Positions 1 to 64,000 of a DNA stretch of 64,000 bases are shown here, one piece after another (position 1 is the stretch's first letter; the number at the start of each line of letters is the position of its first letter). Source of the stretch: Candidatus Gastranaerophilales bacterium (GTDB lineage Bacteria > Cyanobacteriota > Vampirovibrionia > Gastranaerophilales > Gastranaerophilaceae); NCBI GenBank assembly GCA_944322755.1, contig CALUPY010000001.1, positions 62,001-126,000 on the forward strand, in the 5' to 3' direction. The translations under genes were made by a program, and so were the position numbers. The notes under the pieces are model-generated. The model had not been told where the DNA came from. It ran no database searches and saw nothing but the letters and a program-made list of their open reading frames with translations.

Positions 1-863
1 GCATCAACAGCTTTAGCAAGCATTTCAACAAACTGCTGCTGCTGCTCACCGAGATCACCGATAGTTGCAGTTAATTCCGCTCTTAAATGCTGCAGTTCAG
101 AGCTTGAAATGATCTCATCAGTTATTGTTCTTCCGGTTTCCTCCGTAAGTTTTTGCAATAGCATTGAAGTTGCAAAGAGTCTTGCCGTTGTTTTTACAAG
201 CATTACAAATTCCGACGACAAAGCTTTTGCTGTTTCGTTCTGTAATAAAACAACCCCGACTGATTCTGCGTTATTGTGCATAGGAATCGCAATAAACTCT
301 GAATTTTCCAGATTACCTGTAGCAAGTTTTTGTAGAATCGCAGGAACCTGCCTTGCGGGTATAATTATAGTCTTTTTCTTTTCAAATGCTTCTGCAACAA
401 AATTTTCATCATCTGCATTACAGCCGATTTTAAAAGAATATATATCATCGTCAAAGTCAACGGATGAACCAACAAGCACAATATCCTGTTCTTCCGATTT
501 CAGACCTTTGGCATATTCTTCAGCCAAAAATATATGACATGCATCGATATCGAGCATCTGTACTATGGTTTTGGCAATAGAGTTGTATATTACGTAGTCT
601 TCCTTGCTGCTAAAACCTAATACGCTCAGGGTATTGTTGATTGAATAAATTGAAATCAACTCTTTCAATTGCTTTTTAAGCCCGTCTGATTTGTCATTTG
701 CATCATGTTTCTTGATTTTTTTTGCAAGCTCATCCGAAATAAGATGTTCTGTTAAAAAATCACCTAGATTTAGTGCAAAAATCTCTTCAAGAGGGTCTTC
801 TCCCAAAAGCTCTGTGGTTCTCGCAAAGACTGAGACACCATTTTCCATTTTCTTTTCTGTCAT
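1..863 (-). CDS. GAF-domain-like regulatory protein (C-terminus cut by window edge)
   Basis: An open frame runs on the minus strand from an ATG at 863 to the window edge without a stop, so about 287 codons are visible and the C-terminus is missing. The start is preceded by GGAAG five bases upstream. The N-terminus is acidic and helical. Residues from about 85 to 215 look like a GAF domain: a helix containing YNSIAKTIVQMLDIDACHIF, alternating strands, and 'FIAIPMHNNAESVGVVLLQN', which is the typical closing GAF hairpin. A Gln-rich coiled-coil-like stretch follows at the edge. GAF domains bind small ligands or mediate dimerisation in signalling proteins. No output domain is visible, so a kinase, a phosphodiesterase or a simple sensor are all possible. 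The GAF call is by eye. Confidence 0.6.
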   Translation of the reverse strand, partial: MTEKKMENGVSVFARTTELLGEDPLEEIFALNLGDFLTEHLISDELAKKIKKHDANDKSDGLKKQLKELISIYSINNTLSVLGFSSKEDYVIYNSIAKTIVQMLDIDACHIFLAEEYAKGLKSEEQDIVLVGSSVDFDDDIYSFKIGCNADDENFVAEAFEKKKTIIIPARQVPAILQKLATGNLENSEFIAIPMHNNAESVGVVLLQNETAKALSSEFVMLVKTTARLFATSMLLQKLTEETGRTITDEIISSSELQHLRAELTATIGDLGEQQQQFVEMLAKAVD

Positions 864-1005
864 ACTTACTTCCTATTTGATTTCGTATTTTTATTATCGG
901 CATAATTAGTCAAAAACTTTATAGACTTTTACAAAAATTTATACTTTTGTTTAAAAAAGTTTATAATTTAGTTTAAATTTTCATACTTTAGGTCATAATA
1001 AAATT

Positions 1006-1737
1006 ATGAGAATAGTTAAAAGGTTTTTACTTAGTATTACAGTGATGGCTGCAATACTAGCGAATTTTAATGTCTGTGAAGCAAAACAGACTATAATTAC
1101 TATTCCCTCATCTGACGTCCTGCCTGGAGGAGAGGTTATTCTTAAACAGTCTAACCGTTTTTCCACTTTCGGAAACGGAAAGTATGTTTCACTCACTCCG
1201 CAAGTTACAATAGGTACAGGTAAAGACACCGAAATATCAATTGGAGCAGGCACTAATATAGACTCAACAGAAACCAATGTAAGGCTTAACCTTGCAGCAA
1301 AAAAAGTCTTTAAGATAAATCGTGCAGCCAGACTTACAGTAGGGGGAGAAATAAACCCGTCTCTCACGGCAGGAGAAAAGCCTGAAAGTATGGTATTTTC
1401 ACATGGTTCGTATTTGATTAGAAAAACCAGAACGACTCTCACATCAGGTATGTATGTTTCCGGAGACCAGCGTCTGCCAAACCATACAGGCGTCATGCTG
1501 GGTATTGACCAGACAATTATACCTAACAAATTCAGGTTTGTTGCTGACTGGATGTCCAGAGGAGATTCAGGGTGTGCACTTGCGGCAGGCTTTAAGATTC
1601 GCCCTGAAGCTACTACATCTATCACAACAGCAGTTATTATCCCTAACAATCAAGAGGACAGAGTTGCTTTTTCTATATCAATTTCTAAATATATAGGAAG
1701 CATATTGCCGGAAAAGAAAGATAAGGAGCAGTTATGA
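1006..1737 (+). CDS. Exported probable outer-membrane beta-barrel protein, unknown function
   Basis: The 243-residue product begins with a clear signal peptide: basic MRIVKR, a hydrophobic stretch, and a likely cleavage after VCEA at about residue 26. The mature part is rich in alternating polar/hydrophobic strands ending in Thr, Ser and Gly (for example 'VSLTPQVTIGTGKDTEISIGAG'), as in small barrel or porin-like proteins. No catalytic motif is visible. Its stop overlaps the start of the next gene (ATGA), so the two are probably translationally coupled and may act together at the cell surface. A -10-like TATAAT lies at 962-967, with only a weak AGG ribosome-binding site. Function unknown; the barrel assignment is an inference from strand pattern. 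Confidence 0.6.
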   Translation: MRIVKRFLLSITVMAAILANFNVCEAKQTIITIPSSDVLPGGEVILKQSNRFSTFGNGKYVSLTPQVTIGTGKDTEISIGAGTNIDSTETNVRLNLAAKKVFKINRAARLTVGGEINPSLTAGEKPESMVFSHGSYLIRKTRTTLTSGMYVSGDQRLPNHTGVMLGIDQTIIPNKFRFVADWMSRGDSGCALAAGFKIRPEATTSITTAVIIPNNQEDRVAFSISISKYIGSILPEKKDKEQL

Positions 1738-2162
1738 AAAAAACAATGCTTTTAATTTGTACTATTCTATATGTTTGCAGCTATTCCGTTTGTTTAGCAT
1801 CGGAAGAATACAAAATGTCAGTATCTGCCGGCGGAAAGAATTATGCTGGTGCGGATTTAGAAGGTCACGATTTTTCCGGACAGGATTTAAGCGGCGCTAA
1901 TTTTAGCGATGCAGATATGGACGAAGTAAATTTTTCTAACGCTAATCTTTCAGGTGCAACTTTCGAAGGTGCGGATGTTGAAAATGCAAACTTTATGAAC
2001 GCTAATTTGACTAATACGAATTTTAAAAATGCTGATCTTGAAGAAGCAAACCTTAAAGGCGCGAATATTAGCGGAGCTGTCTTTAAAAACACCGAGCTTG
2101 AATACGCTATATGGACAGACGGAAAGACCTGTGGTGCCGGCTCCGTCGGCTCTTGCTGGTAA
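1734..2162 (+). CDS. Exported pentapeptide-repeat protein
   Basis: This 142-residue protein has a signal peptide (MKKTMLLICTILYVCSY, cleavage near VCLA) followed by about 16 tandem A(D/N)LXX-type pentapeptides between residues 35 and 122. That predicts a right-handed quadrilateral beta-helix. The C-terminal tail contains two cysteines (KTCGAGSVGSCW) that could form a disulfide outside the cytoplasm. It overlaps the preceding barrel-like gene by four bases, so the pair is likely a functional unit. Pentapeptide proteins are especially common in Cyanobacteria and relatives. The molecular function cannot be read from the sequence. A cytosolic pentapeptide protein at 8213-8743 is a separate, unlinked example. 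Confidence 0.8.
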   Translation: MKKTMLLICTILYVCSYSVCLASEEYKMSVSAGGKNYAGADLEGHDFSGQDLSGANFSDADMDEVNFSNANLSGATFEGADVENANFMNANLTNTNFKNADLEEANLKGANISGAVFKNTELEYAIWTDGKTCGAGSVGSCW

Positions 2163-2243
2163 ATATATAGTTCTATAGGGTTTGTTAAGTAATTTTAAGT
2201 TTTCATGTTTTGTTTTTTTTGTGTTTGTAATACTATTAATTAT

Positions 2244-2398
2244 GGTTAAAACTAGTACGATAGGGCTCCGTATATGAGCCGGCAGATAAAAGGCATAAAA
2301 ATACGCTTAAACCGCCGGTTTTAACTACGGTAAGTCTTAGTCCGCAAGGGATTGGAACATTTTAACCCGTAGTACTAAGAAAGAAAAAGGAGAAAAAG
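2244..2398 (+). promoter_or_regulatory. Structured 5' leader of rpsB with pseudoknot-like pairing
   Basis: The leader before rpsB is long and contains several exact complementary segments. GTTAAAAC (2245-2252) pairs with GTTTTAAC (2318-2325). CCGGC (2279-2283) pairs with GCCGG (2314-2318). CTACGG (2325-2330) pairs with CCGTAG (2367-2372). TAGTAC (2253-2258), inside the first stem's loop, pairs with GTACTA (2372-2377) outside it, which crosses the first stem and forms a pseudoknot. The last strand ends just before the ribosome-binding site AAAGGAG at 2386-2392. This fits an autogenous leader through which ribosomal protein S2 controls its own translation, as is known for rpsB in other bacteria. 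Ligand and mechanism are inferred. A -10-like element is near 2231-2239. Confidence 0.6.
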
Positions 2399-3193
2399 AT
2401 GCCGGTAGCATCAATGATTGAATTACTTGAAGCAGGTGTACACTTCGGACACCAGACACAACGCTGGAACCCCAAAATGAAACCGTATATTTACGGCGCA
2501 AGAAACGGAATTTATGTATTAGACTTAAGAAAAACTTCTGAAAAACTTGATGAAGCTTATGAAATCGTTAGAGAATTCGCAGCACGCGGAAAAAATATCG
2601 TATTTGTAGGTACAAAAAAACAAGCTACAGAAGTTGTTGCGCAAGAAGCACAGAGATGCGGAATGTATTATATCAACAGACGCTGGCTCGGCGGAATGCT
2701 GACAAACTTTGAAACAATCAGAGGCAGAGTCAACAAATTAAGAGAGCTGGAAGATTTTGTTAATTCAGGTCATGTTGAAAAACTGCCCAAAAAAGAAGTT
2801 GTTCAAATAATGAAAAAAATGGAAAAGCTCTCAAAAACTTTAGGCGGTATTAAAGAAATGAGAGGCATGCCTGATTTGCTGTTCGTTGTAGACCAGAAAA
2901 AAGAAGATATTGCTATTGCTGAAGCAAACAAACTTCATATTCCGGTTATCTGTCTTGCTGACACAAACGCTGACCCGGATGGCATTGACTACATCATTCC
3001 GGGCAACGACGATGCAATCAGAGCTATAAAACTCATCGCATCAAAACTTGCTGATGCAGCTCTTGAAGGTAAACAACTCAAAGAAAACAAAGCTGTTTCC
3101 GCAAAAAAAGTAGAAGAAATTAAAGCTGAAGACGCAGGTGTTGTTGAAGAAACAAAAGAAGAACAGCCTGCAGAAGAAAAAGCTGAAGTTTAG
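2399..3193 (+). CDS. rpsB: 30S ribosomal protein S2
   Basis: This is ribosomal protein S2 of the small subunit, which helps recruit S1 and mRNA to the ribosome. The 264-residue product carries the family hallmarks: '[12 protein letters not shown]' and '[11 protein letters not shown]' at the N-terminus, 'RWLGGMLTN' near residue 98, 'MPDLLFVVD' near 160, and '[12 protein letters not shown]' followed by '[15 protein letters not shown]' towards the C-terminus. The last 40 residues form a Lys/Glu/Ala-rich tail that is longer than in E. coli. The start is fixed by AAAGGAGAAAAAG immediately upstream. It is followed after 67 bases by tsf, the usual rpsB-tsf order, with a GC-rich hairpin between the two. 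Expression is probably controlled by the structured leader at 2244-2398. Confidence 0.98.
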
Positions 3194-3206
3194 TGTTATA
3201 TTATTG

Positions 3207-3228
3207 CCGGCGGGTATTTATCCGCCGG
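3207..3228 (+). promoter_or_regulatory. rpsB-tsf intergenic hairpin
   Basis: CCGGCGG (3207-3213) and CCGCCGG (3222-3228) form a perfect seven-pair GC stem with an eight-base loop, in an otherwise AT-rich 67-base spacer. No run of T follows, so it is not a full intrinsic terminator. It may be a partial attenuator or an RNA-stability element setting the S2:EF-Ts ratio, as such an element does between these genes in E. coli. The role is inferred. Confidence 0.55.
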
Positions 3229-3260
3229 TCGTTTAAATAATTTATAGAGAGGACTGAAAA

Positions 3261-4124
3261 ATGAACATAACCGCTGCTATGGTAAAAGAACTCAGAGAAA
3301 AAACCGGCGCAGGCATTATGGATGCTAAAAAAGCACTTGCCGAAAACGACGGTGACATGGAAAAAGCGATGGAGTTTTTGAGACAAAAAGGTGTTGCTTC
3401 TGCTGACAAAAAAATGGGAAGAATTGCAGCAGAAGGACTTGTTGCTTCATACATTGAAAACGGTGTAGGTGCTATTGTAGAAGTAAACTGCGAAACTGAC
3501 TTTGTTGCAAAAAATGAAGACTTCAAAGAACTCGTTCAAGGTATTGCAAAACATATTGCAGAAACAAAACCTTCTACAGTTGAAGAATTAAACGCTTCTA
3601 TCTGCCCTGTATGCAACAAATCTATTGAAGATGTCGTAAAAGAAAAAATCGCTACAATCGGCGAAAAAATTACTATCAGAAGATTTGAAATACTTGAAGG
3701 AAACCTTGCAACATACATCCACAATGGAAAAATCGGTGTTCTTTTGAAAACCAGTGAAAAACAGGATGAAATTGCAAAAGACATCTGTCTCCATATTGCA
3801 AGCTCTGCTCCCGAATTCGTTTCAAGAGAAGAAATTCCTCAATCTGTTATAGATGAAGAAACCAGAATTGAAATGGGCAAAGAAGACTTAGCGAAAAAAC
3901 CTGAAAATATCAGAGCTAAGATTGTTGAAGGCAGAATTAACAAACTTATGGCTTCAAGATGCCTTATTGAACAGCCGTTTGTTAAAAATCCGGACGAAAC
4001 AGTCGGACAGCTTATCGAAGGAAAATGTAAAATAGAAAAATTCATTCGTTACGTACTCGGCGAAGGTCTTGAAAAAAGAGAAGACAATTTTGCAGAAGAA
4101 GTAATGAGCCAGGTTAAAGGTTAA
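3261..4124 (+). CDS. tsf: Translation elongation factor Ts
   Basis: EF-Ts catalyses GDP release from EF-Tu. The 287-residue protein starts with the conserved UBA-like N-terminal domain ('AAMVKELREKTGAGIMDAKKAL') and contains 'ETDFVAKNEDF', the EF-Tu-contacting TDFV motif, followed by the dimerisation/core repeats with 'IGEKITIRRF' and 'HIASSAPEFV'. The C-terminal part resembles a second copy of the core, ending 'QPFVKNPDETVGQLIE', as in full-length bacterial EF-Ts. There is an unusual CPVC sequence at residues 114-117, where family members normally lack a CxxC pair. The start follows AGAGAGGACTG. A strong intrinsic terminator lies directly downstream, closing the rpsB-tsf operon. Confidence 0.98.
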   Translation: MNITAAMVKELREKTGAGIMDAKKALAENDGDMEKAMEFLRQKGVASADKKMGRIAAEGLVASYIENGVGAIVEVNCETDFVAKNEDFKELVQGIAKHIAETKPSTVEELNASICPVCNKSIEDVVKEKIATIGEKITIRRFEILEGNLATYIHNGKIGVLLKTSEKQDEIAKDICLHIASSAPEFVSREEIPQSVIDEETRIEMGKEDLAKKPENIRAKIVEGRINKLMASRCLIEQPFVKNPDETVGQLIEGKCKIEKFIRYVLGEGLEKREDNFAEEVMSQVKG

Positions 4125-4141
4125 TCAATCTGAATGGTACT

Positions 4142-4173
4142 AAAAAAGGCAGTTCATTATAACTGCCTTTTTT
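4142..4173 (+). terminator. Intrinsic terminator of rpsB-tsf
   Basis: AAAAAAGGCAGTT (4142-4154) is perfectly complementary to AACTGCCTTTTTT (4161-4173) across a six-base loop, and the 3' arm runs into T-rich sequence. It begins 18 bases after the tsf stop. Confidence 0.93.
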
Positions 4174-4205
4174 ATTTTCACTTATATTTGTGTTTATTTT
4201 TTTGT

Positions 4206-4211
4206 TATAAT
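4206..4211 (+). promoter_or_regulatory. -10 element of coaBC, suggesting a leaderless mRNA
   Basis: A consensus TATAAT sits seven bases before the coaBC ATG at 4219, and no ribosome-binding site is present. Transcription starting at the usual distance would begin at or within one or two bases of the start codon. The -35 region (around 4183) is a poor match. The leaderless interpretation is inferred. Confidence 0.5.
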
Positions 4212-4218
4212 TAATTCT

Positions 4219-5406
4219 ATGGTTAGAGGTAAAAACATTTTAATCGGCATAACAGGGGGCATTGCTGCTTATAAAGTATGCGAACTCATACGGCTGTTTC
4301 AAAAAAACGAAGCGAACGTAAAAGTTGTTATGACACCTGCTGCGCTTGAATTTGTAACACCGTTGACTTTTGAAACATTAACAAGGGATAAGGTTTTTAT
4401 TGAACAGTTTGCTAATGTTGAAAAAAAACCTGAACATATTGCACTCTGTGATTGGGCGGATGTGTTTGTTATTGCGCCGGCAACAGCAAACACCATAGGA
4501 AAAATTGCAAACGGCATAGCTGACAATCTCATGACTTCGCTAGCGTGTGCGTTTAAAAAGCCTTTTGTACTTGCACCTGCGATGAATACAGGCATGTGGG
4601 AAAATGAATTTGTACAGCAAAATATTAGTCGCCTGAAAAATGCCGGATACAAAATTGTTGAACCGGAAGAAGGTTTTCTTGCCTGCGGCACGAACGGAAC
4701 AGGGCGTCTTGCCTCTATTGAAGAAATATATGATACAGTGGAAAAACTGTTCTCTGAAAAGAAATACCTGTTGAATAAAAAAATCGTCATAACCGCAGGA
4801 GGCACAAAAGAGAATATCGACCCTGTCAGATATATCGGAAATTACAGTTCCGGAAAAATGGGCGAGGCTATTGCGGACAGAGCATTTGAGCTAGGTGCAG
4901 AAGTAGTTTTGATATCATCTGTTCCTTTTAAAAAACCTTACAGAGTGATTTTAGCCGTAACAGCAAAAGAAATGTCAGAGTTTGTAAAACAGGAATTCAG
5001 AGATGCTGATTCATTAATTATGGCAGCAGCAGTTGCAGACTATCGTCCATTTGAAGCTGCAGAAGAAAAGATAAAAAAAGAAGATGTCGAAGAGATAACA
5101 TTACGACTTGTAAAAAATCCTGACATTTTATCAGAAATGTGTAAAATAAAAAAAGACGGTCAAAATATTCTTGGTTTTTGCGCAGAAAGTGAAAATCTTG
5201 AAGAAAATGCAAAGAAAAAAATTATAAAAAAAGGCTGTGATTATATTGCAGCCAATGATATTTCCAGAAAAGATATTGCTTTTTCTAGTGATTATAACGA
5301 AATGATATTGATAGACAAAAATCTAAATATCAGACACTTAAAAAAAGATACAAAGAAGAATATTGCGTCTGAGTTGTTGGAGTTGGTTTATGATAAAGAC
5401 AATTGA
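4219..5406 (+). CDS. coaBC: Bifunctional phosphopantothenoylcysteine decarboxylase / phosphopantothenate-cysteine ligase
   Basis: This enzyme carries out two consecutive steps of coenzyme A synthesis: it joins cysteine to 4'-phosphopantothenate, then decarboxylates the product using FMN. The N-terminal CoaC domain (to about residue 180) shows 'ITGGIAAYK', the catalytic-type His73 in 'PEHIALCDWAD', the 'APAMNTGMW' motif and the conserved Cys in 'ACGTNGTGRLA'. The C-terminal CoaB domain (from about 190) shows 'ITAGGTKENIDPVRYIGN' and 'SSGKMG', then a lysine-rich loop near the end. The 395-residue length is normal. It shares 17 bases with the Nif3-like gene downstream. coaE, the last CoA gene, is in this window at 25633-26223. 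Confidence 0.97.
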   Translation: MVRGKNILIGITGGIAAYKVCELIRLFQKNEANVKVVMTPAALEFVTPLTFETLTRDKVFIEQFANVEKKPEHIALCDWADVFVIAPATANTIGKIANGIADNLMTSLACAFKKPFVLAPAMNTGMWENEFVQQNISRLKNAGYKIVEPEEGFLACGTNGTGRLASIEEIYDTVEKLFSEKKYLLNKKIVITAGGTKENIDPVRYIGNYSSGKMGEAIADRAFELGAEVVLISSVPFKKPYRVILAVTAKEMSEFVKQEFRDADSLIMAAAVADYRPFEAAEEKIKKEDVEEITLRLVKNPDILSEMCKIKKDGQNILGFCAESENLEENAKKKIIKKGCDYIAANDISRKDIAFSSDYNEMILIDKNLNIRHLKKDTKKNIASELLELVYDKDN

Positions 5407-6136
5407 TGTATTAAAAGTTTTGGACAAATATGCACCCTCTGTTCTTGCAGAAGAGTGGGATAATTCGGGCTGGCAAATTAATCTGCACAACCCGTATGTA
5501 AAAAAAATTATGGTATGCCTTTCAGTCAGCGATGATGTAGTAAACCAGGCAGTAGATTTAGGATGTGATATGATAGTGTGTCACCATCCTGTAATATTCA
5601 ACCCGATAAAAAAAATTCAGGATATAAAAATTATTAAAGCAATAAAAAATAATATCCAGATTTTCGCGCTCCATACAAACGCAGACAAAACAAAAGGCGG
5701 CACGAGCGATATGCTGGCAGAACATCTTCTCTTGAGAGAGGTTGCTGTAATAAATGAATATGTACGCGCCGGATATTTAAAATATATAATGACTCTGGAT
5801 GAATTTATTTCAAAGGTAAAACTGCAGCTTAACGTTTCACATATAAAAATAATAAATGAAGGTGCAAAGACTTCAATAAAAAATGTTGCAGTCTGTGCAG
5901 GCTCCGGAGCAGAGTTCATTGACCAGCTGACAAGGTTTAATATTGACGCTTATGTAACAGCAGATGTAAAATATCATCATGCACTTGATACAACAAGATT
6001 TGTTGTATTAGATGTAGGACATTTTGAATCAGAAAAACCTTTTGTCGAACGCGTAACTAATTTACTTCGCAAAGCAAAAGGGGATAAGGTGGAAGTTGTT
6101 ATAGCAAATGAAAAACCTGTATGGAACATTGTTTAG
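5390..6136 (+). CDS. Nif3/YbgI-like dinuclear metal-centre protein
   Basis: This belongs to the NIF3 family (often annotated GTP cyclohydrolase 1 type 2 homologue), which forms hexameric toroids with a dinuclear metal site. The true biochemical role is unsettled. Metal-ligand motifs are visible: 'CHHPVIFNP' in the N-terminal half, 'ALHTNADKTKGG' after it, and 'DVGHFESEKPFVE' near the C-terminus. An upstream in-frame ATG exists at 5363. I chose 5390 because it is preceded by GGAG seven bases upstream and begins with the typical 'MIKTIDVLKVLDKYAPSVLAEEWD' layout, giving 248 residues. The gene overlaps coaBC by 17 bases and also overlaps the next exported-protein gene, so it is co-transcribed. 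Confidence 0.92.
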   Translation: MIKTIDVLKVLDKYAPSVLAEEWDNSGWQINLHNPYVKKIMVCLSVSDDVVNQAVDLGCDMIVCHHPVIFNPIKKIQDIKIIKAIKNNIQIFALHTNADKTKGGTSDMLAEHLLLREVAVINEYVRAGYLKYIMTLDEFISKVKLQLNVSHIKIINEGAKTSIKNVAVCAGSGAEFIDQLTRFNIDAYVTADVKYHHALDTTRFVVLDVGHFESEKPFVERVTNLLRKAKGDKVEVVIANEKPVWNIV

Positions 6137-6680
6137 GATAGTATTTAGCGCATTTTTTGTGTTGAATATTTTGGCATCTGATGTATGTGCTTATGAATCG
6201 GTTATTATAAAATATCCTGAACAAACCTGGGTTTCTATTTATTATCAAAAAGAGAGGGATGAAACCATTGCACAGTTTATTCCTCCATACGAATACAGAA
6301 ATAACTGGAATCAGTCTTTGGTTTTTCATTCTTATAAATGGGCTAAGGGGCAGTCTTGCAACTCCTTTTTAAACAACCTTCTTGCAAATGTATCTATGCA
6401 GAATGAAAAAATGCGTATTCAGCCGGTAAAAGATAATATAAATGACGCAATTGTTATGTGGTGTGCACCCAAAAACAAATACATGTCAGAACAATGCGAA
6501 ATTCTCAGAGTTACAAGAGGCCATGAAGGACTTATTTCAATCCACTACATAAACAGAAATATGAATGACTTTGCCATAAGAAAAGATCAATGGCTTAATG
6601 TTATAAGAGATGTAAAAGTGTATTACAGCTATTACCGCTGGGACAGGGTTTTAAGCAAAGCATCAGTTTATGAATTATAA
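6108..6680 (+). CDS. Exported protein of unknown function
   Basis: The 190-residue product has a signal peptide (a Lys near the start, hydrophobic core 'FRIVFSAFFVLNILA', probable cleavage after VCAYE at about residue 29). The mature domain is rich in Tyr, Trp and Asn and contains three cysteines ('QSCNSF', 'MWCAPK', 'EQCEIL'), of which two could form a disulfide. No family is recognised. The gene overlaps nif3 by 29 bases and is read in another frame. Its ribosome-binding site is weak and distant (GGTGGAAG about 12 bases upstream), so translation may depend on the upstream gene. Other small exported proteins follow at 6760 and 7183. Confidence 0.65.
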   Translation: MKNLYGTLFRIVFSAFFVLNILASDVCAYESVIIKYPEQTWVSIYYQKERDETIAQFIPPYEYRNNWNQSLVFHSYKWAKGQSCNSFLNNLLANVSMQNEKMRIQPVKDNINDAIVMWCAPKNKYMSEQCEILRVTRGHEGLISIHYINRNMNDFAIRKDQWLNVIRDVKVYYSYYRWDRVLSKASVYEL

Positions 6681-6759
6681 TATCCCCTGTCAGGGTATAT
6701 ACTTATATAACATTTTTTTGTATTATATACTAAAATGTTTTTAGCATTAGGAGAGTTAT

Positions 6760-7140
6760 ATGAAAAATATTGTTAAATCTGTTCTGATTCTGTCATTGTT
6801 CGGACTTTTCGCAGTGCCGGCATTCACTTCACATTCTGCCGTGCAGGCAGAACAAACCGAATTTCGTTCAGTACGGGCATCCCATATTCTAGTAGACACA
6901 GAAGAAGAAGCTCTTGAACTCAAAAAACGAATAGAAAACGGTGAAAGCTTTGAAAAACTGGCTAAAGAATATTCAAAATGCATGTCACGAGAAAAAGGCG
7001 GAAATCTCGGCTTTTTTAAACGCGGACAAATGGTCAAACCTTTTGAAGATGCAGCTTTTTCATTGCCGGTTGGTGTAATTTCCGACCCTGTTAAAACTGA
7101 ATACGGCTGGCATTTAATCAAAGTTACAAGCAAAATATAG
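6760..7140 (+). CDS. Exported parvulin-type peptidyl-prolyl cis-trans isomerase
   Basis: A single rotamase (PpiC) domain follows a signal peptide. The leader covers about residues 1-31, with a hydrophobic core ('SVLILSLFGLFAVPAF') and a cleavage site near VQA. The catalytic domain is recognised by 'VRASHILVDTEEEA', 'FEKLAKEYS', 'KGGNLGFFKRGQMVKPFE' and the terminal 'TEYGWHLIKV', all diagnostic of parvulins. It has no SurA or PrsA chaperone extensions, at only 126 residues. It would isomerise X-Pro bonds in proteins folding in the periplasm. The start follows AGGAGAGTTAT, a good ribosome-binding site. The neighbours on both sides also encode exported proteins. Confidence 0.93.
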   Translation: MKNIVKSVLILSLFGLFAVPAFTSHSAVQAEQTEFRSVRASHILVDTEEEALELKKRIENGESFEKLAKEYSKCMSREKGGNLGFFKRGQMVKPFEDAAFSLPVGVISDPVKTEYGWHLIKVTSKI

Positions 7141-7182
7141 AAACATTTTGAATAGTTACAGAATTTGTGATATGTAATTAAT

Positions 7183-7836
7183 ATGAAAGTTATGAAGTTT
7201 ATATTTTCAGTTTTAATTGCACTGTTTTTGTCAATGCCTGTGTTTGCAGATGTTCTGCCATATTATACAAGTAATATAACAAAGGATGTCATAGGCTTTA
7301 TTCAGGTGCCTGAGAGTTTTAATGTATATTCAGAACCCACGCAGGCATCCGAACTTCTAGAAACTTTAAGTTGGAACAAAACAGAGGTTAAATACAGCGG
7401 CGGAGTAATGGAACCGTCCCTTGTTTTTACTTTAATGCAGTATGATAAAAGACTTGCATTTTGTACTGTACTTGATGAATACGAAGGCTGGTACAAAATA
7501 GTCTATGACAGAGAAAAAATGCTTTCCGGCTGGATAAAACCGGCGATACCGCAGGATTTTTGGAACTTAAGGGAGTTTTATACTTCTTATGGTAAAAAAT
7601 ACGGACTGTATTATTTCAAAGATGCACCAGAGCCAACCAAAAAACTCCATAGCGGAGCTTCTGACTCTTCTCAGGAAATCGGCGGATTTGATATAGTAAA
7701 ATTTATAAAGTTATCCATCATCCGGGGAAACTGGGCGCTTGTGTCTGTAGTTGATATGTCTGACGTTCCTAAAACCGGTTTTGTAAAGTGGAGAAATGCA
7801 GACGGACAGCTTTATATGTTTCCAAAATTTGAATAA
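7183..7836 (+). CDS. Exported SH3-like protein, unknown function
   Basis: The 217-residue protein has a signal peptide (MKVMKFIFSVLIALFLSMP, cleavage after VFA near residue 22). The mature part shows two segments that look like bacterial SH3 repeats. The first is about residues 36-115, with 'FNVYSEPTQASELLETL' then 'YEGWYKIVY.....SGWIKP'. The second is about 140-210, with 'KLHSGASDSSQEIGGFD' then 'NWALVSVVD...TGFVKWRN'. Such domains often bind peptidoglycan or proteins. The repeat assignment is by pattern only and no enzyme motif is visible. No clear ribosome-binding site is seen. A -10-like TGTAAT lies just upstream, so it could have its own promoter. Confidence 0.6.
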   Translation: MKVMKFIFSVLIALFLSMPVFADVLPYYTSNITKDVIGFIQVPESFNVYSEPTQASELLETLSWNKTEVKYSGGVMEPSLVFTLMQYDKRLAFCTVLDEYEGWYKIVYDREKMLSGWIKPAIPQDFWNLREFYTSYGKKYGLYYFKDAPEPTKKLHSGASDSSQEIGGFDIVKFIKLSIIRGNWALVSVVDMSDVPKTGFVKWRNADGQLYMFPKFE

Positions 7837-7882
7837 ATTTTTCCAAATGTAGTACAATTAGCCGATGTAAAAATTCCCAAAA

Positions 7883-7920
7883 AAGATACAATTTTCATGT
7901 AAGTTAAGAGAGTGTATCTT
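7883..7920 (+). promoter_or_regulatory. Hairpin enclosing the ribosome-binding site of a 48-residue peptide
   Basis: AAGATACA (7883-7890) is perfectly complementary to TGTATCTT (7913-7920). The second arm ends at the base before the ATG at 7921, and the AAGAGAG ribosome-binding site is inside the 22-base loop. The structure could modulate initiation, for example in response to temperature or a protein. This is inferred. Confidence 0.45.
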
Positions 7921-8067
7921 ATGAAAAATGATATTGCAACAACAGCAGAGAAGAAATTTACCATCGTTGATATTTTTATCAATCAGCATCCAATTATAAA
8001 TTGCTGGATAGCGCTTAGTGCTGTTGCTATTGTAGCTTTATACGCTATTACATTTACTACTTTATAA
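7921..8067 (+). CDS. Small single-pass membrane protein (48 residues)
   Basis: A short frame begins at ATG 7921 and ends with TAA at 8065-8067. The N-terminal half is polar (MKNDIATTAEKKFTIVDIFI). The C-terminal half is one hydrophobic helix containing 'WIALSAVAIVALYAI', long enough to cross a membrane once. A purine-rich AAGAGAG lies about nine bases upstream. It follows the exported-protein run at 6.1-7.8 kb on the same strand and has its own 84-base leader with a hairpin. No family is recognised. Short length makes the call less certain, but start, ribosome-binding site and membrane helix agree. Confidence 0.55.
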   Translation: MKNDIATTAEKKFTIVDIFINQHPIINCWIALSAVAIVALYAITFTTL

Positions 8068-8096
8068 TATATTTTTTCCGTTTAATATCTTGTTTA

Positions 8097-8128
8097 AAAA
8101 TTTATGCTGATTTGAAAGTATAAATTTT
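8097..8128 (-). terminator. AT-rich inverted repeat, possible weak terminator
   Basis: AAAATTTAT (8097-8105) and ATAAATTTT (8120-8128) form nine A-T pairs with a 14-base loop, in the space between the 48-residue peptide and the convergent pentapeptide gene. A short T run follows on the minus strand. Without GC pairs, its terminator strength is doubtful. Confidence 0.3.
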
Positions 8129-8212
8129 CTTGCATTACAAAAACTCACTATTAACACACTCATACCAAAAATCAGTATCAATTAAGACAGCTGCATATAT
8201 CATCATTCAAGA

Positions 8213-8743
8213 CTAATAGTCCTGAGATGCCATATCTTCTTCATCTTCAAGAGATGATAAATCTTTTGTGTAAGTTGTATCAAAGTCTTCTGGCAGCATA
8301 TCTTCATCAGGCCAGATGGTTTCATCATCAAAACGCGCAGCATTAAGATTTTCAGCAGCGGAAAAATCAGAATTACTCAAATCACTTTCATTAAAAACTG
8401 CCCCTGCAAGATCGGCATCAGTGAAATTACAGTAACTAACAGAAGCATAACTATACTCTGTTCCGTTAAGTAAAGAACCTGAAAAATCACATTCAACAAG
8501 ATTTGCGTGGGAGAAATCAGCAGATGTTAAATCCGTATCTGAAAAATTCACATTTGTAAAATGAACTTCGGCAAAAGAGCTACCGGACAAATCTGCACCT
8601 GACAAATCTACATCTTCCAGTGATAGATTGGAAAAATCGAGTTCACTCAAATCCAATTCTTCTTGTGTTTTTTTGTAATCATTGTACTTCTCAACATCAT
8701 TGACAATCAAATCAAACAACTCTTCTTTAGTGAACTCTGACAT
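8213..8743 (-). CDS. Cytosolic pentapeptide-repeat protein
   Basis: This 176-residue protein lacks a signal peptide. An acidic helical N-terminus (residues 1-30, 'FTKEELFDLIVNDVEKYND') precedes about 17 pentapeptide repeats of the LDFSN/ADLSG type (about residues 31-130), then a very acidic tail rich in Asp and Glu. The beta-helix is highly negatively charged, a property that in some pentapeptide proteins mimics DNA; here that is only a possibility. It lies 17 bases downstream of the response-regulator gene and begins after an AGGAG site, so the two form an operon. Its partner and role cannot be deduced. Confidence 0.8.
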   Translation of the reverse strand: MSEFTKEELFDLIVNDVEKYNDYKKTQEELDLSELDFSNLSLEDVDLSGADLSGSSFAEVHFTNVNFSDTDLTSADFSHANLVECDFSGSLLNGTEYSYASVSYCNFTDADLAGAVFNESDLSNSDFSAAENLNAARFDDETIWPDEDMLPEDFDTTYTKDLSSLEDEEDMASQDY

Positions 8744-8760
8744 TTGTACATATCTCCTTT

Positions 8761-9393
8761 TTAGTCAATCAATCTCATTTGCATAGCTAAAAGCACAGCC
8801 TGTGTTCTGCTGTTTACTTTCAATTTTTTAAATATTGTATTCATGTGAGTTTTTATAGTAACTTCTCTTACATACAATTTTTCTGCAATTTTACTGTTGC
8901 TGTCACCCAGCGCAGCAAATTTCAAAACTTCACGCTCTCTCGCTGAAAGCGGTTCAATCTCGCCTTCTCTCATAAATTTCAAATCTTTGCTCGGCGTGCA
9001 CTGCTCTTTCTGCCATCCGGAACGTCTTAATAGTGCCTCTATACGGGCAAGTAAATTAGGCAGAATAAAAGGCTTCACTATATAATCATCGGCTCCGAAC
9101 TTCAATCCGGAGATTTCTTTTTGCTCTTCATTCAATGCCGTTATCATTATGACAGGAACATCAGAAAACCTCTTGTTCTGTCTTATTGCTCTAAGAGTTT
9201 CCCAACCATCCATATTTGGCATCATGACATCAAGAAGCACCAAATCAAACTTTGTTTTTGCATTCGTAAGCTTCTTTATTCCCTGCATACCGTCAGTTGC
9301 AACATCCACCTCATAGCCATACAGAGGTAGTGCATCAGCCAAAAATTTTGGCTTATCGTCAATAATTAGTATTTTTGCAATTGATGATGACAT
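8761..9393 (-). CDS. Two-component response regulator, NarL/FixJ (LuxR-HTH) type
   Basis: An N-terminal receiver domain (about residues 6-125) shows the acidic pair in 'LIIDDKPKF', the probable phosphorylation site Asp55 in 'LVLLDVMMPNMDG', the conserved Thr of 'MITA' and Lys of 'YIVKPF'. A C-terminal LuxR-type helix-turn-helix (about 145-210) shows 'LSAREREVLKFAALG', 'SNSKIAEKLYVREVTIKTH' and 'IFKKLKV'. It is therefore a transcription factor switched by phosphorylation. No histidine kinase is adjacent, so its kinase must lie elsewhere. The gene is cotranscribed with the pentapeptide protein 17 bases downstream. A long perfect inverted repeat lies 26 bases upstream of its start and may be its own operator. 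Confidence 0.95.
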   Translation of the reverse strand: MSSSIAKILIIDDKPKFLADALPLYGYEVDVATDGMQGIKKLTNAKTKFDLVLLDVMMPNMDGWETLRAIRQNKRFSDVPVIMITALNEEQKEISGLKFGADDYIVKPFILPNLLARIEALLRRSGWQKEQCTPSKDLKFMREGEIEPLSAREREVLKFAALGDSNSKIAEKLYVREVTIKTHMNTIFKKLKVNSRTQAVLLAMQMRLID

Positions 9394-9418
9394 AAAAAAT
9401 CCTGATATTTAACAATAA

Positions 9419-9449
9419 TAATATTATACTATACTTTAGTATAATATTA
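9419..9449 (-). promoter_or_regulatory. 13-base perfect inverted repeat over the response-regulator promoter
   Basis: TAATATTATACTA (9419-9431) and TAGTATAATATTA (9437-9449) are perfectly complementary with a five-base spacer. The repeat contains a TATAAT box on each strand and lies 26 bases upstream of the regulator start at 9393. A dimeric DNA-binding protein, possibly the regulator itself, could bind here. The role is inferred. Confidence 0.5.
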
Positions 9450-9502
9450 AATGCAAAAGTATATTTAATCATTCAATTATATTATTTTTACAGACTTTGA
9501 CA

Positions 9503-11041
9503 CTATTCTTTAATGATTCTGCCAGTTTTATCAATAGAAATTGGCTTATTATTAAACGAAGCAATGTAATCTCTGAATATATCAGTTTCTGTTCTGTCAC
9601 ATTTTGAGACAATTTTTTCAGGAGCATTCAACACCTCAAGCCCCTCTGTCCCGCCTCCGAGAAAAGAGTTGTAGGCGACTGTATAGAACTTATTTGCTGA
9701 TGGATTTTCCGAGTTTAGTCTTTCTTCACTCCCGTCATCTTTGAGAAGAAAAACATCTTTGACCTTATTATCCTGCCCTATTGTATATCTCATACCGGCA
9801 ACCTGCAATGCTCCTGTCCTTTTATATTTTCCGGCTGCTTCAATCGCACCGTTTAATGCAGTTATTATATCTTTTTCACTAAGTTTATAAACAAAGACAT
9901 CATTATAATACGGCAAAATATCCATTACCTGTCTGTCAGTGATTTCGCCCTCGGGCATGCTGTATCTCATTGTCCCGAGATTGTTAAATACAATTTGCGC
10001 ACCGGTATATTTCTTGTAGCCGTCACAAAGGAAGGAATTCAAAGGTGATTCATCCAGCGCATATTCAGGCAGTGTTTTTACAGGATGCGCCATTGTACCT
10101 ATTGTTTTTGGAGCCCCCAGATACATATTTTCAATCATTTTTACAATAAGACTCGGGGAATTATTGTCAATATTTTTAACCTCATATTTAGCTTTATCAA
10201 TAACACCGTCTTTATACACAACATCGAGATATCCGACATAATGACCGTTTTTAAAGGCCTGAGTCAGTATAACAGGCTCTCCGCGTTTTGAGATAAAATA
10301 ATTTTTACCCGGAATTATACCGTCGAGCATCGTATGGGAATGTCCGCCATTCACAACATCAACACCGGCTACATTTTTAATAAGCTCCACATCTGCGTCA
10401 TAACCCATATGAGATATAACATGAATAATCTTAACTCCCTGAGATTCCAGCTTGTTTACCTCGTCCTGGACAGCCTTGATTGTTTCTTTCAACGGCAATA
10501 CGTCAATATCCGTACTGTTGTCTTTACACTGTTTGTTTAGTCTGTTTTTCAAATCACATGGAATAAGTCCGATATACCCCACCTTTACTCCGTTTTCTTC
10601 AACAACATGTGATTTAGCCAGTCTTCCAGATTCAATATCGTCATTAAATGCACTATCAGGTTTTGTAACAAGATTCAGCGCCAGTGTTTTAAATTTCGCA
10701 TTATCAAGCATCTTTGAATAACCATTGCTCCCGTAAAAATCCCATTCATGATTCCCCGGAGAGCGTACAGGAGATATCTCATTTGTAATAGCAACAATTG
10801 CCCTGTTCTTCTGTTCATTGGCTCCTACAGAAGCATCTCCTGCATCTATTACGTTCCTTATTACACCTTTTGGTTTTGATGAAACAAACCTGTCTACTTC
10901 TGTTTTCAATCTCGAAAGCGCAGAAAGATTTCCGTGTACATCGTTATATGCAAGGGTTTGTATTCTCACTTCGCTGTTTTGTTGTTTATGAGAGGGAATA
11001 TTTAAATTGTATTTAAATTGGTTAAAAAGGTTTATATGCAT
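9503..11041 (-). CDS. 5'-nucleotidase / 2',3'-cyclic phosphodiesterase family metallophosphatase
   Basis: The 512-residue product matches the two-domain UshA/CpdB-like family. The N-terminal metallophosphoesterase domain shows 'AYNDVHGNL', 'VIDAGDASVG', 'SPGNHEWDF', 'HVISHMGYDADVEL' and 'VNGGHSHTML', which supply the ligands of a dinuclear metal site. The C-terminal nucleotide-binding domain shows 'LCDGYKKYTGAQIVFNNLG' and 'ITDRQVMDILPYYNDV', ending with 'YTVAYNSFLGGGTEG'. Relatives dephosphorylate extracellular nucleotides and normally carry a signal peptide. Here the N-terminus (MHINLFNQFKYNLN, then a polar stretch) is not hydrophobic, so export is unclear. This polar leader resembles those of several genes at 41-48 kb. 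Substrate is not predictable. Confidence 0.93.
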   Translation of the reverse strand: MHINLFNQFKYNLNIPSHKQQNSEVRIQTLAYNDVHGNLSALSRLKTEVDRFVSSKPKGVIRNVIDAGDASVGANEQKNRAIVAITNEISPVRSPGNHEWDFYGSNGYSKMLDNAKFKTLALNLVTKPDSAFNDDIESGRLAKSHVVEENGVKVGYIGLIPCDLKNRLNKQCKDNSTDIDVLPLKETIKAVQDEVNKLESQGVKIIHVISHMGYDADVELIKNVAGVDVVNGGHSHTMLDGIIPGKNYFISKRGEPVILTQAFKNGHYVGYLDVVYKDGVIDKAKYEVKNIDNNSPSLIVKMIENMYLGAPKTIGTMAHPVKTLPEYALDESPLNSFLCDGYKKYTGAQIVFNNLGTMRYSMPEGEITDRQVMDILPYYNDVFVYKLSEKDIITALNGAIEAAGKYKRTGALQVAGMRYTIGQDNKVKDVFLLKDDGSEERLNSENPSANKFYTVAYNSFLGGGTEGLEVLNAPEKIVSKCDRTETDIFRDYIASFNNKPISIDKTGRIIKE

Positions 11042-11199
11042 AATTTGTATCCATCATTTAATCATACTTGCACAAATGCCGTAAAAATTTTTATTTGCCA
11101 TAATATGAAGAATTGTTTACAAAATTTCAAACTCTGTAAATTTTTGGCAGACAAATGTTTTTATAAATATAAGGTTAATTATATTTTCAGGTAGGTAAA

Positions 11200-12453
11200 A
11201 TGACTAACGGAATTTCAGGTTACAATCCTAATGCAACACTCTACAACGGATTAAAAGCTGTTTCAGGTGCTCACACAAACGATGTTGGCAATTTGGTAAA
11301 ATTTATCAACGGAGAATCCATAACAAATTCATCTGAATCCACTCTTGGGTCAACTGTTCTCTGGACATTACCGCCATTAACTGTGTTTGGAGGCATAAAA
11401 GGCGTTCCGTGGCTTATAAAAAACAGACATGATTTAAAAGGGGCAGCCGCCGCATTAAGAACAGAAGCTCTGGCAGCAAATGGTAAAAATATACCGAAAA
11501 ATTTTGCAAAAGGCGTAAAAGATTATACCAATACGATATTTAAAGGGTTAACACCCGCAGAAAAAGCAGCCATTCAGGCACAGCCCAGAAACTGGTTCGG
11601 AAAAATGCTCGACTGGATTCCGGGATATAAAAAACTAAGACCAACCGGATTCGGGCAAACAATGGGACGCTCCGGCGCAGGATTTATGATTGCAGCAGAA
11701 GGATTGATGAGCACATTTACGGAAGTAGTTCCTGCTTTTCAGCAAGGCGGTGCAAAATCCGGTCTAAAACAGGTGGCAAAATCAGGTACAAGAGTAGCCG
11801 CAAATGCTGCAGGATGGATTGCAGGCGAGGCAGTCGGCTCCGCTGCTGGTATGGCAATAGGTACTGCAATATGCCCCGGTGTCGGAACGGCTATCGGAAA
11901 ATTCATCGGAGGATTTTTAGGCGGTGCAATTGCCTGCCATCTCGCAGGAAAAGCAGCCACAAAACTTACCGGCAAATCAGAAGTTGAATTGATGAAAGAA
12001 AAACAAATGGCAGAACAAACAGCGCAGATTGAAGCTGACACAGCAAGCCAAACACAACTGGCAGAGCAATCCATCGCTGCTGCAAATGAAATTTTAAAAA
12101 TTGATCCAAAGAACAAAGATGCTCTTGCTGCTCTTGAGTCTGCAAACAATATCATAAAAGAAAATCAAACAGCTCAGGCACAGCAGCAGCCCCAGCAAAT
12201 ACAGCAGCAACAAGCAGCAGATACTGCAGTCTATCCGCAGAACCAACAACCGCTTACAGCTCAAACATTACCGTTTGTTCCGGTTGTACCCGGTTTTAGC
12301 GGAAACACATATGATATGAATGTATATAATCAGATGAGACAAAATGCCTCCATGGTTTCAGTACCAACAAATACAATAGCACAGGCTCAGCAAACTACAG
12401 TCTCCCAACAAAATCCATTCATTCCGACAACCGTGCAGCAGCCTGCAGTATAA
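11200..12453 (+). CDS. Gly/Ala-rich membrane-associated protein with Gln-rich tail, unknown function
   Basis: I recognise no family in this 417-residue product. The N-terminus is polar (MTNGISGYNPNATLYNG). A hydrophobic segment lies around residues 48-70 ('TLGSTVLWTLPPLTVFGG'), and a long glycine/alanine-rich stretch (about 200-255, 'AANAAGWIAGEAVGSAAGMAIG') resembles glycine-zipper membrane segments. An alpha-helical, charged region with a TPR-like phrase ('ILKIDPKNKDALAALE') follows, and then a low-complexity tail rich in Gln, Ala and Pro (about 320-417). It starts after an AGGTAGG site and ends at a strong terminator, so it is monocistronic. Channel-forming, surface or scaffold roles are all conceivable. 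Confidence 0.65.
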   Translation: MTNGISGYNPNATLYNGLKAVSGAHTNDVGNLVKFINGESITNSSESTLGSTVLWTLPPLTVFGGIKGVPWLIKNRHDLKGAAAALRTEALAANGKNIPKNFAKGVKDYTNTIFKGLTPAEKAAIQAQPRNWFGKMLDWIPGYKKLRPTGFGQTMGRSGAGFMIAAEGLMSTFTEVVPAFQQGGAKSGLKQVAKSGTRVAANAAGWIAGEAVGSAAGMAIGTAICPGVGTAIGKFIGGFLGGAIACHLAGKAATKLTGKSEVELMKEKQMAEQTAQIEADTASQTQLAEQSIAAANEILKIDPKNKDALAALESANNIIKENQTAQAQQQPQQIQQQQAADTAVYPQNQQPLTAQTLPFVPVVPGFSGNTYDMNVYNQMRQNASMVSVPTNTIAQAQQTTVSQQNPFIPTTVQQPAV

Positions 12454-12483
12454 CCCTTAGTAATTTCATAAATTTTATATATA

Positions 12484-12518
12484 AAAAGGATTTTCAAAAA
12501 TAAATTGAAAATCCTTTT
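12484..12518 (+). terminator. Intrinsic terminator after the Gln-rich protein gene
   Basis: AAAAGGATTTTCA (12484-12496) pairs perfectly with TGAAAATCCTTTT (12506-12518) over a nine-base loop, about 30 bases after the stop codon. Confidence 0.85.
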
Positions 12519-12533
12519 ATTCGTTTTTGAAGC

Positions 12534-12562
12534 TTGCAAATGCACTGGTAACTATCTATAAT
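12534..12562 (+). promoter_or_regulatory. Sigma-70-type promoter of the sugar ABC permease pair
   Basis: TTGCAA (12534-12539) and TATAAT (12557-12562) are separated by exactly 17 bases. The ATG at 12571 lies eight bases after the -10 box with no ribosome-binding site between, so the transcript may start at or next to the start codon. Confidence 0.65.
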
Positions 12563-12570
12563 TAATTAAA

Positions 12571-13443
12571 ATGTATAAGTATTATAAAAAATATGTACCG
12601 TATTTGTTTTTAATTCCTGCCGGAGTCATTTTGATTCTGTTCTTTTTTATACCGTTTTTTGAAACAATAATTTTGAGTTTTTTTGACTACAATACAAATA
12701 TTTATCATCCACATTATGTATCTCTGGCAAATTATATTACACTTTTAAAGTCACCTGTATTTTATAAAGTTTTAATTAACACCTTCATATATATGATAGC
12801 AGCAGTACCACTTCTGGCAGTAATTCCGCTTATTCTGGCAATCATGCTCAACCAGAAAATCAGAGGGATTACTTTATATAAAATTCTCATTTATCTGCCG
12901 GTAATTGTATCTATCGTTGTGGCCGCCATTGCATTTAAATGGCTTTATGCCCAGCAGGGAATTTTAAATTACGTACTTGAACTTTTTCATCTGCCGGCTT
13001 TAGGCTGGCTTACTGATCCGAATGTCGCTTTATACTCGGTTATTATCGTAACAGTATGGAAAGGTATCGGGTATTATATGATGATTTATTTGTCAGCTCT
13101 TATGAGTGTGCCCAAGGACCTTTATGAAGCTTGTGATGTTGATGGAGCAAATATTTTAACAAAACATTTAACAGTAACTATCCCTCATCTTATGCCTACA
13201 GTCGGGCTGGTAACAACAATATCCTGCATCTCGGCAATGAAAGTTTTTGCAGAAATATATGTAATGACCAAAGGCGGTCCTCTGGACTCTTCAAAAACAA
13301 TCGTCTACTATATATATGAAAGAGCTTTTGAAAATCTTGATTTAGGTATAGCGTCAGCAGCTTCTGTTATATTACTCGTAATAGTGCTGGCTATTTCTAT
13401 TATCAATTTTGTATTTTTTGAAAGAAAGAGGTATCAGCTGTAA
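12571..13443 (+). CDS. Sugar ABC transporter permease, MalF/UgpA-like
   Basis: This is one of two inner-membrane permease subunits of a carbohydrate-uptake (CUT1-type) ABC transporter. The 290-residue sequence shows six hydrophobic segments, beginning with 'YLFLIPAGVILILFFFIPFF'. The cytoplasmic EAA loop that contacts the ATPase is 'EACDVDGANILTKHLTVTIPHL', and 'GGPLDSSKTIVYYIYERAF' precedes the last helix, both typical of MalF-like proteins. It overlaps the second permease by one base (TAATG). No solute-binding protein or ATPase gene is adjacent, so these must be encoded elsewhere. The substrate, probably an oligosaccharide or glycerol phosphate, cannot be told. Confidence 0.93.
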   Translation: MYKYYKKYVPYLFLIPAGVILILFFFIPFFETIILSFFDYNTNIYHPHYVSLANYITLLKSPVFYKVLINTFIYMIAAVPLLAVIPLILAIMLNQKIRGITLYKILIYLPVIVSIVVAAIAFKWLYAQQGILNYVLELFHLPALGWLTDPNVALYSVIIVTVWKGIGYYMMIYLSALMSVPKDLYEACDVDGANILTKHLTVTIPHLMPTVGLVTTISCISAMKVFAEIYVMTKGGPLDSSKTIVYYIYERAFENLDLGIASAASVILLVIVLAISIINFVFFERKRYQL

Positions 13444-14285
13444 TGAAAAGCCGTTCAAAAGGATTTTTTTCGCATTTAATTTTGATTTTTGTATCCTTAC
13501 TATCAATATTCCCCTTCATCTGGCTGCTTTCTACGGCGCTAAAAGGCCCTGATGAAAATATATTTCAGTACCCGCCTGTATTTATACCCGAACAATTCAC
13601 CTGGGCAAACTTTTCAGGTGTATGGAAGCAGATTCCTTTTATGCTCTATTTTTGGAATAGTATGATTGTCGCAGGATTTACGGTTTTACTAAACCTCGTT
13701 TTCTCGGCGCTTGCAGCATATCCGCTTGCAAGAATGGATTTTAAAGGAAAAAAAACAGTATTTTATCTTCTTCTTTCAACTATAATGATACCCTTTCAGG
13801 CAATTATGCTTCCTGTTTATCTGATTATATTAAAGCTTAATATGGTAGATTCAGTAAACAATTTCATGGGATTTTTAGGGCTTATTCTGCCGTTTGCAGT
13901 AAACGCATTTGGCATATTTCTTATGCGACAGGCTTTTCTGGCTATACCAAAAGAACTGGAAGAAGCTGCATTTGTTGACGGATGCAACGTTTTTCAAATA
14001 TGGTGGAAGATACTTATTCCTATGGTAAAACCGACTCTCGCTGTTCTGGCAATATTCACATTTATAGGTTCTTGGGGTGAATTTCTCTGGCCAAGTATTG
14101 TATTGACTAAAAAAGCTTTATACACACTTCCGGTCGGTGTCAACGATCTTCAGGGAATGTTCAGTGCAAACTGGAGATATATTGCAGCAGGTTCCATTAT
14201 TGCAACAATACCTATTCTAATTTTCTTTATTGCAATGCAAAGATATTTTATTTCAGGCGAAAATGACGGAGCTGTAAAAGGATAA
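13443..14285 (+). CDS. Sugar ABC transporter permease, MalG/UgpE-like
   Basis: The second permease subunit pairs with the MalF-like protein immediately upstream. It has 280 residues and six hydrophobic segments, starting with 'LILIFVSLLSIFPFIWLL'. The family motifs are 'NSMIVAGFTVLLNLVFSALAAYPLAR' in the second and third helices and the EAA loop 'EAAFVDGCNVFQIWWKILIPM'. The C-terminus is 'MQRYFISGENDGAVKG', the ending conserved in MalG-type subunits. The start overlaps the upstream stop by one base, giving fixed 1:1 stoichiometry through coupled translation. It is followed by a convergent gene only four bases away. Confidence 0.94.
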   Translation: MKSRSKGFFSHLILIFVSLLSIFPFIWLLSTALKGPDENIFQYPPVFIPEQFTWANFSGVWKQIPFMLYFWNSMIVAGFTVLLNLVFSALAAYPLARMDFKGKKTVFYLLLSTIMIPFQAIMLPVYLIILKLNMVDSVNNFMGFLGLILPFAVNAFGIFLMRQAFLAIPKELEEAAFVDGCNVFQIWWKILIPMVKPTLAVLAIFTFIGSWGEFLWPSIVLTKKALYTLPVGVNDLQGMFSANWRYIAAGSIIATIPILIFFIAMQRYFISGENDGAVKG

Positions 14286-14289
14286 AATT

Positions 14290-14796
14290 TTACCAATTTT
14301 TATGCTTTTCAAGGAATTGAATTAATTGCTCAGCGGTTCCATACGGCACCGGCATAATTTCTTTGGTTTTGGGATTAATAATACACATTACAGCTCTTGA
14401 TGGGGCACAATAACGCATAAAAAAGTAGATTAAACAGTTCTGCGTACCATCTGCGCATTTTATCTCTTCACTTTTAGGTGAATACATGGACATATAATTA
14501 TACGAATGTCTTAAATCTGTATCATAATATGCTTTTTCAAACTCTATTCTGTATTCTTCCGGCCTTGTGTCCCTGAAATAAATCAGATTTATTGAATCTC
14601 CGTTTAATGTCTCATACAAAAGATCACTTTCTTTTGTGGAATTAAAAACAGAATACGGGAAATAGACAGCACCCGGATGATTATATGACTTTTTTATATC
14701 CTGTTTTTGGAGCTTGTGATTTTTATTGTAGTAAAATATTGTAAACAAAACTGCACATATAATAAGAAGATTCATTATTTTTATAATTTTTTGCAT
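14290..14796 (-). CDS. Membrane-anchored protein of unknown function
   Basis: The 168-residue product has one N-terminal hydrophobic segment (residues about 6-23, 'IMNLLIICAVLFTIFYY'), which should anchor it with the rest outside the cytoplasm. The soluble part has cysteines at 'IKCADGTQNC' and 'YCAPSRAVMCII', so disulfides are possible. No family is recognised. The segment 'CIINPKTKEIMPVPYGTAEQLIQFLEKH' at the C-terminus is reminiscent of the end of thioredoxin-like folds, but no CxxC active site is present there. It is downstream of the similarly anchored 14856-15554 gene on the same strand, with a 59-base gap. Confidence 0.55.
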   Translation of the reverse strand: MQKIIKIMNLLIICAVLFTIFYYNKNHKLQKQDIKKSYNHPGAVYFPYSVFNSTKESDLLYETLNGDSINLIYFRDTRPEEYRIEFEKAYYDTDLRHSYNYMSMYSPKSEEIKCADGTQNCLIYFFMRYCAPSRAVMCIINPKTKEIMPVPYGTAEQLIQFLEKHKNW

Positions 14797-14855
14797 TTCG
14801 CCTCCGTATAATACTTTATTCTATCAATAGCCGTTTGTTCACGCAAGAAAAACCT

Positions 14856-15554
14856 TTATTTATTTTGATTTTTTGCACTGACATACTCTCCGTCTTTTGT
14901 TATGATTTTAGTGATAAACATAATCTCACAGGCGCCGTCACCTCTGTCACTTCTGCTGAGGCTGCTGTTCCAGATCATTGAAAGCCTGCCGTTTTTAAAA
15001 CTTTCAATATTAACGAGATATCCTTCCATATAAATTTCATCGTACTTTTGGACATTTTTCAAACCTGCCAGAACTATTTCATCAGCAGGAATGAGATGCA
15101 TATTAGCAAAATGTCTGCTAATAAAGGAGTTATCATACAGACTTCTGTCCTTGGGTCGAAAATACGCCCATCTCCCTGACTGTTTGAATTCAATCTGTTC
15201 GTAGTTTTCTTTTTTTACAAGCTCGCCCCAAACAACAGCAAAATCTACAGGAGAAAGTCCGCCTCCGACCCCCATATAATACGGCATAATATGTACAACT
15301 CTGCAATGAATTTTGTAATAAGCTTGGGCGTATATAAAAACATCCTGATTTTTAACATCCCTCTGTCCTGTTAAAGACAGTTTGTACTCGGGAGGAAGAT
15401 TTATCTGCTCCGGTTCATAAAGACGGGGGATTTGCACTTTTTTAGGTTTATAACTTCCTGTATGATTTGTTAAAAAAGCAAATAAAGAAAATATAATTAT
15501 AAAGGCAGCAATTATTATATTAATCTGTTTTCTGTCATTCTCACTTAAATTCAT
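14856..15554 (-). CDS. Membrane-anchored protein of unknown function
   Basis: The 232-residue protein starts with a short polar stretch and a transmembrane helix (about residues 12-29, 'INIIIAAFIIIFSLFAFL'); the rest is predicted to be periplasmic. The soluble domain contains 'GVGGGLSPVDFAVVWGEL', 'FISRHFANMHLIPADE' and the ending 'MIWNSSLSRSDRGDGACEI', which look conserved in style but belong to no family I can name with confidence. It lies 17 bases downstream of the HAD phosphatase gene on the same strand and may share its transcript. No catalytic residues can be assigned. Confidence 0.6.
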   Translation of the reverse strand: MNLSENDRKQINIIIAAFIIIFSLFAFLTNHTGSYKPKKVQIPRLYEPEQINLPPEYKLSLTGQRDVKNQDVFIYAQAYYKIHCRVVHIMPYYMGVGGGLSPVDFAVVWGELVKKENYEQIEFKQSGRWAYFRPKDRSLYDNSFISRHFANMHLIPADEIVLAGLKNVQKYDEIYMEGYLVNIESFKNGRLSMIWNSSLSRSDRGDGACEIMFITKIITKDGEYVSAKNQNK

Positions 15555-15571
15555 ATATACATTATAGTTTT

Positions 15572-16225
15572 TTATTTACCGGTCAACAAGGAAAGTAATT
15601 CATACGGACTATCAACAATGTAATCAGCGCCTTCTTCTTCAAGAAGTGCTCTATCTCTAAATCCCCAGCTAACACCAACACAAGGAATTCCTGCATTCTT
15701 TGCGGTTTGAACATCCACATCCGAATCCCCGCAGTATACAGTTTTGGAATTATCAGCACCAAGAAGCTCCATTGCCCTAAAAACGCTGTCCGGAGCAGGT
15801 TTTTTTCTCACATTTTCAGATTCTCCTATGGCAACAGGTATTCGTTTTCCAAAATACCGTTGACACAGTTCTTTAACAGCTGCATCAAATTTATTAGAAA
15901 CAACAGCTGTTTTTATCCCATAGGAATCTATTGCATCAAGCATTTCTAATATTCCGTCATATGGTTTTGTATGTTCATACATTCGAATTTTATAGTCAGC
16001 TTTAAAATCCGCAAGGCATTTTTCATACAAAGGATTTTCCAGTCCCGAAGGTATTGCACGCTCAATCAGCTTTGCTACACCATTTCCGACAAACATTCTG
16101 ACTTCTTCTATTGTTCTTTGGGGATAACCGTATTTATTCAAAACATAATTCGTACTTTCTTTTAAATCAAAGAGAGTATTCAGCAAAGTCCCGTCTAAAT
16201 CAAAAATTATAGTCTCATATTTCAT
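15572..16225 (-). CDS. HAD-superfamily phosphatase, phosphoglycolate phosphatase-like
   Basis: A 217-residue HAD hydrolase of the Gph type. Motif I is 'IIFDLDGTLL', with nucleophile Asp9 and acid/base Asp11. Motif II is 'TAVVSNK', motif III is the Lys in 'VRKKPAPD', and motif IV is 'YCGDSDVDVQTAKNAG'. A helical cap lies between motifs I and II, as in phosphoglycolate phosphatases and pyrophosphatases of this subgroup. Possible substrates include 2-phosphoglycolate from DNA repair or other small phosphate esters. The gene overlaps the end of the DNA methyltransferase gene by four bases, so the two are translated from one message. Confidence 0.9.
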   Translation of the reverse strand: MKYETIIFDLDGTLLNTLFDLKESTNYVLNKYGYPQRTIEEVRMFVGNGVAKLIERAIPSGLENPLYEKCLADFKADYKIRMYEHTKPYDGILEMLDAIDSYGIKTAVVSNKFDAAVKELCQRYFGKRIPVAIGESENVRKKPAPDSVFRAMELLGADNSKTVYCGDSDVDVQTAKNAGIPCVGVSWGFRDRALLEEEGADYIVDSPYELLSLLTGK

Positions 16226-17103
16226 GGCTTCTGAAATACCATTACATATTCATGCTTAAAGATATAAAAACCGCCAAACAAGGCTCTATATCTCCATAGT
16301 TGGGCATCTTTACCCTTTGCTCGTTCGTTTCCCTGAATATCTTTTACTATTATAGCTTTTGTAATGAATCCGGCTCTGTTCATTCGTTCCATACATCCGA
16401 AACTCAAAGGATAATACTGGCCTTTTGCGTATTTATCACCAATAACCAGTGCTGCAAATCTGCCTTTTTCCAGTTTTTCAAAACCGTTTTTTGCTACTTT
16501 TTCAAACAAATCATAAAATTCATCTGTAGATGAACAGTTTGAAAGATCTTCTTTCTTATCTGAAAATTTGATAATATCATCATATGGAGGGTGAAGCATT
16601 AAAAATTGAGCCTTTTCTGCCCCCATAATCTCAAGTCGTGCCTGAATCTTGTCCGGAACTGACTCTGATGCACTATCTGCGCAAATAATATTTACGTCAG
16701 TAACAAGCTGTTTGGGAGTAAATTTTTCACTTACGTAATCGCAAAGTTCTTGCTTTAGTTCTACGCCAATACAACGTCTGTGCATATTAATTGCTTCGAT
16801 ACCGGAAGTTCCGGAACCGAAAAACAAATCCAGAACAATATCATTCTTTTTCGTAAATCTTTCATACAATTGCTGGGCAATTTGGGGTATATAATTACCA
16901 TGATAGTCATTAGAATGACCATGCTCTTTAGAACGAGAAGGAAATTCCCATAGAGTTCCGGTCAAAATATGATCATATTCTTTCCACTTTTTCAGGTTTA
17001 TGTCATTGTAGGGCTTTGTCAGCACCTCTTCTTTTTGCACAACCTTAAGATTTGCTTTTGAGACCTTATGCTTTCTTTTTAAATTTCCTGTATTAACTGC
17101 CAC
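16222..17103 (-). CDS. Solitary site-specific DNA methyltransferase (N6-adenine or N4-cytosine type)
   Basis: The 293-residue enzyme has a Lys-rich N-terminus and a SAM-dependent catalytic core. The binding motif is 'VLDLFFGSGTSGIEAI' (near residue 95) followed by 'CIGVELKQELCDYV'. The catalytic tetrapeptide is HPPY in 'FLMLHPPYDDIIKF', a variant of the usual (D/N/S)PP(Y/F/W). Both N6-adenine and N4-cytosine enzymes use this fold, and the target sequence cannot be read. 'YYPLSFGCMERMNRAGF' and 'IVKDIQGNERAKGKD' form the C-terminal half. No restriction endonuclease or specificity gene is adjacent, so it is likely an orphan methylase with an epigenetic role, or a remnant of a restriction system. 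It overlaps the phosphatase gene by four bases. Confidence 0.88.
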   Translation of the reverse strand: MAVNTGNLKRKHKVSKANLKVVQKEEVLTKPYNDINLKKWKEYDHILTGTLWEFPSRSKEHGHSNDYHGNYIPQIAQQLYERFTKKNDIVLDLFFGSGTSGIEAINMHRRCIGVELKQELCDYVSEKFTPKQLVTDVNIICADSASESVPDKIQARLEIMGAEKAQFLMLHPPYDDIIKFSDKKEDLSNCSSTDEFYDLFEKVAKNGFEKLEKGRFAALVIGDKYAKGQYYPLSFGCMERMNRAGFITKAIIVKDIQGNERAKGKDAQLWRYRALFGGFYIFKHEYVMVFQKP

Positions 17104-17292
17104 CGCTACCCCTGTCTATCTAAGAATACTACTTTAGTATAGGTAACAAATACAGAATTTAAATCATAACAATAGATGAAATTTAAAAAAAGCTCACATC
17201 TGAAGAATAAAAAAATTGCACAAGGATAACCAGACTCCCTGAAACTGTTTTCTATTGCACTGTTATAAGGCTTTCGTTTAAACAGGTTGCTA

Positions 17293-18102
17293 TTAACAGA
17301 TTTCTTCAATTACTTTTAATAAAAGTTCTTTGAATAACGCTTTAACTTTGTTTGCTGTTTCAACAACTTCGATATGTGATAATCTGCTCGGATGTACACC
17401 TGCAGCTGAATTTGTAATACAACTTATGCCCAGAACATCCATACCGCAATAATTTGCAACTAGAGCCTCTGGTACTGTAGACATTCCTACAGCATCAGCC
17501 CCCATTACTCTTAGCATATTAATTTCTGCAGGAGTTTCGTAGCTTGGGCCGCTCATTGCGGCATAAACACCTTTGTGAACGGTTAATCCGATTTCTTTTG
17601 CTTTTTTTTCTGCCATTTCTATCAAATCTTTTTTATACACTTCACTCATATCAGGGAATCTGTCTCCGAGTGACGAATCATTTTCACCGACAAGCGGATT
17701 TACGCCCATAAGATTTATATGGTCTTTTATAAGCATTAAGTCCCCGGCTTTGTAATCTTTGTTCACACTGCCAGCTGCATTTGTAACGATAAGATGCTCA
17801 ACTCCGAGTTTTCTCATTACTTTTGTCGGGTATACAATTTTGCTTATATTATAACCTTCGTAAAAATGATAGCGTCCCTGCATAATAACAGTGTTTTTGT
17901 TTTTTATTTGTGCAAAAACAAGTTGTCCTTTATGCCCTATGACTGTAGATTTTTCAAATCCGGGTATTTCCGAATAGGGTATAACCTGCACCGGCACAAA
18001 ATCGTTAGCGAAATCCCCCAGTCCCGAACCTAAAATAATACCTATTTCAGGTTTGTAATCCTTTATTTTTTTTTGAATATATTTTACAGTCTCATTTATC
18101 AT
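17293..18102 (-). CDS. punA: Purine nucleoside phosphorylase
   Basis: The enzyme cleaves purine (deoxy)ribonucleosides with phosphate into the base and (deoxy)ribose 1-phosphate, for purine salvage. The 269-residue length and motifs match the trimeric, human-like PNP family: 'IGIILGSGLGDF' at the N-terminus, 'VIMQGRYHFYEGY', 'IVTNAAGSVNKDYKAGDLMLIKDHIN', 'YAAMSGPSYETPAEINML' and 'VGMSTVPEALVANYCGM', ending with 'ITNSAAGV'. Its start overlaps the end of the oxidoreductase gamma-subunit gene by four bases, so the last gene of the ferredoxin oxidoreductase operon is a purine-salvage enzyme. hpt at 34713 supplies the next salvage step. Confidence 0.96.
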   Translation of the reverse strand: MINETVKYIQKKIKDYKPEIGIILGSGLGDFANDFVPVQVIPYSEIPGFEKSTVIGHKGQLVFAQIKNKNTVIMQGRYHFYEGYNISKIVYPTKVMRKLGVEHLIVTNAAGSVNKDYKAGDLMLIKDHINLMGVNPLVGENDSSLGDRFPDMSEVYKKDLIEMAEKKAKEIGLTVHKGVYAAMSGPSYETPAEINMLRVMGADAVGMSTVPEALVANYCGMDVLGISCITNSAAGVHPSRLSHIEVVETANKVKALFKELLLKVIEEIC

Positions 18103-18656
18103 AAACTAACCTTAGACATACTTTTCATAAAATTTATACCGCATTCCAGCGACTTAAGATTTGCTGAGAGCAGATGTTCTTTTTTCCCAGCTGTCATAAC
18201 CATCAATGCTTGTTGCAGACTGTCAATTGAAAGTATTTTTGTCTTTTCAACAAATGCACCTACAGCAATGACATTTGCAAAGCCATTTCCACCAAGCTCC
18301 TCTGCCATATCATTAAGATTCATATTTAAATATTCAATATCTTGTCTTTCCGGTATTTTTTTGACAAGAGATGTGTTTAAAAGCATAAGTCCGCCTGGCT
18401 TAATTCTATGTTCAAATTTCAATTCTGACGGCAAATTCAATGCAAATAAGACATCAGCTTTATCAATGACAGGTGATGAAATTTCATCGTCAGAAATATT
18501 TACTGAGCAGTTTGCAGCTCCTCCTCGCATCTCTGCACCGTATGAAGGAATCCAGGTTGTATTTTTCCCTTCAATGACAGCTGCATGGCACAATAATGAG
18601 CCTGCAAAAAGTATTCCCTGTCCTCCGTACCCTGAAATGATTATACTGGTTTCCAT
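18099..18656 (-). CDS. 2-oxoacid:ferredoxin oxidoreductase, gamma subunit
   Basis: This 185-residue subunit belongs to the four-subunit ferredoxin-dependent oxidoreductases that decarboxylate a 2-oxoacid to its acyl-CoA. It shows the gamma-family start 'IIISGYGGQGILFAGSLLCHAA' and 'TWIPSYGAEMRGGAANCSV', the typical glycine-rich N-terminus and central loop. The C-terminus has 'GGNGFANVIAVGAFVE'. It overlaps punA by four bases, and its start lies at the beta-subunit stop. Order on the minus strand is ferredoxin subunit, alpha, beta, gamma. Whether the substrate is 2-oxoglutarate or a branched-chain 2-oxoacid is not resolved. Confidence 0.92.
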   Translation of the reverse strand: METSIIISGYGGQGILFAGSLLCHAAVIEGKNTTWIPSYGAEMRGGAANCSVNISDDEISSPVIDKADVLFALNLPSELKFEHRIKPGGLMLLNTSLVKKIPERQDIEYLNMNLNDMAEELGGNGFANVIAVGAFVEKTKILSIDSLQQALMVMTAGKKEHLLSANLKSLECGINFMKSMSKVSL

Positions 18657-19420
18657 CAGATGTTTTCTCCTTCGGTTATATCTTTGAAAACACCTAATTT
18701 GTGTACTTTTTCAACAGTGTTTTCTATGTAATCTATACATTCGACAGGTGTCATATGCCAGTTTGTCGGACATGCTGCAATGACTTCAACAAAACTGTAT
18801 CCAAGCCCTTTCAATTGCATTTCAAATGCTTTTCTTATTGCTTTTTTAGCCTGTTTTATATACTTAGGTGAACTTATAGCCACTCTTGCTACATATGCTG
18901 CACCTTCACAGTTTGCGACGGTCTCAGCAACTCTTAGAGGATATCCGGTGAGTTCGGCTTTTCTGCCCCTGGGAGTAGTCGTTGTCACCTGACCGACCAG
19001 AGTTGTTGCGCTTGCTTGTCCGCCTGTCATTCCAAAGGTTGTGTTGTTAATGCATATAGTTGTAATTTTTTCGCCGCGGCAGGCAGTATGAATAGTTTCA
19101 TTAAAACCGATTGTAGCAGCATCACCGTCACCCTGATATGTAAAAACAAATTTGTCAGGCAAAGAACGTTTTATACCTGTTGCGACACAGGGTGAACGTC
19201 CGTGAGATGCACCTGCAACATCAAGTTCATAAAATTTTTCAAGAAATATTGAACATCCCACAGAGGATATAGCTATTGTATTTTCTCTTATACCAAATTC
19301 ATCAATAAGTTCTGCTATAATTTTGAGCACAACACCATGTCCGCATCCCGGACAAAAAGTAAATCCTTTGTCCTTTATTAACGTTTCCGGTCTTTTATAA
19401 ACTAAAGTCTCCCCTGTCAT
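18656..19420 (-). CDS. 2-oxoacid:ferredoxin oxidoreductase, beta subunit (TPP-binding)
   Basis: The 254-residue beta subunit holds thiamine pyrophosphate. Visible motifs are 'FCPGCGHGVVLKII' at the N-terminus with the conserved CxxC, 'GRSPCVATGIKRSLPDKFVFTYQGDGDAATIG' containing the GDG cofactor motif, and 'ICINNTTFGMTGGQASATT', which completes the TPP motif. These match 2-oxoglutarate and branched-chain 2-oxoacid (KorB/VorA) subunits. Spacing is tight: it starts four bases after alpha ends and shares its last base with the gamma start. The complex feeds electrons to ferredoxin, which fits a strict anaerobe. Confidence 0.93.
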   Translation of the reverse strand: MTGETLVYKRPETLIKDKGFTFCPGCGHGVVLKIIAELIDEFGIRENTIAISSVGCSIFLEKFYELDVAGASHGRSPCVATGIKRSLPDKFVFTYQGDGDAATIGFNETIHTACRGEKITTICINNTTFGMTGGQASATTLVGQVTTTTPRGRKAELTGYPLRVAETVANCEGAAYVARVAISSPKYIKQAKKAIRKAFEMQLKGLGYSFVEVIAACPTNWHMTPVECIDYIENTVEKVHKLGVFKDITEGENI

Positions 19421-19423
19421 TGT

Positions 19424-20491
19424 TTACACCTTAACACCTATCTTATTATATAATGCCGTAATTTTTTCAAGCATTTGTGTATCTGTCAAGAGCCCGCCTC
19501 CGCTTCGTCCTAAAAATTCTACCGGGCATGCACCGAAAACAGATGCTTTTACATCCAGCAACATTTGACCCTGATTTAACTCTATATCGAGTATCATTTG
19601 TGCTGATTTTGCAGTTTCAAAAAGTTCTTTTTCCGGGAATGGCGAAAGCATTACAGGTCGGAAAAGACCTACTTTCATACCGGCTTTTCTTGCTTTTTTG
19701 ACTGCTGATTTCGCAATTCTTGCTGTAGTTCCAAATGCAGTGACTATAAGTTCTGCATCGTCAGTCATAAATTTGTCAACAATCGTTTCTTTCTCTGCAA
19801 TAATTCTATATTTTTCAAAAATTCTGTCAGAAATTTTTTCAAGTTCGCCATCTGCCATATGCAAAGAAACAATATTTCTCGGTGTCCTTCCTTTTGCGCC
19901 TGACAAGGCCCAAATGGAAACATCATCATCTTTGTATGGATATTGTCCGAATTCAACAGGTTCCATCATCTGTCCTAAAATTCCGTCAGCAAGCAGCATA
20001 ACAGGATTTCTGTATTTCATTGACACATGAAACGCTCTATACATTAGGTCTATAGCCTCTTGTATGGTCGCAGGTGAATAAACGATAACTTTATAGTCGC
20101 CGTTTCCGCCTCCTTTTACTGCCTGGAAATAATCTCCTTGTGCACTTGCTATATTCCCAAGCCCCGGACCGCCTCTCATTACACTGACTATTACCCCCGG
20201 AACTTCTGCACAGCACATAGCAGACATCGCTTCCTGCATTAATGCAATACCGCATGAAGAGGAGGATGTCATTGCTTTTGTACCTGTTGTACCGGCTCCT
20301 ATAACCATGCTTATCGATGCAAGCTCGCTTTCTGCCGTAATAAATGTACGTCCGAGTTCAGGCATTTTGTCACCCATATATTCTCCGATTTCACTCTGCG
20401 GAGTAATAGGGTATCCAAAATAGCATTTACAGCCGGCATTTATAGCCGCCTGTGCAATAGCCTGATTACCTTTCCATAAAACTTTTGTCAC
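19424..20491 (-). CDS. 2-oxoacid:ferredoxin oxidoreductase, alpha subunit (VorB/KorA-like)
   Basis: The alpha subunit (355 residues) shows the pyrimidine-binding domain start 'LWKGNQAIAQAAINAGC' and 'FGYPITPQSEIGEYM', followed by 'AMTSSSSCGIALMQEAMS', 'MRGGPGLGNIASAQGDYFQAVKGGG' and 'PVMLLADGILGQMMEPVEF', then a C-terminal transketolase-like domain ('DAELIVTAFGTTARIAKSAVKKA'). The length and these phrases match the subunit annotated as VorB (3-methyl-2-oxobutanoate) more closely than long-form KorA, but 2-oxoglutarate remains possible. The start codon overlaps the stop of the small ferredoxin subunit gene by one base. Confidence 0.92.
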   Translation of the reverse strand: MTKVLWKGNQAIAQAAINAGCKCYFGYPITPQSEIGEYMGDKMPELGRTFITAESELASISMVIGAGTTGTKAMTSSSSCGIALMQEAMSAMCCAEVPGVIVSVMRGGPGLGNIASAQGDYFQAVKGGGNGDYKVIVYSPATIQEAIDLMYRAFHVSMKYRNPVMLLADGILGQMMEPVEFGQYPYKDDDVSIWALSGAKGRTPRNIVSLHMADGELEKISDRIFEKYRIIAEKETIVDKFMTDDAELIVTAFGTTARIAKSAVKKARKAGMKVGLFRPVMLSPFPEKELFETAKSAQMILDIELNQGQMLLDVKASVFGACPVEFLGRSGGGLLTDTQMLEKITALYNKIGVKV

Positions 20492-20700
20492 TATCTATAA
20501 ACCTCAACTATTGCTGCTTCCGGACAGCTTTCTGCACACAGGGCGCATCCCAGACATTCTTTTTGTTCATCTTTGAATTCTGCATAGTGTACACCTATTG
20601 AATTTGTACATGCAGATGTTTTTATAAGATTTTTGGGACAAGCATTCATACAAATCTTGCAAGATTTACACAGATCCTTGTTTATAACAATCCTTGCCAT
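20491..20700 (-). CDS. 2-oxoacid:ferredoxin oxidoreductase, ferredoxin-like delta subunit
   Basis: The 69-residue protein has two [4Fe-4S] motifs: 'CKSCKICMNACP' near the start and 'CLGCALCAESCP' near the end. It is the small delta subunit that passes electrons from the TPP/iron-sulfur core to ferredoxin. It is the first gene of the operon, with the alpha subunit following after a one-base overlap. The 76-base space to the GH57 gene upstream could hold the operon promoter, although no strong -35/-10 pair is obvious. Confidence 0.93.
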   Translation of the reverse strand: MARIVINKDLCKSCKICMNACPKNLIKTSACTNSIGVHYAEFKDEQKECLGCALCAESCPEAAIVEVYR

Positions 20701-20776
20701 TTTAAATTTTCACTCTAATCTATAAAGTTTACTATCAAATTTAATTTTACCACCAGCAAGGAATAAAAGCCAATAC

Positions 20777-23287
20777 TTACTTGCATTGATTTATCGGAGA
20801 CATTAATGTGTCGAATTTATCTTTGTAAAAATCCGTGTTAATATTGAGTCTTACGCCTAAATCAAATAAAAGTAATATGAACTTTCTGTCATAATCATCG
20901 CGGGCTGCACTATTTTCTTCCGCAAATTCGTCTAACAGTTCTTTCATTCTGTTGTAATAGATATTTTGCGCTTCTGTTATATCAGGATTTATGTCCAGTA
21001 AGTCTGCATACTTGAATAGCTCAAGTGCGATTTCCAGTCTGTGGACTTCCGGACTTTTTGCAACATCAAACACTGCATTTGTGATTTTCTCCGTGAATAC
21101 GGAGTTTGCATACTTTTTATCAAGTTTTATTCCGATATTTTTTGCTTCACTGTTTATATCTATTGCTGACATGATGTCATTTATATTGATTTCATCTTTG
21201 CATTTTTCAATATATTCGTTAAATTCTTTACCAAGTGTGTATGATGTTGCAATTTTAAATTCGTTCGGAGGATCGAGACCGAGGCTCTTGTAATGGTAGA
21301 TTGACCCCTTTCCTTCGTCGTAAATTTCTTTATACAGCTGGGTAAATTTGCTCGTTTTGCTTTTAAGCAGCATTGTAAGGATTTTTCTTCTTTCTTCGAG
21401 AAAAATATTTTTCAATGTATAGTACTCAGAACCGAATTCTGCATCCATGTGTCTTATGATTTCTGTAATCGGATTGTCTTTAAATATAGAAATCAGGTCT
21501 TTTTGTATTCTTGCAAAATCTGCCTCATCGGAAAACTCTTTCATTGTACAATGGAAATCTTCGCCTGAAAATTTCAACAAAGCAAAAACCATATCGTATT
21601 TTTCCAGAGTTATTCTTGACTGAACTTCTATTCTGCCGACGACAAATTTGTTCTTTCCGTTAAAGGCTTTTTTGTATCCTAGACGTTTAAATTTGTATGA
21701 GTAAAAAGTGCTTTCGTCTTCAATGTCTTCATACATAGAGGATATTGCCCAGAGACTAACGATTTGTTTTACATTTACAATAGATGGTTTTACGAATTTT
21801 TCATAAATGTCCTTACCTGTTCCGAATTCTTTTATGTTGCTTTGGGCATTTTCAAGAATTTCAACAAATCTTTTTTCATAATCTTCATCTGTAAAGTATG
21901 CAGCCAGCTGCATTGCGCGGGCAGCATATTTCATAATCTGAGTTGTTTCTATACCTGAAATGTCTGCAAAAAACCAGCCGCAGCTAGTGTACATCAACAT
22001 TGCCTGACGCTGGATTTCCAGAAGTTTCATTGCAAGCACTCTTTGCTCATCATTGAGCTCCGGCTTTGTATTTTGCTGGATGAAATATTTTACATTCATT
22101 TCGTTGCGGTCAAGAATGACATCTATATATTCATTTCTGACATCCCAGGGATTTTTTATAAAATATTTCTGTCCTTCCCGTTCAAACAATATAGCGAGAT
22201 TATCTCTCAAATAGTCAAAAGCATCTCTTAACGGTTTTCTCCATTTTTGATTCCAACCGGCCTGTCCGCCTGTTGAGCAGCCGCAATCCTCTTTCCATCT
22301 TCCGACACCGTGGAAACAGCTCCATGAAGACGCCTGTTTTATGTCGACTTCATAATCTGTTTCGTGCAGGTCAAGATACTCACCGTAATTTGTAATCGTA
22401 AATCCTTCGTCTTTTGCTTTTACTTTTAATACATAAGCTAAAGCCATGTCTCCGAATTTTGTATGGTGACCGTAACTTTCTCCGTCTGTTCCGATATTGA
22501 TAATCTGGGGATAATTTCTGTCGTTAGAAACTCCGTCTTTCAGTCTGCGTGCAAATTTATTTCCGTCTTTTAAAATGTTGTCAAAAGCAACAGATTTTGA
22601 AATTGCACCGTCATAGAAAAACAAATCCACATATTTTTTAGGGTTTGATTTAATAAAATATCTGTATGGTCGAGCCGGGTCAATATTTCCCCAGCTGACA
22701 TCCTGCCAGTCTTTTGAACCTATTTTTCTACACTTTAAAGCCTGAAATGGAGACAGAATCGTGAATTTTATGCCATTATCCGCAAGAACTTCCAATGTTT
22801 CATCATCCACAGCAGTTTCAGCGAGCCACATACCTTCTGGGTTGCGACCGAAACGATATTGAAAATCACGGATTCCCCATTTAACCTGTGTTTCTTTGTC
22901 ACGGCGGTTTGCAAGTGGCATAATCATATGGTTGTACACCTGCGCAATTGCGTTCCCGTGCCCTGAAAAATTGTTTCTGCTGATTACGTCAGCTTTAATA
23001 ATTCTTTCGTAAGTCAACGGTGCATGTGTTTCAAGCCAGGACATAAGGGTCGGACCGAAATTGTAACTCATAAGTGAGTAATTGTTCACTATATCAAGAA
23101 CTCTGTTTTTGTCATCTACGATTCTTGAGGCAGAATTCGGGTTATAGCATTCGAGGTTTATTCTCTCATTCCAGTCATGATAAGGATATGCACTATCCTG
23201 CTGTTCAATTGCTTCGAGCCATGGATTTTCTCTAGGGGGCTGATAGAAATGCCCGTGTATAGTTAAATAAATAGGTTTTTTACTCAT
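20777..23287 (-). CDS. GH57 family glycoside hydrolase with DUF3536 domain (alpha-amylase/glucan enzyme type)
   Basis: A large 836-residue cytosolic enzyme (no signal peptide). The N-terminal part is the GH57 catalytic barrel: 'YLTIHGHFYQPPRENPW' near residue 10 is the first conserved region, and 'PEGMWLAETAVDDETL' carries Glu157, the likely nucleophile. A second segment 'IINIGTDGESYGHHTKFGD' holds the probable catalytic Asp. The rest, including 'WNQKWRKPLRDAFDYL', corresponds to the DUF3536-type C-terminal domain found in this group. Such proteins act on alpha-glucans, possibly glycogen. The window also has MalQ at 48821. The start follows GGAGTTTAAAAG. It is upstream of the ferredoxin oxidoreductase operon on the same strand. 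Confidence 0.9.
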   Translation of the reverse strand: MSKKPIYLTIHGHFYQPPRENPWLEAIEQQDSAYPYHDWNERINLECYNPNSASRIVDDKNRVLDIVNNYSLMSYNFGPTLMSWLETHAPLTYERIIKADVISRNNFSGHGNAIAQVYNHMIMPLANRRDKETQVKWGIRDFQYRFGRNPEGMWLAETAVDDETLEVLADNGIKFTILSPFQALKCRKIGSKDWQDVSWGNIDPARPYRYFIKSNPKKYVDLFFYDGAISKSVAFDNILKDGNKFARRLKDGVSNDRNYPQIINIGTDGESYGHHTKFGDMALAYVLKVKAKDEGFTITNYGEYLDLHETDYEVDIKQASSWSCFHGVGRWKEDCGCSTGGQAGWNQKWRKPLRDAFDYLRDNLAILFEREGQKYFIKNPWDVRNEYIDVILDRNEMNVKYFIQQNTKPELNDEQRVLAMKLLEIQRQAMLMYTSCGWFFADISGIETTQIMKYAARAMQLAAYFTDEDYEKRFVEILENAQSNIKEFGTGKDIYEKFVKPSIVNVKQIVSLWAISSMYEDIEDESTFYSYKFKRLGYKKAFNGKNKFVVGRIEVQSRITLEKYDMVFALLKFSGEDFHCTMKEFSDEADFARIQKDLISIFKDNPITEIIRHMDAEFGSEYYTLKNIFLEERRKILTMLLKSKTSKFTQLYKEIYDEGKGSIYHYKSLGLDPPNEFKIATSYTLGKEFNEYIEKCKDEININDIMSAIDINSEAKNIGIKLDKKYANSVFTEKITNAVFDVAKSPEVHRLEIALELFKYADLLDINPDITEAQNIYYNRMKELLDEFAEENSAARDDYDRKFILLLFDLGVRLNINTDFYKDKFDTLMSPINQCK

Positions 23288-23329
23288 CTTTTAAACTCCA
23301 CAACTTAGAATGCTTAGTACTGCAATGTC

Positions 23330-23848
23330 CTAGACTTTTTTCTTCTCCGGTGCTTTTTTCTGAACAACAACAAGTTTTGTTACATCTATCCAGGGATCAG
23401 AAAGAGCTGTAGAAAAAACTTTGCCGTAAATGTCTATGACATCTCCGGATTCAAGGTCTATGAATTTTTCAGCTTCGGTTCTTTTGATAAAAATTTTCAT
23501 TTCAGAAAGCGGTATTGTGTGATCTGTGACATCATCTCTTTTTATAAGAAAAGAAATATAGTCCTGAGAGCTTCTGAATGCTGGTTTGTAATCAAGACCG
23601 AGCGTTGCGAATTTGTCAAAAGTGGCTTTCATCTTTATACTTTTACCAAGATAGGCCTCCGGATTAGAAACAACATCTAACGGACATACTGAAACATATG
23701 ACGCATTGTCCTGTGTTTTTGTTTCCAATTTAACTTCAGCAGGTTTTGTTTGCGTTGCAGGTGCAGCTGTAATTTTTTCTGCCGCAAAATTTAGTCCGGC
23801 AAAACCAATGACTGCAGATAGAGCTATTATTAAAAATTTATTTTTCAT
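23330..23848 (-). CDS. Exported OB-fold-like protein, unknown function
   Basis: The 172-residue product carries a signal peptide (MKNKFLIIALSAVIGFAGL, cleavage near residues 22-30) and an Ala/Pro/Thr/Lys linker. A beta-rich domain follows, with 'LGKSIKMKATFDKF', 'IKRTEAEKFIDLESGDVIDIYGKVFS' and 'PWIDVTKLVVVQK', which reads like an OB-fold of the kind seen in small periplasmic nucleic-acid or ligand-binding proteins. The tail is Lys-rich (KKAPEKKKV). No known family is certain. It starts after a GAGGG ribosome-binding site and precedes the GH57 gene by 42 bases. Confidence 0.6.
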   Translation of the reverse strand: MKNKFLIIALSAVIGFAGLNFAAEKITAAPATQTKPAEVKLETKTQDNASYVSVCPLDVVSNPEAYLGKSIKMKATFDKFATLGLDYKPAFRSSQDYISFLIKRDDVTDHTIPLSEMKIFIKRTEAEKFIDLESGDVIDIYGKVFSTALSDPWIDVTKLVVVQKKAPEKKKV

Positions 23849-23918
23849 TTTTTCCCTCTTTGGTTTTTGATTTTTTGAGTCAATTACATATTATCACATA
23901 TTCGTAAAATAGTAATAA

Positions 23919-25220
23919 TTAGTTTTCTGTATCTTCCTGACCGATTTTTAAACATAATGCATACAGGAATAAAAATAGAGGCAACACTTGCAGTATAATT
24001 CTATCCAGAGAATATGTCAAAAGCCAGTCCAAATCGTGCGGTGATAGTATATAAGTCATAAAATAACCCAAGCACATTAATATAAATATTACTAAAGACA
24101 GATAAAAAGCTTCTTTATTATTTTTACATAATTTTACACCTTTTATCAGAGGAATAATCAACAGAAAAAGAAGCCAGAATCGTTCTATTAGCATTAAAAC
24201 AAGTGATTTTATTATCATCAGGTAGTTGTGCAAATCAAAAAGATGAGTATATGTTTTAAAAGCAAAAAAGCCTGCTATTAAATCATTCGGGCTGTTGCAC
24301 AAGAATTTGAAGAAAAATATCAGCGCAATAAACGGAAGCGATGCAGCCGCTGTATAAAATAAATTTTTATAACTTTTTTTATACAAAAAATAGACACCTG
24401 TTACCAGCAGAAACACTAAAAAGAACATCAGACCTTCGTTTTTTACCCAGGCAGAAAATCCTGCAAAGACAGTGCCCAAAATAAGAAAGTGAGAATTCTT
24501 CTTTTCAAAATATAGAAATAGCGAAATTATACTTGCAAGAATAAATAATGAAAGCGGAATATCAGCGCACTGAGAGGCACCGTTTACCAGAAAAACAGGT
24601 GTAAGCATAAGAACGGTTGCGAAAAGTTGCGCAATTTTTTTGTTTTGAAAATGTTTGATAGCAAAATAGAGCATATAAACAGCACTAAAAGTAAAAATTA
24701 TGGCAAGGGTTATATTAAAAATGGAATTATCATTTCCTGTATACTGCCATATTCTTGCTGTTGATGAAGGCAAAAAAAGCGGGTAATCATTGTGTGAAAG
24801 AAAATGAGGTTGTAAAAACATATTTTTCCACAGAGATATATCTCTGAACATAAATTCGGCTTTTGTATTCCATATTCTGAAACCATCCCAGCTTCCGAGC
24901 GAGTTGTTTACATAATATTTCAGAAAAATAAGAAGCCCGGTTAAATTTGCAAAGGCAAGTGACAGCGATATTTTTTTTATTTTTATTTCAGGTGGTATTA
25001 TCTTTGTAAAAATAAAAAATGATACAACTACTGCAATGATAAATTCGAAAATTTTGTACACAAGAATATTTTGTATTCCGGTAAGCAAAAATAAAAAATA
25101 AAATACAGAGCATAATCCAAACCCGAGAGGAATGGAAAATAATAATCTGAAAGGCTTTTCCGGATTAGCAAAACCTATAATTAGTGCAATAAATATTGAA
25201 TATAGAAATCCGGAAAACAT
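23919..25220 (-). CDS. Integral membrane glycosyltransferase-like protein (GT39/PMT type)
   Basis: The 433-residue protein has about 10-12 hydrophobic segments and resembles the GT-C superfamily that transfers sugars from lipid-linked donors. The first extracytoplasmic loop contains 'LGSWDGFRIWNTKAEF' and 'HNDYPLFLPSSTARIW', the acidic and PL-type motifs typical of dolichyl-phosphate-mannose or ArnT-like enzymes. 'CADIPLSLFILA' and 'AWVKNEGLMFFL' are further family-like features. It would act in surface polysaccharide, glycolipid or glycoprotein assembly. It starts at the stop of the small partner gene (one-base TAATG overlap), so the two are coupled. The donor and acceptor cannot be predicted. 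Confidence 0.75.
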   Translation of the reverse strand: MFSGFLYSIFIALIIGFANPEKPFRLLFSIPLGFGLCSVFYFLFLLTGIQNILVYKIFEFIIAVVVSFFIFTKIIPPEIKIKKISLSLAFANLTGLLIFLKYYVNNSLGSWDGFRIWNTKAEFMFRDISLWKNMFLQPHFLSHNDYPLFLPSSTARIWQYTGNDNSIFNITLAIIFTFSAVYMLYFAIKHFQNKKIAQLFATVLMLTPVFLVNGASQCADIPLSLFILASIISLFLYFEKKNSHFLILGTVFAGFSAWVKNEGLMFFLVFLLVTGVYFLYKKSYKNLFYTAAASLPFIALIFFFKFLCNSPNDLIAGFFAFKTYTHLFDLHNYLMIIKSLVLMLIERFWLLFLLIIPLIKGVKLCKNNKEAFYLSLVIFILMCLGYFMTYILSPHDLDWLLTYSLDRIILQVLPLFLFLYALCLKIGQEDTEN

Positions 25221-25636
25221 TATTCCATCCTTTCAAAAAGATATGTGCGTTTATCAAATTGTTTTATCATTTTTAAGTTATTCTTTTTAATTATGTTTTT
25301 ATTAAATACCCCGATTACATATTTTTCTTCTGTGTCATTAACAAGAACAGACGGAGCTATTGCGTACTGTAATGTATAAAAATCATCAACAGAACGCTCT
25401 AAATCGAACACTTTTTGTTCTTCGACGTCTGTATAAAACCCGACATACGTCCGGTTTTTAAATAAATCATTATTTTTCAAAACAGGCTGTACTCTGACAT
25501 TAAAAGAGTTGATTTTCTGGTACGGAACAAAAGCCAGCGTAAACGGAACCTGTATAAACAAAGGTACGTATTTTACAGACAGCAAAAAAGCAAGGAACAA
25601 AACAAGTTTTGTGATTGTTCCATCTGATATTTTCAT
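25220..25636 (-). CDS. Small membrane-anchored protein coupled to the glycosyltransferase, unknown function
   Basis: This 138-residue product has one N-terminal transmembrane segment (about residues 9-31, 'TKLVLFLAFLLSVKYVPLFI') and a soluble beta-rich part with 'YVGFYTDVEEQKVFDLERSVDDFY' and 'EEKYVIGVFNKNIIKKN'. No family is recognised. It overlaps coaE by four bases at its start and the glycosyltransferase by one base at its end, so it is likely a dedicated partner of the glycosyltransferase, resembling the soluble extracytoplasmic part of larger GT-C enzymes. That relationship is inferred from position and topology. Confidence 0.55.
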   Translation of the reverse strand: MKISDGTITKLVLFLAFLLSVKYVPLFIQVPFTLAFVPYQKINSFNVRVQPVLKNNDLFKNRTYVGFYTDVEEQKVFDLERSVDDFYTLQYAIAPSVLVNDTEEKYVIGVFNKNIIKKNNLKMIKQFDKRTYLFERME

Positions 25637-26223
25637 GCACCCAGTCTTTCGATTATTTTGTTAATCTGTCTTTCCAGCTCAATCAGGTCGTTATTGTTTT
25701 CAATAATATAGTCAGACATATATCTTTTTTCTTCCTGAGAAACCTGTGAATTTATTCTGTTCATTGCATGTTCAAGGCTATATCCGTTTCTGTTCATCAA
25801 GCGCTGCAGGCGGATTTTTTTGTCTGCGCAAACAAGAACTGTTGTATCAAACATATTCTGCATACCTGTCTCAAACAAAAGAGGAACGGAGGCTACGACT
25901 ATCTCTTTATCCTGATTTTGTTCAAAAAAGTCTTTAATTTTTTGTTCAATCGGAGGATGAAGAATATGTTCCAGTTCTTCAAGTTTTTCAGGGTTTGAAA
26001 AAACTATCTGTCCGATTTTAAATCTGGACAATGTGCCGTTTTCTCTGTATATATCTTCGTCTTTAAATATTTTTTCTATTTGGGAAATTACATTTTCATC
26101 TTTGTCAATCAGTTCATGGCAGACGTCATCAGCATTGATGACCGGTATGCCTTTTTTTTCAAAATAACTTTCAACTATTGATTTTCCTGATGCAATATTA
26201 CCCGTGAGACCTATTCTTAACAT
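25633..26223 (-). CDS. coaE: Dephospho-CoA kinase
   Basis: CoaE phosphorylates the 3' hydroxyl of dephospho-CoA using ATP, the final step of CoA biosynthesis. The 196-residue product has the P-loop 'GLTGNIASGKS' at residues 5-15, 'VINADDVCHELI' (the conserved DAD-like acidic motif), 'PPIEQKIKDFF', 'VASVPLLFETGM' and 'TVLVCADKKIRLQRLMNRNGYSLEHAMNRI', all expected for the family. A strong GGGAGG lies about 12 bases upstream, within the end of cysS. The gene order cysS-coaE-small protein-glycosyltransferase is a continuous minus-strand unit. Confidence 0.97.
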   Translation of the reverse strand: MLRIGLTGNIASGKSIVESYFEKKGIPVINADDVCHELIDKDENVISQIEKIFKDEDIYRENGTLSRFKIGQIVFSNPEKLEELEHILHPPIEQKIKDFFEQNQDKEIVVASVPLLFETGMQNMFDTTVLVCADKKIRLQRLMNRNGYSLEHAMNRINSQVSQEEKRYMSDYIIENNNDLIELERQINKIIERLGA

Positions 26224-26227
26224 AATA

Positions 26228-27667
26228 CTATTTTACCTCCCATTCAGTGGTACCGTTTTTAGTATCTTTTAACACAATATTTATTTTATCCAGTTCATTT
26301 CTTATCTTATCCGCAACAGTCCAGTTTTTTTCTGCTCTTGCTTTGTTTCTTTCTTCAATTATTTTCTGCATAATATCAAGAGCAGGAGCGTTTTTGTCGG
26401 TAATGAAATCAAATTCGTTCACAATAAGGTCTAATTTTTCTTTAAGCTGGTTTTCATCGAGTTCAACTTTTTCAAAATCAAATCCGAGCACCCGTGCAAG
26501 TTTCATTAATGCAGAAATATATTTTTCTGCATTTTCTTTGTCATTCGCGTCTTTTGCTTTGTTTCCTTTTGTTGCAATATCAAACAGAACAGCAAGGGCT
26601 TTTGAGGTGTTGAAATCATCATTCATTGCCGCTTTAAACTGTTCTATTTCTTCACATTGAATATCTTCTTTAAGATTTTCTTTTCCTGTGTAGTTGAGAA
26701 GATTATTTGCCGCATTTTTTAGCCTTTTTACACCTGCAGAAGCAGCTTCCAGTGCTTCGTCATTAAATTCAACAGGCATTCTGTAGTGATTTGTTAATAT
26801 AAAAAATCTGATTGTATTTGCGTCGTAGTTTTCTAAAATGCTGTCTATGGTTTTGAAATTGCCTAAAGATTTTGACATTTTTTCTTTGTTAATTGTGACA
26901 AAACCATTGTGCAGCCAGTATTTTACGAATTGACATCCGTTTGCACATTCAGACTGTGCAATTTCATTTTCGTGGTGCGGGAATATTAAATCAGCACCGC
27001 CGGCATGGATATCAATTTCAGGTGCAAGATGTTTTCTTGCCATGGCTGAGCATTCAATGTGCCATCCGGGTCTTCCTGTTCCCCACGGGCTTTTGTAGCC
27101 GTGTTTTTCGTCTTTTTTCCATAGTGCAAAGTCGAGCACGTCTTCTTTTTTTGTTGATGCTTCAACACGTGCACCAGCTACAAGGTCGTCTATAGGCTGC
27201 TTGCTCAGTGCGCCGTATTTCGGGAATTTTTTTACTCTAAAATATACATCGCCGTCAACCTCGTAAGCAAATCCTTTTTCTATCAGTTTTTTTACGATAG
27301 CTATCATTTCTCCGAGGTTTTTTGTTGCAAAAGGTTCTATATCCGGTTTGAGGTTGTTCAGTTTTTTCATTGATTCAGAAAAAATATCATAGTATTTTTT
27401 TGCAACTTCATCAGGCGTTATACCTTCTTTTTCGGAGCGTGCGAGGATTTTGTCGTCAACGTCTGTAACATTACGGCAGTATTTTACGTCGTATCCCAAA
27501 AATTTTAAATATCTGTATACAACATCCCATGTGATATAACATCTGGCATGTCCTAAGTGCGGGTGGTCATATACAGTCGGTCCGCAGACATACATATTGA
27601 CTTTATTGCCGTTTAGGGGGGTAAATTCTTCAATTTTGTCAGAATAAGTATTAAATAATTTCAACAT
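26228..27667 (-). CDS. cysS: Cysteinyl-tRNA synthetase
   Basis: This class I synthetase charges tRNA-Cys. The 479-residue protein has 'VCGPTVYDHPHLGHARCYI', containing the HIGH-like HLGH and a zinc-ligand Cys. Further zinc ligands lie in 'GWHIECSAMARKHL' and 'DLIFPHHENEIAQSECA', and the KMSKS loop is 'INKEKMSKSLGNF'. Helical C-terminal regions end near 'WTVADKIRNELDKINIVLKDT', as in full-length CysS. The start has GAGG nine bases upstream. A gap of 64 bases separates it from the decarboxylase gene upstream on the same strand. Confidence 0.98.
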   Translation of the reverse strand: MLKLFNTYSDKIEEFTPLNGNKVNMYVCGPTVYDHPHLGHARCYITWDVVYRYLKFLGYDVKYCRNVTDVDDKILARSEKEGITPDEVAKKYYDIFSESMKKLNNLKPDIEPFATKNLGEMIAIVKKLIEKGFAYEVDGDVYFRVKKFPKYGALSKQPIDDLVAGARVEASTKKEDVLDFALWKKDEKHGYKSPWGTGRPGWHIECSAMARKHLAPEIDIHAGGADLIFPHHENEIAQSECANGCQFVKYWLHNGFVTINKEKMSKSLGNFKTIDSILENYDANTIRFFILTNHYRMPVEFNDEALEAASAGVKRLKNAANNLLNYTGKENLKEDIQCEEIEQFKAAMNDDFNTSKALAVLFDIATKGNKAKDANDKENAEKYISALMKLARVLGFDFEKVELDENQLKEKLDLIVNEFDFITDKNAPALDIMQKIIEERNKARAEKNWTVADKIRNELDKINIVLKDTKNGTTEWEVK

Positions 27668-27731
27668 ATAAAAATCCTCTGTTGAAAATATATTACAACA
27701 AAAAGCGAGTTCTTTAAAGACCTATTGTTTA

Positions 27732-29399
27732 TTATTTTATCTGACAGACAAAAGTTTTATCTTGGTTTCTCAGTTTTTTTACGACACGTTTTGTTAAATA
27801 CGGAACATCCATAATTTCCGTAAACACTTCGATATAGCACAACCTGTTTTTTTGTTCCGTTTCGGTTTGTTTTAGTATTTCATCTAAATCGGAATCTGTA
27901 TAAGCCTGAGCACTCCAGTATTCTCCGTTAAAAACAGAGGGAAGTTTTGAGTAATTCCATTTTGCAATGTCATTATATTTATCCATGGGATTATCGGAAA
28001 GAATGCGTTCGATTGTGTAACCGGAATTGTTCAAAACAATGATTATCATTTTCAAATTGTGTCTCATTATTGTGCTCACCTCCTGTGCGGTCAGCTGGTG
28101 TGCACCTTCTCCTGTCAGAAGTACCACACGTCTGGTTTTATCTGCAACAGCCGCACCGAACGCTGCCGGAGTTGCCCAGCCAATTGAACCCCAGAGCACC
28201 TGATTGTTGAGGATACAGTCTTTGGGTAAACTCATTGGTGCTATACCGAATTTTGTCAATCCCGTTTCTGAAAAAATTATGTCTCCGGGCTTGAAAAATT
28301 CCTGTAATCTCGGATAGATATAATCAGCTGTCAGTTTTTTATTATCCGGTTGTTCTGTTTTTTCAAATCCTCTTTTTTCAGTTTCGATAACAATATCCCT
28401 TTTTTCAATTTTTTCGCACAGAACTGCTAAAATATCTTTCATCAGGACATTTTCATATTTTTTATTTTCAATTATTGTATAAGTGCCTTGAATATTTATA
28501 TATTGTGACGGGTCAAATTTTATGTCAAAACTGAATGTGTTCAGGTCGCTGATTATTGTGCCTATTGAAATTACACAGTCAGAGTTGTTTACATATTTGT
28601 AGGCATACAAATTGTCATAGGAGCCGAGATATGTCCCAAGGTACATTTCATTGTCTTCATCAATTAAGCTTTTACCCATAAGCATTGTACACAGGGGAAG
28701 TCCCGATGTATCAGCAAATTTTTTCATTTCATCTGTTGCATTGAATCTTTTTGCTAATACATCGGCGAGAATAACGGGGAAATCGGAGGTTTTTATCAGG
28801 TTTAGAGCATGTTCTGCAGCTTTTGTCAGATTTTTTTGATTGCTGACGGGTTGTTCTATTTCAGGATTGTTTTCTATTTCCATTTTGCAAATATCAACAG
28901 GTATAGCTATGTAAACCGGTTTTTTTTCCCTGACAAAAATTTGCAGCAATCTGTCTATTTCTTTTTTTGCATTTTTGCAGTCCAGAAAAGCTGTTGCTTC
29001 AACTACATTTGCATAAGCTCTTTGAAATGCAAAGTAATCCGGATTGCTGAAATTATGATGAAGCAATGTATTTTGTTCTATATATTTTGTGGCAGGTACT
29101 CCAACTATTTTAAAAACCGGGATGTTTTCTGCGAAACTTCCTGCAACCGCATTAATTGCGCTTAGTTCCCCGACTCCGTATGTGGTAATAAGCGCACCGT
29201 ATCCGTTTATACGTGCGTATCCGTCGGCTGCATATCCTGCATTGAGTTCATTTGTGCAGCCAATCCAGTTTGTATCCGGATTGTTTTCAATTGAACCCAG
29301 TATATTAAAGTTGTAATCACCGGGAAGTCCAAAAAAGTCTTTTATTCCAAGTTTGGAAAGTTCTTGAATCAGGTAATCAGAAACAGTAATTTTGCTCAT
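27732..29399 (-). CDS. TPP-dependent 2-oxoacid decarboxylase (pyruvate / indolepyruvate decarboxylase family)
   Basis: The 555-residue enzyme non-oxidatively decarboxylates a 2-oxoacid to an aldehyde using thiamine pyrophosphate. It shows the catalytic Glu region 'CTNELNAGYAADGYAR', the paired histidines 'TLLHHNFSNPDYF', and the TPP motif 'GEGAHQLTAQEVSTIMRHNL...IVLNNSGYTIER', with GEG instead of GDG as in indolepyruvate and branched-chain decarboxylases. Pyruvate would give acetaldehyde for ethanol fermentation; indolepyruvate or branched-chain acids are alternatives, so no gene name is given. It starts after AAGGA. A 350-base gap with opposing promoters separates it from the ABC permease pair. 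Confidence 0.93.
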   Translation of the reverse strand: MSKITVSDYLIQELSKLGIKDFFGLPGDYNFNILGSIENNPDTNWIGCTNELNAGYAADGYARINGYGALITTYGVGELSAINAVAGSFAENIPVFKIVGVPATKYIEQNTLLHHNFSNPDYFAFQRAYANVVEATAFLDCKNAKKEIDRLLQIFVREKKPVYIAIPVDICKMEIENNPEIEQPVSNQKNLTKAAEHALNLIKTSDFPVILADVLAKRFNATDEMKKFADTSGLPLCTMLMGKSLIDEDNEMYLGTYLGSYDNLYAYKYVNNSDCVISIGTIISDLNTFSFDIKFDPSQYINIQGTYTIIENKKYENVLMKDILAVLCEKIEKRDIVIETEKRGFEKTEQPDNKKLTADYIYPRLQEFFKPGDIIFSETGLTKFGIAPMSLPKDCILNNQVLWGSIGWATPAAFGAAVADKTRRVVLLTGEGAHQLTAQEVSTIMRHNLKMIIIVLNNSGYTIERILSDNPMDKYNDIAKWNYSKLPSVFNGEYWSAQAYTDSDLDEILKQTETEQKNRLCYIEVFTEIMDVPYLTKRVVKKLRNQDKTFVCQIK

Positions 29400-29749
29400 T
29401 GGTTTTTCCTTTTATCAATGTTGTCAGTAGTGTGTATTTTAATGCAGAATTTCATTTTTTTAATCGCTGCACTGTTCATAATTATTACACCCGATTATGA
29501 AGAATTGCAATTTACAAGGAATTTGGCTAAAATTTAAAATTTTTATAATGCATAAAATTTCAAAAAAAATAAAGAGAATTTTTATAAAATAAAAAGAAGT
29601 TTTTATAAATTTATAAAAAAATGAAAGCAGAAACTAATGATTAATCAAAATTGCGCTTTAAAAAATTTGTATTTACAATACTTAACAACGTTACAAATTT
29701 AATACAACAAACTAATTGCAAAACTCAAACTATTTTATAAAATTATAAT
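29400..29749. other. 350-base gene-free, AT-rich region between divergent operons
   Basis: No credible ORF is present. The region must hold the promoter of the 2-oxoacid decarboxylase (minus) and of the peptide-permease pair (plus). On the plus strand, TATAAA at 29736-29741 sits eight bases before the ATG at 29750, with a second TATAAT directly touching that ATG. Short direct repeats of the type TTTTTATAAA occur around 29580-29620. No terminator, tRNA or riboswitch is seen. Confidence 0.4.
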
Positions 29750-30727
29750 ATGTTTAATACACAGTTATTTATTTACATAGTAAAAAGACTTGTACAGGCG
29801 ATACCGCTTTTGTTTCTTGTGTCTGTAATAAGTTTTTTTATAATAAGACTAAGTCCCGTTGATCCTCTGGCGGAGCTTCGTATAAACCCTTCAATTTCTC
29901 AGGAAACTTTGAAAGCGGAAGAAAAACGACTCGGGCTTGATAAACCGTTAATAATTCAATACGGCTTATGGCTTAAAAGTTTTTTAAAAGGGGATCTGGG
30001 TGTTAGTGTGACAGGCGAAAAAGTCAGCGACAAACTTATGGAACGTATTCCCAACACGCTTCTTTTAACGGGTGTGGTGATACTTTTGACGTGGCTTGTC
30101 GGTATACCTCTCGGGATTTATGCAGCACTGAACTGGAAGAAGCCGGTAGACAGAATGATGACTATTTTAACCAGTATAGGTATGGCTGTTCCGTCTTTTT
30201 TCTTTGCGCTTTTACTTTTGATATTTGCTGTAAAAACAGGCTGGTTTCCGACAGGCGGTTTAACCTGCTATGATTTTTCGACGTATTCTCCGCTTCATAA
30301 AGTGCTTGATGTGATGCATCATCTGGTGCTTCCGGTGACTGTTCTTTTTACTCTTTCCCTGTCCGGTTTACAAAGGCAGATGAGGGGAAATCTGCTGGAT
30401 GTTCTGGGGTCGGATTATGTAAAATTTGCACGTGCAAAGGGGTTGAGTGAAAATAAAGTTGTTTATAAACACGCACTCAGAAATGCAATAAATCCTATGG
30501 TGACACTTCTGGGTTTTGAGTTTGCATCTTTGTTGAGCGGTGCAGCACTCACCGAGTATGTTTTTCAGTATCCGGGGCTCGGGCGATTAATACTTGAAGC
30601 AGTTATGAAATCAGACATAAATCTTGTTATGGCATCATTGATGATGGGTACTATAATGCTTATTCTGGGCAATTTGATTGCCGATATTTTACTTAAAATG
30701 GTCGATCCGAGGGTGAGTGTAAATTGA
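29750..30727 (+). CDS. Peptide/nickel ABC transporter permease, DppB/OppB-like
   Basis: The 325-residue protein is an inner-membrane permease of a peptide-type ABC importer. It begins with 'YIVKRLVQAIPLLFLVSVISFFIIRLSPVDPL', the diagnostic DppB start, continues with 'RLGLDKPLIIQYGLWLKSFLKGDLGVS', and carries the EAA-type loop 'VKFARAKGLSENKVVYKHALRNAINPMVT', ending 'LADILLKMVDPRVS'. Six transmembrane helices are visible. The stop overlaps a TTG start of the second permease. No ATPase or binding-protein gene is adjacent, so the partners lie elsewhere. The promoter region may give a very short or absent 5' leader. Confidence 0.95.
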   Translation: MFNTQLFIYIVKRLVQAIPLLFLVSVISFFIIRLSPVDPLAELRINPSISQETLKAEEKRLGLDKPLIIQYGLWLKSFLKGDLGVSVTGEKVSDKLMERIPNTLLLTGVVILLTWLVGIPLGIYAALNWKKPVDRMMTILTSIGMAVPSFFFALLLLIFAVKTGWFPTGGLTCYDFSTYSPLHKVLDVMHHLVLPVTVLFTLSLSGLQRQMRGNLLDVLGSDYVKFARAKGLSENKVVYKHALRNAINPMVTLLGFEFASLLSGAALTEYVFQYPGLGRLILEAVMKSDINLVMASLMMGTIMLILGNLIADILLKMVDPRVSVN

Positions 30728-31809
30728 CAATGCATTACGGAAAAAAAAATAGCATACTAATGCAGATATTCAGAGATAAATATTCTTTGATTGCGCTTGT
30801 TGTTCTTTTACTGTTATATCTTGCCATCCTTTTTGCGGATTTTCTTGCACCTTATTCAAAAGAATTTTCTGACCGTCACAGAGCCTATGCTCCGCCTTCA
30901 AAAGTTTACACAATAGATGAAAACGGCAGGTTTTCACGTCCTTATACATATAATTATGTCAGGTACTTTGATCCAGATGAATTTAAAATTACATATAAAC
31001 AAGACAGGAGCAAAAAGTTTTATCTGAAATTTTTTTCAAAAGGCGAAAAGTACAAATTTCTCGGCTTGATTCCAATGGACAGACATCTGGTGAGTGTAGA
31101 GCCGGAGGGCAGATTGTTCTTGCTTGGCACGGATATTAACGGGCGGGATGTTTTTTCAAGAATTTTGTTTGGCGGTAGAATTTCTTTAACAATCGGATTT
31201 CTTGCATTGTTTATTTCTTTTCCGCTCGGTATGCTGTATGGCGGTGTATCCGGATATTTAGGCGGGATAGTTGATAATATAATGATGAGGATTTCAGAAG
31301 CTATAATGTCGATTCCGAGTTTTTATCTTTTGATTATTCTTGCGGCAATATTGCCTGCTAATATGACGAGCATTCAACGATTTGCGTTGATTGTGGTAAT
31401 TCTTGCAATGATAGGTTGGGCAGGCTTTTCAAGAGTTGTCAGGGGAATGGTTCTTTCAATAAAAAATCAGGAATTTGTTCAGGCGGCAGAGGCACTCGGG
31501 GCATCAAAAAAAAGAATAATAGTAAAACATCTCCTGCCTCAGACGTTGAGTTATGTAATAGTTGCCATGACATTGAGTGTTCCTTCTTATATTCTTTCAG
31601 AATCGGGGTTAAGTTTTTTGGGACTCGGAATACAACAGCCGGATGCAAGCTGGGGAAACATGCTCAAAGAAGCTCAGGAATATGTAAATATTCTATATCG
31701 TCCATGGCTTTTAACCCCGGGATTCTTAATTTTTATTGCAGTCTTATCTTTTAACCTGATTGGTGATACAATAAGAGACATATTAGACCCAAAAAGCAAA
31801 ATGAGATAA
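30724..31809 (+). CDS. Peptide/nickel ABC transporter permease, DppC/OppC-like
   Basis: This is the second permease of the peptide importer. I place the start at TTG 30724, which overlaps the upstream stop and has GAGGGTGAG six bases upstream; the in-frame ATG at 30730 is an alternative. The 361-residue sequence has an unusually long extracytoplasmic region after the first helix (about residues 50-130), with 'APPSKVYTIDENGRFSRPYTYNY', before the membrane core. Core motifs are 'LLGTDINGRDVFSRILFGGRISLTIGF', the EAA loop 'FVQAAEALGASKKRIIVKHLLPQTLSY' and 'ESGLSFLGLGIQQPDASWGNML'. These are diagnostic of OppC/DppC proteins. The insertion suggests a microcin C or peptide transporter subtype. Confidence 0.93.
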   Translation: MTMHYGKKNSILMQIFRDKYSLIALVVLLLLYLAILFADFLAPYSKEFSDRHRAYAPPSKVYTIDENGRFSRPYTYNYVRYFDPDEFKITYKQDRSKKFYLKFFSKGEKYKFLGLIPMDRHLVSVEPEGRLFLLGTDINGRDVFSRILFGGRISLTIGFLALFISFPLGMLYGGVSGYLGGIVDNIMMRISEAIMSIPSFYLLIILAAILPANMTSIQRFALIVVILAMIGWAGFSRVVRGMVLSIKNQEFVQAAEALGASKKRIIVKHLLPQTLSYVIVAMTLSVPSYILSESGLSFLGLGIQQPDASWGNMLKEAQEYVNILYRPWLLTPGFLIFIAVLSFNLIGDTIRDILDPKSKMR

Positions 31810-31827
31810 AATACATAAAAACGGAAA

Positions 31828-32544
31828 ATGGAGAGTATGGAGAATTTTATAACAACCATTCTTTTAGAAAAGAATATGCTGCTTGATATATTGCTTGCAA
31901 TGATTCTTGGATTTGCTATAGGCTTTGAACGTGAACTTACAAACAAATGGGCTGGGCTGAGAACACACATGCTGGTTTGTATGGGGTCTTGTATATTTAC
32001 ACTTCTTTCCATACATGCATTTCCGGTTTTTGCACACAGTCCCCAGGCAGATCCTGCACGTGTAGCCGCACAGGTGCTTACCGGTATAGGTTTTATTGGC
32101 GGCGGTACTGTATTAAAGCATGGTTCTGCAATATACGGTTTGACGACTGCTGCGGCACTGTGGATTACAGCCAGTATCGGTATGGCTTGCGGCTGCGGAT
32201 TTAATAAGCTTGCTATTGTATCCACAATTATCGTTGTAAGTGTGCTTGTGCTAATAAGAATATTTGAAAAACAGTTTATACATAAGGGGTCTAAAATCAT
32301 TAGAAGAATGAGTGTAGCATTCTTTTGCCGTAAAGATTTGATGGATGATGTTTATAAAAAAGTTTTAAAGACCTTTGAATCAATTTATGAAATAAAGCAG
32401 AAAAGTTCGGCTGATTCCGAAGAATTTAAAAAAGTCAGTTTTAAATTGTGCACTCAAACCAAAAATCCTATACAATATATTCATAATGAATTAGAAAAGA
32501 TTGAAGGAATAGAATCGATTTCGATACAAGAGCTATATGAATAA
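31828..32544 (+). CDS. MgtC/SapB-family membrane protein
   Basis: The 238-residue protein carries the MgtC/SapB N-terminal domain. After a short start it shows 'DILLAMILGFAIGFERELTNKWAGLRTHMLVCMGSCIFTLL', the family signature, then 'DPARVAAQVLTGIGFIGGGTVLKHG' and 'GLTTAAALWITASIGMACG', giving four to five helices. The cytosolic C-terminal part (about 160-238) is ACT-like in style ('QYIHNELEKIEGIESISIQEL'), as in full-length members. Members are linked to magnesium homeostasis and, in pathogens, intracellular survival; here the role is unknown. It overlaps the downstream TPR gene by eight bases and lies 18 bases after the permease pair. Confidence 0.93.
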   Translation: MESMENFITTILLEKNMLLDILLAMILGFAIGFERELTNKWAGLRTHMLVCMGSCIFTLLSIHAFPVFAHSPQADPARVAAQVLTGIGFIGGGTVLKHGSAIYGLTTAAALWITASIGMACGCGFNKLAIVSTIIVVSVLVLIRIFEKQFIHKGSKIIRRMSVAFFCRKDLMDDVYKKVLKTFESIYEIKQKSSADSEEFKKVSFKLCTQTKNPIQYIHNELEKIEGIESISIQELYE

Positions 32545-33808
32545 ATCAGAAGTTCAGGAATATTTAAGAACAATACTAATTTCACTGGGAGTGGCGCTGG
32601 TTATCGCAGCTGTTGCGACTGGGTTTTCTAATGTTATTGCAGAACATCACTACAGACTCGCATCAAAAATTCAGAACAAAGAGCAGGACAATCAGATGCT
32701 TGGTTTCCTGATTTCGAAATACGAAAAAGATCTGCAAAAAGATCCTTCCAATTATGTTTTAAATGTACGGCTGGGTGAGCTGTATGAGCTGCTATTCAGT
32801 TATGAACAATCTGAAAAAAACTATAAACAGGCTATATCAAAAGCTCCATACGGGGTTTACAGTCCTTATATAGGACTGGCACGACTCTATATAAAAATGG
32901 ACAAATTAGACAAAGCACAAATAACCATTAAAAAACTGAGAAATGTTGACCATAAGCCATTGCTGATAGCTAAAGGTAATTTTTATATGGAATTGGGGGA
33001 TGCCTTCTGGAAAAAAACAAGTTATGAAGGCGCATTAAAGCAGTATAAAATGGCATTATTCTTCTATAAAAAAGTAGACTCTGAAAAATCAGAAATGGCC
33101 ATTACCGGAATACTTGACTGTTACAGCAGACTGGCTTCAAAACATTTTATGGCGAATAATATTCCGCATGCTATTCATGACATAGAAACTGCACTTATAT
33201 ACAAAGAAACGCCTGTTTTGAATTACAAACTCGCTTTGTTGTATCAGGATGTTGATATTTTTAAAGCGGTGGAATTTTTGGAAAAAACTTATGCTGTTGA
33301 TCCATCAATAATCAATTATGACCTGTATGAACAAATTCTTATAAAAGCAATAAAACAGGCACAGGCTTTGGATATGTATACCGAAACCCAGCTTTATTAT
33401 CAGAAGTATAAAATGGTAAAACAATTCAGAAAACGGTATATCTTTACTGATAAAGACTATGGAATAGAAATCGTATCTCACAAATTAAAGACAAATATTT
33501 TCGGAAATAAAAAAACTATAAATGTAAAATTTAAAATAAAAAATAAAACTAAAGAAAATTTGAATACATTGTTCGTTGTTGTTGAAGCAAAATATAATGA
33601 TAAAACGGATATTGTATTTAACAAAGTTCTTTTCTCTAAGAAAAACCCATTGAAACCATTGGCTTCGTCTGATATTTTAAGTTTTGAATTGAAATTTGAT
33701 GACGAAAAGGATATAGTAAATACAAAAAATATTATTTTTGATTTCAATATCTCGAAGAAACAGAATATGCGGAAATTTAAGGTCTTTTCATTTGAAATGC
33801 ATAAATAA
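32537..33808 (+). CDS. Membrane-anchored TPR-repeat protein
   Basis: The 423-residue product starts with a single transmembrane helix (about residues 10-30, 'RTILISLGVALVIAAVATGF'). Several tetratricopeptide repeats follow at about 60-290; 'YVLNVRLGELYELLFSYEQSEKNYKQA' and 'YSPYIGLARLYIKMDKLDKAQITIKKL' are visible units. The last third (about 310-423) is beta-rich with 'YGIEIVSHKLKTNIFGNKKTINVKFKIKN', reminiscent of an Ig-like or FxLYD-type domain. It may scaffold envelope complexes. It overlaps the MgtC-like gene by eight bases. Confidence 0.75.
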   Translation: MNKSEVQEYLRTILISLGVALVIAAVATGFSNVIAEHHYRLASKIQNKEQDNQMLGFLISKYEKDLQKDPSNYVLNVRLGELYELLFSYEQSEKNYKQAISKAPYGVYSPYIGLARLYIKMDKLDKAQITIKKLRNVDHKPLLIAKGNFYMELGDAFWKKTSYEGALKQYKMALFFYKKVDSEKSEMAITGILDCYSRLASKHFMANNIPHAIHDIETALIYKETPVLNYKLALLYQDVDIFKAVEFLEKTYAVDPSIINYDLYEQILIKAIKQAQALDMYTETQLYYQKYKMVKQFRKRYIFTDKDYGIEIVSHKLKTNIFGNKKTINVKFKIKNKTKENLNTLFVVVEAKYNDKTDIVFNKVLFSKKNPLKPLASSDILSFELKFDDEKDIVNTKNIIFDFNISKKQNMRKFKVFSFEMHK

Positions 33809-33891
33809 TATTTGTAAACATATCACTTAATAATATTTTCAAAAAGATAAAAAGCGAGTAAAATATATTACTAAGGAGAGTTAGTTATATT

Positions 33892-34716
33892 TTGGAAAAA
33901 TACGTAGAACAGACGTTATATTCAGACGTACCACCAACAAAACTTAGAAATAGGGATGAAAAATTTAGAGAGGCACATACAGGTCCGTTCTGGATTTGGC
34001 TTGCAGACAGATTTTTCTATGGGATGCTTGAAAATCGTTTTTATTCAATGCAGGTTAAAAACAAAGAAAATTTTGATAAGCGTAATCCCAAATATGCTTC
34101 TATTATTTATGCACCGCACTGTAACTGGTGGGATGGCATTGTCGGGTATAATCTGTGCCGCAGAGTGTTTCATACGACTATACGTATGATGATTGAAGAA
34201 TTGAACAGATTTCCTATTCTTGCCAAAGCAGGGGCTTTTGCTGTTAATAAAAAATCTCCTCAGGCATCTATGAAAGCTCTGCAATATGCTGTAGACCAGC
34301 TTTGCAACAAAGATATTTCTCTCTGGATTTTCCCGGAGGGAATAATCAGACCTCCGATGTTTAGACCGATTGAATTTCAAACAGGAATGGCTTATATTGC
34401 TAAAAATGTTGTAAAAAAAGCCGGGGGAATAAATCTTATTCCCGTTTCTGTAAACTACGTGTTTTTAAGAGAGGACAGACCTGAAGTTCTTGTTAAAGTA
34501 GGAGAACCATATACTTTAACTGACCCTAAGGTGGATAGAAAAGAATTGACGCATATTCTCGAAACAAACTTTGAGGCACTGTGTGATGAACATTTGCAAA
34601 GTATCAGGCATGGCTGTGTTGAGGGCAATGAATACGTATTCAGACAGAAACTCAAATGGTACAGAAAACTTGAAAAACGCCTTAAACGTGTTAAAGTTAC
34701 GAATTCCGGTGTTTAG
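33892..34716 (+). CDS. Lysophospholipid / glycerol-3-phosphate acyltransferase-like (PlsC family)
   Basis: The 274-residue enzyme has the acyltransferase HX4D motif in 'YAPHCNWWDG' (His76, Asp81) and 'LWIFPEGII' (residues 145-152), the FPEG block that binds the phosphate of the acceptor, with 'NKKSPQASMKALQYAV' between them. It probably transfers an acyl chain to a lysophospholipid or to a related lipid or pigment. The N-terminus has no long transmembrane helix. The best start is a TTG at 33892 with AAGGAGAG about 13 bases upstream; an ATT just before it is less likely. It is convergent with hpt, whose end overlaps its last four bases. Confidence 0.88.
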   Translation: MEKYVEQTLYSDVPPTKLRNRDEKFREAHTGPFWIWLADRFFYGMLENRFYSMQVKNKENFDKRNPKYASIIYAPHCNWWDGIVGYNLCRRVFHTTIRMMIEELNRFPILAKAGAFAVNKKSPQASMKALQYAVDQLCNKDISLWIFPEGIIRPPMFRPIEFQTGMAYIAKNVVKKAGGINLIPVSVNYVFLREDRPEVLVKVGEPYTLTDPKVDRKELTHILETNFEALCDEHLQSIRHGCVEGNEYVFRQKLKWYRKLEKRLKRVKVTNSGV

Positions 34717-35249
34717 TCGGGGAAATATCCTATATATGGCAGATTTCTGAAATAGCCTTCGTAGTCTAGTCCATATCCGACAACAAATTTGTCATCAATT
34801 TCAAATCCGTAATAGTCCGGCTGAATGTCTGTTATTCTGGCTATTTTTTTGTTTAAAAATGTAATAATACCAAGGTGTTTCGGTGAGTGGGTTCTATGCA
34901 GCATATCGCATAAAAATTTCAGTGTGCATCCCGTGTCAATAATATCTTCAACTATAATGACATTTTTTCCTTCAAGGTTTGGCAGTGTTAAATCAAGTGC
35001 TTTTACATTGCCGGAGGATTTTTGTTCGTTACCGTAGCTCGAAACTTTTATAAACTCTAACTGTACAGGCATTTTTAGATATTTTATTAGGTCACAGCAG
35101 AAAATACTGGAACCTTTTAGCACACATATAACGGTCAAATCTTCATCAGTTCCGAAATCTTTGTTTATTTCTTCTGCGAGTTCTTTTGTTCTGTTAAGAA
35201 CTTGTTCTTTACTGAATAAAATTTTTAAATCTTTTACATCTTTTTTCAT
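34713..35249 (-). CDS. hpt: Hypoxanthine phosphoribosyltransferase
   Basis: Hpt converts hypoxanthine or guanine plus PRPP to IMP or GMP. The 178-residue protein has 'LTVICVLKGSSIFCCDLIKYL' at the N-terminus, 'FIKVSSYG', the PRPP-binding motif 'VIIVEDIIDTGCTLKFL' near residue 98, and 'PDYYGFEIDDKFVVGYGLDYEGYFRNLPYIG' at the C-terminus, all diagnostic. It is the last gene of the SNF2-ldpA-tilS-hpt operon, only three bases after tilS; the tilS-hpt order is common in bacteria. Purine nucleoside phosphorylase at 17293 supplies its substrate. Confidence 0.97.
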   Translation of the reverse strand: MKKDVKDLKILFSKEQVLNRTKELAEEINKDFGTDEDLTVICVLKGSSIFCCDLIKYLKMPVQLEFIKVSSYGNEQKSSGNVKALDLTLPNLEGKNVIIVEDIIDTGCTLKFLCDMLHRTHSPKHLGIITFLNKKIARITDIQPDYYGFEIDDKFVVGYGLDYEGYFRNLPYIGYFPD

Positions 35250-35252
35250 AAA

Positions 35253-36584
35253 CTATCTTTCTTTCATTAACACGAAATACAGAGGAGCTTTTTCAGCACG
35301 AAGTTTTTCGCTCAATCCGGCTTTCGGTATCCATAGCACTTCTTTTTCATTGCATAATAACACAATTTCGTCACGTTTGTATTTTTCTATATTTTTGTTT
35401 ATAAAATATTTTTTGAGTTTCATGCTGCCTTTCATTCCGAAAGGATTAATAATATCTCCGTCTCGGCGGGTTCTTAGAATGAGAGGGAATGTCAAATTCA
35501 CAAAGGCATAATTTTCTGTTTCATTCGGAAATTCTTCCGGCATGTTGTCGATTTTTTTTATTTCAAATATTTTATTTTTGAATAAATAACTGCCTTCGCC
35601 ATTAATAACTACTTCATCAAAAATCTTTTCTTTTTTTTCTATGAAAGTAAAATATTTCTCTCCAGAAAATAACCAGAGATTGCTGGTTATAGATAGTGTA
35701 TTTCCCGCTTTTGTACGGGTATTTTCTGTTATAAAAGAAATAACATCGTTTATCTTTTTTGAATCATATTCAAGATTTTTTTCTATAAATATTTCATGAA
35801 TAAATTTTTTTTGGACATCTAAAGATTGTTCAAGAAATTTTTTTGTATTGATTTTATTTTCATCTGATATTTCTTTACTGATTTTATCAAGATATTCTTT
35901 AATTATATTTTGTTCTGAAGCCGCAATTTCTGACAGCCGCATAACTGCATTATCTATATCAGGGTTTATTTGTTTCAAGTCTTTTATTACTTTGTGGCGC
36001 AGAAAATTCCTTTTGTATTTTGTATTCAAGTTGCTGGAATCGTTGTTTGGATTGAGCTTGTGTGTATTGCAATATTCTTCCACATCTTGTCTTGACCATA
36101 ATAGCAGCGGCCGATAAATTTTATATCCAAAGATTTCAGAATATTCAGTTATTCCGCATAATCCTTTGACGCCTGTACCGTGGGCAATTCTGAATATCAC
36201 TGTTTCTGTGTTGTCTGATTTGTTATGTGCAAGAAAGACACCTGCTGCTTCAAATTTTTCACAGCATTTTTTGAAAAATTTCTGTCTTGCTTCTCGTGCT
36301 GCAGTTTCTGATTTTTTTACATCTTCAGAAAGTCGTTCTGAATAAAAAATTATACCACGTTGTTTACAGAAATATTTACAGTTTTCTTCCTCTTTCTCCG
36401 ACTCATCTCCGCGCCAGTTGTGGTTTAAGTGTACTGCTATAACTTCAAAATTTTGTTCTATAGACAGTTTGAACAAAATCTCAAGCAGGCACATTGAATC
36501 ATAACCTCCGGAAAAACCTACCAGAAAACGCTTACCGGAGTTAAATATTTGGTATTTTTCTAAATAAGAAATTATTCTTTGCAT
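35253..36584 (-). CDS. tilS: tRNA(Ile)-lysidine synthetase
   Basis: TilS converts the wobble C of tRNA-Ile(CAU) to lysidine using ATP and lysine, which is essential for reading AUA. The 443-residue enzyme has the PP-loop 'VGFSGGYDSMCLLEIL' near residue 25, 'VHLNHNWRGDESEKEE', 'YSERLSEDVKKSETAAREARQKFF', 'AHNKSDNTETVIFRIAHGTGVKGLCGI' and 'RPLLLWSRQDVEEYC', as in the family. The C-terminal domain ends with 'LWIPKAGLSEKLRAE'. Its start lies 13 bases inside the end of the ldpA-like gene, so the two are coupled, and hpt follows after three bases. Confidence 0.96.
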   Translation of the reverse strand: MQRIISYLEKYQIFNSGKRFLVGFSGGYDSMCLLEILFKLSIEQNFEVIAVHLNHNWRGDESEKEEENCKYFCKQRGIIFYSERLSEDVKKSETAAREARQKFFKKCCEKFEAAGVFLAHNKSDNTETVIFRIAHGTGVKGLCGITEYSEIFGYKIYRPLLLWSRQDVEEYCNTHKLNPNNDSSNLNTKYKRNFLRHKVIKDLKQINPDIDNAVMRLSEIAASEQNIIKEYLDKISKEISDENKINTKKFLEQSLDVQKKFIHEIFIEKNLEYDSKKINDVISFITENTRTKAGNTLSITSNLWLFSGEKYFTFIEKKEKIFDEVVINGEGSYLFKNKIFEIKKIDNMPEEFPNETENYAFVNLTFPLILRTRRDGDIINPFGMKGSMKLKKYFINKNIEKYKRDEIVLLCNEKEVLWIPKAGLSEKLRAEKAPLYFVLMKER

Positions 36585-37489
36585 TTTTCAACCAGCTTCT
36601 TTGCGCATATAACAGCTTCATCGGAATCTTTGCCCTTAATAATTTCTCTGGCATAAGAGCCGACAGCTATCCCATTATATTTTATGTTGCACATTTTTGC
36701 CAGTTCTGCAGTTTTTTCATTTGTACCGCCTGAGATAATTACATACGTTCTGTATTCTTCAACAATATGCGCCATAGAAACAGCCTGCAGAGTTGATTTA
36801 TAGGTGTTTTCTCCGCCTGACATTGGAACACCGTCCGCCTGAATAATGAAATCAGAATTTCCAAGCCATTTTTTTATTTTACCGATGATTTTTCTTATTT
36901 TTTCATTGCTGTAATATTTTCTGTCAAGGCAAAAACTCAAAGGTGTTTTAGCTTTTTTTATAAGATATTTAAGTCTGTCATAAGGCGGTTTTTTTGAAGC
37001 AAGATGAACTTCTATACAGTCTATATCGTATTTTTCTGCCAGCTTTAGCGCTTCATCAAAGTCACTTTCTTTTTCAAAAAATGAAATTGCTTTGCACTTG
37101 CAGCGTTTGCAGCCAATACACTTTTCCTTTTGCACAAACGGGTATCCGTCATCAAGAAGAATAATTGCATCCTGCGGACACACATTTACACAGGCAGAAC
37201 ATCTGGTGCATTTTTCATTTATAATTTCTGCTTTATTAATATGCGCATCTCCGGATACTCCTATACTCAGACATAAAAGAAAATCATCTTTGTTTTTTCC
37301 GGCTTTTTCTATCCCTTTGTAAACAGCGTTTATTGCTTCTTCTGATGCATTTATATCGAACATATCACATCCGGCTTTTGCATAAACTGCAACATTTGAT
37401 ATTATACTTTCTTCACTTTGATTGCCGAGACCGAGTACAAGCTTAAAAATTTTTCTTTCATCTAAAATTTTAAACAGATTTTTTTTCAT
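36572..37489 (-). CDS. LdpA-like double [4Fe-4S] cluster protein
   Basis: The 305-residue protein has an N-terminal barrel-like start ('FKLVLGLGNQSEESIISNVAVYAKAGCDMFDI'). It then has two ferredoxin motifs: Cys94, 97, 100 and 104 in 'CTRCSACVNVCP', and Cys124, 127, 130 and 132 in 'CIGCKRCKC'. A C-terminal half follows with 'QADGVPMSGG' and 'YVIISGGTNEKTAELAKMC'. The layout and the C-terminal phrases resemble cyanobacterial LdpA, an iron-sulfur protein that reports redox state to the circadian clock. There the substrate and enzymatic role are not known either. This homologue occurs without any clock gene nearby and is cotranscribed with tilS and the SNF2 helicase. The LdpA link is my recognition, not a search. 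Confidence 0.7.
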   Translation of the reverse strand: MKKNLFKILDERKIFKLVLGLGNQSEESIISNVAVYAKAGCDMFDINASEEAINAVYKGIEKAGKNKDDFLLCLSIGVSGDAHINKAEIINEKCTRCSACVNVCPQDAIILLDDGYPFVQKEKCIGCKRCKCKAISFFEKESDFDEALKLAEKYDIDCIEVHLASKKPPYDRLKYLIKKAKTPLSFCLDRKYYSNEKIRKIIGKIKKWLGNSDFIIQADGVPMSGGENTYKSTLQAVSMAHIVEEYRTYVIISGGTNEKTAELAKMCNIKYNGIAVGSYAREIIKGKDSDEAVICAKKLVEKCKE

Positions 37490-37493
37490 ATTG

Positions 37494-40400
37494 CTAATCC
37501 AAAGAGAATATGTCTTTCAAATCTTCGTAAGTCAAAGATTTGCCGATATTTCTATCAACAGAAATTACCGCATCCACAAGATCTCTTTTTCTTGATTTAA
37601 GTTTTTGAATTTTTTCTTCAACAGTACCTTTTGTAATCATTCTATATACGAAAACTTTTTTCGTCTGCCCGATACGATAAGCTCTGTCAGTTGCCTGGTC
37701 TTCAACAGCAGGATTCCACCACGGGTCGTAGTGAATTACATAGTCTGCGCCTGTCAGGTTCAATCCGGTACCGCCGGCTTTTAGGCTAATAAGGAATATA
37801 GGAATAGTCGGATTGCTGTTAAAGTTTTCAACAGCTTCCTGTCTGTTTTTCGTTTTGCCTGTAAGGTATTCGTGTTTAATACCTTCTTTTTCGAGCCAAA
37901 CTTTGATAATATCAAGCATATCTACAAACTGACTGAATAAAAGTACTCTGTGACCTTCAGCAATAATTTCTTTTAGCATCTCTTTAAGCTGTTCAAATTT
38001 GCCTGATTCATTTATTCCCTTAATGTTTTCTTTGTCATACAATCTCGGATGGCAGCATATCTGGCGCAGTCTGAGAAGTGCGGAGAATATAGACATACGG
38101 CTCTTTTCGATACCATGTTCTTCAATGCTCTTGAACAATTCTTCTTTCGTGGAATCAAGAACTTCCATATAAAAATCTTTTTGTTCCGGGGTAAGTTCGC
38201 AGTATGCAACGTTTTCAATCTTATCCGGAAGATCTTTTGCAACATCTCTTTTCATACGTCTTAGTATGAAGGGATAAATTTGAGATTTTAAGCGCTTTTC
38301 AACAGTTTTATCTTCACGTTCTGTAATCGGGTTAACATATCTGTAATTAAATTCCGATTTGTCAAATAAAAATCCCGGCATAAGAAAATCAAATATTGAC
38401 CACAATTCCTCGAGCTTGTTTTCAATTGGAGTACCTGAAAGTGCGAGTTTGTGTTTGCATCTTAATTCTTTTACAGCCTGGGCTGTCTGAGAGTCTGCAT
38501 TTTTTATGTTCTGGGATTCGTCCAGAATTACGTATCTGAACTCGTGCTTTTTGAGCTCTTTAATATCGCGTCTTACGAGTGCATAGCTTGTGATAACAAT
38601 GTCATATTTCGGAATTTCTTTGAAAAGTTCTTTTCTGTCTGTGCCTGAAAGTTTCAGGCAGCTAAGACCAGGTGCGAATTTTTCAATTTCATTTTCCCAG
38701 TTAAATACAACTGATGTAGGGCAGACAACAAGAGAAGTTTCTTTTTTGTTTTTTTCCTTTGCTTTTTGTAACAAAGCAAGTGCCTGAAGTGTTTTTCCAA
38801 GCCCCATATCATCAGCAAGAATGCCGTTCAGTCCGTATTGATACAAGAACCACAGCCAGCCGAAACCTCTTGTCTGGTATTCTCTGAGTTCTGCATTAAT
38901 ACCCCGGGGTAATGCCGGTACATCCATTGTTGAGAATGTAGAAATTTGTTTCCAGAATTTCGAAAATTTACGGCTCATCTTGATTGTCATTCCGAGGTTT
39001 TCCATCTCTGAAAGCAAACCGGCTCTATACGTTTTTACAATGTATTTATTTTCTTCATTTCTGTACACGTCGAAAGTGTTGAATGCTTTTAGTAAAGAAT
39101 ATACGGCATCTGTCGGGACTTCAGCAAAACCCAGATTTTTGATTCTTAAATATTTGCTGCCGTCTGTGGTCAACGAATATACTTCATCAAACGGAAGAAT
39201 TTCTTCTCCTACACGTCCGTATAATTCAATTTCAAAGCTGTCTGTTGTGTTAATAGCAAAATCAATATCCGCACACAATTCGAATTTGTCTTTTGTTAAT
39301 TTAAAGAAAGACATATCATCTTTTTCTTCAAACAACCATCCGTCTCCTGCCTGCTGGATATAATAGTTGTAAAAATCAATTGCATTTTCTTTTTCCAGTG
39401 CAAGGTTATTGGTCTGCATTGGTGCGAATTTGCAGGCAAGAAGCATATTGTATGCAGCTTCTTCGTGCTGGGGATTTCTTTTCACCCAGTACAATAAATC
39501 TTCCTGCGGCTTTTTAATTGTAACGTATGGTGTTTTTTCAATATGTTTTGTATAAGGAACTCTTGTTCCGTCATAATCAAATTCCAATGAGGCCTTTAAT
39601 GAACCGTCATAGTCAAGTCCGAGGGATACAACGTTAATCGGCGGTTTTTGTTCAAGAAATAGTTTTTCAATTGATTCTGCCACTTCAACATGCATTGCCT
39701 GCTGGAGTTTAGGCAGTTCTTCATATAAGAATTTTGCACCGTCTGAGTCACGTACATCCGTAAAACTTGCTTTTATAAGATTTTGAGGTAAAGCTGAAAC
39801 CTGAGTAGTGGTAGGGAAAATGACATTTTTATACCGTCCCCATTTTAGTTGCCTTGAAAAATATCTTATTTCCTCAAACGGATATGAATCACTTCCGTCA
39901 GGCCTATCCCAGGTCAAAGAAAGCAAAACATTTCCTACCATTGAAAAATTTACGGAAAGTGTAAGTGACCATTCTTTGTCATCAAATCTTAGTCTGTCTT
40001 TTGTTTTTCCGTCTATAACTTCTTCCGCCTTAGACAAAAGCTGGAAAAATCCGTCAAATTTATTTATCGGAACATCATACCAGCCTGCTTTTTTGTCCAG
40101 CCTTGAACGCTGTAAAAGCAGCTGAAAGATTGCGACTTCTACTTTCTGCTCTGCATTGAGTTCAAAATTCGGGTCGTTTTTTTGCACTTCAATCAGTGCT
40201 CTTAAAATTGCTTCCAAATCTCTTATGACTTTTCCTGTATTTCTGTCCATAACAAGAATGGAGAAAAAGTTTTGTCGGCGTTTGGGATTAAAATGGAAAA
40301 TATAATTCCCCTGTGGATTTTCTACCTCAGGTACAAATTCGTCAGGATATTCAACTTTGATTTTGTGTGTTTTTTCCAGATATTTGTCGTAAACTTTATC

Positions 40401-40688
40401 TTCTATTACTTTTAATCCTACAGCGATGGCATGTTTGCACCATTCTTCTTTCAGTGGGCAGCTGCAATCAGCTTTTACTCCATCGCGCGTGAAAGTCAGA
40501 CTAGTCTCATAAGCGTCTTTAAAGTTGCCTTTAACTTTGGCGTCTACTCCGGCAAGTCTTGTTTCATAAGAAAGAACAATACCTTTCTGATGGCTTTCAT
40601 AACCTCTGCGCCAGCTTCCGGGTGTCGCTCTGTCCTTAATGTACTTATAATTAAATTTGCAAGCGTTAATTTCTTTTTGTTTTTTCAT
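37494..40688 (-). CDS. SNF2-family helicase-like ATPase with SWIM zinc finger
   Basis: The 1064-residue protein begins at the ATG at 40688. The longer frame to 40781 would add a hydrophobic, unlikely leader. An N-terminal SWIM-type finger is visible at 'DCSCPLKEEWCKHAIAVGLKV' (CxC...CxH). A middle SNF2-associated region follows, then the two RecA-like halves: 'GILADDMGLGKTLQALALL' (Walker A), 'VILDESQNIKNA' (DEAH-equivalent), 'ALSGTPIENKLEELWSIFDFL', and motifs V-VI 'ISLKAGGTGLNLTGADYVIHYDPWWNPAVEDQATDRAYRIGQ'-like in two parts. It translocates on double-stranded DNA, probably in transcription or repair. It is the first gene of an operon with the ldpA-like gene (four bases apart), tilS and hpt. 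Confidence 0.93.
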   Translation of the reverse strand: MKKQKEINACKFNYKYIKDRATPGSWRRGYESHQKGIVLSYETRLAGVDAKVKGNFKDAYETSLTFTRDGVKADCSCPLKEEWCKHAIAVGLKVIEDKVYDKYLEKTHKIKVEYPDEFVPEVENPQGNYIFHFNPKRRQNFFSILVMDRNTGKVIRDLEAILRALIEVQKNDPNFELNAEQKVEVAIFQLLLQRSRLDKKAGWYDVPINKFDGFFQLLSKAEEVIDGKTKDRLRFDDKEWSLTLSVNFSMVGNVLLSLTWDRPDGSDSYPFEEIRYFSRQLKWGRYKNVIFPTTTQVSALPQNLIKASFTDVRDSDGAKFLYEELPKLQQAMHVEVAESIEKLFLEQKPPINVVSLGLDYDGSLKASLEFDYDGTRVPYTKHIEKTPYVTIKKPQEDLLYWVKRNPQHEEAAYNMLLACKFAPMQTNNLALEKENAIDFYNYYIQQAGDGWLFEEKDDMSFFKLTKDKFELCADIDFAINTTDSFEIELYGRVGEEILPFDEVYSLTTDGSKYLRIKNLGFAEVPTDAVYSLLKAFNTFDVYRNEENKYIVKTYRAGLLSEMENLGMTIKMSRKFSKFWKQISTFSTMDVPALPRGINAELREYQTRGFGWLWFLYQYGLNGILADDMGLGKTLQALALLQKAKEKNKKETSLVVCPTSVVFNWENEIEKFAPGLSCLKLSGTDRKELFKEIPKYDIVITSYALVRRDIKELKKHEFRYVILDESQNIKNADSQTAQAVKELRCKHKLALSGTPIENKLEELWSIFDFLMPGFLFDKSEFNYRYVNPITEREDKTVEKRLKSQIYPFILRRMKRDVAKDLPDKIENVAYCELTPEQKDFYMEVLDSTKEELFKSIEEHGIEKSRMSIFSALLRLRQICCHPRLYDKENIKGINESGKFEQLKEMLKEIIAEGHRVLLFSQFVDMLDIIKVWLEKEGIKHEYLTGKTKNRQEAVENFNSNPTIPIFLISLKAGGTGLNLTGADYVIHYDPWWNPAVEDQATDRAYRIGQTKKVFVYRMITKGTVEEKIQKLKSRKRDLVDAVISVDRNIGKSLTYEDLKDIFSLD

Positions 40689-40879
40689 AAATAACCTAAT
40701 CAGAAAAAGCTTTCTGAAAAGCAACATTTCGACTGACATAAAAAGAAATTTCTTTTTACTCAATCCCCTCACAGTAACCAAAACTATTACTTAAACAGTT
40801 ACCTTAATATAAGTATACACAAAACTAAAAAAATAACAATACTTGATTCTATCTTTATGGTTGTGCAAAAATTAAGTCT

Positions 40880-41503
40880 ATGAGTGATAATAATTTTGTA
40901 TATCTGTTATATGGAAAAATCTATATAAATCTGACAAATCTATGCACAAATGACTGTGTGTTTTGTATTCGTGCAATTAAAGATGACGTAGTCGGGGCTA
41001 ATTTGTTCCTGTCAGAAGAAAAGGTCGACATGACTGAATTAAAAAAGCAGTTGGATGAGATACACCCTGAAAATTATAAAGAAATTGTATTTTGCGGATA
41101 TGGTGAACCCATGCTCAGACTGGAAGAACTGAAAGAAACGGCAAAATATATCAGAGAAAAATATCCCAATCTGAAAATCAGGATAAACACAAACGGTCAG
41201 GCAAATCTTGTTTACAAAAGAAATGTTGTTCCTGAGCTTGTTGGTCTGATTGACAGTGTTTCTGTCAGCTTCAACGGTGAAAATGAAGAAGTGTATAATG
41301 CTATTTCTTTGCCTAAACTTCCAAATGCATATGGCGCGATGAAAGAATTTATTAAAGAGTGTGTGAAACATAATATAGAAACTACAGCCACTATTGTTAC
41401 CGGCTATAAGAACTATAATGTTAATCTTGAAAGCTGCAAGTCTCAAATTGAGGCATTAGGAGTGAATTTTAGAGAGCGTCCGTGGATAGAAAACGGGTAT
41501 TGA
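40880..41503 (+). CDS. Radical SAM protein, TatD-associated type
   Basis: The 207-residue enzyme has the cluster-binding triad Cys22, Cys26 and Cys29 in 'NLTNLCTNDCVFCIR', followed by 'EIVFCGYGEPMLRLEEL' (the GGE-like SAM contact) and 'IRINTNGQANL'. The opening 'VYLLYGKIYINLTNLC' matches the small radical SAM family that usually lies next to tatD; no tatD is present here. The reaction is unknown. The gene is isolated between a divergent operon and the 41.5 kb paralogue. Its start has no Shine-Dalgarno; a poor -10 lies nearby. Confidence 0.85.
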   Translation: MSDNNFVYLLYGKIYINLTNLCTNDCVFCIRAIKDDVVGANLFLSEEKVDMTELKKQLDEIHPENYKEIVFCGYGEPMLRLEELKETAKYIREKYPNLKIRINTNGQANLVYKRNVVPELVGLIDSVSVSFNGENEEVYNAISLPKLPNAYGAMKEFIKECVKHNIETTATIVTGYKNYNVNLESCKSQIEALGVNFRERPWIENGY

Positions 41504-41551
41504 TTCAGGCAAATTATTTTTTGTTTTGATTTTTAATTATTGTGTAAAATT

Positions 41552-42499
41552 ATGAAAATACCGTCTATCCGAAACATTAAATTTAACCTTAATTCTTGTC
41601 TGCAAAAACTGAGGATATATTCTGCAGGCAATTTTAATGATTATGAAAAACTGATTAAGAAGTCATCATTAAGCAAGGATATATTTTATCGGAAAAATTA
41701 TTCAGAATTGATTTTACATGTTCCTGTTCAGCCGGGTGATACCTTTATATATCACAAGCTTCTGAAAAATATCAATCAATTTACTAACAAGGATTATGAC
41801 TTAATGACCAAAGATGAAATCAGGGCATTTCGTGCAAATATGAGCGTCCAAACAGCACAGAATGCAGAAACAGTAGTAAATGCAGCAAAGCTTGTAAAAC
41901 AAATATTAGATGAAAAATACGGAGAAGGAAATTATGTATTTATATCAGTAGGACGTTCTTTTTCTACTCTGGCAAAGTGTCTGGAATATATGGGTAACGA
42001 AACTAGATATATCCCCTTTTCCGGTGCTTCAGGTATTACAGAAAAAAGTTCTGTTCAAAAAATACTTCATCAAGCCGGTTTTCAAAAATATTTAGATTTT
42101 TTAGACAAACAGGGTCTGTCTGCAAAAACAGTAAAGAATTCTTCAAAATATTATCTTTTTTGTGATTATGTCCAAACCGGAAACAGCCTGAGTACATTTA
42201 AAAAAATTTTGACAGATAAGTCTGTTGGACTTCAGTCTCCAAATGTATTATTTCTAAAACTCAATAAAATATTATGCAGTGTTGCAGACTGTCTTCCTGA
42301 TGAATTTCTCTTCCTTAATTCCAGACTTATGGATATGGAATGGCAGCTTGCAACGCAAAGATTCGACGTATATTCCAGCATAAAGTATTTAGAGTGTACA
42401 CGGCTTAAAGATATAGCCTCTGCAGTGAATCAACCTCTTAATGATAAAGCAAAAAATATGCAGTTTTGTATTTTAGACATTTTACATTCAAATAAATAA
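41552..42499 (+). CDS. Phosphoribosyltransferase-like protein, paralogue A
   Basis: I recognise no described family. The 315-residue protein is homologous to the one at 47188-48129. Both carry a segment of the type ILDEKYGEGNYVFISVGRS...LAKCLEYMG, then PFSG..., then 'YLFCDYVQTGNSLSTFKKIL', and end with an ILDIL/VIDCI segment. The DYVxTG/SGxSL loop resembles the PRPP-binding loop of type I phosphoribosyltransferases, with the VGRS turn as a possible pyrophosphate loop. Function is an inference. I start at ATG 41552, not the TTG at 41540. The N-terminus is polar and basic (MKIPSIRNIKFNLN) and resembles leaders of neighbouring proteins. Confidence 0.65.
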   Translation: MKIPSIRNIKFNLNSCLQKLRIYSAGNFNDYEKLIKKSSLSKDIFYRKNYSELILHVPVQPGDTFIYHKLLKNINQFTNKDYDLMTKDEIRAFRANMSVQTAQNAETVVNAAKLVKQILDEKYGEGNYVFISVGRSFSTLAKCLEYMGNETRYIPFSGASGITEKSSVQKILHQAGFQKYLDFLDKQGLSAKTVKNSSKYYLFCDYVQTGNSLSTFKKILTDKSVGLQSPNVLFLKLNKILCSVADCLPDEFLFLNSRLMDMEWQLATQRFDVYSSIKYLECTRLKDIASAVNQPLNDKAKNMQFCILDILHSNK

Positions 42500-42591
42500 T
42501 ATTGTGATGCAGCTGCTTTTTCTTCACATATAAAGTCTGGAGTGTTGAGGATTTTTTCTCTTAGTTTCAAATAGATACTAAAAGTTAATAA

Positions 42592-42615
42592 AAAACCGGA
42601 CTTTTGTCCGGTTTT
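42592..42615 (-). terminator. Bidirectional intrinsic terminator
   Basis: AAAACCGGAC (42592-42601) and GTCCGGTTTT (42606-42615) form a ten-pair stem with a TTTT loop. The minus-strand reading continues into a T run, which ends the AIM24 gene; the plus strand also ends in T residues and can serve the gene ending at 42499. Confidence 0.9.
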
Positions 42616-42631
42616 ATAGGTACTTTCTGGT

Positions 42632-43339
42632 TTATTCTGCGCTAATCATAGGTGCAACAATACTTCCCGGCTGAACAATTACAAAACCGTCTCCTTCAAA
42701 TTTCATTTGAATTGAATCACCGCTGCCTCTGCCCAGCAGCGTTTTTACGGAAATATCTGTTTTGAATCCTGTTTTTAAACCCGAAGACCATGCTACTGTT
42801 GCAGATGGATCTGTCATAACCGGGCAACCCTGAGTAACTTTGAGTGTCATCGGTTCATACATAGTGGTAATTGCAAGCATTCCGCTACCTTTAATTTCAA
42901 TATTCGTGAGTCCGCCTGCCATCATTGATGCAAGTTTCATTAATTTTATATCCCATTTCAGTGAAGGTTCAAAAGCAAGAACATTTGACCCGTTTACAAA
43001 AAGGCTGTCATTCTGCAAATTAAGTATAGAAATTTTCTTTCCTTCATCCGCTATATAAACTTTTCCTGTTCCTTGTGCTTTTACAAGATTTCCGCCTTCT
43101 CCGGTGACAAATCTTTTCATCACTGTTTTTATTCCATGCTCAAAAAGATCTTCCATCGTAAATTTAACTTCGCCTGTATATGCAATCATAGCGCCCTTTT
43201 TTATCCAGGCTAAATTGTTGGATAAATTAATTTCCATAATACGGGCTGTTTCCTGTTCGAAAAAACCTTCGTTTCTGTCTTGTTGGGAAGTAGAGTTTAC
43301 AAATTCTTCAATACTGTACCTTGTGATTCCTGTTGACAT
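42632..43339 (-). CDS. AIM24 (TIGR00266)-family protein
   Basis: The 235-residue protein belongs to the AIM24 family, which has a beta-sandwich fold of unknown biochemical role; a mitochondrial homologue affects inner-membrane organisation. Family-like segments are 'NNLAWIKKGAMIAYTGEVKF', 'GEGGNLVKAQGTGKVYIAD', 'VLAFEPSLKWDIKLM', 'IEIKGSGMLAITTMYEPMTLKV' and 'DSIQMKFEGDGFVIVQPG'. Start 43339 is chosen over the upstream ATG because CAGGAG precedes it at the right distance. It is a single-gene unit ending at a strong terminator. Confidence 0.88.
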   Translation of the reverse strand: MSTGITRYSIEEFVNSTSQQDRNEGFFEQETARIMEINLSNNLAWIKKGAMIAYTGEVKFTMEDLFEHGIKTVMKRFVTGEGGNLVKAQGTGKVYIADEGKKISILNLQNDSLFVNGSNVLAFEPSLKWDIKLMKLASMMAGGLTNIEIKGSGMLAITTMYEPMTLKVTQGCPVMTDPSATVAWSSGLKTGFKTDISVKTLLGRGSGDSIQMKFEGDGFVIVQPGSIVAPMISAE

Positions 43340-43401
43340 ATAAATCTCCTGTTTTGTATACAAATTTATTCTATCATTTTGAAAGAAAATTTGTAAATAT
43401 T

Positions 43402-44280
43402 TTATTCCTTTTTTCTTGTAATAATAAGAATTACACCGGTTAAAATAAGTACAATGCCGCTAACGATTCTATATGTTAATTGCTCATGAAAAATTAAAAC
43501 TCCGAAAAATATTGCTGTTAATGGCTCAAGTGCACCAAGGATAGCAGTTGTAGTTGAGCCCACAAGTTTTATTGAAACAGTAATTGTTTCAAGTGAAATA
43601 ATTGTCGGAAATATTGCAAGTGCAATTGTATAAAACCAGAGAACGGGTTTTTCAGGTATTTGAAGCACTGTACAAAATTTTAGATTGTAAATGTATACAA
43701 GCAGCCCGAAAAGCATTACATAAAAACTCATTTTTGCCCGGTGAACATGCCGTATTGATTTTATATTTTTCACCCCCACTATGTATAGTGCATATAATAA
43801 AGCAGAAAGGAGTACAATAATGACACCATGTGTATTAAGTGTTGTACCTGATTTACCGTGGTATAAGAGGGCTATACCTACGGATGTTAAAAGAATAGAG
43901 GTGATGGTTGTTTTTGTTATTTTTTCTTTAAAAAATATCGCCATAATGACAGCTACAATTACCGGATATATAAATAAAATCGTACAGGCAATACCTGCTT
44001 CGATATATTTAAAAGCCGCAAAAAGAGTCAGTGATGACAGTGAAAAAAATAATGCAAGAATAAAAATGGGAATAAATTCTTTTTTTGTTAAATGCAAAGA
44101 AACTTTTTTGAAAAATTTAAGCCAAATACCATAAATAATTACAGCCAGTGCATATCTGTAAAATAAAACCGAATTGACGCCAATGCCTGCGGCAAACAAA
44201 GGCAGCGCAAAAAGAGGGTTGGTTCCATAGCTTGCAGCTGCTACTGCTCCGTTTAAAATTCCTATTGCTTTTCTTTTCAT
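43402..44280 (-). CDS. DMT-superfamily (EamA) transporter
   Basis: The 292-residue integral membrane protein has about ten helices in two EamA repeats. The first runs from 'GILNGAVAAASYGTNPLFALPLFAAG' to 'TSVGIALLYHG', the second from 'GVIIVLLSALLYALYIVGVKNI' to 'IVLILTGVILIITRKKE', with the characteristic 'ALEPLTAIFFGVLIFHEQLT' in the ninth helix region. The family exports amino acids, drugs or nucleotide sugars; the substrate here is not predictable. It lies between the AIM24 gene (same strand) and the CheR-like gene, 77 bases from each roughly. Confidence 0.9.
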   Translation of the reverse strand: MKRKAIGILNGAVAAASYGTNPLFALPLFAAGIGVNSVLFYRYALAVIIYGIWLKFFKKVSLHLTKKEFIPIFILALFFSLSSLTLFAAFKYIEAGIACTILFIYPVIVAVIMAIFFKEKITKTTITSILLTSVGIALLYHGKSGTTLNTHGVIIVLLSALLYALYIVGVKNIKSIRHVHRAKMSFYVMLFGLLVYIYNLKFCTVLQIPEKPVLWFYTIALAIFPTIISLETITVSIKLVGSTTTAILGALEPLTAIFFGVLIFHEQLTYRIVSGIVLILTGVILIITRKKE

Positions 44281-44357
44281 GATTATCTATGTCCGGCAGA
44301 TGTTATTGAATTATAAAATTACAATAAATTTGGGCAAATGTAAATTATCCGGGTAAA

Positions 44358-45161
44358 TTAACAAATATATGTTTTAGTATAAGGAAATGCATTTTTTTCA
44401 TAAATTATAGAAAACTCAGGATTGCACACAAAGCCTGCATCATACAAATTTTGTGTTGCAAAAGCACCGTCTGAATTATCATAGTTTCCGACTATTACAG
44501 CAGAATTTTTTCCGAGTTTTTTATACAATTCATTAGCGAGCTTTATTCTTTTATCCTCTCCTCGCAAATACGGCCAGAAGTTTCTGGCAAGGATTATTGT
44601 ATTATCCGGATTTATTATTTTACATTTTTCTGCGGCATCCCCTACACTAAATTTCACTTTATCCCTGATTATAGGCTTTACCTGCATTAAACAGTCAAAT
44701 AATATATCCATATCTTTTATGTACTCAGGCTCTGAGTATGCTATATCAAAATATTTGCCAATCCTGCCATTTGTGTGGAGATTGATTGCGTCTATATCTT
44801 CATCCATAATAGGCAAATAACCGTCTTTTGCCATTCTGATAATTTTTTCGTCATAATCAGAAGCAATGATGGGGAAATATCTTTCAGCCTCTTTTTCACC
44901 AAGCTTTTCTATTAGTTTTATAGCAAGTGAATATGGCTCATCACCTGCAGAAGATGCTAAACAATATATATTTACTCTATCTGTATTTTTGAATTTTTTA
45001 TTAAGATAATCAACAAATTTATCCCAGTTTCTGATGTCTTGACGAAACATTGAGGTGTCATTTCTGTATATAAATTTCCCGGAATTATCTTTTACATCTC
45101 TACAGCATGATGAAAAATTCGGGCTGTTTTTATAATTTATATTACTTAAATTTATTTGCAT
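44358..45161 (-). CDS. CheR-like SAM-dependent methyltransferase
   Basis: The 267-residue product matches the catalytic domain of protein-glutamate methyltransferases. 'FRQDIRNWDKFVDYL' is followed by 'NIYCLASSAGDEPYSLAIKLIE' (residues 64-85, corresponding to the CSTGEEPYSLA signature), 'PIIASDYDEKIIRMAKDGYLP', and 'DNTIILARNFWPYLR' (equivalent of the D.I.CRNVL.Y motif). The N-terminal CheR helical domain is replaced by a short polar leader (MQINLSNINYKNSPNFSS), so it is a single-domain version. No chemotaxis genes are present, so its target is probably not a chemoreceptor. Start 45161 is chosen because the longer frame has an implausible hydrophobic extension. It is divergent from the AAA+ gene. 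Confidence 0.82.
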   Translation of the reverse strand: MQINLSNINYKNSPNFSSCCRDVKDNSGKFIYRNDTSMFRQDIRNWDKFVDYLNKKFKNTDRVNIYCLASSAGDEPYSLAIKLIEKLGEKEAERYFPIIASDYDEKIIRMAKDGYLPIMDEDIDAINLHTNGRIGKYFDIAYSEPEYIKDMDILFDCLMQVKPIIRDKVKFSVGDAAEKCKIINPDNTIILARNFWPYLRGEDKRIKLANELYKKLGKNSAVIVGNYDNSDGAFATQNLYDAGFVCNPEFSIIYEKNAFPYTKTYIC

Positions 45162-45283
45162 AACTAGATAATGCAGAAAAAATTCAAAAATTGACTGTTT
45201 ATTACAAATTGTTAATCCAAAGTGTTTATAATACAAAAAAATATTTTTTTCTTTTTTGTATAATTAGCAAAGAGAGCAATTCG

Positions 45284-46834
45284 ATGAAAATAATAAATAC
45301 TGCAAGTTATACAAATACCTTCAATACTTCAATTTCTTCTACAGATTCCTTTAGATTAAATGATAATTGTCTTGGAAATAACGATAAAAAAAATATATCA
45401 AATCCTTCAAAAAAAATATTTCCATATGAAAACATAATTTCTTTGAATAATATTTCTTTTCATGGACTTTTTGACAAAAAAATTTCGAATAAGGATGAAC
45501 TGGATGCGGAGATTCGATTCAACTCAGTGCTTCCTCATCTGCAAAAAGACAGCATACTTATATATGCCGAAGATTTAGAAACTGCATCACAGCTTTTAAT
45601 GCAAAATCTGCCTTTTATCGATTTTCCTTTGAATAACATTTATTTTGTTAAAAATAAACTCAATACAGCTTCTTTTGCTGTCTTTAAAGACAAGGACAAC
45701 AAATTCAAAATTTTCAAACTACATATGCTCCATAATGTGGTTCTCCTTAACGGCGGGAAAGAAGAGTACGGAAAAAATATTGATAAAGAATATTTAAAAA
45801 CTGCAGACGAGCCTGTTGAACTAAAAGACGGAGCCTATATAAAATACGGTTTTTACAAAGAGGAAAGCTTTATAAAAACAGATTTTGCGCCAAAAAATTC
45901 AGAATCGTTTTTTTTAAATGAAGTACAGAAAATTTCTTATTTTGGCAGCAAGGAAAATATAAAAAAATTTAATGCATCAATTTTAATGAATCTTTATCAG
46001 TCTTCACAGCCGGCTGTAACAGAAAGAAAACTTATGTTCAAAGATATAGGAGGACAGGATAAAAATATAAAAATACTTGAAGAAAATGTAGTCTTTCCTG
46101 TAAAGTACCCTCAGTTCTATAAAAATTTCAGATTGAATAAAGGTATACTTCTTGCCGGACCTCCAAGGTGCGGAAAAACCCTGCTGGCTTTGGCACTCGC
46201 AAACGAGCTTGGTATAAATTTTATAAAGCTTTCTGCAGACGACCTCACTCATGCAAATGTCGGTAAAACTGAAGAAAACTGGCGACGGGTTTTTGACTCA
46301 GCAAGAAAAAATCAGCCGGCTTTAATTTTTATTGATGAATTTGATGCGATAGCAAAGCATCGCACAGGCGGAGATATGGCTCGTTATCAGGATAATGTCG
46401 TTAACCAGCTTCTTTCTCTATTGAGTGATTTAGAAAAAAGTGATGATACTGTTTTTGTTATTGCAGCCACAAACAGAAAAGATATGATAGACAATGCATT
46501 GCTGCAGCCCGGACGATTCGGTTTAATTCTGAATGTAGAAAGGCCAGATTTTTTAGGAGTAAAGGACATTTTCAAAATTCATAGCGAGGGAAAACCGATA
46601 GATTCTAATATTAATGTTGATAAAATTTGTAAGATAATGTTTGAAAATGAATTTAGCGGCTCTGATATTGCGGAGACCTTTTCTGTTGCTCATTCCTGTG
46701 CTTTAGAAAGAACCGGAATATATGAAAAAATGAGAAAAGGTATTGTGCAAAACGAAGATTTCAACAACTTTAAATTAACAGAAGGTGATCTTTTTTCTGC
46801 TATTCAAAAAATTGCTGCTCAAAAACTAGTTTAA
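45284..46834 (+). CDS. AAA+ ATPase of the FtsH/Cdc48-like class with unknown N-domain
   Basis: The 516-residue protein has a polar N-terminal leader (about 1-60, with 'NISFHGLFDKK'), a unique domain (about 60-240), and one AAA+ module. Walker A is 'GPPRCGKT' at 292-299, Walker B is 'LIFIDEFD' at 347-354, sensor 1 is 'VIAATNRKDMID', and the second-region arginine box is 'LLQPGRFG'. The phrase 'FKDIGGQDKNIKILEENVVFPVKYP' is typical of classical AAA (Cdc48, FtsH, proteasomal) modules. There is no protease or transmembrane domain, so it likely unfolds or remodels a protein. It begins after AGAGAGCAATTCG at 45284. The CheR-like methyltransferase is divergent and could be functionally linked. Confidence 0.85.
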   Translation: MKIINTASYTNTFNTSISSTDSFRLNDNCLGNNDKKNISNPSKKIFPYENIISLNNISFHGLFDKKISNKDELDAEIRFNSVLPHLQKDSILIYAEDLETASQLLMQNLPFIDFPLNNIYFVKNKLNTASFAVFKDKDNKFKIFKLHMLHNVVLLNGGKEEYGKNIDKEYLKTADEPVELKDGAYIKYGFYKEESFIKTDFAPKNSESFFLNEVQKISYFGSKENIKKFNASILMNLYQSSQPAVTERKLMFKDIGGQDKNIKILEENVVFPVKYPQFYKNFRLNKGILLAGPPRCGKTLLALALANELGINFIKLSADDLTHANVGKTEENWRRVFDSARKNQPALIFIDEFDAIAKHRTGGDMARYQDNVVNQLLSLLSDLEKSDDTVFVIAATNRKDMIDNALLQPGRFGLILNVERPDFLGVKDIFKIHSEGKPIDSNINVDKICKIMFENEFSGSDIAETFSVAHSCALERTGIYEKMRKGIVQNEDFNNFKLTEGDLFSAIQKIAAQKLV

Positions 46835-46850
46835 CAAATACATCCAATGT

Positions 46851-47075
46851 CTAGTCATCGTTAAAAACCAGAAGTTTTTCTATTTTGATATTTAGAAAAT
46901 TTGCTAGTTCAAGCACCTTTGCCAGAGACATATTTGCTTTTCCTCCCTCTATGTTTGCTACATAATTCTGGGATACATCCATAATTTCCGCAAGTTGTTC
47001 CTGAGTCAAATCCTGTTTTATCCGTTCAATTTTGACATTTTTACCGAATTTTTTCAGAAGCGTTTTTTTGTCCAT
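46851..47075 (-). CDS. XRE-family DNA-binding protein
   Basis: This 74-residue protein is almost entirely one Cro/cI-type helix-turn-helix: 'IKQDLTQEQLAEIMDVSQNYVANIEGGKANMSLAKVLELANFLNI'. It lacks a ligand or peptidase domain and likely acts as a small dimeric repressor. It starts 113 bases from the divergent paralogue B at 47188 and may regulate it, or the AAA+ gene ending 17 bases from its stop. No toxin-antitoxin partner is evident. Its mRNA has no clear Shine-Dalgarno. Confidence 0.9.
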   Translation of the reverse strand: MDKKTLLKKFGKNVKIERIKQDLTQEQLAEIMDVSQNYVANIEGGKANMSLAKVLELANFLNIKIEKLLVFNDD

Positions 47076-47187
47076 AATTTATAAGTGTATAAATATTGAT
47101 TTATATATAATAACAAACAAATTGTATAATATGAGCATAAATAAAACAATAGAGCAATTTTTCATCTTCTCATGTTTTGCCATAAAT

Positions 47188-48129
47188 ATGAAAATAAATA
47201 TTATAAATTTACCACTTTATTATCAAATACAGAATAAAAATACAACGAAAAAATCCCAAACCTCTTTTGGTTGTGACACTGTTTCGTTCTCCAGAAAAAT
47301 TTCTGATATCCCAAAATATGAACGGCATGGAGGCTGGTGTGAACTTTTCTATAAAAGAGAAGAAATAGAAAAACAGGCTGTTCAGAATGTACCTTCGCTA
47401 AAAAACAAAACATTCGGACTTGATGAATATGAGAAATTAACGGAAAAAGAAAAAGATTATTTAAGAAATATTATTGATTTGCCGTACCTAAAATATACAG
47501 ACAGAAGTAATAAGGAAAGAACAATAGAAAATGATATGCTGTTTTTTGTAAAAACATCTTATATTTTAAAAAATATTCTGGATGAAAAATATCCTGACGG
47601 GTGGACTTTTGTTGCAATTGGCGGTTCTTGCGCATTATTTGCAAAAATTTTGGAATATATGGGTGCTGATTCCGTAATAGTCCCGTTTTCAAAAAGGATA
47701 ACATCGGAAAAAAACTATTACAAAATAGATTTTAATAAATATTTTGATGACATTGATTTTACTAAAGATAAATTACAAGACAAAAAACAGATTCTTTATG
47801 TGGATTATGTCAGCAGCGGAAAAACTTTGAATTTGTTTGATAATATTTTAAAATCAACAGAACGAAAAAAAGAAAATGATATTTTATTGAATTTTTCTGA
47901 TTTGTTTGAGGGCGCAATAAATTATGATGAAAAAGAATTGTTAGATGATTGGTTTTTTAACTGTTTTCAAATAAAATCATATGCGCCATGTCCGAATATG
48001 AATGATGTTAGTATGTACCTAAAAGCAAATAAATTAAACAAAAATTTTGAATGGAACTTTACGACAAAACTCATGAATTTTGCCGTTATAGACTGTATAA
48101 CAGAATGGAAAAAACACGGATGGCTGTGA
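47188..48129 (+). CDS. Phosphoribosyltransferase-like protein, paralogue B
   Basis: Homologous to the protein at 41552-42499 over the central 150 residues: 'NILDEKYPDGWTFVAIGGSCALFAKILEYMG', then 'VPFSKRI', then 'ILYVDYVSSGKTLNLFDNIL', and a C-terminal 'FAVIDCI'. The DYVSSGKTL loop resembles the PRPP-binding loop of phosphoribosyltransferases, so a Rossmann-like nucleotide or PRPP-binding fold is possible. Upstream frames extend to 47131 and 47032. I chose 47188 because TATAAT at 47125-47130 would start transcription downstream of the ATG at 47131, and because this N-terminus (MKINIINLPLYYQIQ) matches the shared leader type. Size is 313 residues. Function unknown. Confidence 0.6.
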   Translation: MKINIINLPLYYQIQNKNTTKKSQTSFGCDTVSFSRKISDIPKYERHGGWCELFYKREEIEKQAVQNVPSLKNKTFGLDEYEKLTEKEKDYLRNIIDLPYLKYTDRSNKERTIENDMLFFVKTSYILKNILDEKYPDGWTFVAIGGSCALFAKILEYMGADSVIVPFSKRITSEKNYYKIDFNKYFDDIDFTKDKLQDKKQILYVDYVSSGKTLNLFDNILKSTERKKENDILLNFSDLFEGAINYDEKELLDDWFFNCFQIKSYAPCPNMNDVSMYLKANKLNKNFEWNFTTKLMNFAVIDCITEWKKHGWL

Positions 48130-48233
48130 TGTTTTTCAATTGATTAGCAAAATTCTGCGATAAGAAACGTAATCAGAAAAATAATACTTTGAAACATAAA
48201 ATAAGGATATAATGAACGAATCTGACGCTGGAT

Positions 48234-48620
48234 TTAGGCAATATAATTCAATTTGTTTCCAACATTTGGATTGTTCGATTTCAGGCTTTGAGCTTTTGCT
48301 TTTATGCATCTTGCTTCTGCTGCAACTTTGTAATCCTGAGAAGACGGATCTGACGGCGCCATTGCAGAATTGATTACAGTATCTGCATGTTGAATAGTTT
48401 TATCAGGGTTTGTCGGATCGAGTTTAGGCATTTGTATGGAAACGTGTCCGCCCACCGGTATTCCTTCGCTGTTTTTTTCAATTACAATTGAACCGCCAAA
48501 AGAACCTGCGGCCCTTTTGTGAGCAAGTTCATGTGCATAAATTTCATCATATCTTTGTTTAATGAAATTCTGTTTTTGTTGGGCATACAAATTATTCATT
48601 GAGCCAAAGGAATTAATCAT
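48234..48620 (-). CDS. SprA/CJM1_0395-type putative metalloprotease
   Basis: The 128-residue protein has the HExxH zinc motif HELAH (residues 30-34) followed by 'GSFGGSIVIEKNSEGIPVGGHVSIQMPKL' and 'AMAPSDPSSQDYKVAAEARCI', as in the SprA-related putative metalloprotease family (larger members also contain AHE...H and the GGE/GGH loop). It is a minimal version with little more than the catalytic domain and lacks a signal peptide. Substrate and activation are unknown. It starts after a weak ribosome-binding site and is convergent with paralogue B. Confidence 0.8.
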   Translation of the reverse strand: MINSFGSMNNLYAQQKQNFIKQRYDEIYAHELAHKRAAGSFGGSIVIEKNSEGIPVGGHVSIQMPKLDPTNPDKTIQHADTVINSAMAPSDPSSQDYKVAAEARCIKAKAQSLKSNNPNVGNKLNYIA

Positions 48621-48820
48621 TTTTCCAACCCCCTTTTACGACCTACATTATACTACAAAACTAGTAAGGTTTCAATATTGCGTATTGTTTTTATTTAAGT
48701 AAAGAAATGTAAAAACAGTAATAAATTATGCGCCTAAACTATATAAAAAAAATATACTAAATGCTAAGATAAATTTAATGGTTAGTATAATTTTATAAAA
48801 AGGTAAAAAGAGGTAAATTT

Positions 48821-50743
48821 ATGTTTTGTGCTGAGAGAACGGACAAGAATTTGAAAAAAATCAAAAAATTAACTAAAAAAGCTCTTAAAGTTCTAGGTAA
48901 GAAAAATTTTGCATTAATTATTCATGGCAACAGCTTCCCTGCAGAACCGAATAAAAATTCTGGATTCGGAACACCTAATTCACATGCCGGTGAAAAACTT
49001 ATTGATTTTGCTAGCGGTATGTTTAATGCGATTCAACTTGGACCTGCTGGCAAAACAAAAGCTTGTGACTCATCTCCGTATACCGGTACTATTTTTTCTA
49101 ACAATCCTCTTTTTATTGACCTTGAACAGTTAACAACAAAAGAATGGCATTATATTCTTTCAGAAGATACATATGAAAAAGTATGCTGGCAAAATCCAAA
49201 CAGAGATACTAACAAAACCGCTTATTCTTATATTTATAAGGCACAAGATGAAGCACTTAAAGAAGCTTTTACAAATTTCAAAAATCTTAATAACAAAAAA
49301 TTAAATAAAGAACTTGAAAAATTTAAAGAAGAAAATTCATTCTGGCTTGAAAAAGATGCTATGTATGAAGCTCTGTCTATTGAAAACCAGAATGACTATT
49401 GGCCGAACTGGAAAAATCCGATAGACAAAATTCTCTACAATCCGAAAACAGAAGAAGAAAAGAAACAAACCTTCATAAGAGAAAAAGAAATAAAACTCAA
49501 ATATGTTGATGAAATGAATTTCTATGCATTTTGTCAGTTTGTAATAGCAAAACAAAATGAAAAAACATCAAAATATGCACTTAAACATGACATAAAAATG
49601 ATTGCAGACAGACAGGTTGCTTTCTCAGACAGAGACAGCTGGGCTTATCAGTCCCTGTTTTTAGAAGGCTGGATGCTGGGCTGTCCTCCGGATTATTTTT
49701 CAAAGAGCGGACAGGCATGGGGTTTTCCGGTTGTTAACCCTGAAAAAATGTTTAATGCTGACGGTTCTCTTGGTGATGCCGGTTTGCTTTTGAAAAATTT
49801 ATACAAAAAAATGTTTAAAGAAAATCCGGGCGGAGTCAGAATTGACCATATTGTCGGACTGATTGACCCCTGGGTATATAAAGCAGGAAAAAATCCGATG
49901 CCTGAACAAGGTGCCGGAAGACTATATTCATCACCCGAACATCCTGAACTTTCTAAATTTGCAATTGCAAAAATGGAAGACCTGAATATGGAAATCGGCT
50001 CTGACAAAGAAAAACGAGTCAAACAACTTACAAAAGAACAGGTAAAAAAATACGGAGCAATGATTGAAAAAATTGTTATTGCTGCGGCAAAAGAAGAAGG
50101 ATTGGACAAAGACGCCATAGTTTGTGAAGACCTTGGTACGTTAACTTTCCCTGTTGAATCAGTTATGAGAGAGTATGATTTGCAAGGTATGAAACTTACG
50201 CAGTTTGTAAAACCAGACAAACCGCTTCATCCTTACAGATGCTGCAATATTGTTCCGAGAGCCTGGGCAATGGTCGGCACTCATGACAATGAACCCATTT
50301 CTATGTGGGCAGATGAAATGATAAATACCCATACCGGATATTTACATGTAAAAAATCTCGTTGATGACCTGTGGCCGGATGCAGACCAGCATCAAAAAGA
50401 TGAAATCATTGTTAAAATGACTCAGGATGCAAGTTTCTTAATCCAAACAAAATTTGTGGAAATCTTTGCTTCCCAGGCTGAAAATATTCAGGTATTTTTC
50501 ACTGATTTCTTTGGTGTGAAAGATGTCTACAACAAACCCGGAACATCCGGCGACAAAAACTGGTCGCTTCGTCTTCCTGACAACTACGAAGAGATTTATA
50601 AAGACGTTCTTACTTTCAAAAATAAAAACGGCTTGAATCTCCCGTTTATTTTGAAACTCGCGATAGAATCTAGAGGCAATGAGTTTTCTTCAAAACATGT
50701 TAAACTCATAAAAGAACTTGATGAAATAATTAAAAATGGCTAA
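48821..50743 (+). CDS. malQ: 4-alpha-glucanotransferase (amylomaltase, GH77)
   Basis: MalQ transfers maltooligosaccharyl units between alpha-1,4-glucans and releases glucose. The 640-residue enzyme shows GH77 motifs: 'IADRQVAFSDRDSWAY', 'MLGCPPDYFSKSGQAWGFPVVNP', 'GGVRIDHIVGLIDPW' (nucleophile Asp in RxDH), 'IVCEDLGTLTFPVESVM' (acid/base Glu in EDLG) and 'AMVGTHDNEPISMW' (third carboxylate). The N-terminal 200 residues carry extra helical insertions compared with plant D-enzyme but the core is complete. The start has AAGAGG upstream. It is the first gene of a carbohydrate cluster: nagA overlaps its end by eight bases and a ROK kinase follows. Confidence 0.95.
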   Translation: MFCAERTDKNLKKIKKLTKKALKVLGKKNFALIIHGNSFPAEPNKNSGFGTPNSHAGEKLIDFASGMFNAIQLGPAGKTKACDSSPYTGTIFSNNPLFIDLEQLTTKEWHYILSEDTYEKVCWQNPNRDTNKTAYSYIYKAQDEALKEAFTNFKNLNNKKLNKELEKFKEENSFWLEKDAMYEALSIENQNDYWPNWKNPIDKILYNPKTEEEKKQTFIREKEIKLKYVDEMNFYAFCQFVIAKQNEKTSKYALKHDIKMIADRQVAFSDRDSWAYQSLFLEGWMLGCPPDYFSKSGQAWGFPVVNPEKMFNADGSLGDAGLLLKNLYKKMFKENPGGVRIDHIVGLIDPWVYKAGKNPMPEQGAGRLYSSPEHPELSKFAIAKMEDLNMEIGSDKEKRVKQLTKEQVKKYGAMIEKIVIAAAKEEGLDKDAIVCEDLGTLTFPVESVMREYDLQGMKLTQFVKPDKPLHPYRCCNIVPRAWAMVGTHDNEPISMWADEMINTHTGYLHVKNLVDDLWPDADQHQKDEIIVKMTQDASFLIQTKFVEIFASQAENIQVFFTDFFGVKDVYNKPGTSGDKNWSLRLPDNYEEIYKDVLTFKNKNGLNLPFILKLAIESRGNEFSSKHVKLIKELDEIIKNG

Positions 50744-51677
50744 TGAGATTGATAATATACAGACTAACTTAATCGAAACCAATGCTCTCATAGAGGAGCA
50801 TATCCACGGGGGCTTTGGTTTCGATTTTCTTTCGTGTTCTGCGGAAGAAATTGTCGAGTTTGCAAAAAGAATCACAGGCTACGGTGTGTGGGGATTTTTT
50901 CCGACGCTCGCAACAGATACTATTGAACGATTAAAACATCAAATCTCAGAAATTAAACGTGCAAAATCAATGCTTCCTGAAAACGCAGCCGATATTTTGG
51001 GTATACACCTTGAGGCGTGCTTCCTTAACCCTGAAAAAAAAGGGATTCACGATGAAAAGCAGTTACTTGCGCCAAGCATTGAAAATTACAAACTCATAGA
51101 GGATGACTTTATAAAAATTGTCACTCTTGCTCCGGAGCTCGATGAAAATTTTGCGCTTTGCAAATATCTTTCATCAAGAGGCGTTAAAGTATCAGCCGGA
51201 CACTGCACTGGCAGCGACCTTTCCGCTGTTTCGCAGGTAACTCATCTTTTTAATGCAATGGGGACATTTAATCATAAAACTCCATCAACTGCAGTTTCCG
51301 CTTTGGCGGACGACAGAATCGCCACGGAAATTATTGCTGATTTCAGGCATGTTTTGCCTGATGTTGTGAAACTTGTTTTTAAAATAAAGCCTCAGGATAA
51401 AATTATTCTGGTATCTGACGCACTGCCGATTGCACATTCAGAACTTGAGTCAATTCAATTTTGCGGTAAAACTGTATTTCTTAAAGATAATAAAGCTGTT
51501 GATGCAAACGGAACAATGGCCGGCAGTACAATGTTCGTTTCCGATATTATTAAACAGCTTGTCCGGAATGGTTTTTGTGATTTAAAAACTGCTGTCAAAA
51601 TGGCCTCGACAAACATTATGCCTGTTGAAAAAAAAATCTATTGGGATGAGAATCTGAATATAGTCAAAATAAAATAG
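50736..51677 (+). CDS. nagA: N-acetylglucosamine-6-phosphate deacetylase-like amidohydrolase
   Basis: The 313-residue product has the amidohydrolase barrel of NagA, which removes acetate from GlcNAc-6-phosphate. 'EEHIHGGFGFDF' opens the barrel. 'GIHLEACFLNPEKKGIH' holds the metal-ligand Glu, 'SAGHCTGSDL' and 'VTHLFNAMGTFNHKTP' the His ligands, and 'LVSDALPIA' the catalytic Asp. Normal NagA is about 380 residues and starts with a beta-sandwich strand set; this one begins directly at the barrel and also has AC in place of the usual GP after LE. It is therefore a reduced form whose substrate may differ. It overlaps malQ by eight bases. Confidence 0.85.
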   Translation: MANEIDNIQTNLIETNALIEEHIHGGFGFDFLSCSAEEIVEFAKRITGYGVWGFFPTLATDTIERLKHQISEIKRAKSMLPENAADILGIHLEACFLNPEKKGIHDEKQLLAPSIENYKLIEDDFIKIVTLAPELDENFALCKYLSSRGVKVSAGHCTGSDLSAVSQVTHLFNAMGTFNHKTPSTAVSALADDRIATEIIADFRHVLPDVVKLVFKIKPQDKIILVSDALPIAHSELESIQFCGKTVFLKDNKAVDANGTMAGSTMFVSDIIKQLVRNGFCDLKTAVKMASTNIMPVEKKIYWDENLNIVKIK

Positions 51678-51744
51678 TTTTCTATTTTTTTACGTCCGTG
51701 ATATGATTTTATATGCAATATTTATTTAACGGAGTGAGGTATAG

Positions 51745-52704
51745 ATGTTTGAAAAGTACAGAATTGGCGTAGATGTAGGTGGTACGAACGTAAAAATTGC
51801 GCTCGTAGATAAAAAAGGTGAAATCAAATTTCCGAAAACAGTTCCGACACGTGCAGAAATGGGTTATGAATATACCATTGGCAATATACAGCAATCAATA
51901 AAAGATTTGATATCAGAAGCAGGTATAGAAAAAAATGCGCTTGAGGGTATTGGGTTTGGTTTTCCAGGCCAAATTGACTGCGACAAAGGCATTGTAAGAC
52001 TTGCTCCGAATATTCCGGGATGGGTAAATGTTCCTATTTCTGAAATTATGCAAAAAGAATTTAATGTTCCGGTAAAAGTGGATAATGACGTTCGTTGTGC
52101 TGCTCTTGCAGAATTGAATTACGGTGCTGGTGTTGGTTGTAAAAACCTTATTTGCATTACAGTTGGTACCGGTATAGGTTCAGGATTGATTATTAACGGA
52201 AAAATCGTTCGTGGAGCAAGCAATGCTGCCGGTGAAATCGGACATATAAAACTCGAAATGCATGATGGACTGCTCTGCGGCTGCGGTGACAGAGGATGTC
52301 TTGAGGCTTATGCTTCCGGTCCTTCTATCGTGGCTATGGCTAAAGAATATGTAATGGGCGGAAAATCTGCAAAATTTAGAGAAATAGCCGGTTCAATTGA
52401 TGCAATCACTCCTGCTATAGTTGCGCAGGCTGCTAATGAAGGGGATGCTGTTGCTAAGAAAATTTTTGAAATTATGGGTGAATATATAGGTATAGGATTG
52501 ACAAGTGTTGTTAATCTTTTGAATCCTGAAAAAATTGTTATAGGTGGCGGAGTTGCCGATGCAGGAGATATTCTCCTTGAACCGTTAAGAAAAACTTTAA
52601 AATCGAGAACAATGCCTATTCAAGGCGGAGCTGTGGAAGTCGTACCTGCACAGCTTGGAAATACGGCCGGAATAATTGGCTCCAGCCTGTTAATAGACAA
52701 TTAA
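51745..52704 (+). CDS. ROK-family sugar kinase
   Basis: The 319-residue kinase has the ATP-binding 'GVDVGGTNVKIALVD', the catalytic Asp in 'VDNDVRCAALAEL', 'VGTGIGSGLIINGKIVRG', 'GEIGHIKLEM', the zinc site 'CGCGDRGCLEAYASG' and 'VIGGGVADAGDILL'. These are the hallmarks of ROK glucokinases and N-acetylhexosamine kinases. As the neighbour of a NagA-like deacetylase it might phosphorylate GlcNAc; as the neighbour of malQ it might be a glucokinase for glucose released by MalQ, so no gene name is given. It starts after CGGAGTGAGG and ends at a strong terminator. Confidence 0.93.
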   Translation: MFEKYRIGVDVGGTNVKIALVDKKGEIKFPKTVPTRAEMGYEYTIGNIQQSIKDLISEAGIEKNALEGIGFGFPGQIDCDKGIVRLAPNIPGWVNVPISEIMQKEFNVPVKVDNDVRCAALAELNYGAGVGCKNLICITVGTGIGSGLIINGKIVRGASNAAGEIGHIKLEMHDGLLCGCGDRGCLEAYASGPSIVAMAKEYVMGGKSAKFREIAGSIDAITPAIVAQAANEGDAVAKKIFEIMGEYIGIGLTSVVNLLNPEKIVIGGGVADAGDILLEPLRKTLKSRTMPIQGGAVEVVPAQLGNTAGIIGSSLLIDN

Positions 52705-52725
52705 AAATAGATTAAAGCTTATTTT

Positions 52726-52756
52726 AAAAAGACCGGATTCAGTTTCCGGTCTTTTT
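52726..52756 (+). terminator. Bidirectional intrinsic terminator between the ROK kinase and emrB
   Basis: AAAAAGACCGGA (52726-52737) pairs with TCCGGTCTTTTT (52745-52756), with T-rich tails on both strands. It overlaps the stop codon region of emrB, which ends at 52739, so it serves both convergent genes. Confidence 0.9.
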
Positions 52757-54307
52757 ATTTTTTTCTATATTGCTGTCAATGAAGAATAATAAAGGTATTA
52801 CAATAACGGCAAGAATCCCGAATATCCTGAAAGAATCCATATAAGCAAGAAGATGCGCCTGCTGTACCATTTGCTGGTATAATGTGCTTTGTGCCATATA
52901 ATGCGCAACTGATGGGTGGGCGTATTGAGAAAGAGCAGCTGCCAAAGCCTGAAGTTTGTCAGAAAATACCGGATTAAGTTCTGTTAAATTGTCCACCAGA
53001 TAGTGTTGATGTATCTGTGAAAATCTGGATATTGATGTAGCGACGAAAGATGTACCTATTGCGGAACCTATATTTTTCAAAAGATTTTGAACTCCGCTTG
53101 CATTGGTCAGCTGGGAATTATGCAGTGTGTTGTTTGAAAGTGTTATTAAAGGTATCATTGCAAACCCCATTCCCAATCCATAAAAAACATTAGGTATAAC
53201 TATATTAACAGTAGAAATTTGCAGGTTTAAGTTTCCAAAAACAAAACCGCCTAACCCTATAAAGAACAGCCCTATTGCAACAAGTTTTCTGTTGTCTATT
53301 TTATCCGCTATTGCCGCACAAATGATTACAGAAATCATACAGCCGACTCCTCTGGGCATCATTGAAAACCCGCTTAAAAATGCAGTATATCCAAGCATTA
53401 CCTGTAAAAACTGGGGAAGAATTGCGAGAGCTGCATAGAGTATAAGATTTATCATGACTAAAATAATCGTTCCGTTAAGAAAGTTTTTATCTTTGAACAC
53501 AGAAAGATCAATTAGTGATTCTTTATTTTTTAACTGTGATATGAAAAACGCAATACAAGCAAGGATAGAGACAGCAGAGGTCCAGCAGACCCATGTCGAA
53601 TTGAACCAGTCTGAATTGTTACCTTTGTCCAATACAATTTGAAGTGTAACAAGCCATACAACAAGGAAAAAGAATCCTATTCCGTCTGTTTTAACATTTT
53701 TTTGTTTGCTGGCATAAGGCGGATCTTCGAGTACTGCATTGCAAATAATAGTTGCGATTATTCCAAAAGGTACATTTATAAAGAAAATCCAGGGCCAGGT
53801 CCAGTTGTCTGTAATCCACCCCCCGAGAACCGGTCCTATTATCGGAGCAAGCAAAACACCGAGAGCAAACATTGCCATAGCTGTTGGTCTTTTTTCTTTT
53901 GGAAAACTTTCAAGTAAAACAGCCTGTGCAATCGGAATAATTCCACCACCGCCTACTCCCTGCAAGATACGAAAGACTACCATCTGACCTAATGACTGCG
54001 CCATTCCGCATAGCATGGAAGCAAGTGTAAAAATGGCAACACTTATGATTAAAAAATTTTTTCTGCCAAAAACACGGCTGAACCAGTCAACCATAGGAAT
54101 GACTATACCGCTTGCAATAAGATAACTTGTTAATATCCAGGTTGATTCATCATGGCTTGCGGAAAAACTGCCGGCCATATGAGGCAGTGCTACGTTTGCA
54201 ATTGTTCCGTCTATTGCAAATATAATTACCGGCAATAATATTGCCGCTGTGATTACCCAGGGATTCCGGCTGGGTTTCCATTCTTCTTGTGATATAATAT
54301 TGTCCAT
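52739..54307 (-). CDS. emrB: MFS drug exporter, EmrB/DHA2 family
   Basis: The 522-residue protein is a 14-helix drug:proton antiporter of the DHA2 type. Motif A-like and motif C signatures are 'WFSRVFGRKNFLIISVAIFTLASMLCGMA' and 'FALGVLLAPIIGPVLGGWITDNWTWPWIFFINVPFG', the latter diagnostic. 'ILQGVGGGGIIPIAQAVLLESFP' lies between. It forms a tripartite pump with EmrA (next gene upstream) and the TolC-like protein at 56031. I start at ATG 54307, since the GTG at 54331 overlaps the ribosome-binding sequence. Order marR-emrA-emrB on one strand. The substrates are unknown. Confidence 0.94.
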   Translation of the reverse strand: MDNIISQEEWKPSRNPWVITAAILLPVIIFAIDGTIANVALPHMAGSFSASHDESTWILTSYLIASGIVIPMVDWFSRVFGRKNFLIISVAIFTLASMLCGMAQSLGQMVVFRILQGVGGGGIIPIAQAVLLESFPKEKRPTAMAMFALGVLLAPIIGPVLGGWITDNWTWPWIFFINVPFGIIATIICNAVLEDPPYASKQKNVKTDGIGFFFLVVWLVTLQIVLDKGNNSDWFNSTWVCWTSAVSILACIAFFISQLKNKESLIDLSVFKDKNFLNGTIILVMINLILYAALAILPQFLQVMLGYTAFLSGFSMMPRGVGCMISVIICAAIADKIDNRKLVAIGLFFIGLGGFVFGNLNLQISTVNIVIPNVFYGLGMGFAMIPLITLSNNTLHNSQLTNASGVQNLLKNIGSAIGTSFVATSISRFSQIHQHYLVDNLTELNPVFSDKLQALAAALSQYAHPSVAHYMAQSTLYQQMVQQAHLLAYMDSFRIFGILAVIVIPLLFFIDSNIEKNKKTGN

Positions 54308-54327
54308 ATAGATTACTCTAAAAAAAT

Positions 54328-54358
54328 GCACCCTCCCTTTGGAGAAATGAAAGGGTGC
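54328..54358 (-). promoter_or_regulatory. Hairpin in the emrA-emrB spacer
   Basis: GCACCCT (54328-54334) and AGGGTGC (54352-54358) form a seven-pair stem just before emrB. No T run follows on the minus strand. It could slow transcription, stabilise the 3' end of marR-emrA mRNA or hide the emrB ribosome-binding sequence. Role inferred. Confidence 0.45.
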
Positions 54359-54375
54359 GGAATGTTAAGATAGGG

Positions 54376-55374
54376 TTATTTAACTTTTACTTTTGGCACA
54401 ACTGACATACCCGGTACAATCGAGTATTTGTCTGTATCAATTTTCTCTGTGAAAACAATTTTTACAGGGATTCTTTGTACAATTTTTACAAAGGAGCCTA
54501 CTGCATTCTCAGGCGGAAAAAGGCTGGACTTTGCTCCGGAGCTTCTTTGAATACTGTCAATTTCTCCCTTAAACACTTTATCAGGGTATGTATCAATTTT
54601 AATATCAACTGGTTGTCCAGGTTTCATATGTCTAAGCTGGTTTTCTTTGTAGTTAGCGACCACCCATACTTCTTCGGGTACTAGAGTAAACAAAGGCGCA
54701 CCTGTTTGGACATACATTCCCTTTTCCACTCTTCTGCTTGAAACCGTTCCGTCTTGCGGTGCATAGACATTTGTATATGAAAGATTAAGTTTTGCCTGGT
54801 CTCTTATTGCCTTCAATGCTTTGATTTCTGCGTCAGCTACTTTTGAATTGTTTGCAGACAGCAATGCCTGTTCTGACTGGGTTAATTGTGCCTGAGCCGA
54901 ATCATATTTAGCCTGCGCAGCATCAAGAGTCTGTTTGGAAACTGCGCCTTCATTATAAAGATTCTGATATCTGACTAAATCTTTATGCGCAACATCAATC
55001 TGGGTTTTAGACGCTTCATAAACAGCTTTGGCATTTTTCTGGTTTAAAAGAGCTCTTTCATAGTTTGCCTGCGCCTGCGCCAGTCTCACCTCGTAATCGA
55101 CCGGATCAATCTTGGCAACAAGCTGTCCTTCTTTGACATGCTGGTTATCTTTTATATAAACCCCGATAACCTGTCCTGTAATTTTTGGCGCAACCTGAAC
55201 TGTTGTTGTTTCAACATATGCATCATCCGTTGACTGATAGTGGATTGCTTCATAAATAAGATATCCGCCTATTAGTGCAAGTATCAATGCGATACCTCCA
55301 AAAATAAATCTTTTAAAAGGTTTTTTCTGTTCTTCCTGTTCCGGTGTCTGTTCTTTTGTTTCGTTATCGCTCAT
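54376..55374 (-). CDS. emrA: Membrane fusion protein of the EmrA/HlyD family
   Basis: The 332-residue adaptor has a polar N-terminus, one transmembrane helix (about residues 26-46, 'FIFGGIALILALIGGYLIY'), and the typical periplasmic layout. This consists of 'DDAYVETTTVQVAPKITGQVIGVYIKDNQHVKEGQLVAKIDP' in two parts (lipoyl half), a long alpha-helical hairpin rich in Ala and Gln (about 105-185), then 'AKLNLSYTNVYAPQDGTVSSRRVEKGMYVQTGAPLF' and the barrel domain. It links EmrB to the outer-membrane TolC-like protein, which points to an outer membrane. It is downstream of marR by 43 bases and upstream of emrB by 68. Confidence 0.95.
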   Translation of the reverse strand: MSDNETKEQTPEQEEQKKPFKRFIFGGIALILALIGGYLIYEAIHYQSTDDAYVETTTVQVAPKITGQVIGVYIKDNQHVKEGQLVAKIDPVDYEVRLAQAQANYERALLNQKNAKAVYEASKTQIDVAHKDLVRYQNLYNEGAVSKQTLDAAQAKYDSAQAQLTQSEQALLSANNSKVADAEIKALKAIRDQAKLNLSYTNVYAPQDGTVSSRRVEKGMYVQTGAPLFTLVPEEVWVVANYKENQLRHMKPGQPVDIKIDTYPDKVFKGEIDSIQRSSGAKSSLFPPENAVGSFVKIVQRIPVKIVFTEKIDTDKYSIVPGMSVVPKVKVK

Positions 55375-55417
55375 CTCTTACCTCATACTTCGTAAATTTT
55401 GATTTGTTTTTAATACA

Positions 55418-55885
55418 TTATATTTGTTTTTCAATCAAATTTTCTATTCCTTCTCTGAGTTTTTTTAATATATCTCTCACAAGTTTTTCTTCTTCAGCGC
55501 TGATAATAGTGTCTATCTGGTCTTTTATCGGTCGGAAGTACTCTGTTGATTTTTGTAAAAATTGTTTACCATCTTCCGTTATTTCCATTTTTCTGACAAG
55601 TCTGTTATTTTTTGTATCATTATATCTTTCAATATACCCCGCTTTTTCCAGTATTTCCAATGCTCTTCCAGTATTTGCTCTGTCTTTCAGAATAAGTTTT
55701 GCTAAATCTCTCTGGCAGATTCCCGGATTGCAGAAAATTGTATCAAGCGCGACAAAACAGTCGATGGGTATATCTGGATTAAATTTTTCAAGAATCTGAA
55801 TACCTAATGTTTTTGTGTATTTTGCAGTAAGTTCTAAGTCATAATGCAAAGAATCTATATAGTGTTTTATTTCTATATCCGGCAT
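55418..55885 (-). CDS. MarR-family transcriptional regulator
   Basis: The 155-residue protein has the winged helix-turn-helix of MarR repressors: 'ALDTIFCNPGICQRDLAKLILKDRANTGRALEILEKAGYIERYNDTKNNR' in two parts, with 'VRKMEITEDGKQFL' as the wing and flanking helices for dimerisation. It heads the marR-emrA-emrB operon and is divergent from the TolC-like gene, so it likely represses both by binding the repeated half-sites in the intergenic region and releases them when a phenolic or toxic ligand binds. The ligand is not predictable. Confidence 0.94.
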   Translation of the reverse strand: MPDIEIKHYIDSLHYDLELTAKYTKTLGIQILEKFNPDIPIDCFVALDTIFCNPGICQRDLAKLILKDRANTGRALEILEKAGYIERYNDTKNNRLVRKMEITEDGKQFLQKSTEYFRPIKDQIDTIISAEEEKLVRDILKKLREGIENLIEKQI

Positions 55886-55906
55886 TTAAATTTTTTCCTT
55901 TTGTGT

Positions 55907-55982
55907 GCTAACATGTTTTGTAGTCCATATAGTATGTTGCAAAAAATACATGTTGCATTTGCAACATAGTTATGCTAACATA
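55907..55982. promoter_or_regulatory. Multi-half-site operator of the MarR/Emr/TolC locus
   Basis: The divergent region contains a near-perfect palindrome, ATGTTGCA-TT-TGCAACAT (55950-55967), plus related half-sites TATGTTGC (55933-55940), GCTAACATA (55974-55982) and GCTAACATG (55907-55915). All share the core TATGTT(G/A)C in one direction or the other. This is the expected arrangement for a MarR-type dimer controlling both operons. Binding is inferred from position. Confidence 0.75.
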
Positions 55983-56030
55983 CGAACATAAAAATTGCAA
56001 GCTTGAGAAAAAGAAGTAGAGGGAAGAAAG

Positions 56031-57437
56031 TTGAAAAAGGTTGTTATATTAGCTCTCATAACATGTATGCAGACAAGTATGCTGTCACCGCTGGCTTTTG
56101 CTGCAGAATCTGCAAAATCAGATGCACAGCCAAAGCAGTTTAAAAGTTATGCATCAAAAAGCAAAAAGAACAAAAAAAATAATCAGGAAAATAAATTTGA
56201 ATATCTGAATATAGAATGGTGGGAAAACTTTAATGATCCGGTATTGAATGATTATATTTCCCGCGCTGTTCAGAAAAACCATGATTTAAAAGCAGCTACA
56301 CTGGCTGTTGAAGAATATTACCAGAATGTAAAAGCCCAGTTTTCAAATGAACTTCCGCAGATAGGTGCCGGCTTTGCCCCGAATTATATAAAAATGCCAG
56401 GTACAACATCTTCTGACTGGGCATTTGCATTGCCAGTACTTGCAAGTTATGAAGTAGACTTGTTTTTGAAAAACAGAGACAAAACAAAATCTGTAAAGAA
56501 ATCATATGAAGCTTCAAAATTTGATGAACGTGCCGCCTATATTGCTGTTGTGTCAGCGGTAGGTACAACATATTTTAATGTTGTAAAACTGGATAAGATG
56601 ATTGAATTACAGGAAAAAATAGTTCAGTCAAGAGAAAAAATTTATGACTTGATGCTTAAAAGAAATCGTGAAGGATTGACATCCACAGCTGATACAATAA
56701 AGGCAAACAAGGCGCTTGTAAGCGGTGAAACAGAGCTTATAGAACTGAAAAAGCAAAGAGAAAAAGCATTGAACCAGCTTGCAGTGCTTATTGGAGAAAG
56801 TCCGGCCAATTCTGCTTCACTGGAGAGGACATCTCTTGATGAGCTTGTTTTAAACAGCAGAGTTCCTTCTGAAATTTCGTCAGAAGTTATTATGTCCAGA
56901 CCTGATTATCTAAAAGCAGAAAAGATGGTTGAGAAAGCAGGGATAGATGTAAGAGTTGCTAGAAAAGAGTTTTTGCCTTCGATAAATCTTTTGGGACTTG
57001 CTCTTTTTAATACATCGGATTTTGGCAGTTTATTTACTACGAGAGACATGCTGACAATGCTTGGGGGCAGTATAATGGCACCCCTGTTTACAGGAGGAAG
57101 ACGTTTTGCAAATCTCAGGCTGAAAAAAGCCCAGTATGAACGAATTCTGCACAACTATTACCAAACAAACCTTACTGCAATACAGGAAGTCAATGATTCC
57201 CTGATGTCCGTAAAACTCGATAAGGAAAAAATGGAAAGAACCTTGAAACAGTTTGAGTTGGAATCCGAAGATTATCGCTACAACACACTGAAATATGAAC
57301 AGGGAACAATTTCCCAATTAGATTTAATACAGTTTAAAGAAAATCTGCTATCGATAGACAAACTTGTTGCACAGCAAAAAGTCGAATGCATGGTTGATTC
57401 TATCGGCTTATACAAAGCAGCAGGAAGTAAATTGTAA
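56031..57437 (+). CDS. TolC-family outer-membrane efflux protein
   Basis: The 468-residue product is the outer-membrane channel of a tripartite pump. The best start is TTG 56031 after AGGGAAG, which gives a clean signal peptide (KKVVILALITCMQTSMLSPLAFA, cleavage near 25). The mature protein has two outer-membrane efflux (OEP) repeats. The first includes 'WWENFNDPVLNDYISRAVQKNHDLKAATLAVEEY' and 'GTTYFNVVKLDKMIELQEKIVQSREKIYD'; the second includes 'ARKEFLPSINLLGLALFNT' and 'LTAIQEVNDSLMSVKLDKEKM'. It lacks an obvious lipoprotein Cys. It is divergent from marR-emrA-emrB and separated by the operator region, which ties it to EmrAB. Confidence 0.93.
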   Translation: MKKVVILALITCMQTSMLSPLAFAAESAKSDAQPKQFKSYASKSKKNKKNNQENKFEYLNIEWWENFNDPVLNDYISRAVQKNHDLKAATLAVEEYYQNVKAQFSNELPQIGAGFAPNYIKMPGTTSSDWAFALPVLASYEVDLFLKNRDKTKSVKKSYEASKFDERAAYIAVVSAVGTTYFNVVKLDKMIELQEKIVQSREKIYDLMLKRNREGLTSTADTIKANKALVSGETELIELKKQREKALNQLAVLIGESPANSASLERTSLDELVLNSRVPSEISSEVIMSRPDYLKAEKMVEKAGIDVRVARKEFLPSINLLGLALFNTSDFGSLFTTRDMLTMLGGSIMAPLFTGGRRFANLRLKKAQYERILHNYYQTNLTAIQEVNDSLMSVKLDKEKMERTLKQFELESEDYRYNTLKYEQGTISQLDLIQFKENLLSIDKLVAQQKVECMVDSIGLYKAAGSKL

Positions 57438-57471
57438 ATTTCATAATTAAGTGTAAAATAGCCAATAAAAA

Positions 57472-57513
57472 AGAGCTGATTTATTTCAGCTCTGATTTGG
57501 TTTTTCCCAAATC
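57472..57513 (+). terminator. Tandem hairpin terminator of the TolC-like gene
   Basis: AGAGCTGA (57472-57479) pairs with TCAGCTCT (57486-57493), and immediately after it GATTTGG (57494-57500) pairs with CCAAATC (57507-57513) across a TTTTT loop. Two adjacent hairpins starting 35 bases after the stop codon are unusual; the first is likely the terminator itself. Confidence 0.7.
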
Positions 57514-58152
57514 TCCTCCCTAATATCTACCATTTATTTTCTAATTAACTTTATATTCTTATTAAAACAGATAAAGTCATGCTTGTGAAGTGTAAAAAGA
57601 CTAATTTTACAGAAGAATAATTGTATAAAATACGCATATTCAACAATAGTCATGTTTTGACATGATAAATTCAATTTAATATTTGTTTACAAAATATATA
57701 CTTTTTTATTATCAGCTAATTTTTTATTGAAAAATTTGAGATTAAAAAATATAAAGTCGTGAAATATTTTTCTTATTTACATTATGTGAACAGAAGCGGG
57801 TAGGGTTATTGTATGTTTTCTGTGTTACAGCTAAGGAACGTTTGAATAGCTTGGTTTGTTGTTGGCGTTGTCGATTACTAATATCAAATGTTTTTTATTA
57901 TAAATTTATATTGTAAAGTATTGTTAAGTTCATTAAATGCCTGTAATTTCATGTAAAACCCCATGTATACATGGGGTTTAGACGATTGTTAAGAAATAAG
58001 AATACTCCATTTAAAGGATTTATTTGTTATGCATATGAACATATATTATAATTAGAATAAGGAATTGATTTTATTCCTGTTTCTTAGGAACTGTTAAAAA
58101 ACAGTTGGGATATGAGGCAATAATAAAGCTGAATATCCGGAGGATAGGTTAA
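57514..58152. other. Long gene-free region with palindrome and a clear promoter
   Basis: No credible ORF is found in this 639-base region. Notable contents are: a six-pair hairpin around TCATGT/ACATGA near 57651-57666; a GC-richer patch around 57790-57890 that could be a small RNA; a perfect 24-base palindrome (57956-57979, AAACCCCATGTA plus its complement) without a following T run; and a strong promoter TTGTTA (58024-58029), 17-base spacer, TATAAT (58047-58052). Downstream the yggS leader holds hairpins TTCCT/AGGAA and AACTGTT/AACAGTT between about 58074 and 58105. Nothing identifies a known RNA family. Confidence 0.5.
58024..58052 (+). promoter_or_regulatory. Sigma-70-type promoter of yggS-sepF
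   Basis: TTGTTA (58024-58029) and TATAAT (58047-58052) have a spacer of exactly 17 bases. Transcription would start near 58060 and give a leader of about 93 bases with two small hairpins before the ATG at 58153. Confidence 0.7.
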
Positions 58153-58809
58153 ATGAACACTGTAAAACAAAACTTATCTGAGCTGAGAAATGATATTGTA
58201 CCTTGTAAAGCTAAAATAATAGCAGTTACTAAGTATTTCGGAGCACAAAAGCTTATTGAAGCTTATGATGCAGGACTAAGGGATTTTGCAGAAAATCGGG
58301 TTCAAGATGCTCTGGAAAAGTTTGGGGGACTGCCTGATGAAATTAAACAAAATTCAAGCTTTCATCTTATAGGTCATTTACAGACTAACAAAGTAAAAAA
58401 AGCTGTCGGAAATTTTGACTTAATTCAGTCGGTTGATTCTCTAAGACTTGCTAAAATGATTTCTGATATTGCTTTGCAAAAAGGAATAGTTCAGAAAGTA
58501 CTTCTTCAGGTTAACAATGCTAATGAAGAAGGCAAGTCAGGCTTTTCAAAAGAAGAATTGAACAGGGATTTCAAAGAGATAATTTCGCTTGGTGGCATTA
58601 GAGTAATGGGATTAATGAATATTGCACCTATTACAACAAATGAAAAGCTGCAGGAACTGTTTTCTGATATGAATTCGTATAAAAAAGAATTAGAATCAGA
58701 GAACGGATATGAGCTTCCAGAGCTGTCGATGGGAATGAGTAATGACTACAAAATAGCAATAAACAACGGTTCCACAATGATAAGAGTAGGTAGAAAGTTA
58801 TTTTTATAG
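58153..58809 (+). CDS. YggS/PipY-family pyridoxal phosphate-binding protein
   Basis: The 218-residue protein is a PLP homeostasis protein (YggS, called PipY in Cyanobacteria). The PLP lysine is in 'IIAVTKYFGAQKLIEAYDAG', followed by 'DFAENRVQDALEKF', 'FHLIGHLQTNKVKKAVG', 'IQSVDSLRLAKMI', 'VLLQVNNANEEGKSGF', 'GLMNIAPIT' and 'LSMGMSNDYKIAINNGSTMIRVGRKLF', all diagnostic. It is not an enzyme in the usual sense but buffers PLP and affects amino-acid metabolism. sepF follows 24 bases later, the same pair as in Cyanobacteria, where PipX precedes it; no pipX-like gene is visible here. Confidence 0.95.
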   Translation: MNTVKQNLSELRNDIVPCKAKIIAVTKYFGAQKLIEAYDAGLRDFAENRVQDALEKFGGLPDEIKQNSSFHLIGHLQTNKVKKAVGNFDLIQSVDSLRLAKMISDIALQKGIVQKVLLQVNNANEEGKSGFSKEELNRDFKEIISLGGIRVMGLMNIAPITTNEKLQELFSDMNSYKKELESENGYELPELSMGMSNDYKIAINNGSTMIRVGRKLFL

Positions 58810-58833
58810 CGCAAATATTGGGAGGAGAAGAAA

Positions 58834-59319
58834 TTGGCAGGCGTATCAGACAAAATTAAATCAATAGTAGGCTTTTTAACTTCAGGTTTTGAAAGCAGAG
58901 ACGACATATTTGATGACATGGCAAACGAGATTGAAGATTATCCGGTAAATGACAATCTTGCATTGGAACCGATGTATTCTTCTACTCCCGTAAAATCTCA
59001 GACACCGAATGTCGTTAGCCACCCTGGTTTTAAAGGCTATGAAGTTCTTGTTTGTGAACCACGTTCTTATGATGAATGCGTGCAAATTGTTAAACATTTA
59101 AAAGAAAAGAAAACTATTATCCTTAATCTGCATTTGTTGGATAAGGAACAGTCAATGAGAATTGTAGATTTCTTATGCGGTGCGACACACGCTTTGAGCG
59201 GAAACCAGCAAAAAATCGGTGATGCAGTATTTATCTTCACACCTAGCAATGTTACCCTCAATGCTGAGTCGCAAAAAAGCAAATTCATTCGTGATGCGCT
59301 TTGGAATCAACCGCAATAA
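58834..59319 (+). CDS. sepF: Cell-division protein SepF
   Basis: SepF anchors and bundles FtsZ at the division site. The 161-residue product starts at TTG 58834 after GGGAGGAG. It shows a variable N-terminal part with an amphipathic start (MAGVSDKIKSIVGFL, a possible membrane-binding helix), a linker, and the conserved C-terminal domain: 'YEVLVCEPRSYDECVQIVKHLKEKKTIILNLHLLDKEQSMRIVDFLCGATHALSG' in two parts, then 'KIGDAVFIFTPSNV'. The pairing with yggS and the presence of SepF agree with a cyanobacterial relative or Gram-positive ancestry, and here with the first. The operon ends in a strong terminator. Confidence 0.95.
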   Translation: MAGVSDKIKSIVGFLTSGFESRDDIFDDMANEIEDYPVNDNLALEPMYSSTPVKSQTPNVVSHPGFKGYEVLVCEPRSYDECVQIVKHLKEKKTIILNLHLLDKEQSMRIVDFLCGATHALSGNQQKIGDAVFIFTPSNVTLNAESQKSKFIRDALWNQPQ

Positions 59320-59349
59320 AGAATAGTTGGGGATATATGAATTAAGTTG

Positions 59350-59374
59350 ACCGCCTTTCGGGGCGGTTTTTTTT
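59350..59374 (+). terminator. Intrinsic terminator of yggS-sepF
   Basis: ACCGCC (59350-59355) pairs with GGCGGT (59362-59367) over TTTCGG, followed by eight T residues. Confidence 0.95.
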
Positions 59375-59424
59375 ACAAACTTAATATTTTTTTCTTTTTT
59401 TTATATATAGATTAGAATAAAAAT

Positions 59425-60072
59425 ATGGATAATGTATTTGCTGAGGAAATAGGGAAGATAAGAAATTTTGTATTTCAGGATTTGAAAAATTCTGAAATGC
59501 TGGGGGATGTTTATTCATACTGGATACAATTGGAAACAAATCTTTCCGGAGATTTGTATCATCCGGCAAATTTTATAAGAGACTATCTCACGATTCAAAA
59601 CGGGGGGACAGTTGCATCTTTTGAAAATTTAACAAAGGAGTTTCTGATTTTTTATGCAAGAATAAGCAAATATCAACATAAAGGTGTTATTATAAAAAAT
59701 CTTTGCAGATATTCTTCTTATTACAAAAAGATTACTTCCGGAAATATTCCTGATAAAGAAATAAAAGAAAAAATTGATAAAATCAATGAATATGGCGCAA
59801 AAGATGCGTATCCTTTTTTGATGGAGGTATTTGAGGATTATGATTTTGCACATATTAATAAACACATGCTTATTGATATATTAAATACAGTAATTTCTTT
59901 TATAGAAGAAAGAAATTCTGCTAATCCATCTAAACTTGCACTTTCTTTTGCAGGTTTGAGCAGTGAAATCAACAAAATGATGATTCTTAAAGATTATATG
60001 CCAAAATTTGTCCGTGAAAACTCTGATGCACCGGATTGCGCAACTATAAATGAACTTTCTAAAATAGGATAA
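59425..60072 (+). CDS. Free-standing helical fragment of a DUF262/GmrS-like protein
   Basis: The 215-residue product resembles the helical segment that follows the ParB-like nuclease domain in DUF262 proteins (GmrS, BrxU relatives). Recognisable phrases are 'NFIRDYLTIQNGG', 'RYSSYYKKITSG', 'KINEYGAKDAYPFLMEVFEDYDF' and 'ILNTVISFIEERNSANPSKLALSFAGLSSEI'. The catalytic nuclease motif (DGQQR) is absent, and the C-terminal HNH/DUF1524 region is also missing. The gene has its own start 50 bases after a terminator and a -10-like TAGAAT at 59413-59418, six bases before the ATG. It may be a remnant or a helper. The DUF262 link is by eye. Confidence 0.5.
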   Translation: MDNVFAEEIGKIRNFVFQDLKNSEMLGDVYSYWIQLETNLSGDLYHPANFIRDYLTIQNGGTVASFENLTKEFLIFYARISKYQHKGVIIKNLCRYSSYYKKITSGNIPDKEIKEKIDKINEYGAKDAYPFLMEVFEDYDFAHINKHMLIDILNTVISFIEERNSANPSKLALSFAGLSSEINKMMILKDYMPKFVRENSDAPDCATINELSKIG

Positions 60073-60086
60073 GTTCAAAAAATCAT

Positions 60087-60284
60087 TTAATTTTTGAACG
60101 ATTTTTTGATGTTTTCAACCAATGTTCTGGCTGTTTTGTATATTTTATTCACACCAAGTGTTATTTTAGAAACCGATACGTCCATGGGTTTATCATGAAT
60201 GTAAGCAATAACTTTTGGAGAATCTTTTTTTGAGTTAATTCTGCCAGCTGAACTTTTAAATAATGACAATTTTGGAACTTTCAT
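60087..60284 (-). CDS. Small basic protein of unknown function
   Basis: This 65-residue frame starts at an ATG preceded by AGTGAGGTTGTT, a fair ribosome-binding site, and encodes a Lys-rich product (MKVPKLSLFKSSAGRINSKK, then a beta/helical core 'KVIAYIHDKPMDVSVSKITL'). It is convergent with the DUF262-like fragment, 14 bases away. No family is recognised. The N-terminus resembles, weakly, the MK[IV]xx leader seen in proteins at 41-48 kb. Confidence 0.45.
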   Translation of the reverse strand: MKVPKLSLFKSSAGRINSKKDSPKVIAYIHDKPMDVSVSKITLGVNKIYKTARTLVENIKKSFKN

Positions 60285-60406
60285 AACAACCTCACTTTTT
60301 ATGACAAATTTAGTAAAACATATAAATAAGAAATATTGCTCTATTTTGAGTATTTTCTTTTACAAAAATTTATAACCAAAAATTTTGTTTGAGTTAAAAT
60401 CATAAT

Positions 60407-61561
60407 ATGAAAGAAAATAAAAAACAAAAAATTAAAGTTGCCTTTCCCCACATGGGAAATATTTATATAGCTTGGGCATCTGCCTTAAGGCGAATGGGCG
60501 TTGAACCGTATATTCCTCCGTATACAAACAAAAGAACTCTGTCTCTTGGGACAAAAAACAGCCCTGATTCAATTTGTCTTCCCTACAAATTAATTCTCGG
60601 GAATTTCATTGAAGCTATCGAAGGCGGTGCAGACTGTGTTGCAATGATTACTTCGCCAGGCATATGCCGTCTTGGTGAATATGGTTCAAATATCGAAAAA
60701 ACACTGGAAGAACTCGGATATCATGCAAAATATATTGAGTTAAAACTTTATGATGGTATAAAAGGGATGTACCGGTTTCTTGTTGAACTTACGGGAGAAA
60801 AAAATCCTGTAACAATTTTAAGGGCGATAGTTTTCGCGCTAAAAAAAGTTTTTGTTGTAGACAGACTTGAAAATATGCTTTCTTATTACAGGGCACGTGA
60901 AATAAAAGAGGGTAGTGCAGAAAAAGCTTATCATAAAGGGTTAAAGTATATTCTGGACGCTAATCATTCACATGAGCTTAAAGAAGCAGAAAAGCGTGCA
61001 GTAAGTGAAATGAAAAAAGTCGAAATAGACCCGAAAAGAGATGTTGTCTATGTAGATATTACAGGTGAAATTTACCTTGTACAAGATCCTTTTTCAAATC
61101 AAAATATAGAGCGAGAGCTTGGCAAAATGGGGGTTCAGACCAGACGTACACTTACTGTATCAAGCTTCTTAAAAGACGCAATAATCCCTAAAATCTTCAA
61201 AAAAGGAGAAACTCATCTGGAACGCGCATTCAGACTTGCAAAACCTTATCTTGCAAGAGATATCGGGGGAGATGCTCTGGAATGTATCAGTGACGTAGCG
61301 TATGCAAATGAAAACGGCAAAGACGGTATTATTCATATAAGTCCATTTACCTGTATGCCTGAAATCATGTCTCAAAATATTTTCCCTGCGATGAGAGAAA
61401 ACTGTGAAATACCGATACTTCCGCTTATTATGGATGAACAAACAGGAAAAGCCGGATATTTAACGCGACTGGAGGCTTTTGTTGATTTGATGCGCAGACG
61501 TAAACGTAAAAAAGAAAAAGAACTTGCGGAATCCCAAAAACAAACTGTAGAAACTATATAA
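60407..61561 (+). CDS. HgdB/DUF2229-type CoA enzyme activase-associated protein
   Basis: The 384-residue protein resembles the B-subunit-like family associated with 2-hydroxyacyl-CoA dehydratase activases (DUF2229). Family-like cysteines occur in 'NSPDSICLPYKLILGNFIEAIEGGADC', 'SPGICRLGEYGSNIEKTLEELGY' and 'HISPFTCMPEIMSQ'; such Cys may bind a [4Fe-4S] cluster. The N-terminus reads 'KIKVAFPHMGNIYIAWASALRRMGVEP'. No ATP-dependent activase component is adjacent, and the reaction is unknown. It has a basic, disordered C-terminal tail (RRRKRKKEKE). TAAAAT at 60395-60400 is only six bases from the ATG, with no Shine-Dalgarno, so the mRNA may be leaderless. Confidence 0.78.
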   Translation: MKENKKQKIKVAFPHMGNIYIAWASALRRMGVEPYIPPYTNKRTLSLGTKNSPDSICLPYKLILGNFIEAIEGGADCVAMITSPGICRLGEYGSNIEKTLEELGYHAKYIELKLYDGIKGMYRFLVELTGEKNPVTILRAIVFALKKVFVVDRLENMLSYYRAREIKEGSAEKAYHKGLKYILDANHSHELKEAEKRAVSEMKKVEIDPKRDVVYVDITGEIYLVQDPFSNQNIERELGKMGVQTRRTLTVSSFLKDAIIPKIFKKGETHLERAFRLAKPYLARDIGGDALECISDVAYANENGKDGIIHISPFTCMPEIMSQNIFPAMRENCEIPILPLIMDEQTGKAGYLTRLEAFVDLMRRRKRKKEKELAESQKQTVETI

Positions 61562-61570
61562 AAACAGAAA

Positions 61571-61591
61571 AACCTCTCATATAGAGAGGTT
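61571..61591. terminator. Bidirectional terminator between 60407 and 61597 genes
   Basis: AACCTCTC (61571-61578) pairs with GAGAGGTT (61584-61591) over ATATA; it is flanked by A-rich and T-rich runs on the two strands. Confidence 0.8.
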
Positions 61592-61596
61592 TCTTG

Positions 61597-61773
61597 TTAA
61601 TACATTTCTAAGCCGGAATAATTTGTTCTTGCCTGATTTGCACTGCTTTCAAAGAATGAAGTCAGCATTTTTTCTACAATATTTCTGACTTTTTTGATAT
61701 CATTTTGCAGCTCAGAGTATTTTTCTTCCTTGTTCTTTTTTAAAGCTTCATTGAATTTTTCAAAATCTGACAT
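61597..61773 (-). CDS. Small helical protein of unknown function (58 residues)
   Basis: A short frame runs from ATG 61773 to TAA at 61599-61597. The product is charged and helical (MSDFEKFNEALKKNKEEKYSE), with a likely coiled-coil centre and the ending 'NQARTNYSGLEMY'. AGGGAG lies seven bases upstream of the start. It sits between two terminators or promoter regions and is convergent with the HgdB-like gene. No family is known to me. Confidence 0.65.
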   Translation of the reverse strand: MSDFEKFNEALKKNKEEKYSELQNDIKKVRNIVEKMLTSFFESSANQARTNYSGLEMY

Positions 61774-61981
61774 TTTTATACTCCCTATTTATTTCACTTA
61801 CACTTTATATGTCGGCATATAGAAGCTTATACTTTAGCATATTTAAATCAATCTTTACAATTAGTTACAATGATACATCCGGTTATAGCCAAAGTGTTTG
61901 TATTTCTTTAATGTTCATGATATAAAACAGATACCATATGATTTTATATCATATGAGGCTAAAGACAGGACGTAATTCCAT

Positions 61982-62848
61982 TTGAAAAAAAATATAAAAC
62001 TAGCTAAACATGCCGGTTTTTGTTACGGCGTAAAAAGAGCCGTAGAAACCACAAAAAAATTAAAAACAGAAAATAAGGATACAAAAATTTGGGTTCTTGG
62101 TGAACTCATTCATAATTCTCAGGTTATTCAGTCTCTTTCCCGTCTGGGAATTAATACAGTTGATGAATTGCCAGAGAATGAAGGCGGTATTTGTGTAATA
62201 AGAAGTCATGGCGCCTCTCCTGAAATTTTTAAAGATATAAAAAGTAAAGGATATGATGTTGTTGATTTAACTTGTCCTGACGTAAAAAAAGTTCAGCAGA
62301 AAGCAATTCAGCTTGTCCAGGAAGGTTTTCTGCTTGTGATTGTAGGCAAACCGGAGCATCCTGAGGTCTCAGCAATTAAAGCAAATGCAGAGATTTATGG
62401 TCAGGATATAGTTGTGACACCGGATGTTGAAAGCCTAATGGCTTACGAAAAAATTCTTAAAGAACATAAAAAAATCGGAGTGGTTGTTCAGACGACTCAG
62501 CGTATTGAAGTTTTAAAGAATGTGGTAAACTATCTTACCGGAATAACAAAAGAGCTTAGAGTATTTAATACAATATGTGCATCTACATCTCTCAGACAAA
62601 ATGAAGCAAGACAGTTAGCCGGTGAATCTGATTTAATGATAGTGGTCGGAAGCAAAAAAAGTGCGAACACTACCCATCTGGCTGAAATTCTGCGGGATAT
62701 TACAGAAACAATCCACATAGAAACAGATGCTGAACTTGATGATTTCAGTGAATTAATCAAAAAAGCAGTGAATATTGGTATTACTGCAGGTGCATCAACT
62801 CCTGAAGATATTATCGATAAAGTAATAAACAAATTAAATGAATATTAA
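61982..62848 (+). CDS. ispH: 4-hydroxy-3-methylbut-2-enyl diphosphate reductase
   Basis: IspH (LytB) reduces HMBPP to isopentenyl and dimethylallyl diphosphate, the last step of the MEP pathway, with a [4Fe-4S] cluster. The three conserved cysteines are Cys14 ('AGFCYGVKRAVE'), Cys98 ('DLTCPDV') and Cys199 ('NTICASTSLRQNEA'). 'IRSHGAS', 'PEHPEV' and 'AGASTPEDII' complete the family signature. Start is TTG 61982, with AGGAC about 12 bases upstream. Ribosomal protein S1 follows after 18 bases; the ispH-rpsA pairing is known in other bacteria. It needs reduced ferredoxin or flavodoxin, in keeping with the ferredoxin-based metabolism here. Confidence 0.97.
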   Translation: MKKNIKLAKHAGFCYGVKRAVETTKKLKTENKDTKIWVLGELIHNSQVIQSLSRLGINTVDELPENEGGICVIRSHGASPEIFKDIKSKGYDVVDLTCPDVKKVQQKAIQLVQEGFLLVIVGKPEHPEVSAIKANAEIYGQDIVVTPDVESLMAYEKILKEHKKIGVVVQTTQRIEVLKNVVNYLTGITKELRVFNTICASTSLRQNEARQLAGESDLMIVVGSKKSANTTHLAEILRDITETIHIETDAELDDFSELIKKAVNIGITAGASTPEDIIDKVINKLNEY

Positions 62849-62866
62849 TAACAGAAAGGTAAAAAA

Positions 62867-63931
62867 ATGACACAAACTAAAGTAGAAATGGACGAATTTG
62901 AAAGATTACTGGACGAATCTTTCGCCACAAAATTAAACGTAGCAGATGTAGTTAAAGGTGTAATCGTTAAAAAAGAAAATGACGGATATCTTGTTGATGT
63001 TGGAGCAAAATCAGAAGGTTTTCTTCCTAATAGAGAAATTCCCGCATCACAAAATGCAGAAAATCCTCTTTCTATTGGGGATCAAAAAGAATTTTATGTT
63101 TTAAGAGAAGACGAAACCGATGAATCAGGAGTTCTTTTGTCTTTGAAAAAAGTTGCTTGTGCTCAAGCATGGCAGACTCTTCAAAATGCCAAAATTTCAG
63201 GTGAAACAGTTGTTGCAAAAGTTGTTTCTCTGGTAAAAGGCGGCGTTATTGTTGAAGTTCAGGATTTGAGAGGTTTTATTCCCGCTTCCCAGTTAAGAAC
63301 AGGTATGCCTTTTGATGGTCTTATTAACCAGGAAATTGAGGTTAAGGTTCTTGAAGCAGACGCAAAAAGAAACAAACTCATCCTCTCTCAAAGACAGGCG
63401 CTTGCTGAACAGAGAGAACAGCTTGTTGATGATGTTATTTCCAATCTTGAAATAGACCAGATTGTTGAAGGTGAAGTTGTAAGAATAGCTGATTTCGGTG
63501 CATTTATTGATATCAACGGCGTTGATGGTCTTCTTCCGATTTCAGAAATTTCATGGCAGAGAATTAAACATCCGTCAGATGTTCTCACTCTCGGTCAAAA
63601 AATTGAAGTTAAAATTTTAAAAATCGATGAACAGCTTAAAAGAATCAGCTTAAGCTTAAAAAGAATCGGAGATAATCCTTGGGAAGAAATCGAAGACAAA
63701 TTTAAAGAAGGTGAAATTATTACAGGTACAGTAAATAAGGTCACTTCTTTTGGTGCATTTATAAATATATTCCCTGGTGTAGAGGCTCTGCTTCCTGTCG
63801 CTGAAATGGAAGACTCTAACGCCAATCCGTTTGATATTTATAAAACAGGTGATGAAGTTAAAGTTCTTATCAAAAAATTCACACCTCAAGAACACAGAAT
63901 TGCATTGAGTGTTAAAGATATAAACGAATAG
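62867..63931 (+). CDS. rpsA: 30S ribosomal protein S1, short four-repeat form
   Basis: This 354-residue S1 has four S1 (OB-fold) repeats. They are at about 17-85 ('VVKGVIVKKENDGYLVDVGAKSEGFL'), 100-165 ('VVAKVVSLVKGGVIVEVQDLRGFIPASQL'), 185-260 ('VEGEVVRIADFGAFIDINGVDGLLPISEI') and 270-350 ('ITGTVNKVTSFGAFINIFPGVEALLP'). E. coli S1 has six repeats and 557 residues, whereas this length resembles cyanobacterial Rps1. It binds mRNA and helps translation initiation. It follows ispH after 18 bases with an AAAGG site. Downstream sequence to the window end has no gene. Confidence 0.95.
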   Translation: MTQTKVEMDEFERLLDESFATKLNVADVVKGVIVKKENDGYLVDVGAKSEGFLPNREIPASQNAENPLSIGDQKEFYVLREDETDESGVLLSLKKVACAQAWQTLQNAKISGETVVAKVVSLVKGGVIVEVQDLRGFIPASQLRTGMPFDGLINQEIEVKVLEADAKRNKLILSQRQALAEQREQLVDDVISNLEIDQIVEGEVVRIADFGAFIDINGVDGLLPISEISWQRIKHPSDVLTLGQKIEVKILKIDEQLKRISLSLKRIGDNPWEEIEDKFKEGEIITGTVNKVTSFGAFINIFPGVEALLPVAEMEDSNANPFDIYKTGDEVKVLIKKFTPQEHRIALSVKDINE

Positions 63932-64000
63932 TTTATAACGAGCAAAACAAAAATAGCACAAAAATAAATAAAACCCTAAAACCAGTTACAAAAATAGTTT

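Follow-up and report, generated by a model that had tools for sequence, protein, structure and literature searches.

LdpA (light-dependent period A) has been described solely as an input of the circadian clock. The LdpA homologue encoded in the window (the whole stretch of 64,000 nucleotides of Gastranaerophilales DNA analysed here) is predicted to be a TIM barrel carrying an inserted two-cluster ferredoxin. In the reading favoured here with moderate confidence, LdpA is a vertically inherited oxidoreductase of the TIM-barrel type, which had an older enzymatic role and became a clock input later, in Cyanobacteriia. Membership in the LdpA_C family, presence throughout the phylum, homology with Ycf23 and the invariant residues common to both proteins were computed, and the fold was predicted. 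An older, perhaps enzymatic role had been proposed in the sequence-only reading of the same DNA, and is now favoured by the near-universal presence of LdpA, the predicted barrel with its polar ring, and the homology with Ycf23.

Identification of the LdpA homologue

The ldpA homologue is the open reading frame at positions 36572-37489 on the minus strand, which starts with ATG and encodes a protein of 305 amino acids. Against Pfam, the protein matched LdpA_C (PF12617) at residues 152-285 with 44.6 bits (E 1.5e-11), above the gathering cut-off of 22.2 bits, and against NCBIfam, it matched NF045992, the model for the clock LdpA, at residues 6-285 with 87.8 bits (E 7e-25). The score for LdpA_Fe-S-bd (PF25160) was 20.2 bits, below the gathering cut-off of 27.6 bits, and generic Fer4 models passed. 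The equivalog cut-off of NF045992, 450 bits, was missed by the window protein and exceeded by a cyanobacterial LdpA (589.9 bits); by the NCBI rule, the window protein is thus no clock equivalog. A single copy of ldpA was found in the 2.19-Mb genome as a whole.

Together with the LdpA_C domain, two four-cysteine ferredoxin motifs were identified by alignment and motif scan, that of cluster I (C94-xx-C-xx-C-xxx-C), CTRCSACVNVC, at residues 94-104 (37178-37210, minus strand), and that of cluster II (C124-xx-C-xx-C-x-C), CIGCKRCKC, at residues 124-132 (37094-37120, minus strand). The two motifs did not occur together in any of 20,000 shuffles of the window protein. On the C-terminal side are QADGVPMSGG at residues 217-226 (36812-36841, minus strand) and SGGTN at residues 253-257 (36719-36733, minus strand), and the full-length alignment of LdpAs contains 27 invariant columns, located both inside and outside the ferredoxin. 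As judged from the LdpA_C and NF045992 scores, the match is far beyond chance and extends partly beyond the ferredoxin region. The sequence-only reading, which had recognised an LdpA homologue by its two [4Fe-4S] motifs, QADG.PMSGG and SGGTN and had proposed a profile search as the check, was borne out by that search. The outcome it had named as contrary, a likeness to ferredoxins only with the C-terminal domain unaligned, was not seen. The chance that an unrelated ferredoxin resembles LdpA through its Fe-S motifs alone is negligible: the sequence matches in PDB are indeed mostly ferredoxin domains, but the LdpA_C match outside the ferredoxin rules this out, and the 27 invariant columns and a tree that follows taxonomy (see below) also stand against it.

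Between its last two cysteines, the cluster II motif is two residues short of the usual CxxCxxCxxxC, and the same is true of close relatives. In the LdpAs of one non-photosynthetic family, f5 (loci L061, L062 and L063), cluster I lacks its second cysteine (Cys97 by the numbering of the window protein), indicating that this cluster is not equally retained across LdpAs; as far as the sequences tell, it may differ in family f5 or use another ligand.

Host genome and distribution of LdpA

The host belongs to Gastranaerophilales, an order of the class Vampirovibrionia (previously called Melainabacteria) that lacks photosynthesis and is sister to the oxygenic cyanobacteria. The best 80 matches listed from named genomes are close relatives, mostly titled Gastranaerophilales or metagenome bins, and the closest named relative among the matches listed is Candidatus Gastranaerophilales bacterium isolate BRZ_GG__bin60, with 88% identity. 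An ldpA of the Gastranaerophilales type was also seen in two bins made public under the titles "Clostridia" and "Brachyspira" (L104 and L133), which are therefore probably mislabelled. In the whole host genome, no match was found for KaiB or for PsaA/PsaB, and the KaiC family gave weak or partial RecA-fold matches only, none of them convincing. As far as KaiB, KaiC and PsaA/PsaB go, the absence of clock and photosynthesis genes noted earlier for the stretch in view thus extends to the whole genome.

In an even sample of 194 genomes across the phylum, LdpA_C was above the cut-off in 190, including genomes of 1.6-2 Mb. LdpA_C was missing from four genomes: two belong to the window's family, one is an assembly of 64% completeness, and the last is a 1.7-Mb member of family f28. 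The window protein, when used as the query, gave matches in 57 of 59 relatives, a few of them to the ferredoxin only. Among 14 control genomes, LdpA_C was detected in Synechococcus elongatus alone, the other 13 being negative. KaiB was matched in 93 of the 194 genomes, none from the window's family, and PsaA/B in three of 22 genomes tested, all of Cyanobacteriia; 15 of the negative genomes carry LdpA_C. These counts indicate that LdpA is near-universal in the phylum, whether or not photosynthesis and the clock are present. Since the host belongs to Gastranaerophilales, a sister of Cyanobacteria, and the family is phylum-wide, its ldpA is an inherited gene and its presence is not surprising. 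A survey of 11,264 genomes in 2017 described LdpA as a Cyanobacteria-exclusive clock input factor (PMC5520375); for the near-confinement of LdpA to the phylum, we draw on this survey and on the 13 negative control genomes. Among the papers covered by our literature search, no report of LdpA in Melainabacteria was found.

In an unrooted tree of 61 proteins, the LdpAs of Cyanobacteriia formed a single group with support of 100/100, outside of which the window protein was placed. Family f5 and other non-photosynthetic families formed a second group (100/99). A third (100/99) contained the proteins of the window's order, 29 in all, except for two that were located with relatives of the class. The sequence-only reading had named clustering as an outgroup to the cyanobacterial LdpAs as support; what the unrooted tree shows is that the latter form a group of their own apart from the window protein. 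Lateral acquisition of ldpA from photosynthetic cyanobacteria, for which common family membership and nothing further could be cited, is very improbable, and is rejected as an explanation on the basis of this tree, because the group of Cyanobacteriia excludes all the non-photosynthetic LdpAs, which split by taxonomy. The tree fits vertical descent, as far as it can be read from these sequences, and opposes transfer from photosynthetic cyanobacteria. One Gastranaerophilales genome (G152) has two LdpAs, one of the tilS-linked type described below (L084) and one of the other type (L273), in contrast to most genomes, which have one; this pair suggests duplication and replacement.

Gene organization around ldpA

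On the minus strand, the gene for a SNF2-family helicase (37494-40781; PF00176) is followed after a gap of 4 bases by ldpA, which overlaps by 13 bases (36572-36584) with tilS (35253-36584, minus strand; TIGR02432, 175.6 bits), and tilS is followed by hpt, the gene for hypoxanthine phosphoribosyltransferase (34713-35249, minus strand; TIGR01203, 193.6 bits). Beyond the SNF2 gene are located genes for a radical SAM protein of the TatD-linked type (40880-41503; TIGR04038, 195 bits), a protein of 319 residues for which neither Pfam nor NCBIfam gave a significant match (41540-42499), and a bacterial AIM24-family protein (42632-43363; mitochondrial biogenesis AIM24, PF01987). The pair of the radical SAM and 319-residue proteins is also present beside the SNF2 gene in a genome of the same genus (L081).

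When 41 loci were compared, the SNF2 gene was found beside ldpA only in the window's genus, and the gene following ldpA was tilS in six loci and ycf45 in 11. Within Gastranaerophilales, tilS is located immediately downstream of ldpA in 21 loci, mostly with an overlap, and is absent downstream in 94 other loci with sufficient flank, some of these loci being duplicates of one record that has two ids. LdpAs with the tilS link occupy one side of the Gastranaerophilales tree, together with three LdpAs without it. Based on this order-level tree and the loci, the window LdpA belongs to a divergent tilS-linked subfamily, which in most genomes is the sole kind of LdpA. Co-expression of ldpA and tilS is likely, but a shared function does not follow from it.

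The conserved neighbour of ldpA across the phylum is ycf45. Among the matches listed, the two genes are at most 4.5 kb apart in 72 of the 85 genomes from other families, and in none of the 45 from the window's family. The product of ycf45 is a SpoIIIAA-like AAA ATPase with PF25516, and an R3H domain is also present in two of three products examined. PF25516 was detected in 183 of the 194 genomes, and ycf45 follows ldpA at L061-L065, L068-L070, L072, L079 and L080; a connection between ycf45 and LdpA is possible. No metabolic or other common theme was found in the ldpA neighbourhoods, the exceptions being ycf45 and, within a single subfamily, tilS-hpt.

These gene orders bear on the proposal that LdpA is a partner of TilS or of another RNA or DNA enzyme, for instance in a redox reaction during tRNA modification. 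The persistence of the ldpA-tilS junction, overlapping or abutting, in 21 loci despite strong sequence divergence is in line with such a partnership, as is the location of ycf45, with the R3H nucleic-acid domain of its product, beside ldpA in many further lineages. However, tilS is missing downstream in the 94 other loci, TilS is not known to need a redox partner, bacterial tilS and hpt commonly form a pair by themselves, and no RNA-binding feature was seen in LdpA, so that we regard this proposal as improbable. Concerning the earlier suggestions, the overlap with tilS is real but the coupling is limited to one subfamily of Gastranaerophilales, and the SNF2 gene does lie next to ldpA but only in the window's genus. 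The tRNA link drawn from them is not supported, the wide neighbour being ycf45.

Predicted fold of LdpA

The structure of the window LdpA was modelled by AlphaFold2 using an alignment of 39 sequences, with pLDDT 94.1 and pTM 0.91. The protein is predicted to fold into a TIM barrel of the phosphate-binding type, whose eight strands are at residues 14-18, 43-47, 71-77, 158-162, 184-188, 215-219, 249-253 and 273-276; strand 3 is followed by an inserted ferredoxin with two [4Fe-4S] clusters. Strands 1-3 make up the N-terminal portion of the barrel (residues 1-83; 37241-37489, minus strand), which is defined by the model, the alignment and the homology with Ycf23 and contains the invariant residues K16, D45, S75, D81 and H83. 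The ferredoxin insert occupies about residues 84-133 (37091-37240, minus strand), between strands 3 and 4 of the model and supported by the Fer4 profiles. Strands 4-8 make up the C-terminal portion of the barrel (residues 134-305; 36575-37090, minus strand), which is supported by the LdpA_C match and the model and contains the invariant residues E160, H162, Q217, D219 and N257. QADGVPMSGG is located at the end of strand 6. SGGTN at the end of strand 7 and GSYAR after strand 8 (residues 277-281; 36647-36661, minus strand) are candidate phosphate-binding loops by analogy with the phosphate sites of TIM barrels. The model of a cyanobacterial LdpA (pLDDT 91.5, pTM 0.91) showed the identical order of strands.

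Comparison of the window model by VIA-align gave ribulose-phosphate 3-epimerase (Z 17.4, rmsd 3.0, 199 residues aligned), followed by hexulose-phosphate synthase, TrpA, IGPS and other phosphate-handling barrels. The list for the cyanobacterial model was similar, with hexulose-phosphate synthase at Z 16.0, rmsd 3.5 and 204 residues aligned. Assignment of a reaction by structural likeness was rejected, because many phosphate-handling barrels fall within about 1-2 Z and the profile controls favour none; with so many rows tied, the fold is indicated but the reaction is not. The top rank of pyruvate kinases in Foldseek was uninformative (TM below 0.5, rmsd above 10). To our knowledge, none of ribulose-phosphate 3-epimerase, hexulose-phosphate synthase, TrpA and IGPS carries a ferredoxin insert. 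The active sites of TIM barrels sit at the C-terminal ends of the strands, and the point of insertion after strand 3 would therefore place the ferredoxin on the active-site face of the barrel. This predicted architecture, a barrel plus an inserted ferredoxin, is new here for LdpA. Among the papers covered by the literature search, none was found to connect LdpA and "TIM barrel".

Homology between LdpA and Ycf23

At the level of sequence profiles, LdpA without its ferredoxin was shown to be homologous to Ycf23/DUF561 (PF04481), a relationship that is new here and implies common barrel ancestry. The LdpA profile minus the ferredoxin columns matched the Ycf23 profile in hhalign with E 5.3e-14 and a probability of 98.2% over 229 columns, whereas the control profiles of TrpA, RPE and HisA/F, built from cyanobacterial genomes, gave non-significant probabilities of 15-24%. 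The signal is mostly in the N-terminal half; the C-terminal half alone reached 75% with deeper profiles, and less than 1% with shallower ones, which is not significant. The Pfam model of DUF561 matched 26 of 39 LdpAs, the best at 3e-7, and aligned in register with the N-terminus of the window protein at 14.4 bits, below the gathering cut-off of 21.6 bits. Given the significant match between profiles, the window LdpA is thus a homologue but not a member of DUF561.

Twelve positions (K16, G20, G40, D45, S75, E160, Q217, G220, G255, T260, G273 and G277 in the LdpA numbering) are identical and at least 90% conserved in both LdpA and Ycf23. Q217, D219 and G220 of LdpA pair with Q153, E155 and G156 of Ycf23, D219 being matched by an invariant Glu. 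K16, D45, S75, E160, Q217 and D219 are located on strands 1, 2, 3, 4 and 6, mostly towards the C-terminal end of the strand. The additions specific to LdpA over Ycf23 are D81, H83, H162, N257, R281 and both clusters.

Proposed function of LdpA

From these results we infer catalysis, a ligand, a path of electrons, a secondary role in the clock and an order of events. A phosphorylated substrate or FMN would be held by the loops of strands 7 and 8 (SGGTN and GSYAR), the reaction would take place within the ring of K16, D45, S75, E160, Q217 and D219, and the inserted clusters would carry electrons into or out of this barrel site. In Cyanobacteriia, the redox-dependent state of LdpA would later have been recruited by the Kai clock as an input, and in a clockless host the older role alone would remain. 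An ancestral enzyme with clock input added later is favoured because of the TIM barrel, the homology with Ycf23 and the common invariant residues at the strand ends. Structure and profile matches single out no specific reaction, and a common fold proves no function. Further points that weigh against an enzyme are the moderate alignment of the C-terminal half with Ycf23, the uneven retention of cluster I, the four genomes with no LdpA_C match, and neighbourhoods devoid of a metabolic theme.

The main rival to an enzyme is that LdpA was always a non-catalytic redox sensor, in which the clusters sense and a degenerate barrel is a scaffold for binding regulatory partners; in Gastranaerophilales, the redox state of fermentation would be sensed and signalled to other partners. 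LdpA of S. elongatus has been described as a redox sensor that alters the abundance of CikA and co-purifies with KaiA and CikA (PMC13421787; PMC6378743), and homologues of RpaA, RpaB and NblS are reported in Melainabacteria (PMC3787301; PMC4040986), in the former report without SasA or photosystems (PMC3787301), both of which agree with a sensor. Against it, the polar residues at the strand ends are invariant throughout the phylum and common to the cluster-free Ycf23, and would be needless in a scaffold. As a sensor alone would not need the polar ring, an enzyme is favoured over a pure sensor, which we consider rather unlikely. On the side of the enzyme, a wider and more tentative proposal is that LdpA and Ycf23 may be paralogous enzymes nearly confined to the phylum (Ycf23 also occurring in plastids) and derived from one ancestral barrel. 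LdpA would have gained the ferredoxin and would perform a novel ferredoxin-linked metabolic step predating the split of photosynthetic and non-photosynthetic lineages, its clock role being a later exaptation.

How LdpA controls the abundance of CikA or acts on the clock is listed as unknown in a recent review (PMC13421787), and the proposal of an enzyme addresses this gap. If LdpA is a barrel enzyme kept in clockless relatives, its effects on the clock may stem from the reaction instead of sensing alone, which is directly testable. LdpA also bears on the ancestral gene set of cyanobacteria before photosynthesis and the clock, and the predicted barrel provides an initial clue to the structure of Ycf23, a plastid protein that is conserved but functionally uncharacterized.

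Comparison with known systems

The likeness to LdpA of S. elongatus PCC 7942 (PF12617/PF25160, NF045992) consists of the full-length alignment, both [4Fe-4S] motifs and the predicted fold, and the motifs Q-[AT]-D-G-x-P-M-S-G and GGTN are present in the window protein and in cyanobacterial LdpAs; the cyanobacterial LdpAs aligned and folded were those of other Cyanobacteriia, not of S. elongatus itself. The window protein differs from the clock LdpA in that it is shorter, lacks a long insert before strand 8 and has a shortened cluster II, and its host differs from the clock system in having no KaiB, convincing KaiC or photosystem I. With phosphate-binding TIM barrels such as RPE, hexulose-phosphate synthase, TrpA and IGPS, LdpA has in common the predicted fold and the glycine-rich loops after strands 7 and 8. 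No profile match of LdpA to TrpA, RPE or HisA/F was significant, and thus no reaction is transferable from these enzymes. Ycf23 of plastids and cyanobacteria has no ferredoxin insert, and contains Gly, Ser and Asn where LdpA has H162, N257 and R281. Ycf23 is nevertheless similar to LdpA in its homologous barrel and in the common invariant K, D, S, E, Q and glycine positions, and is also phylum-wide, being detected in 182 of the 194 genomes and present in the host genome.
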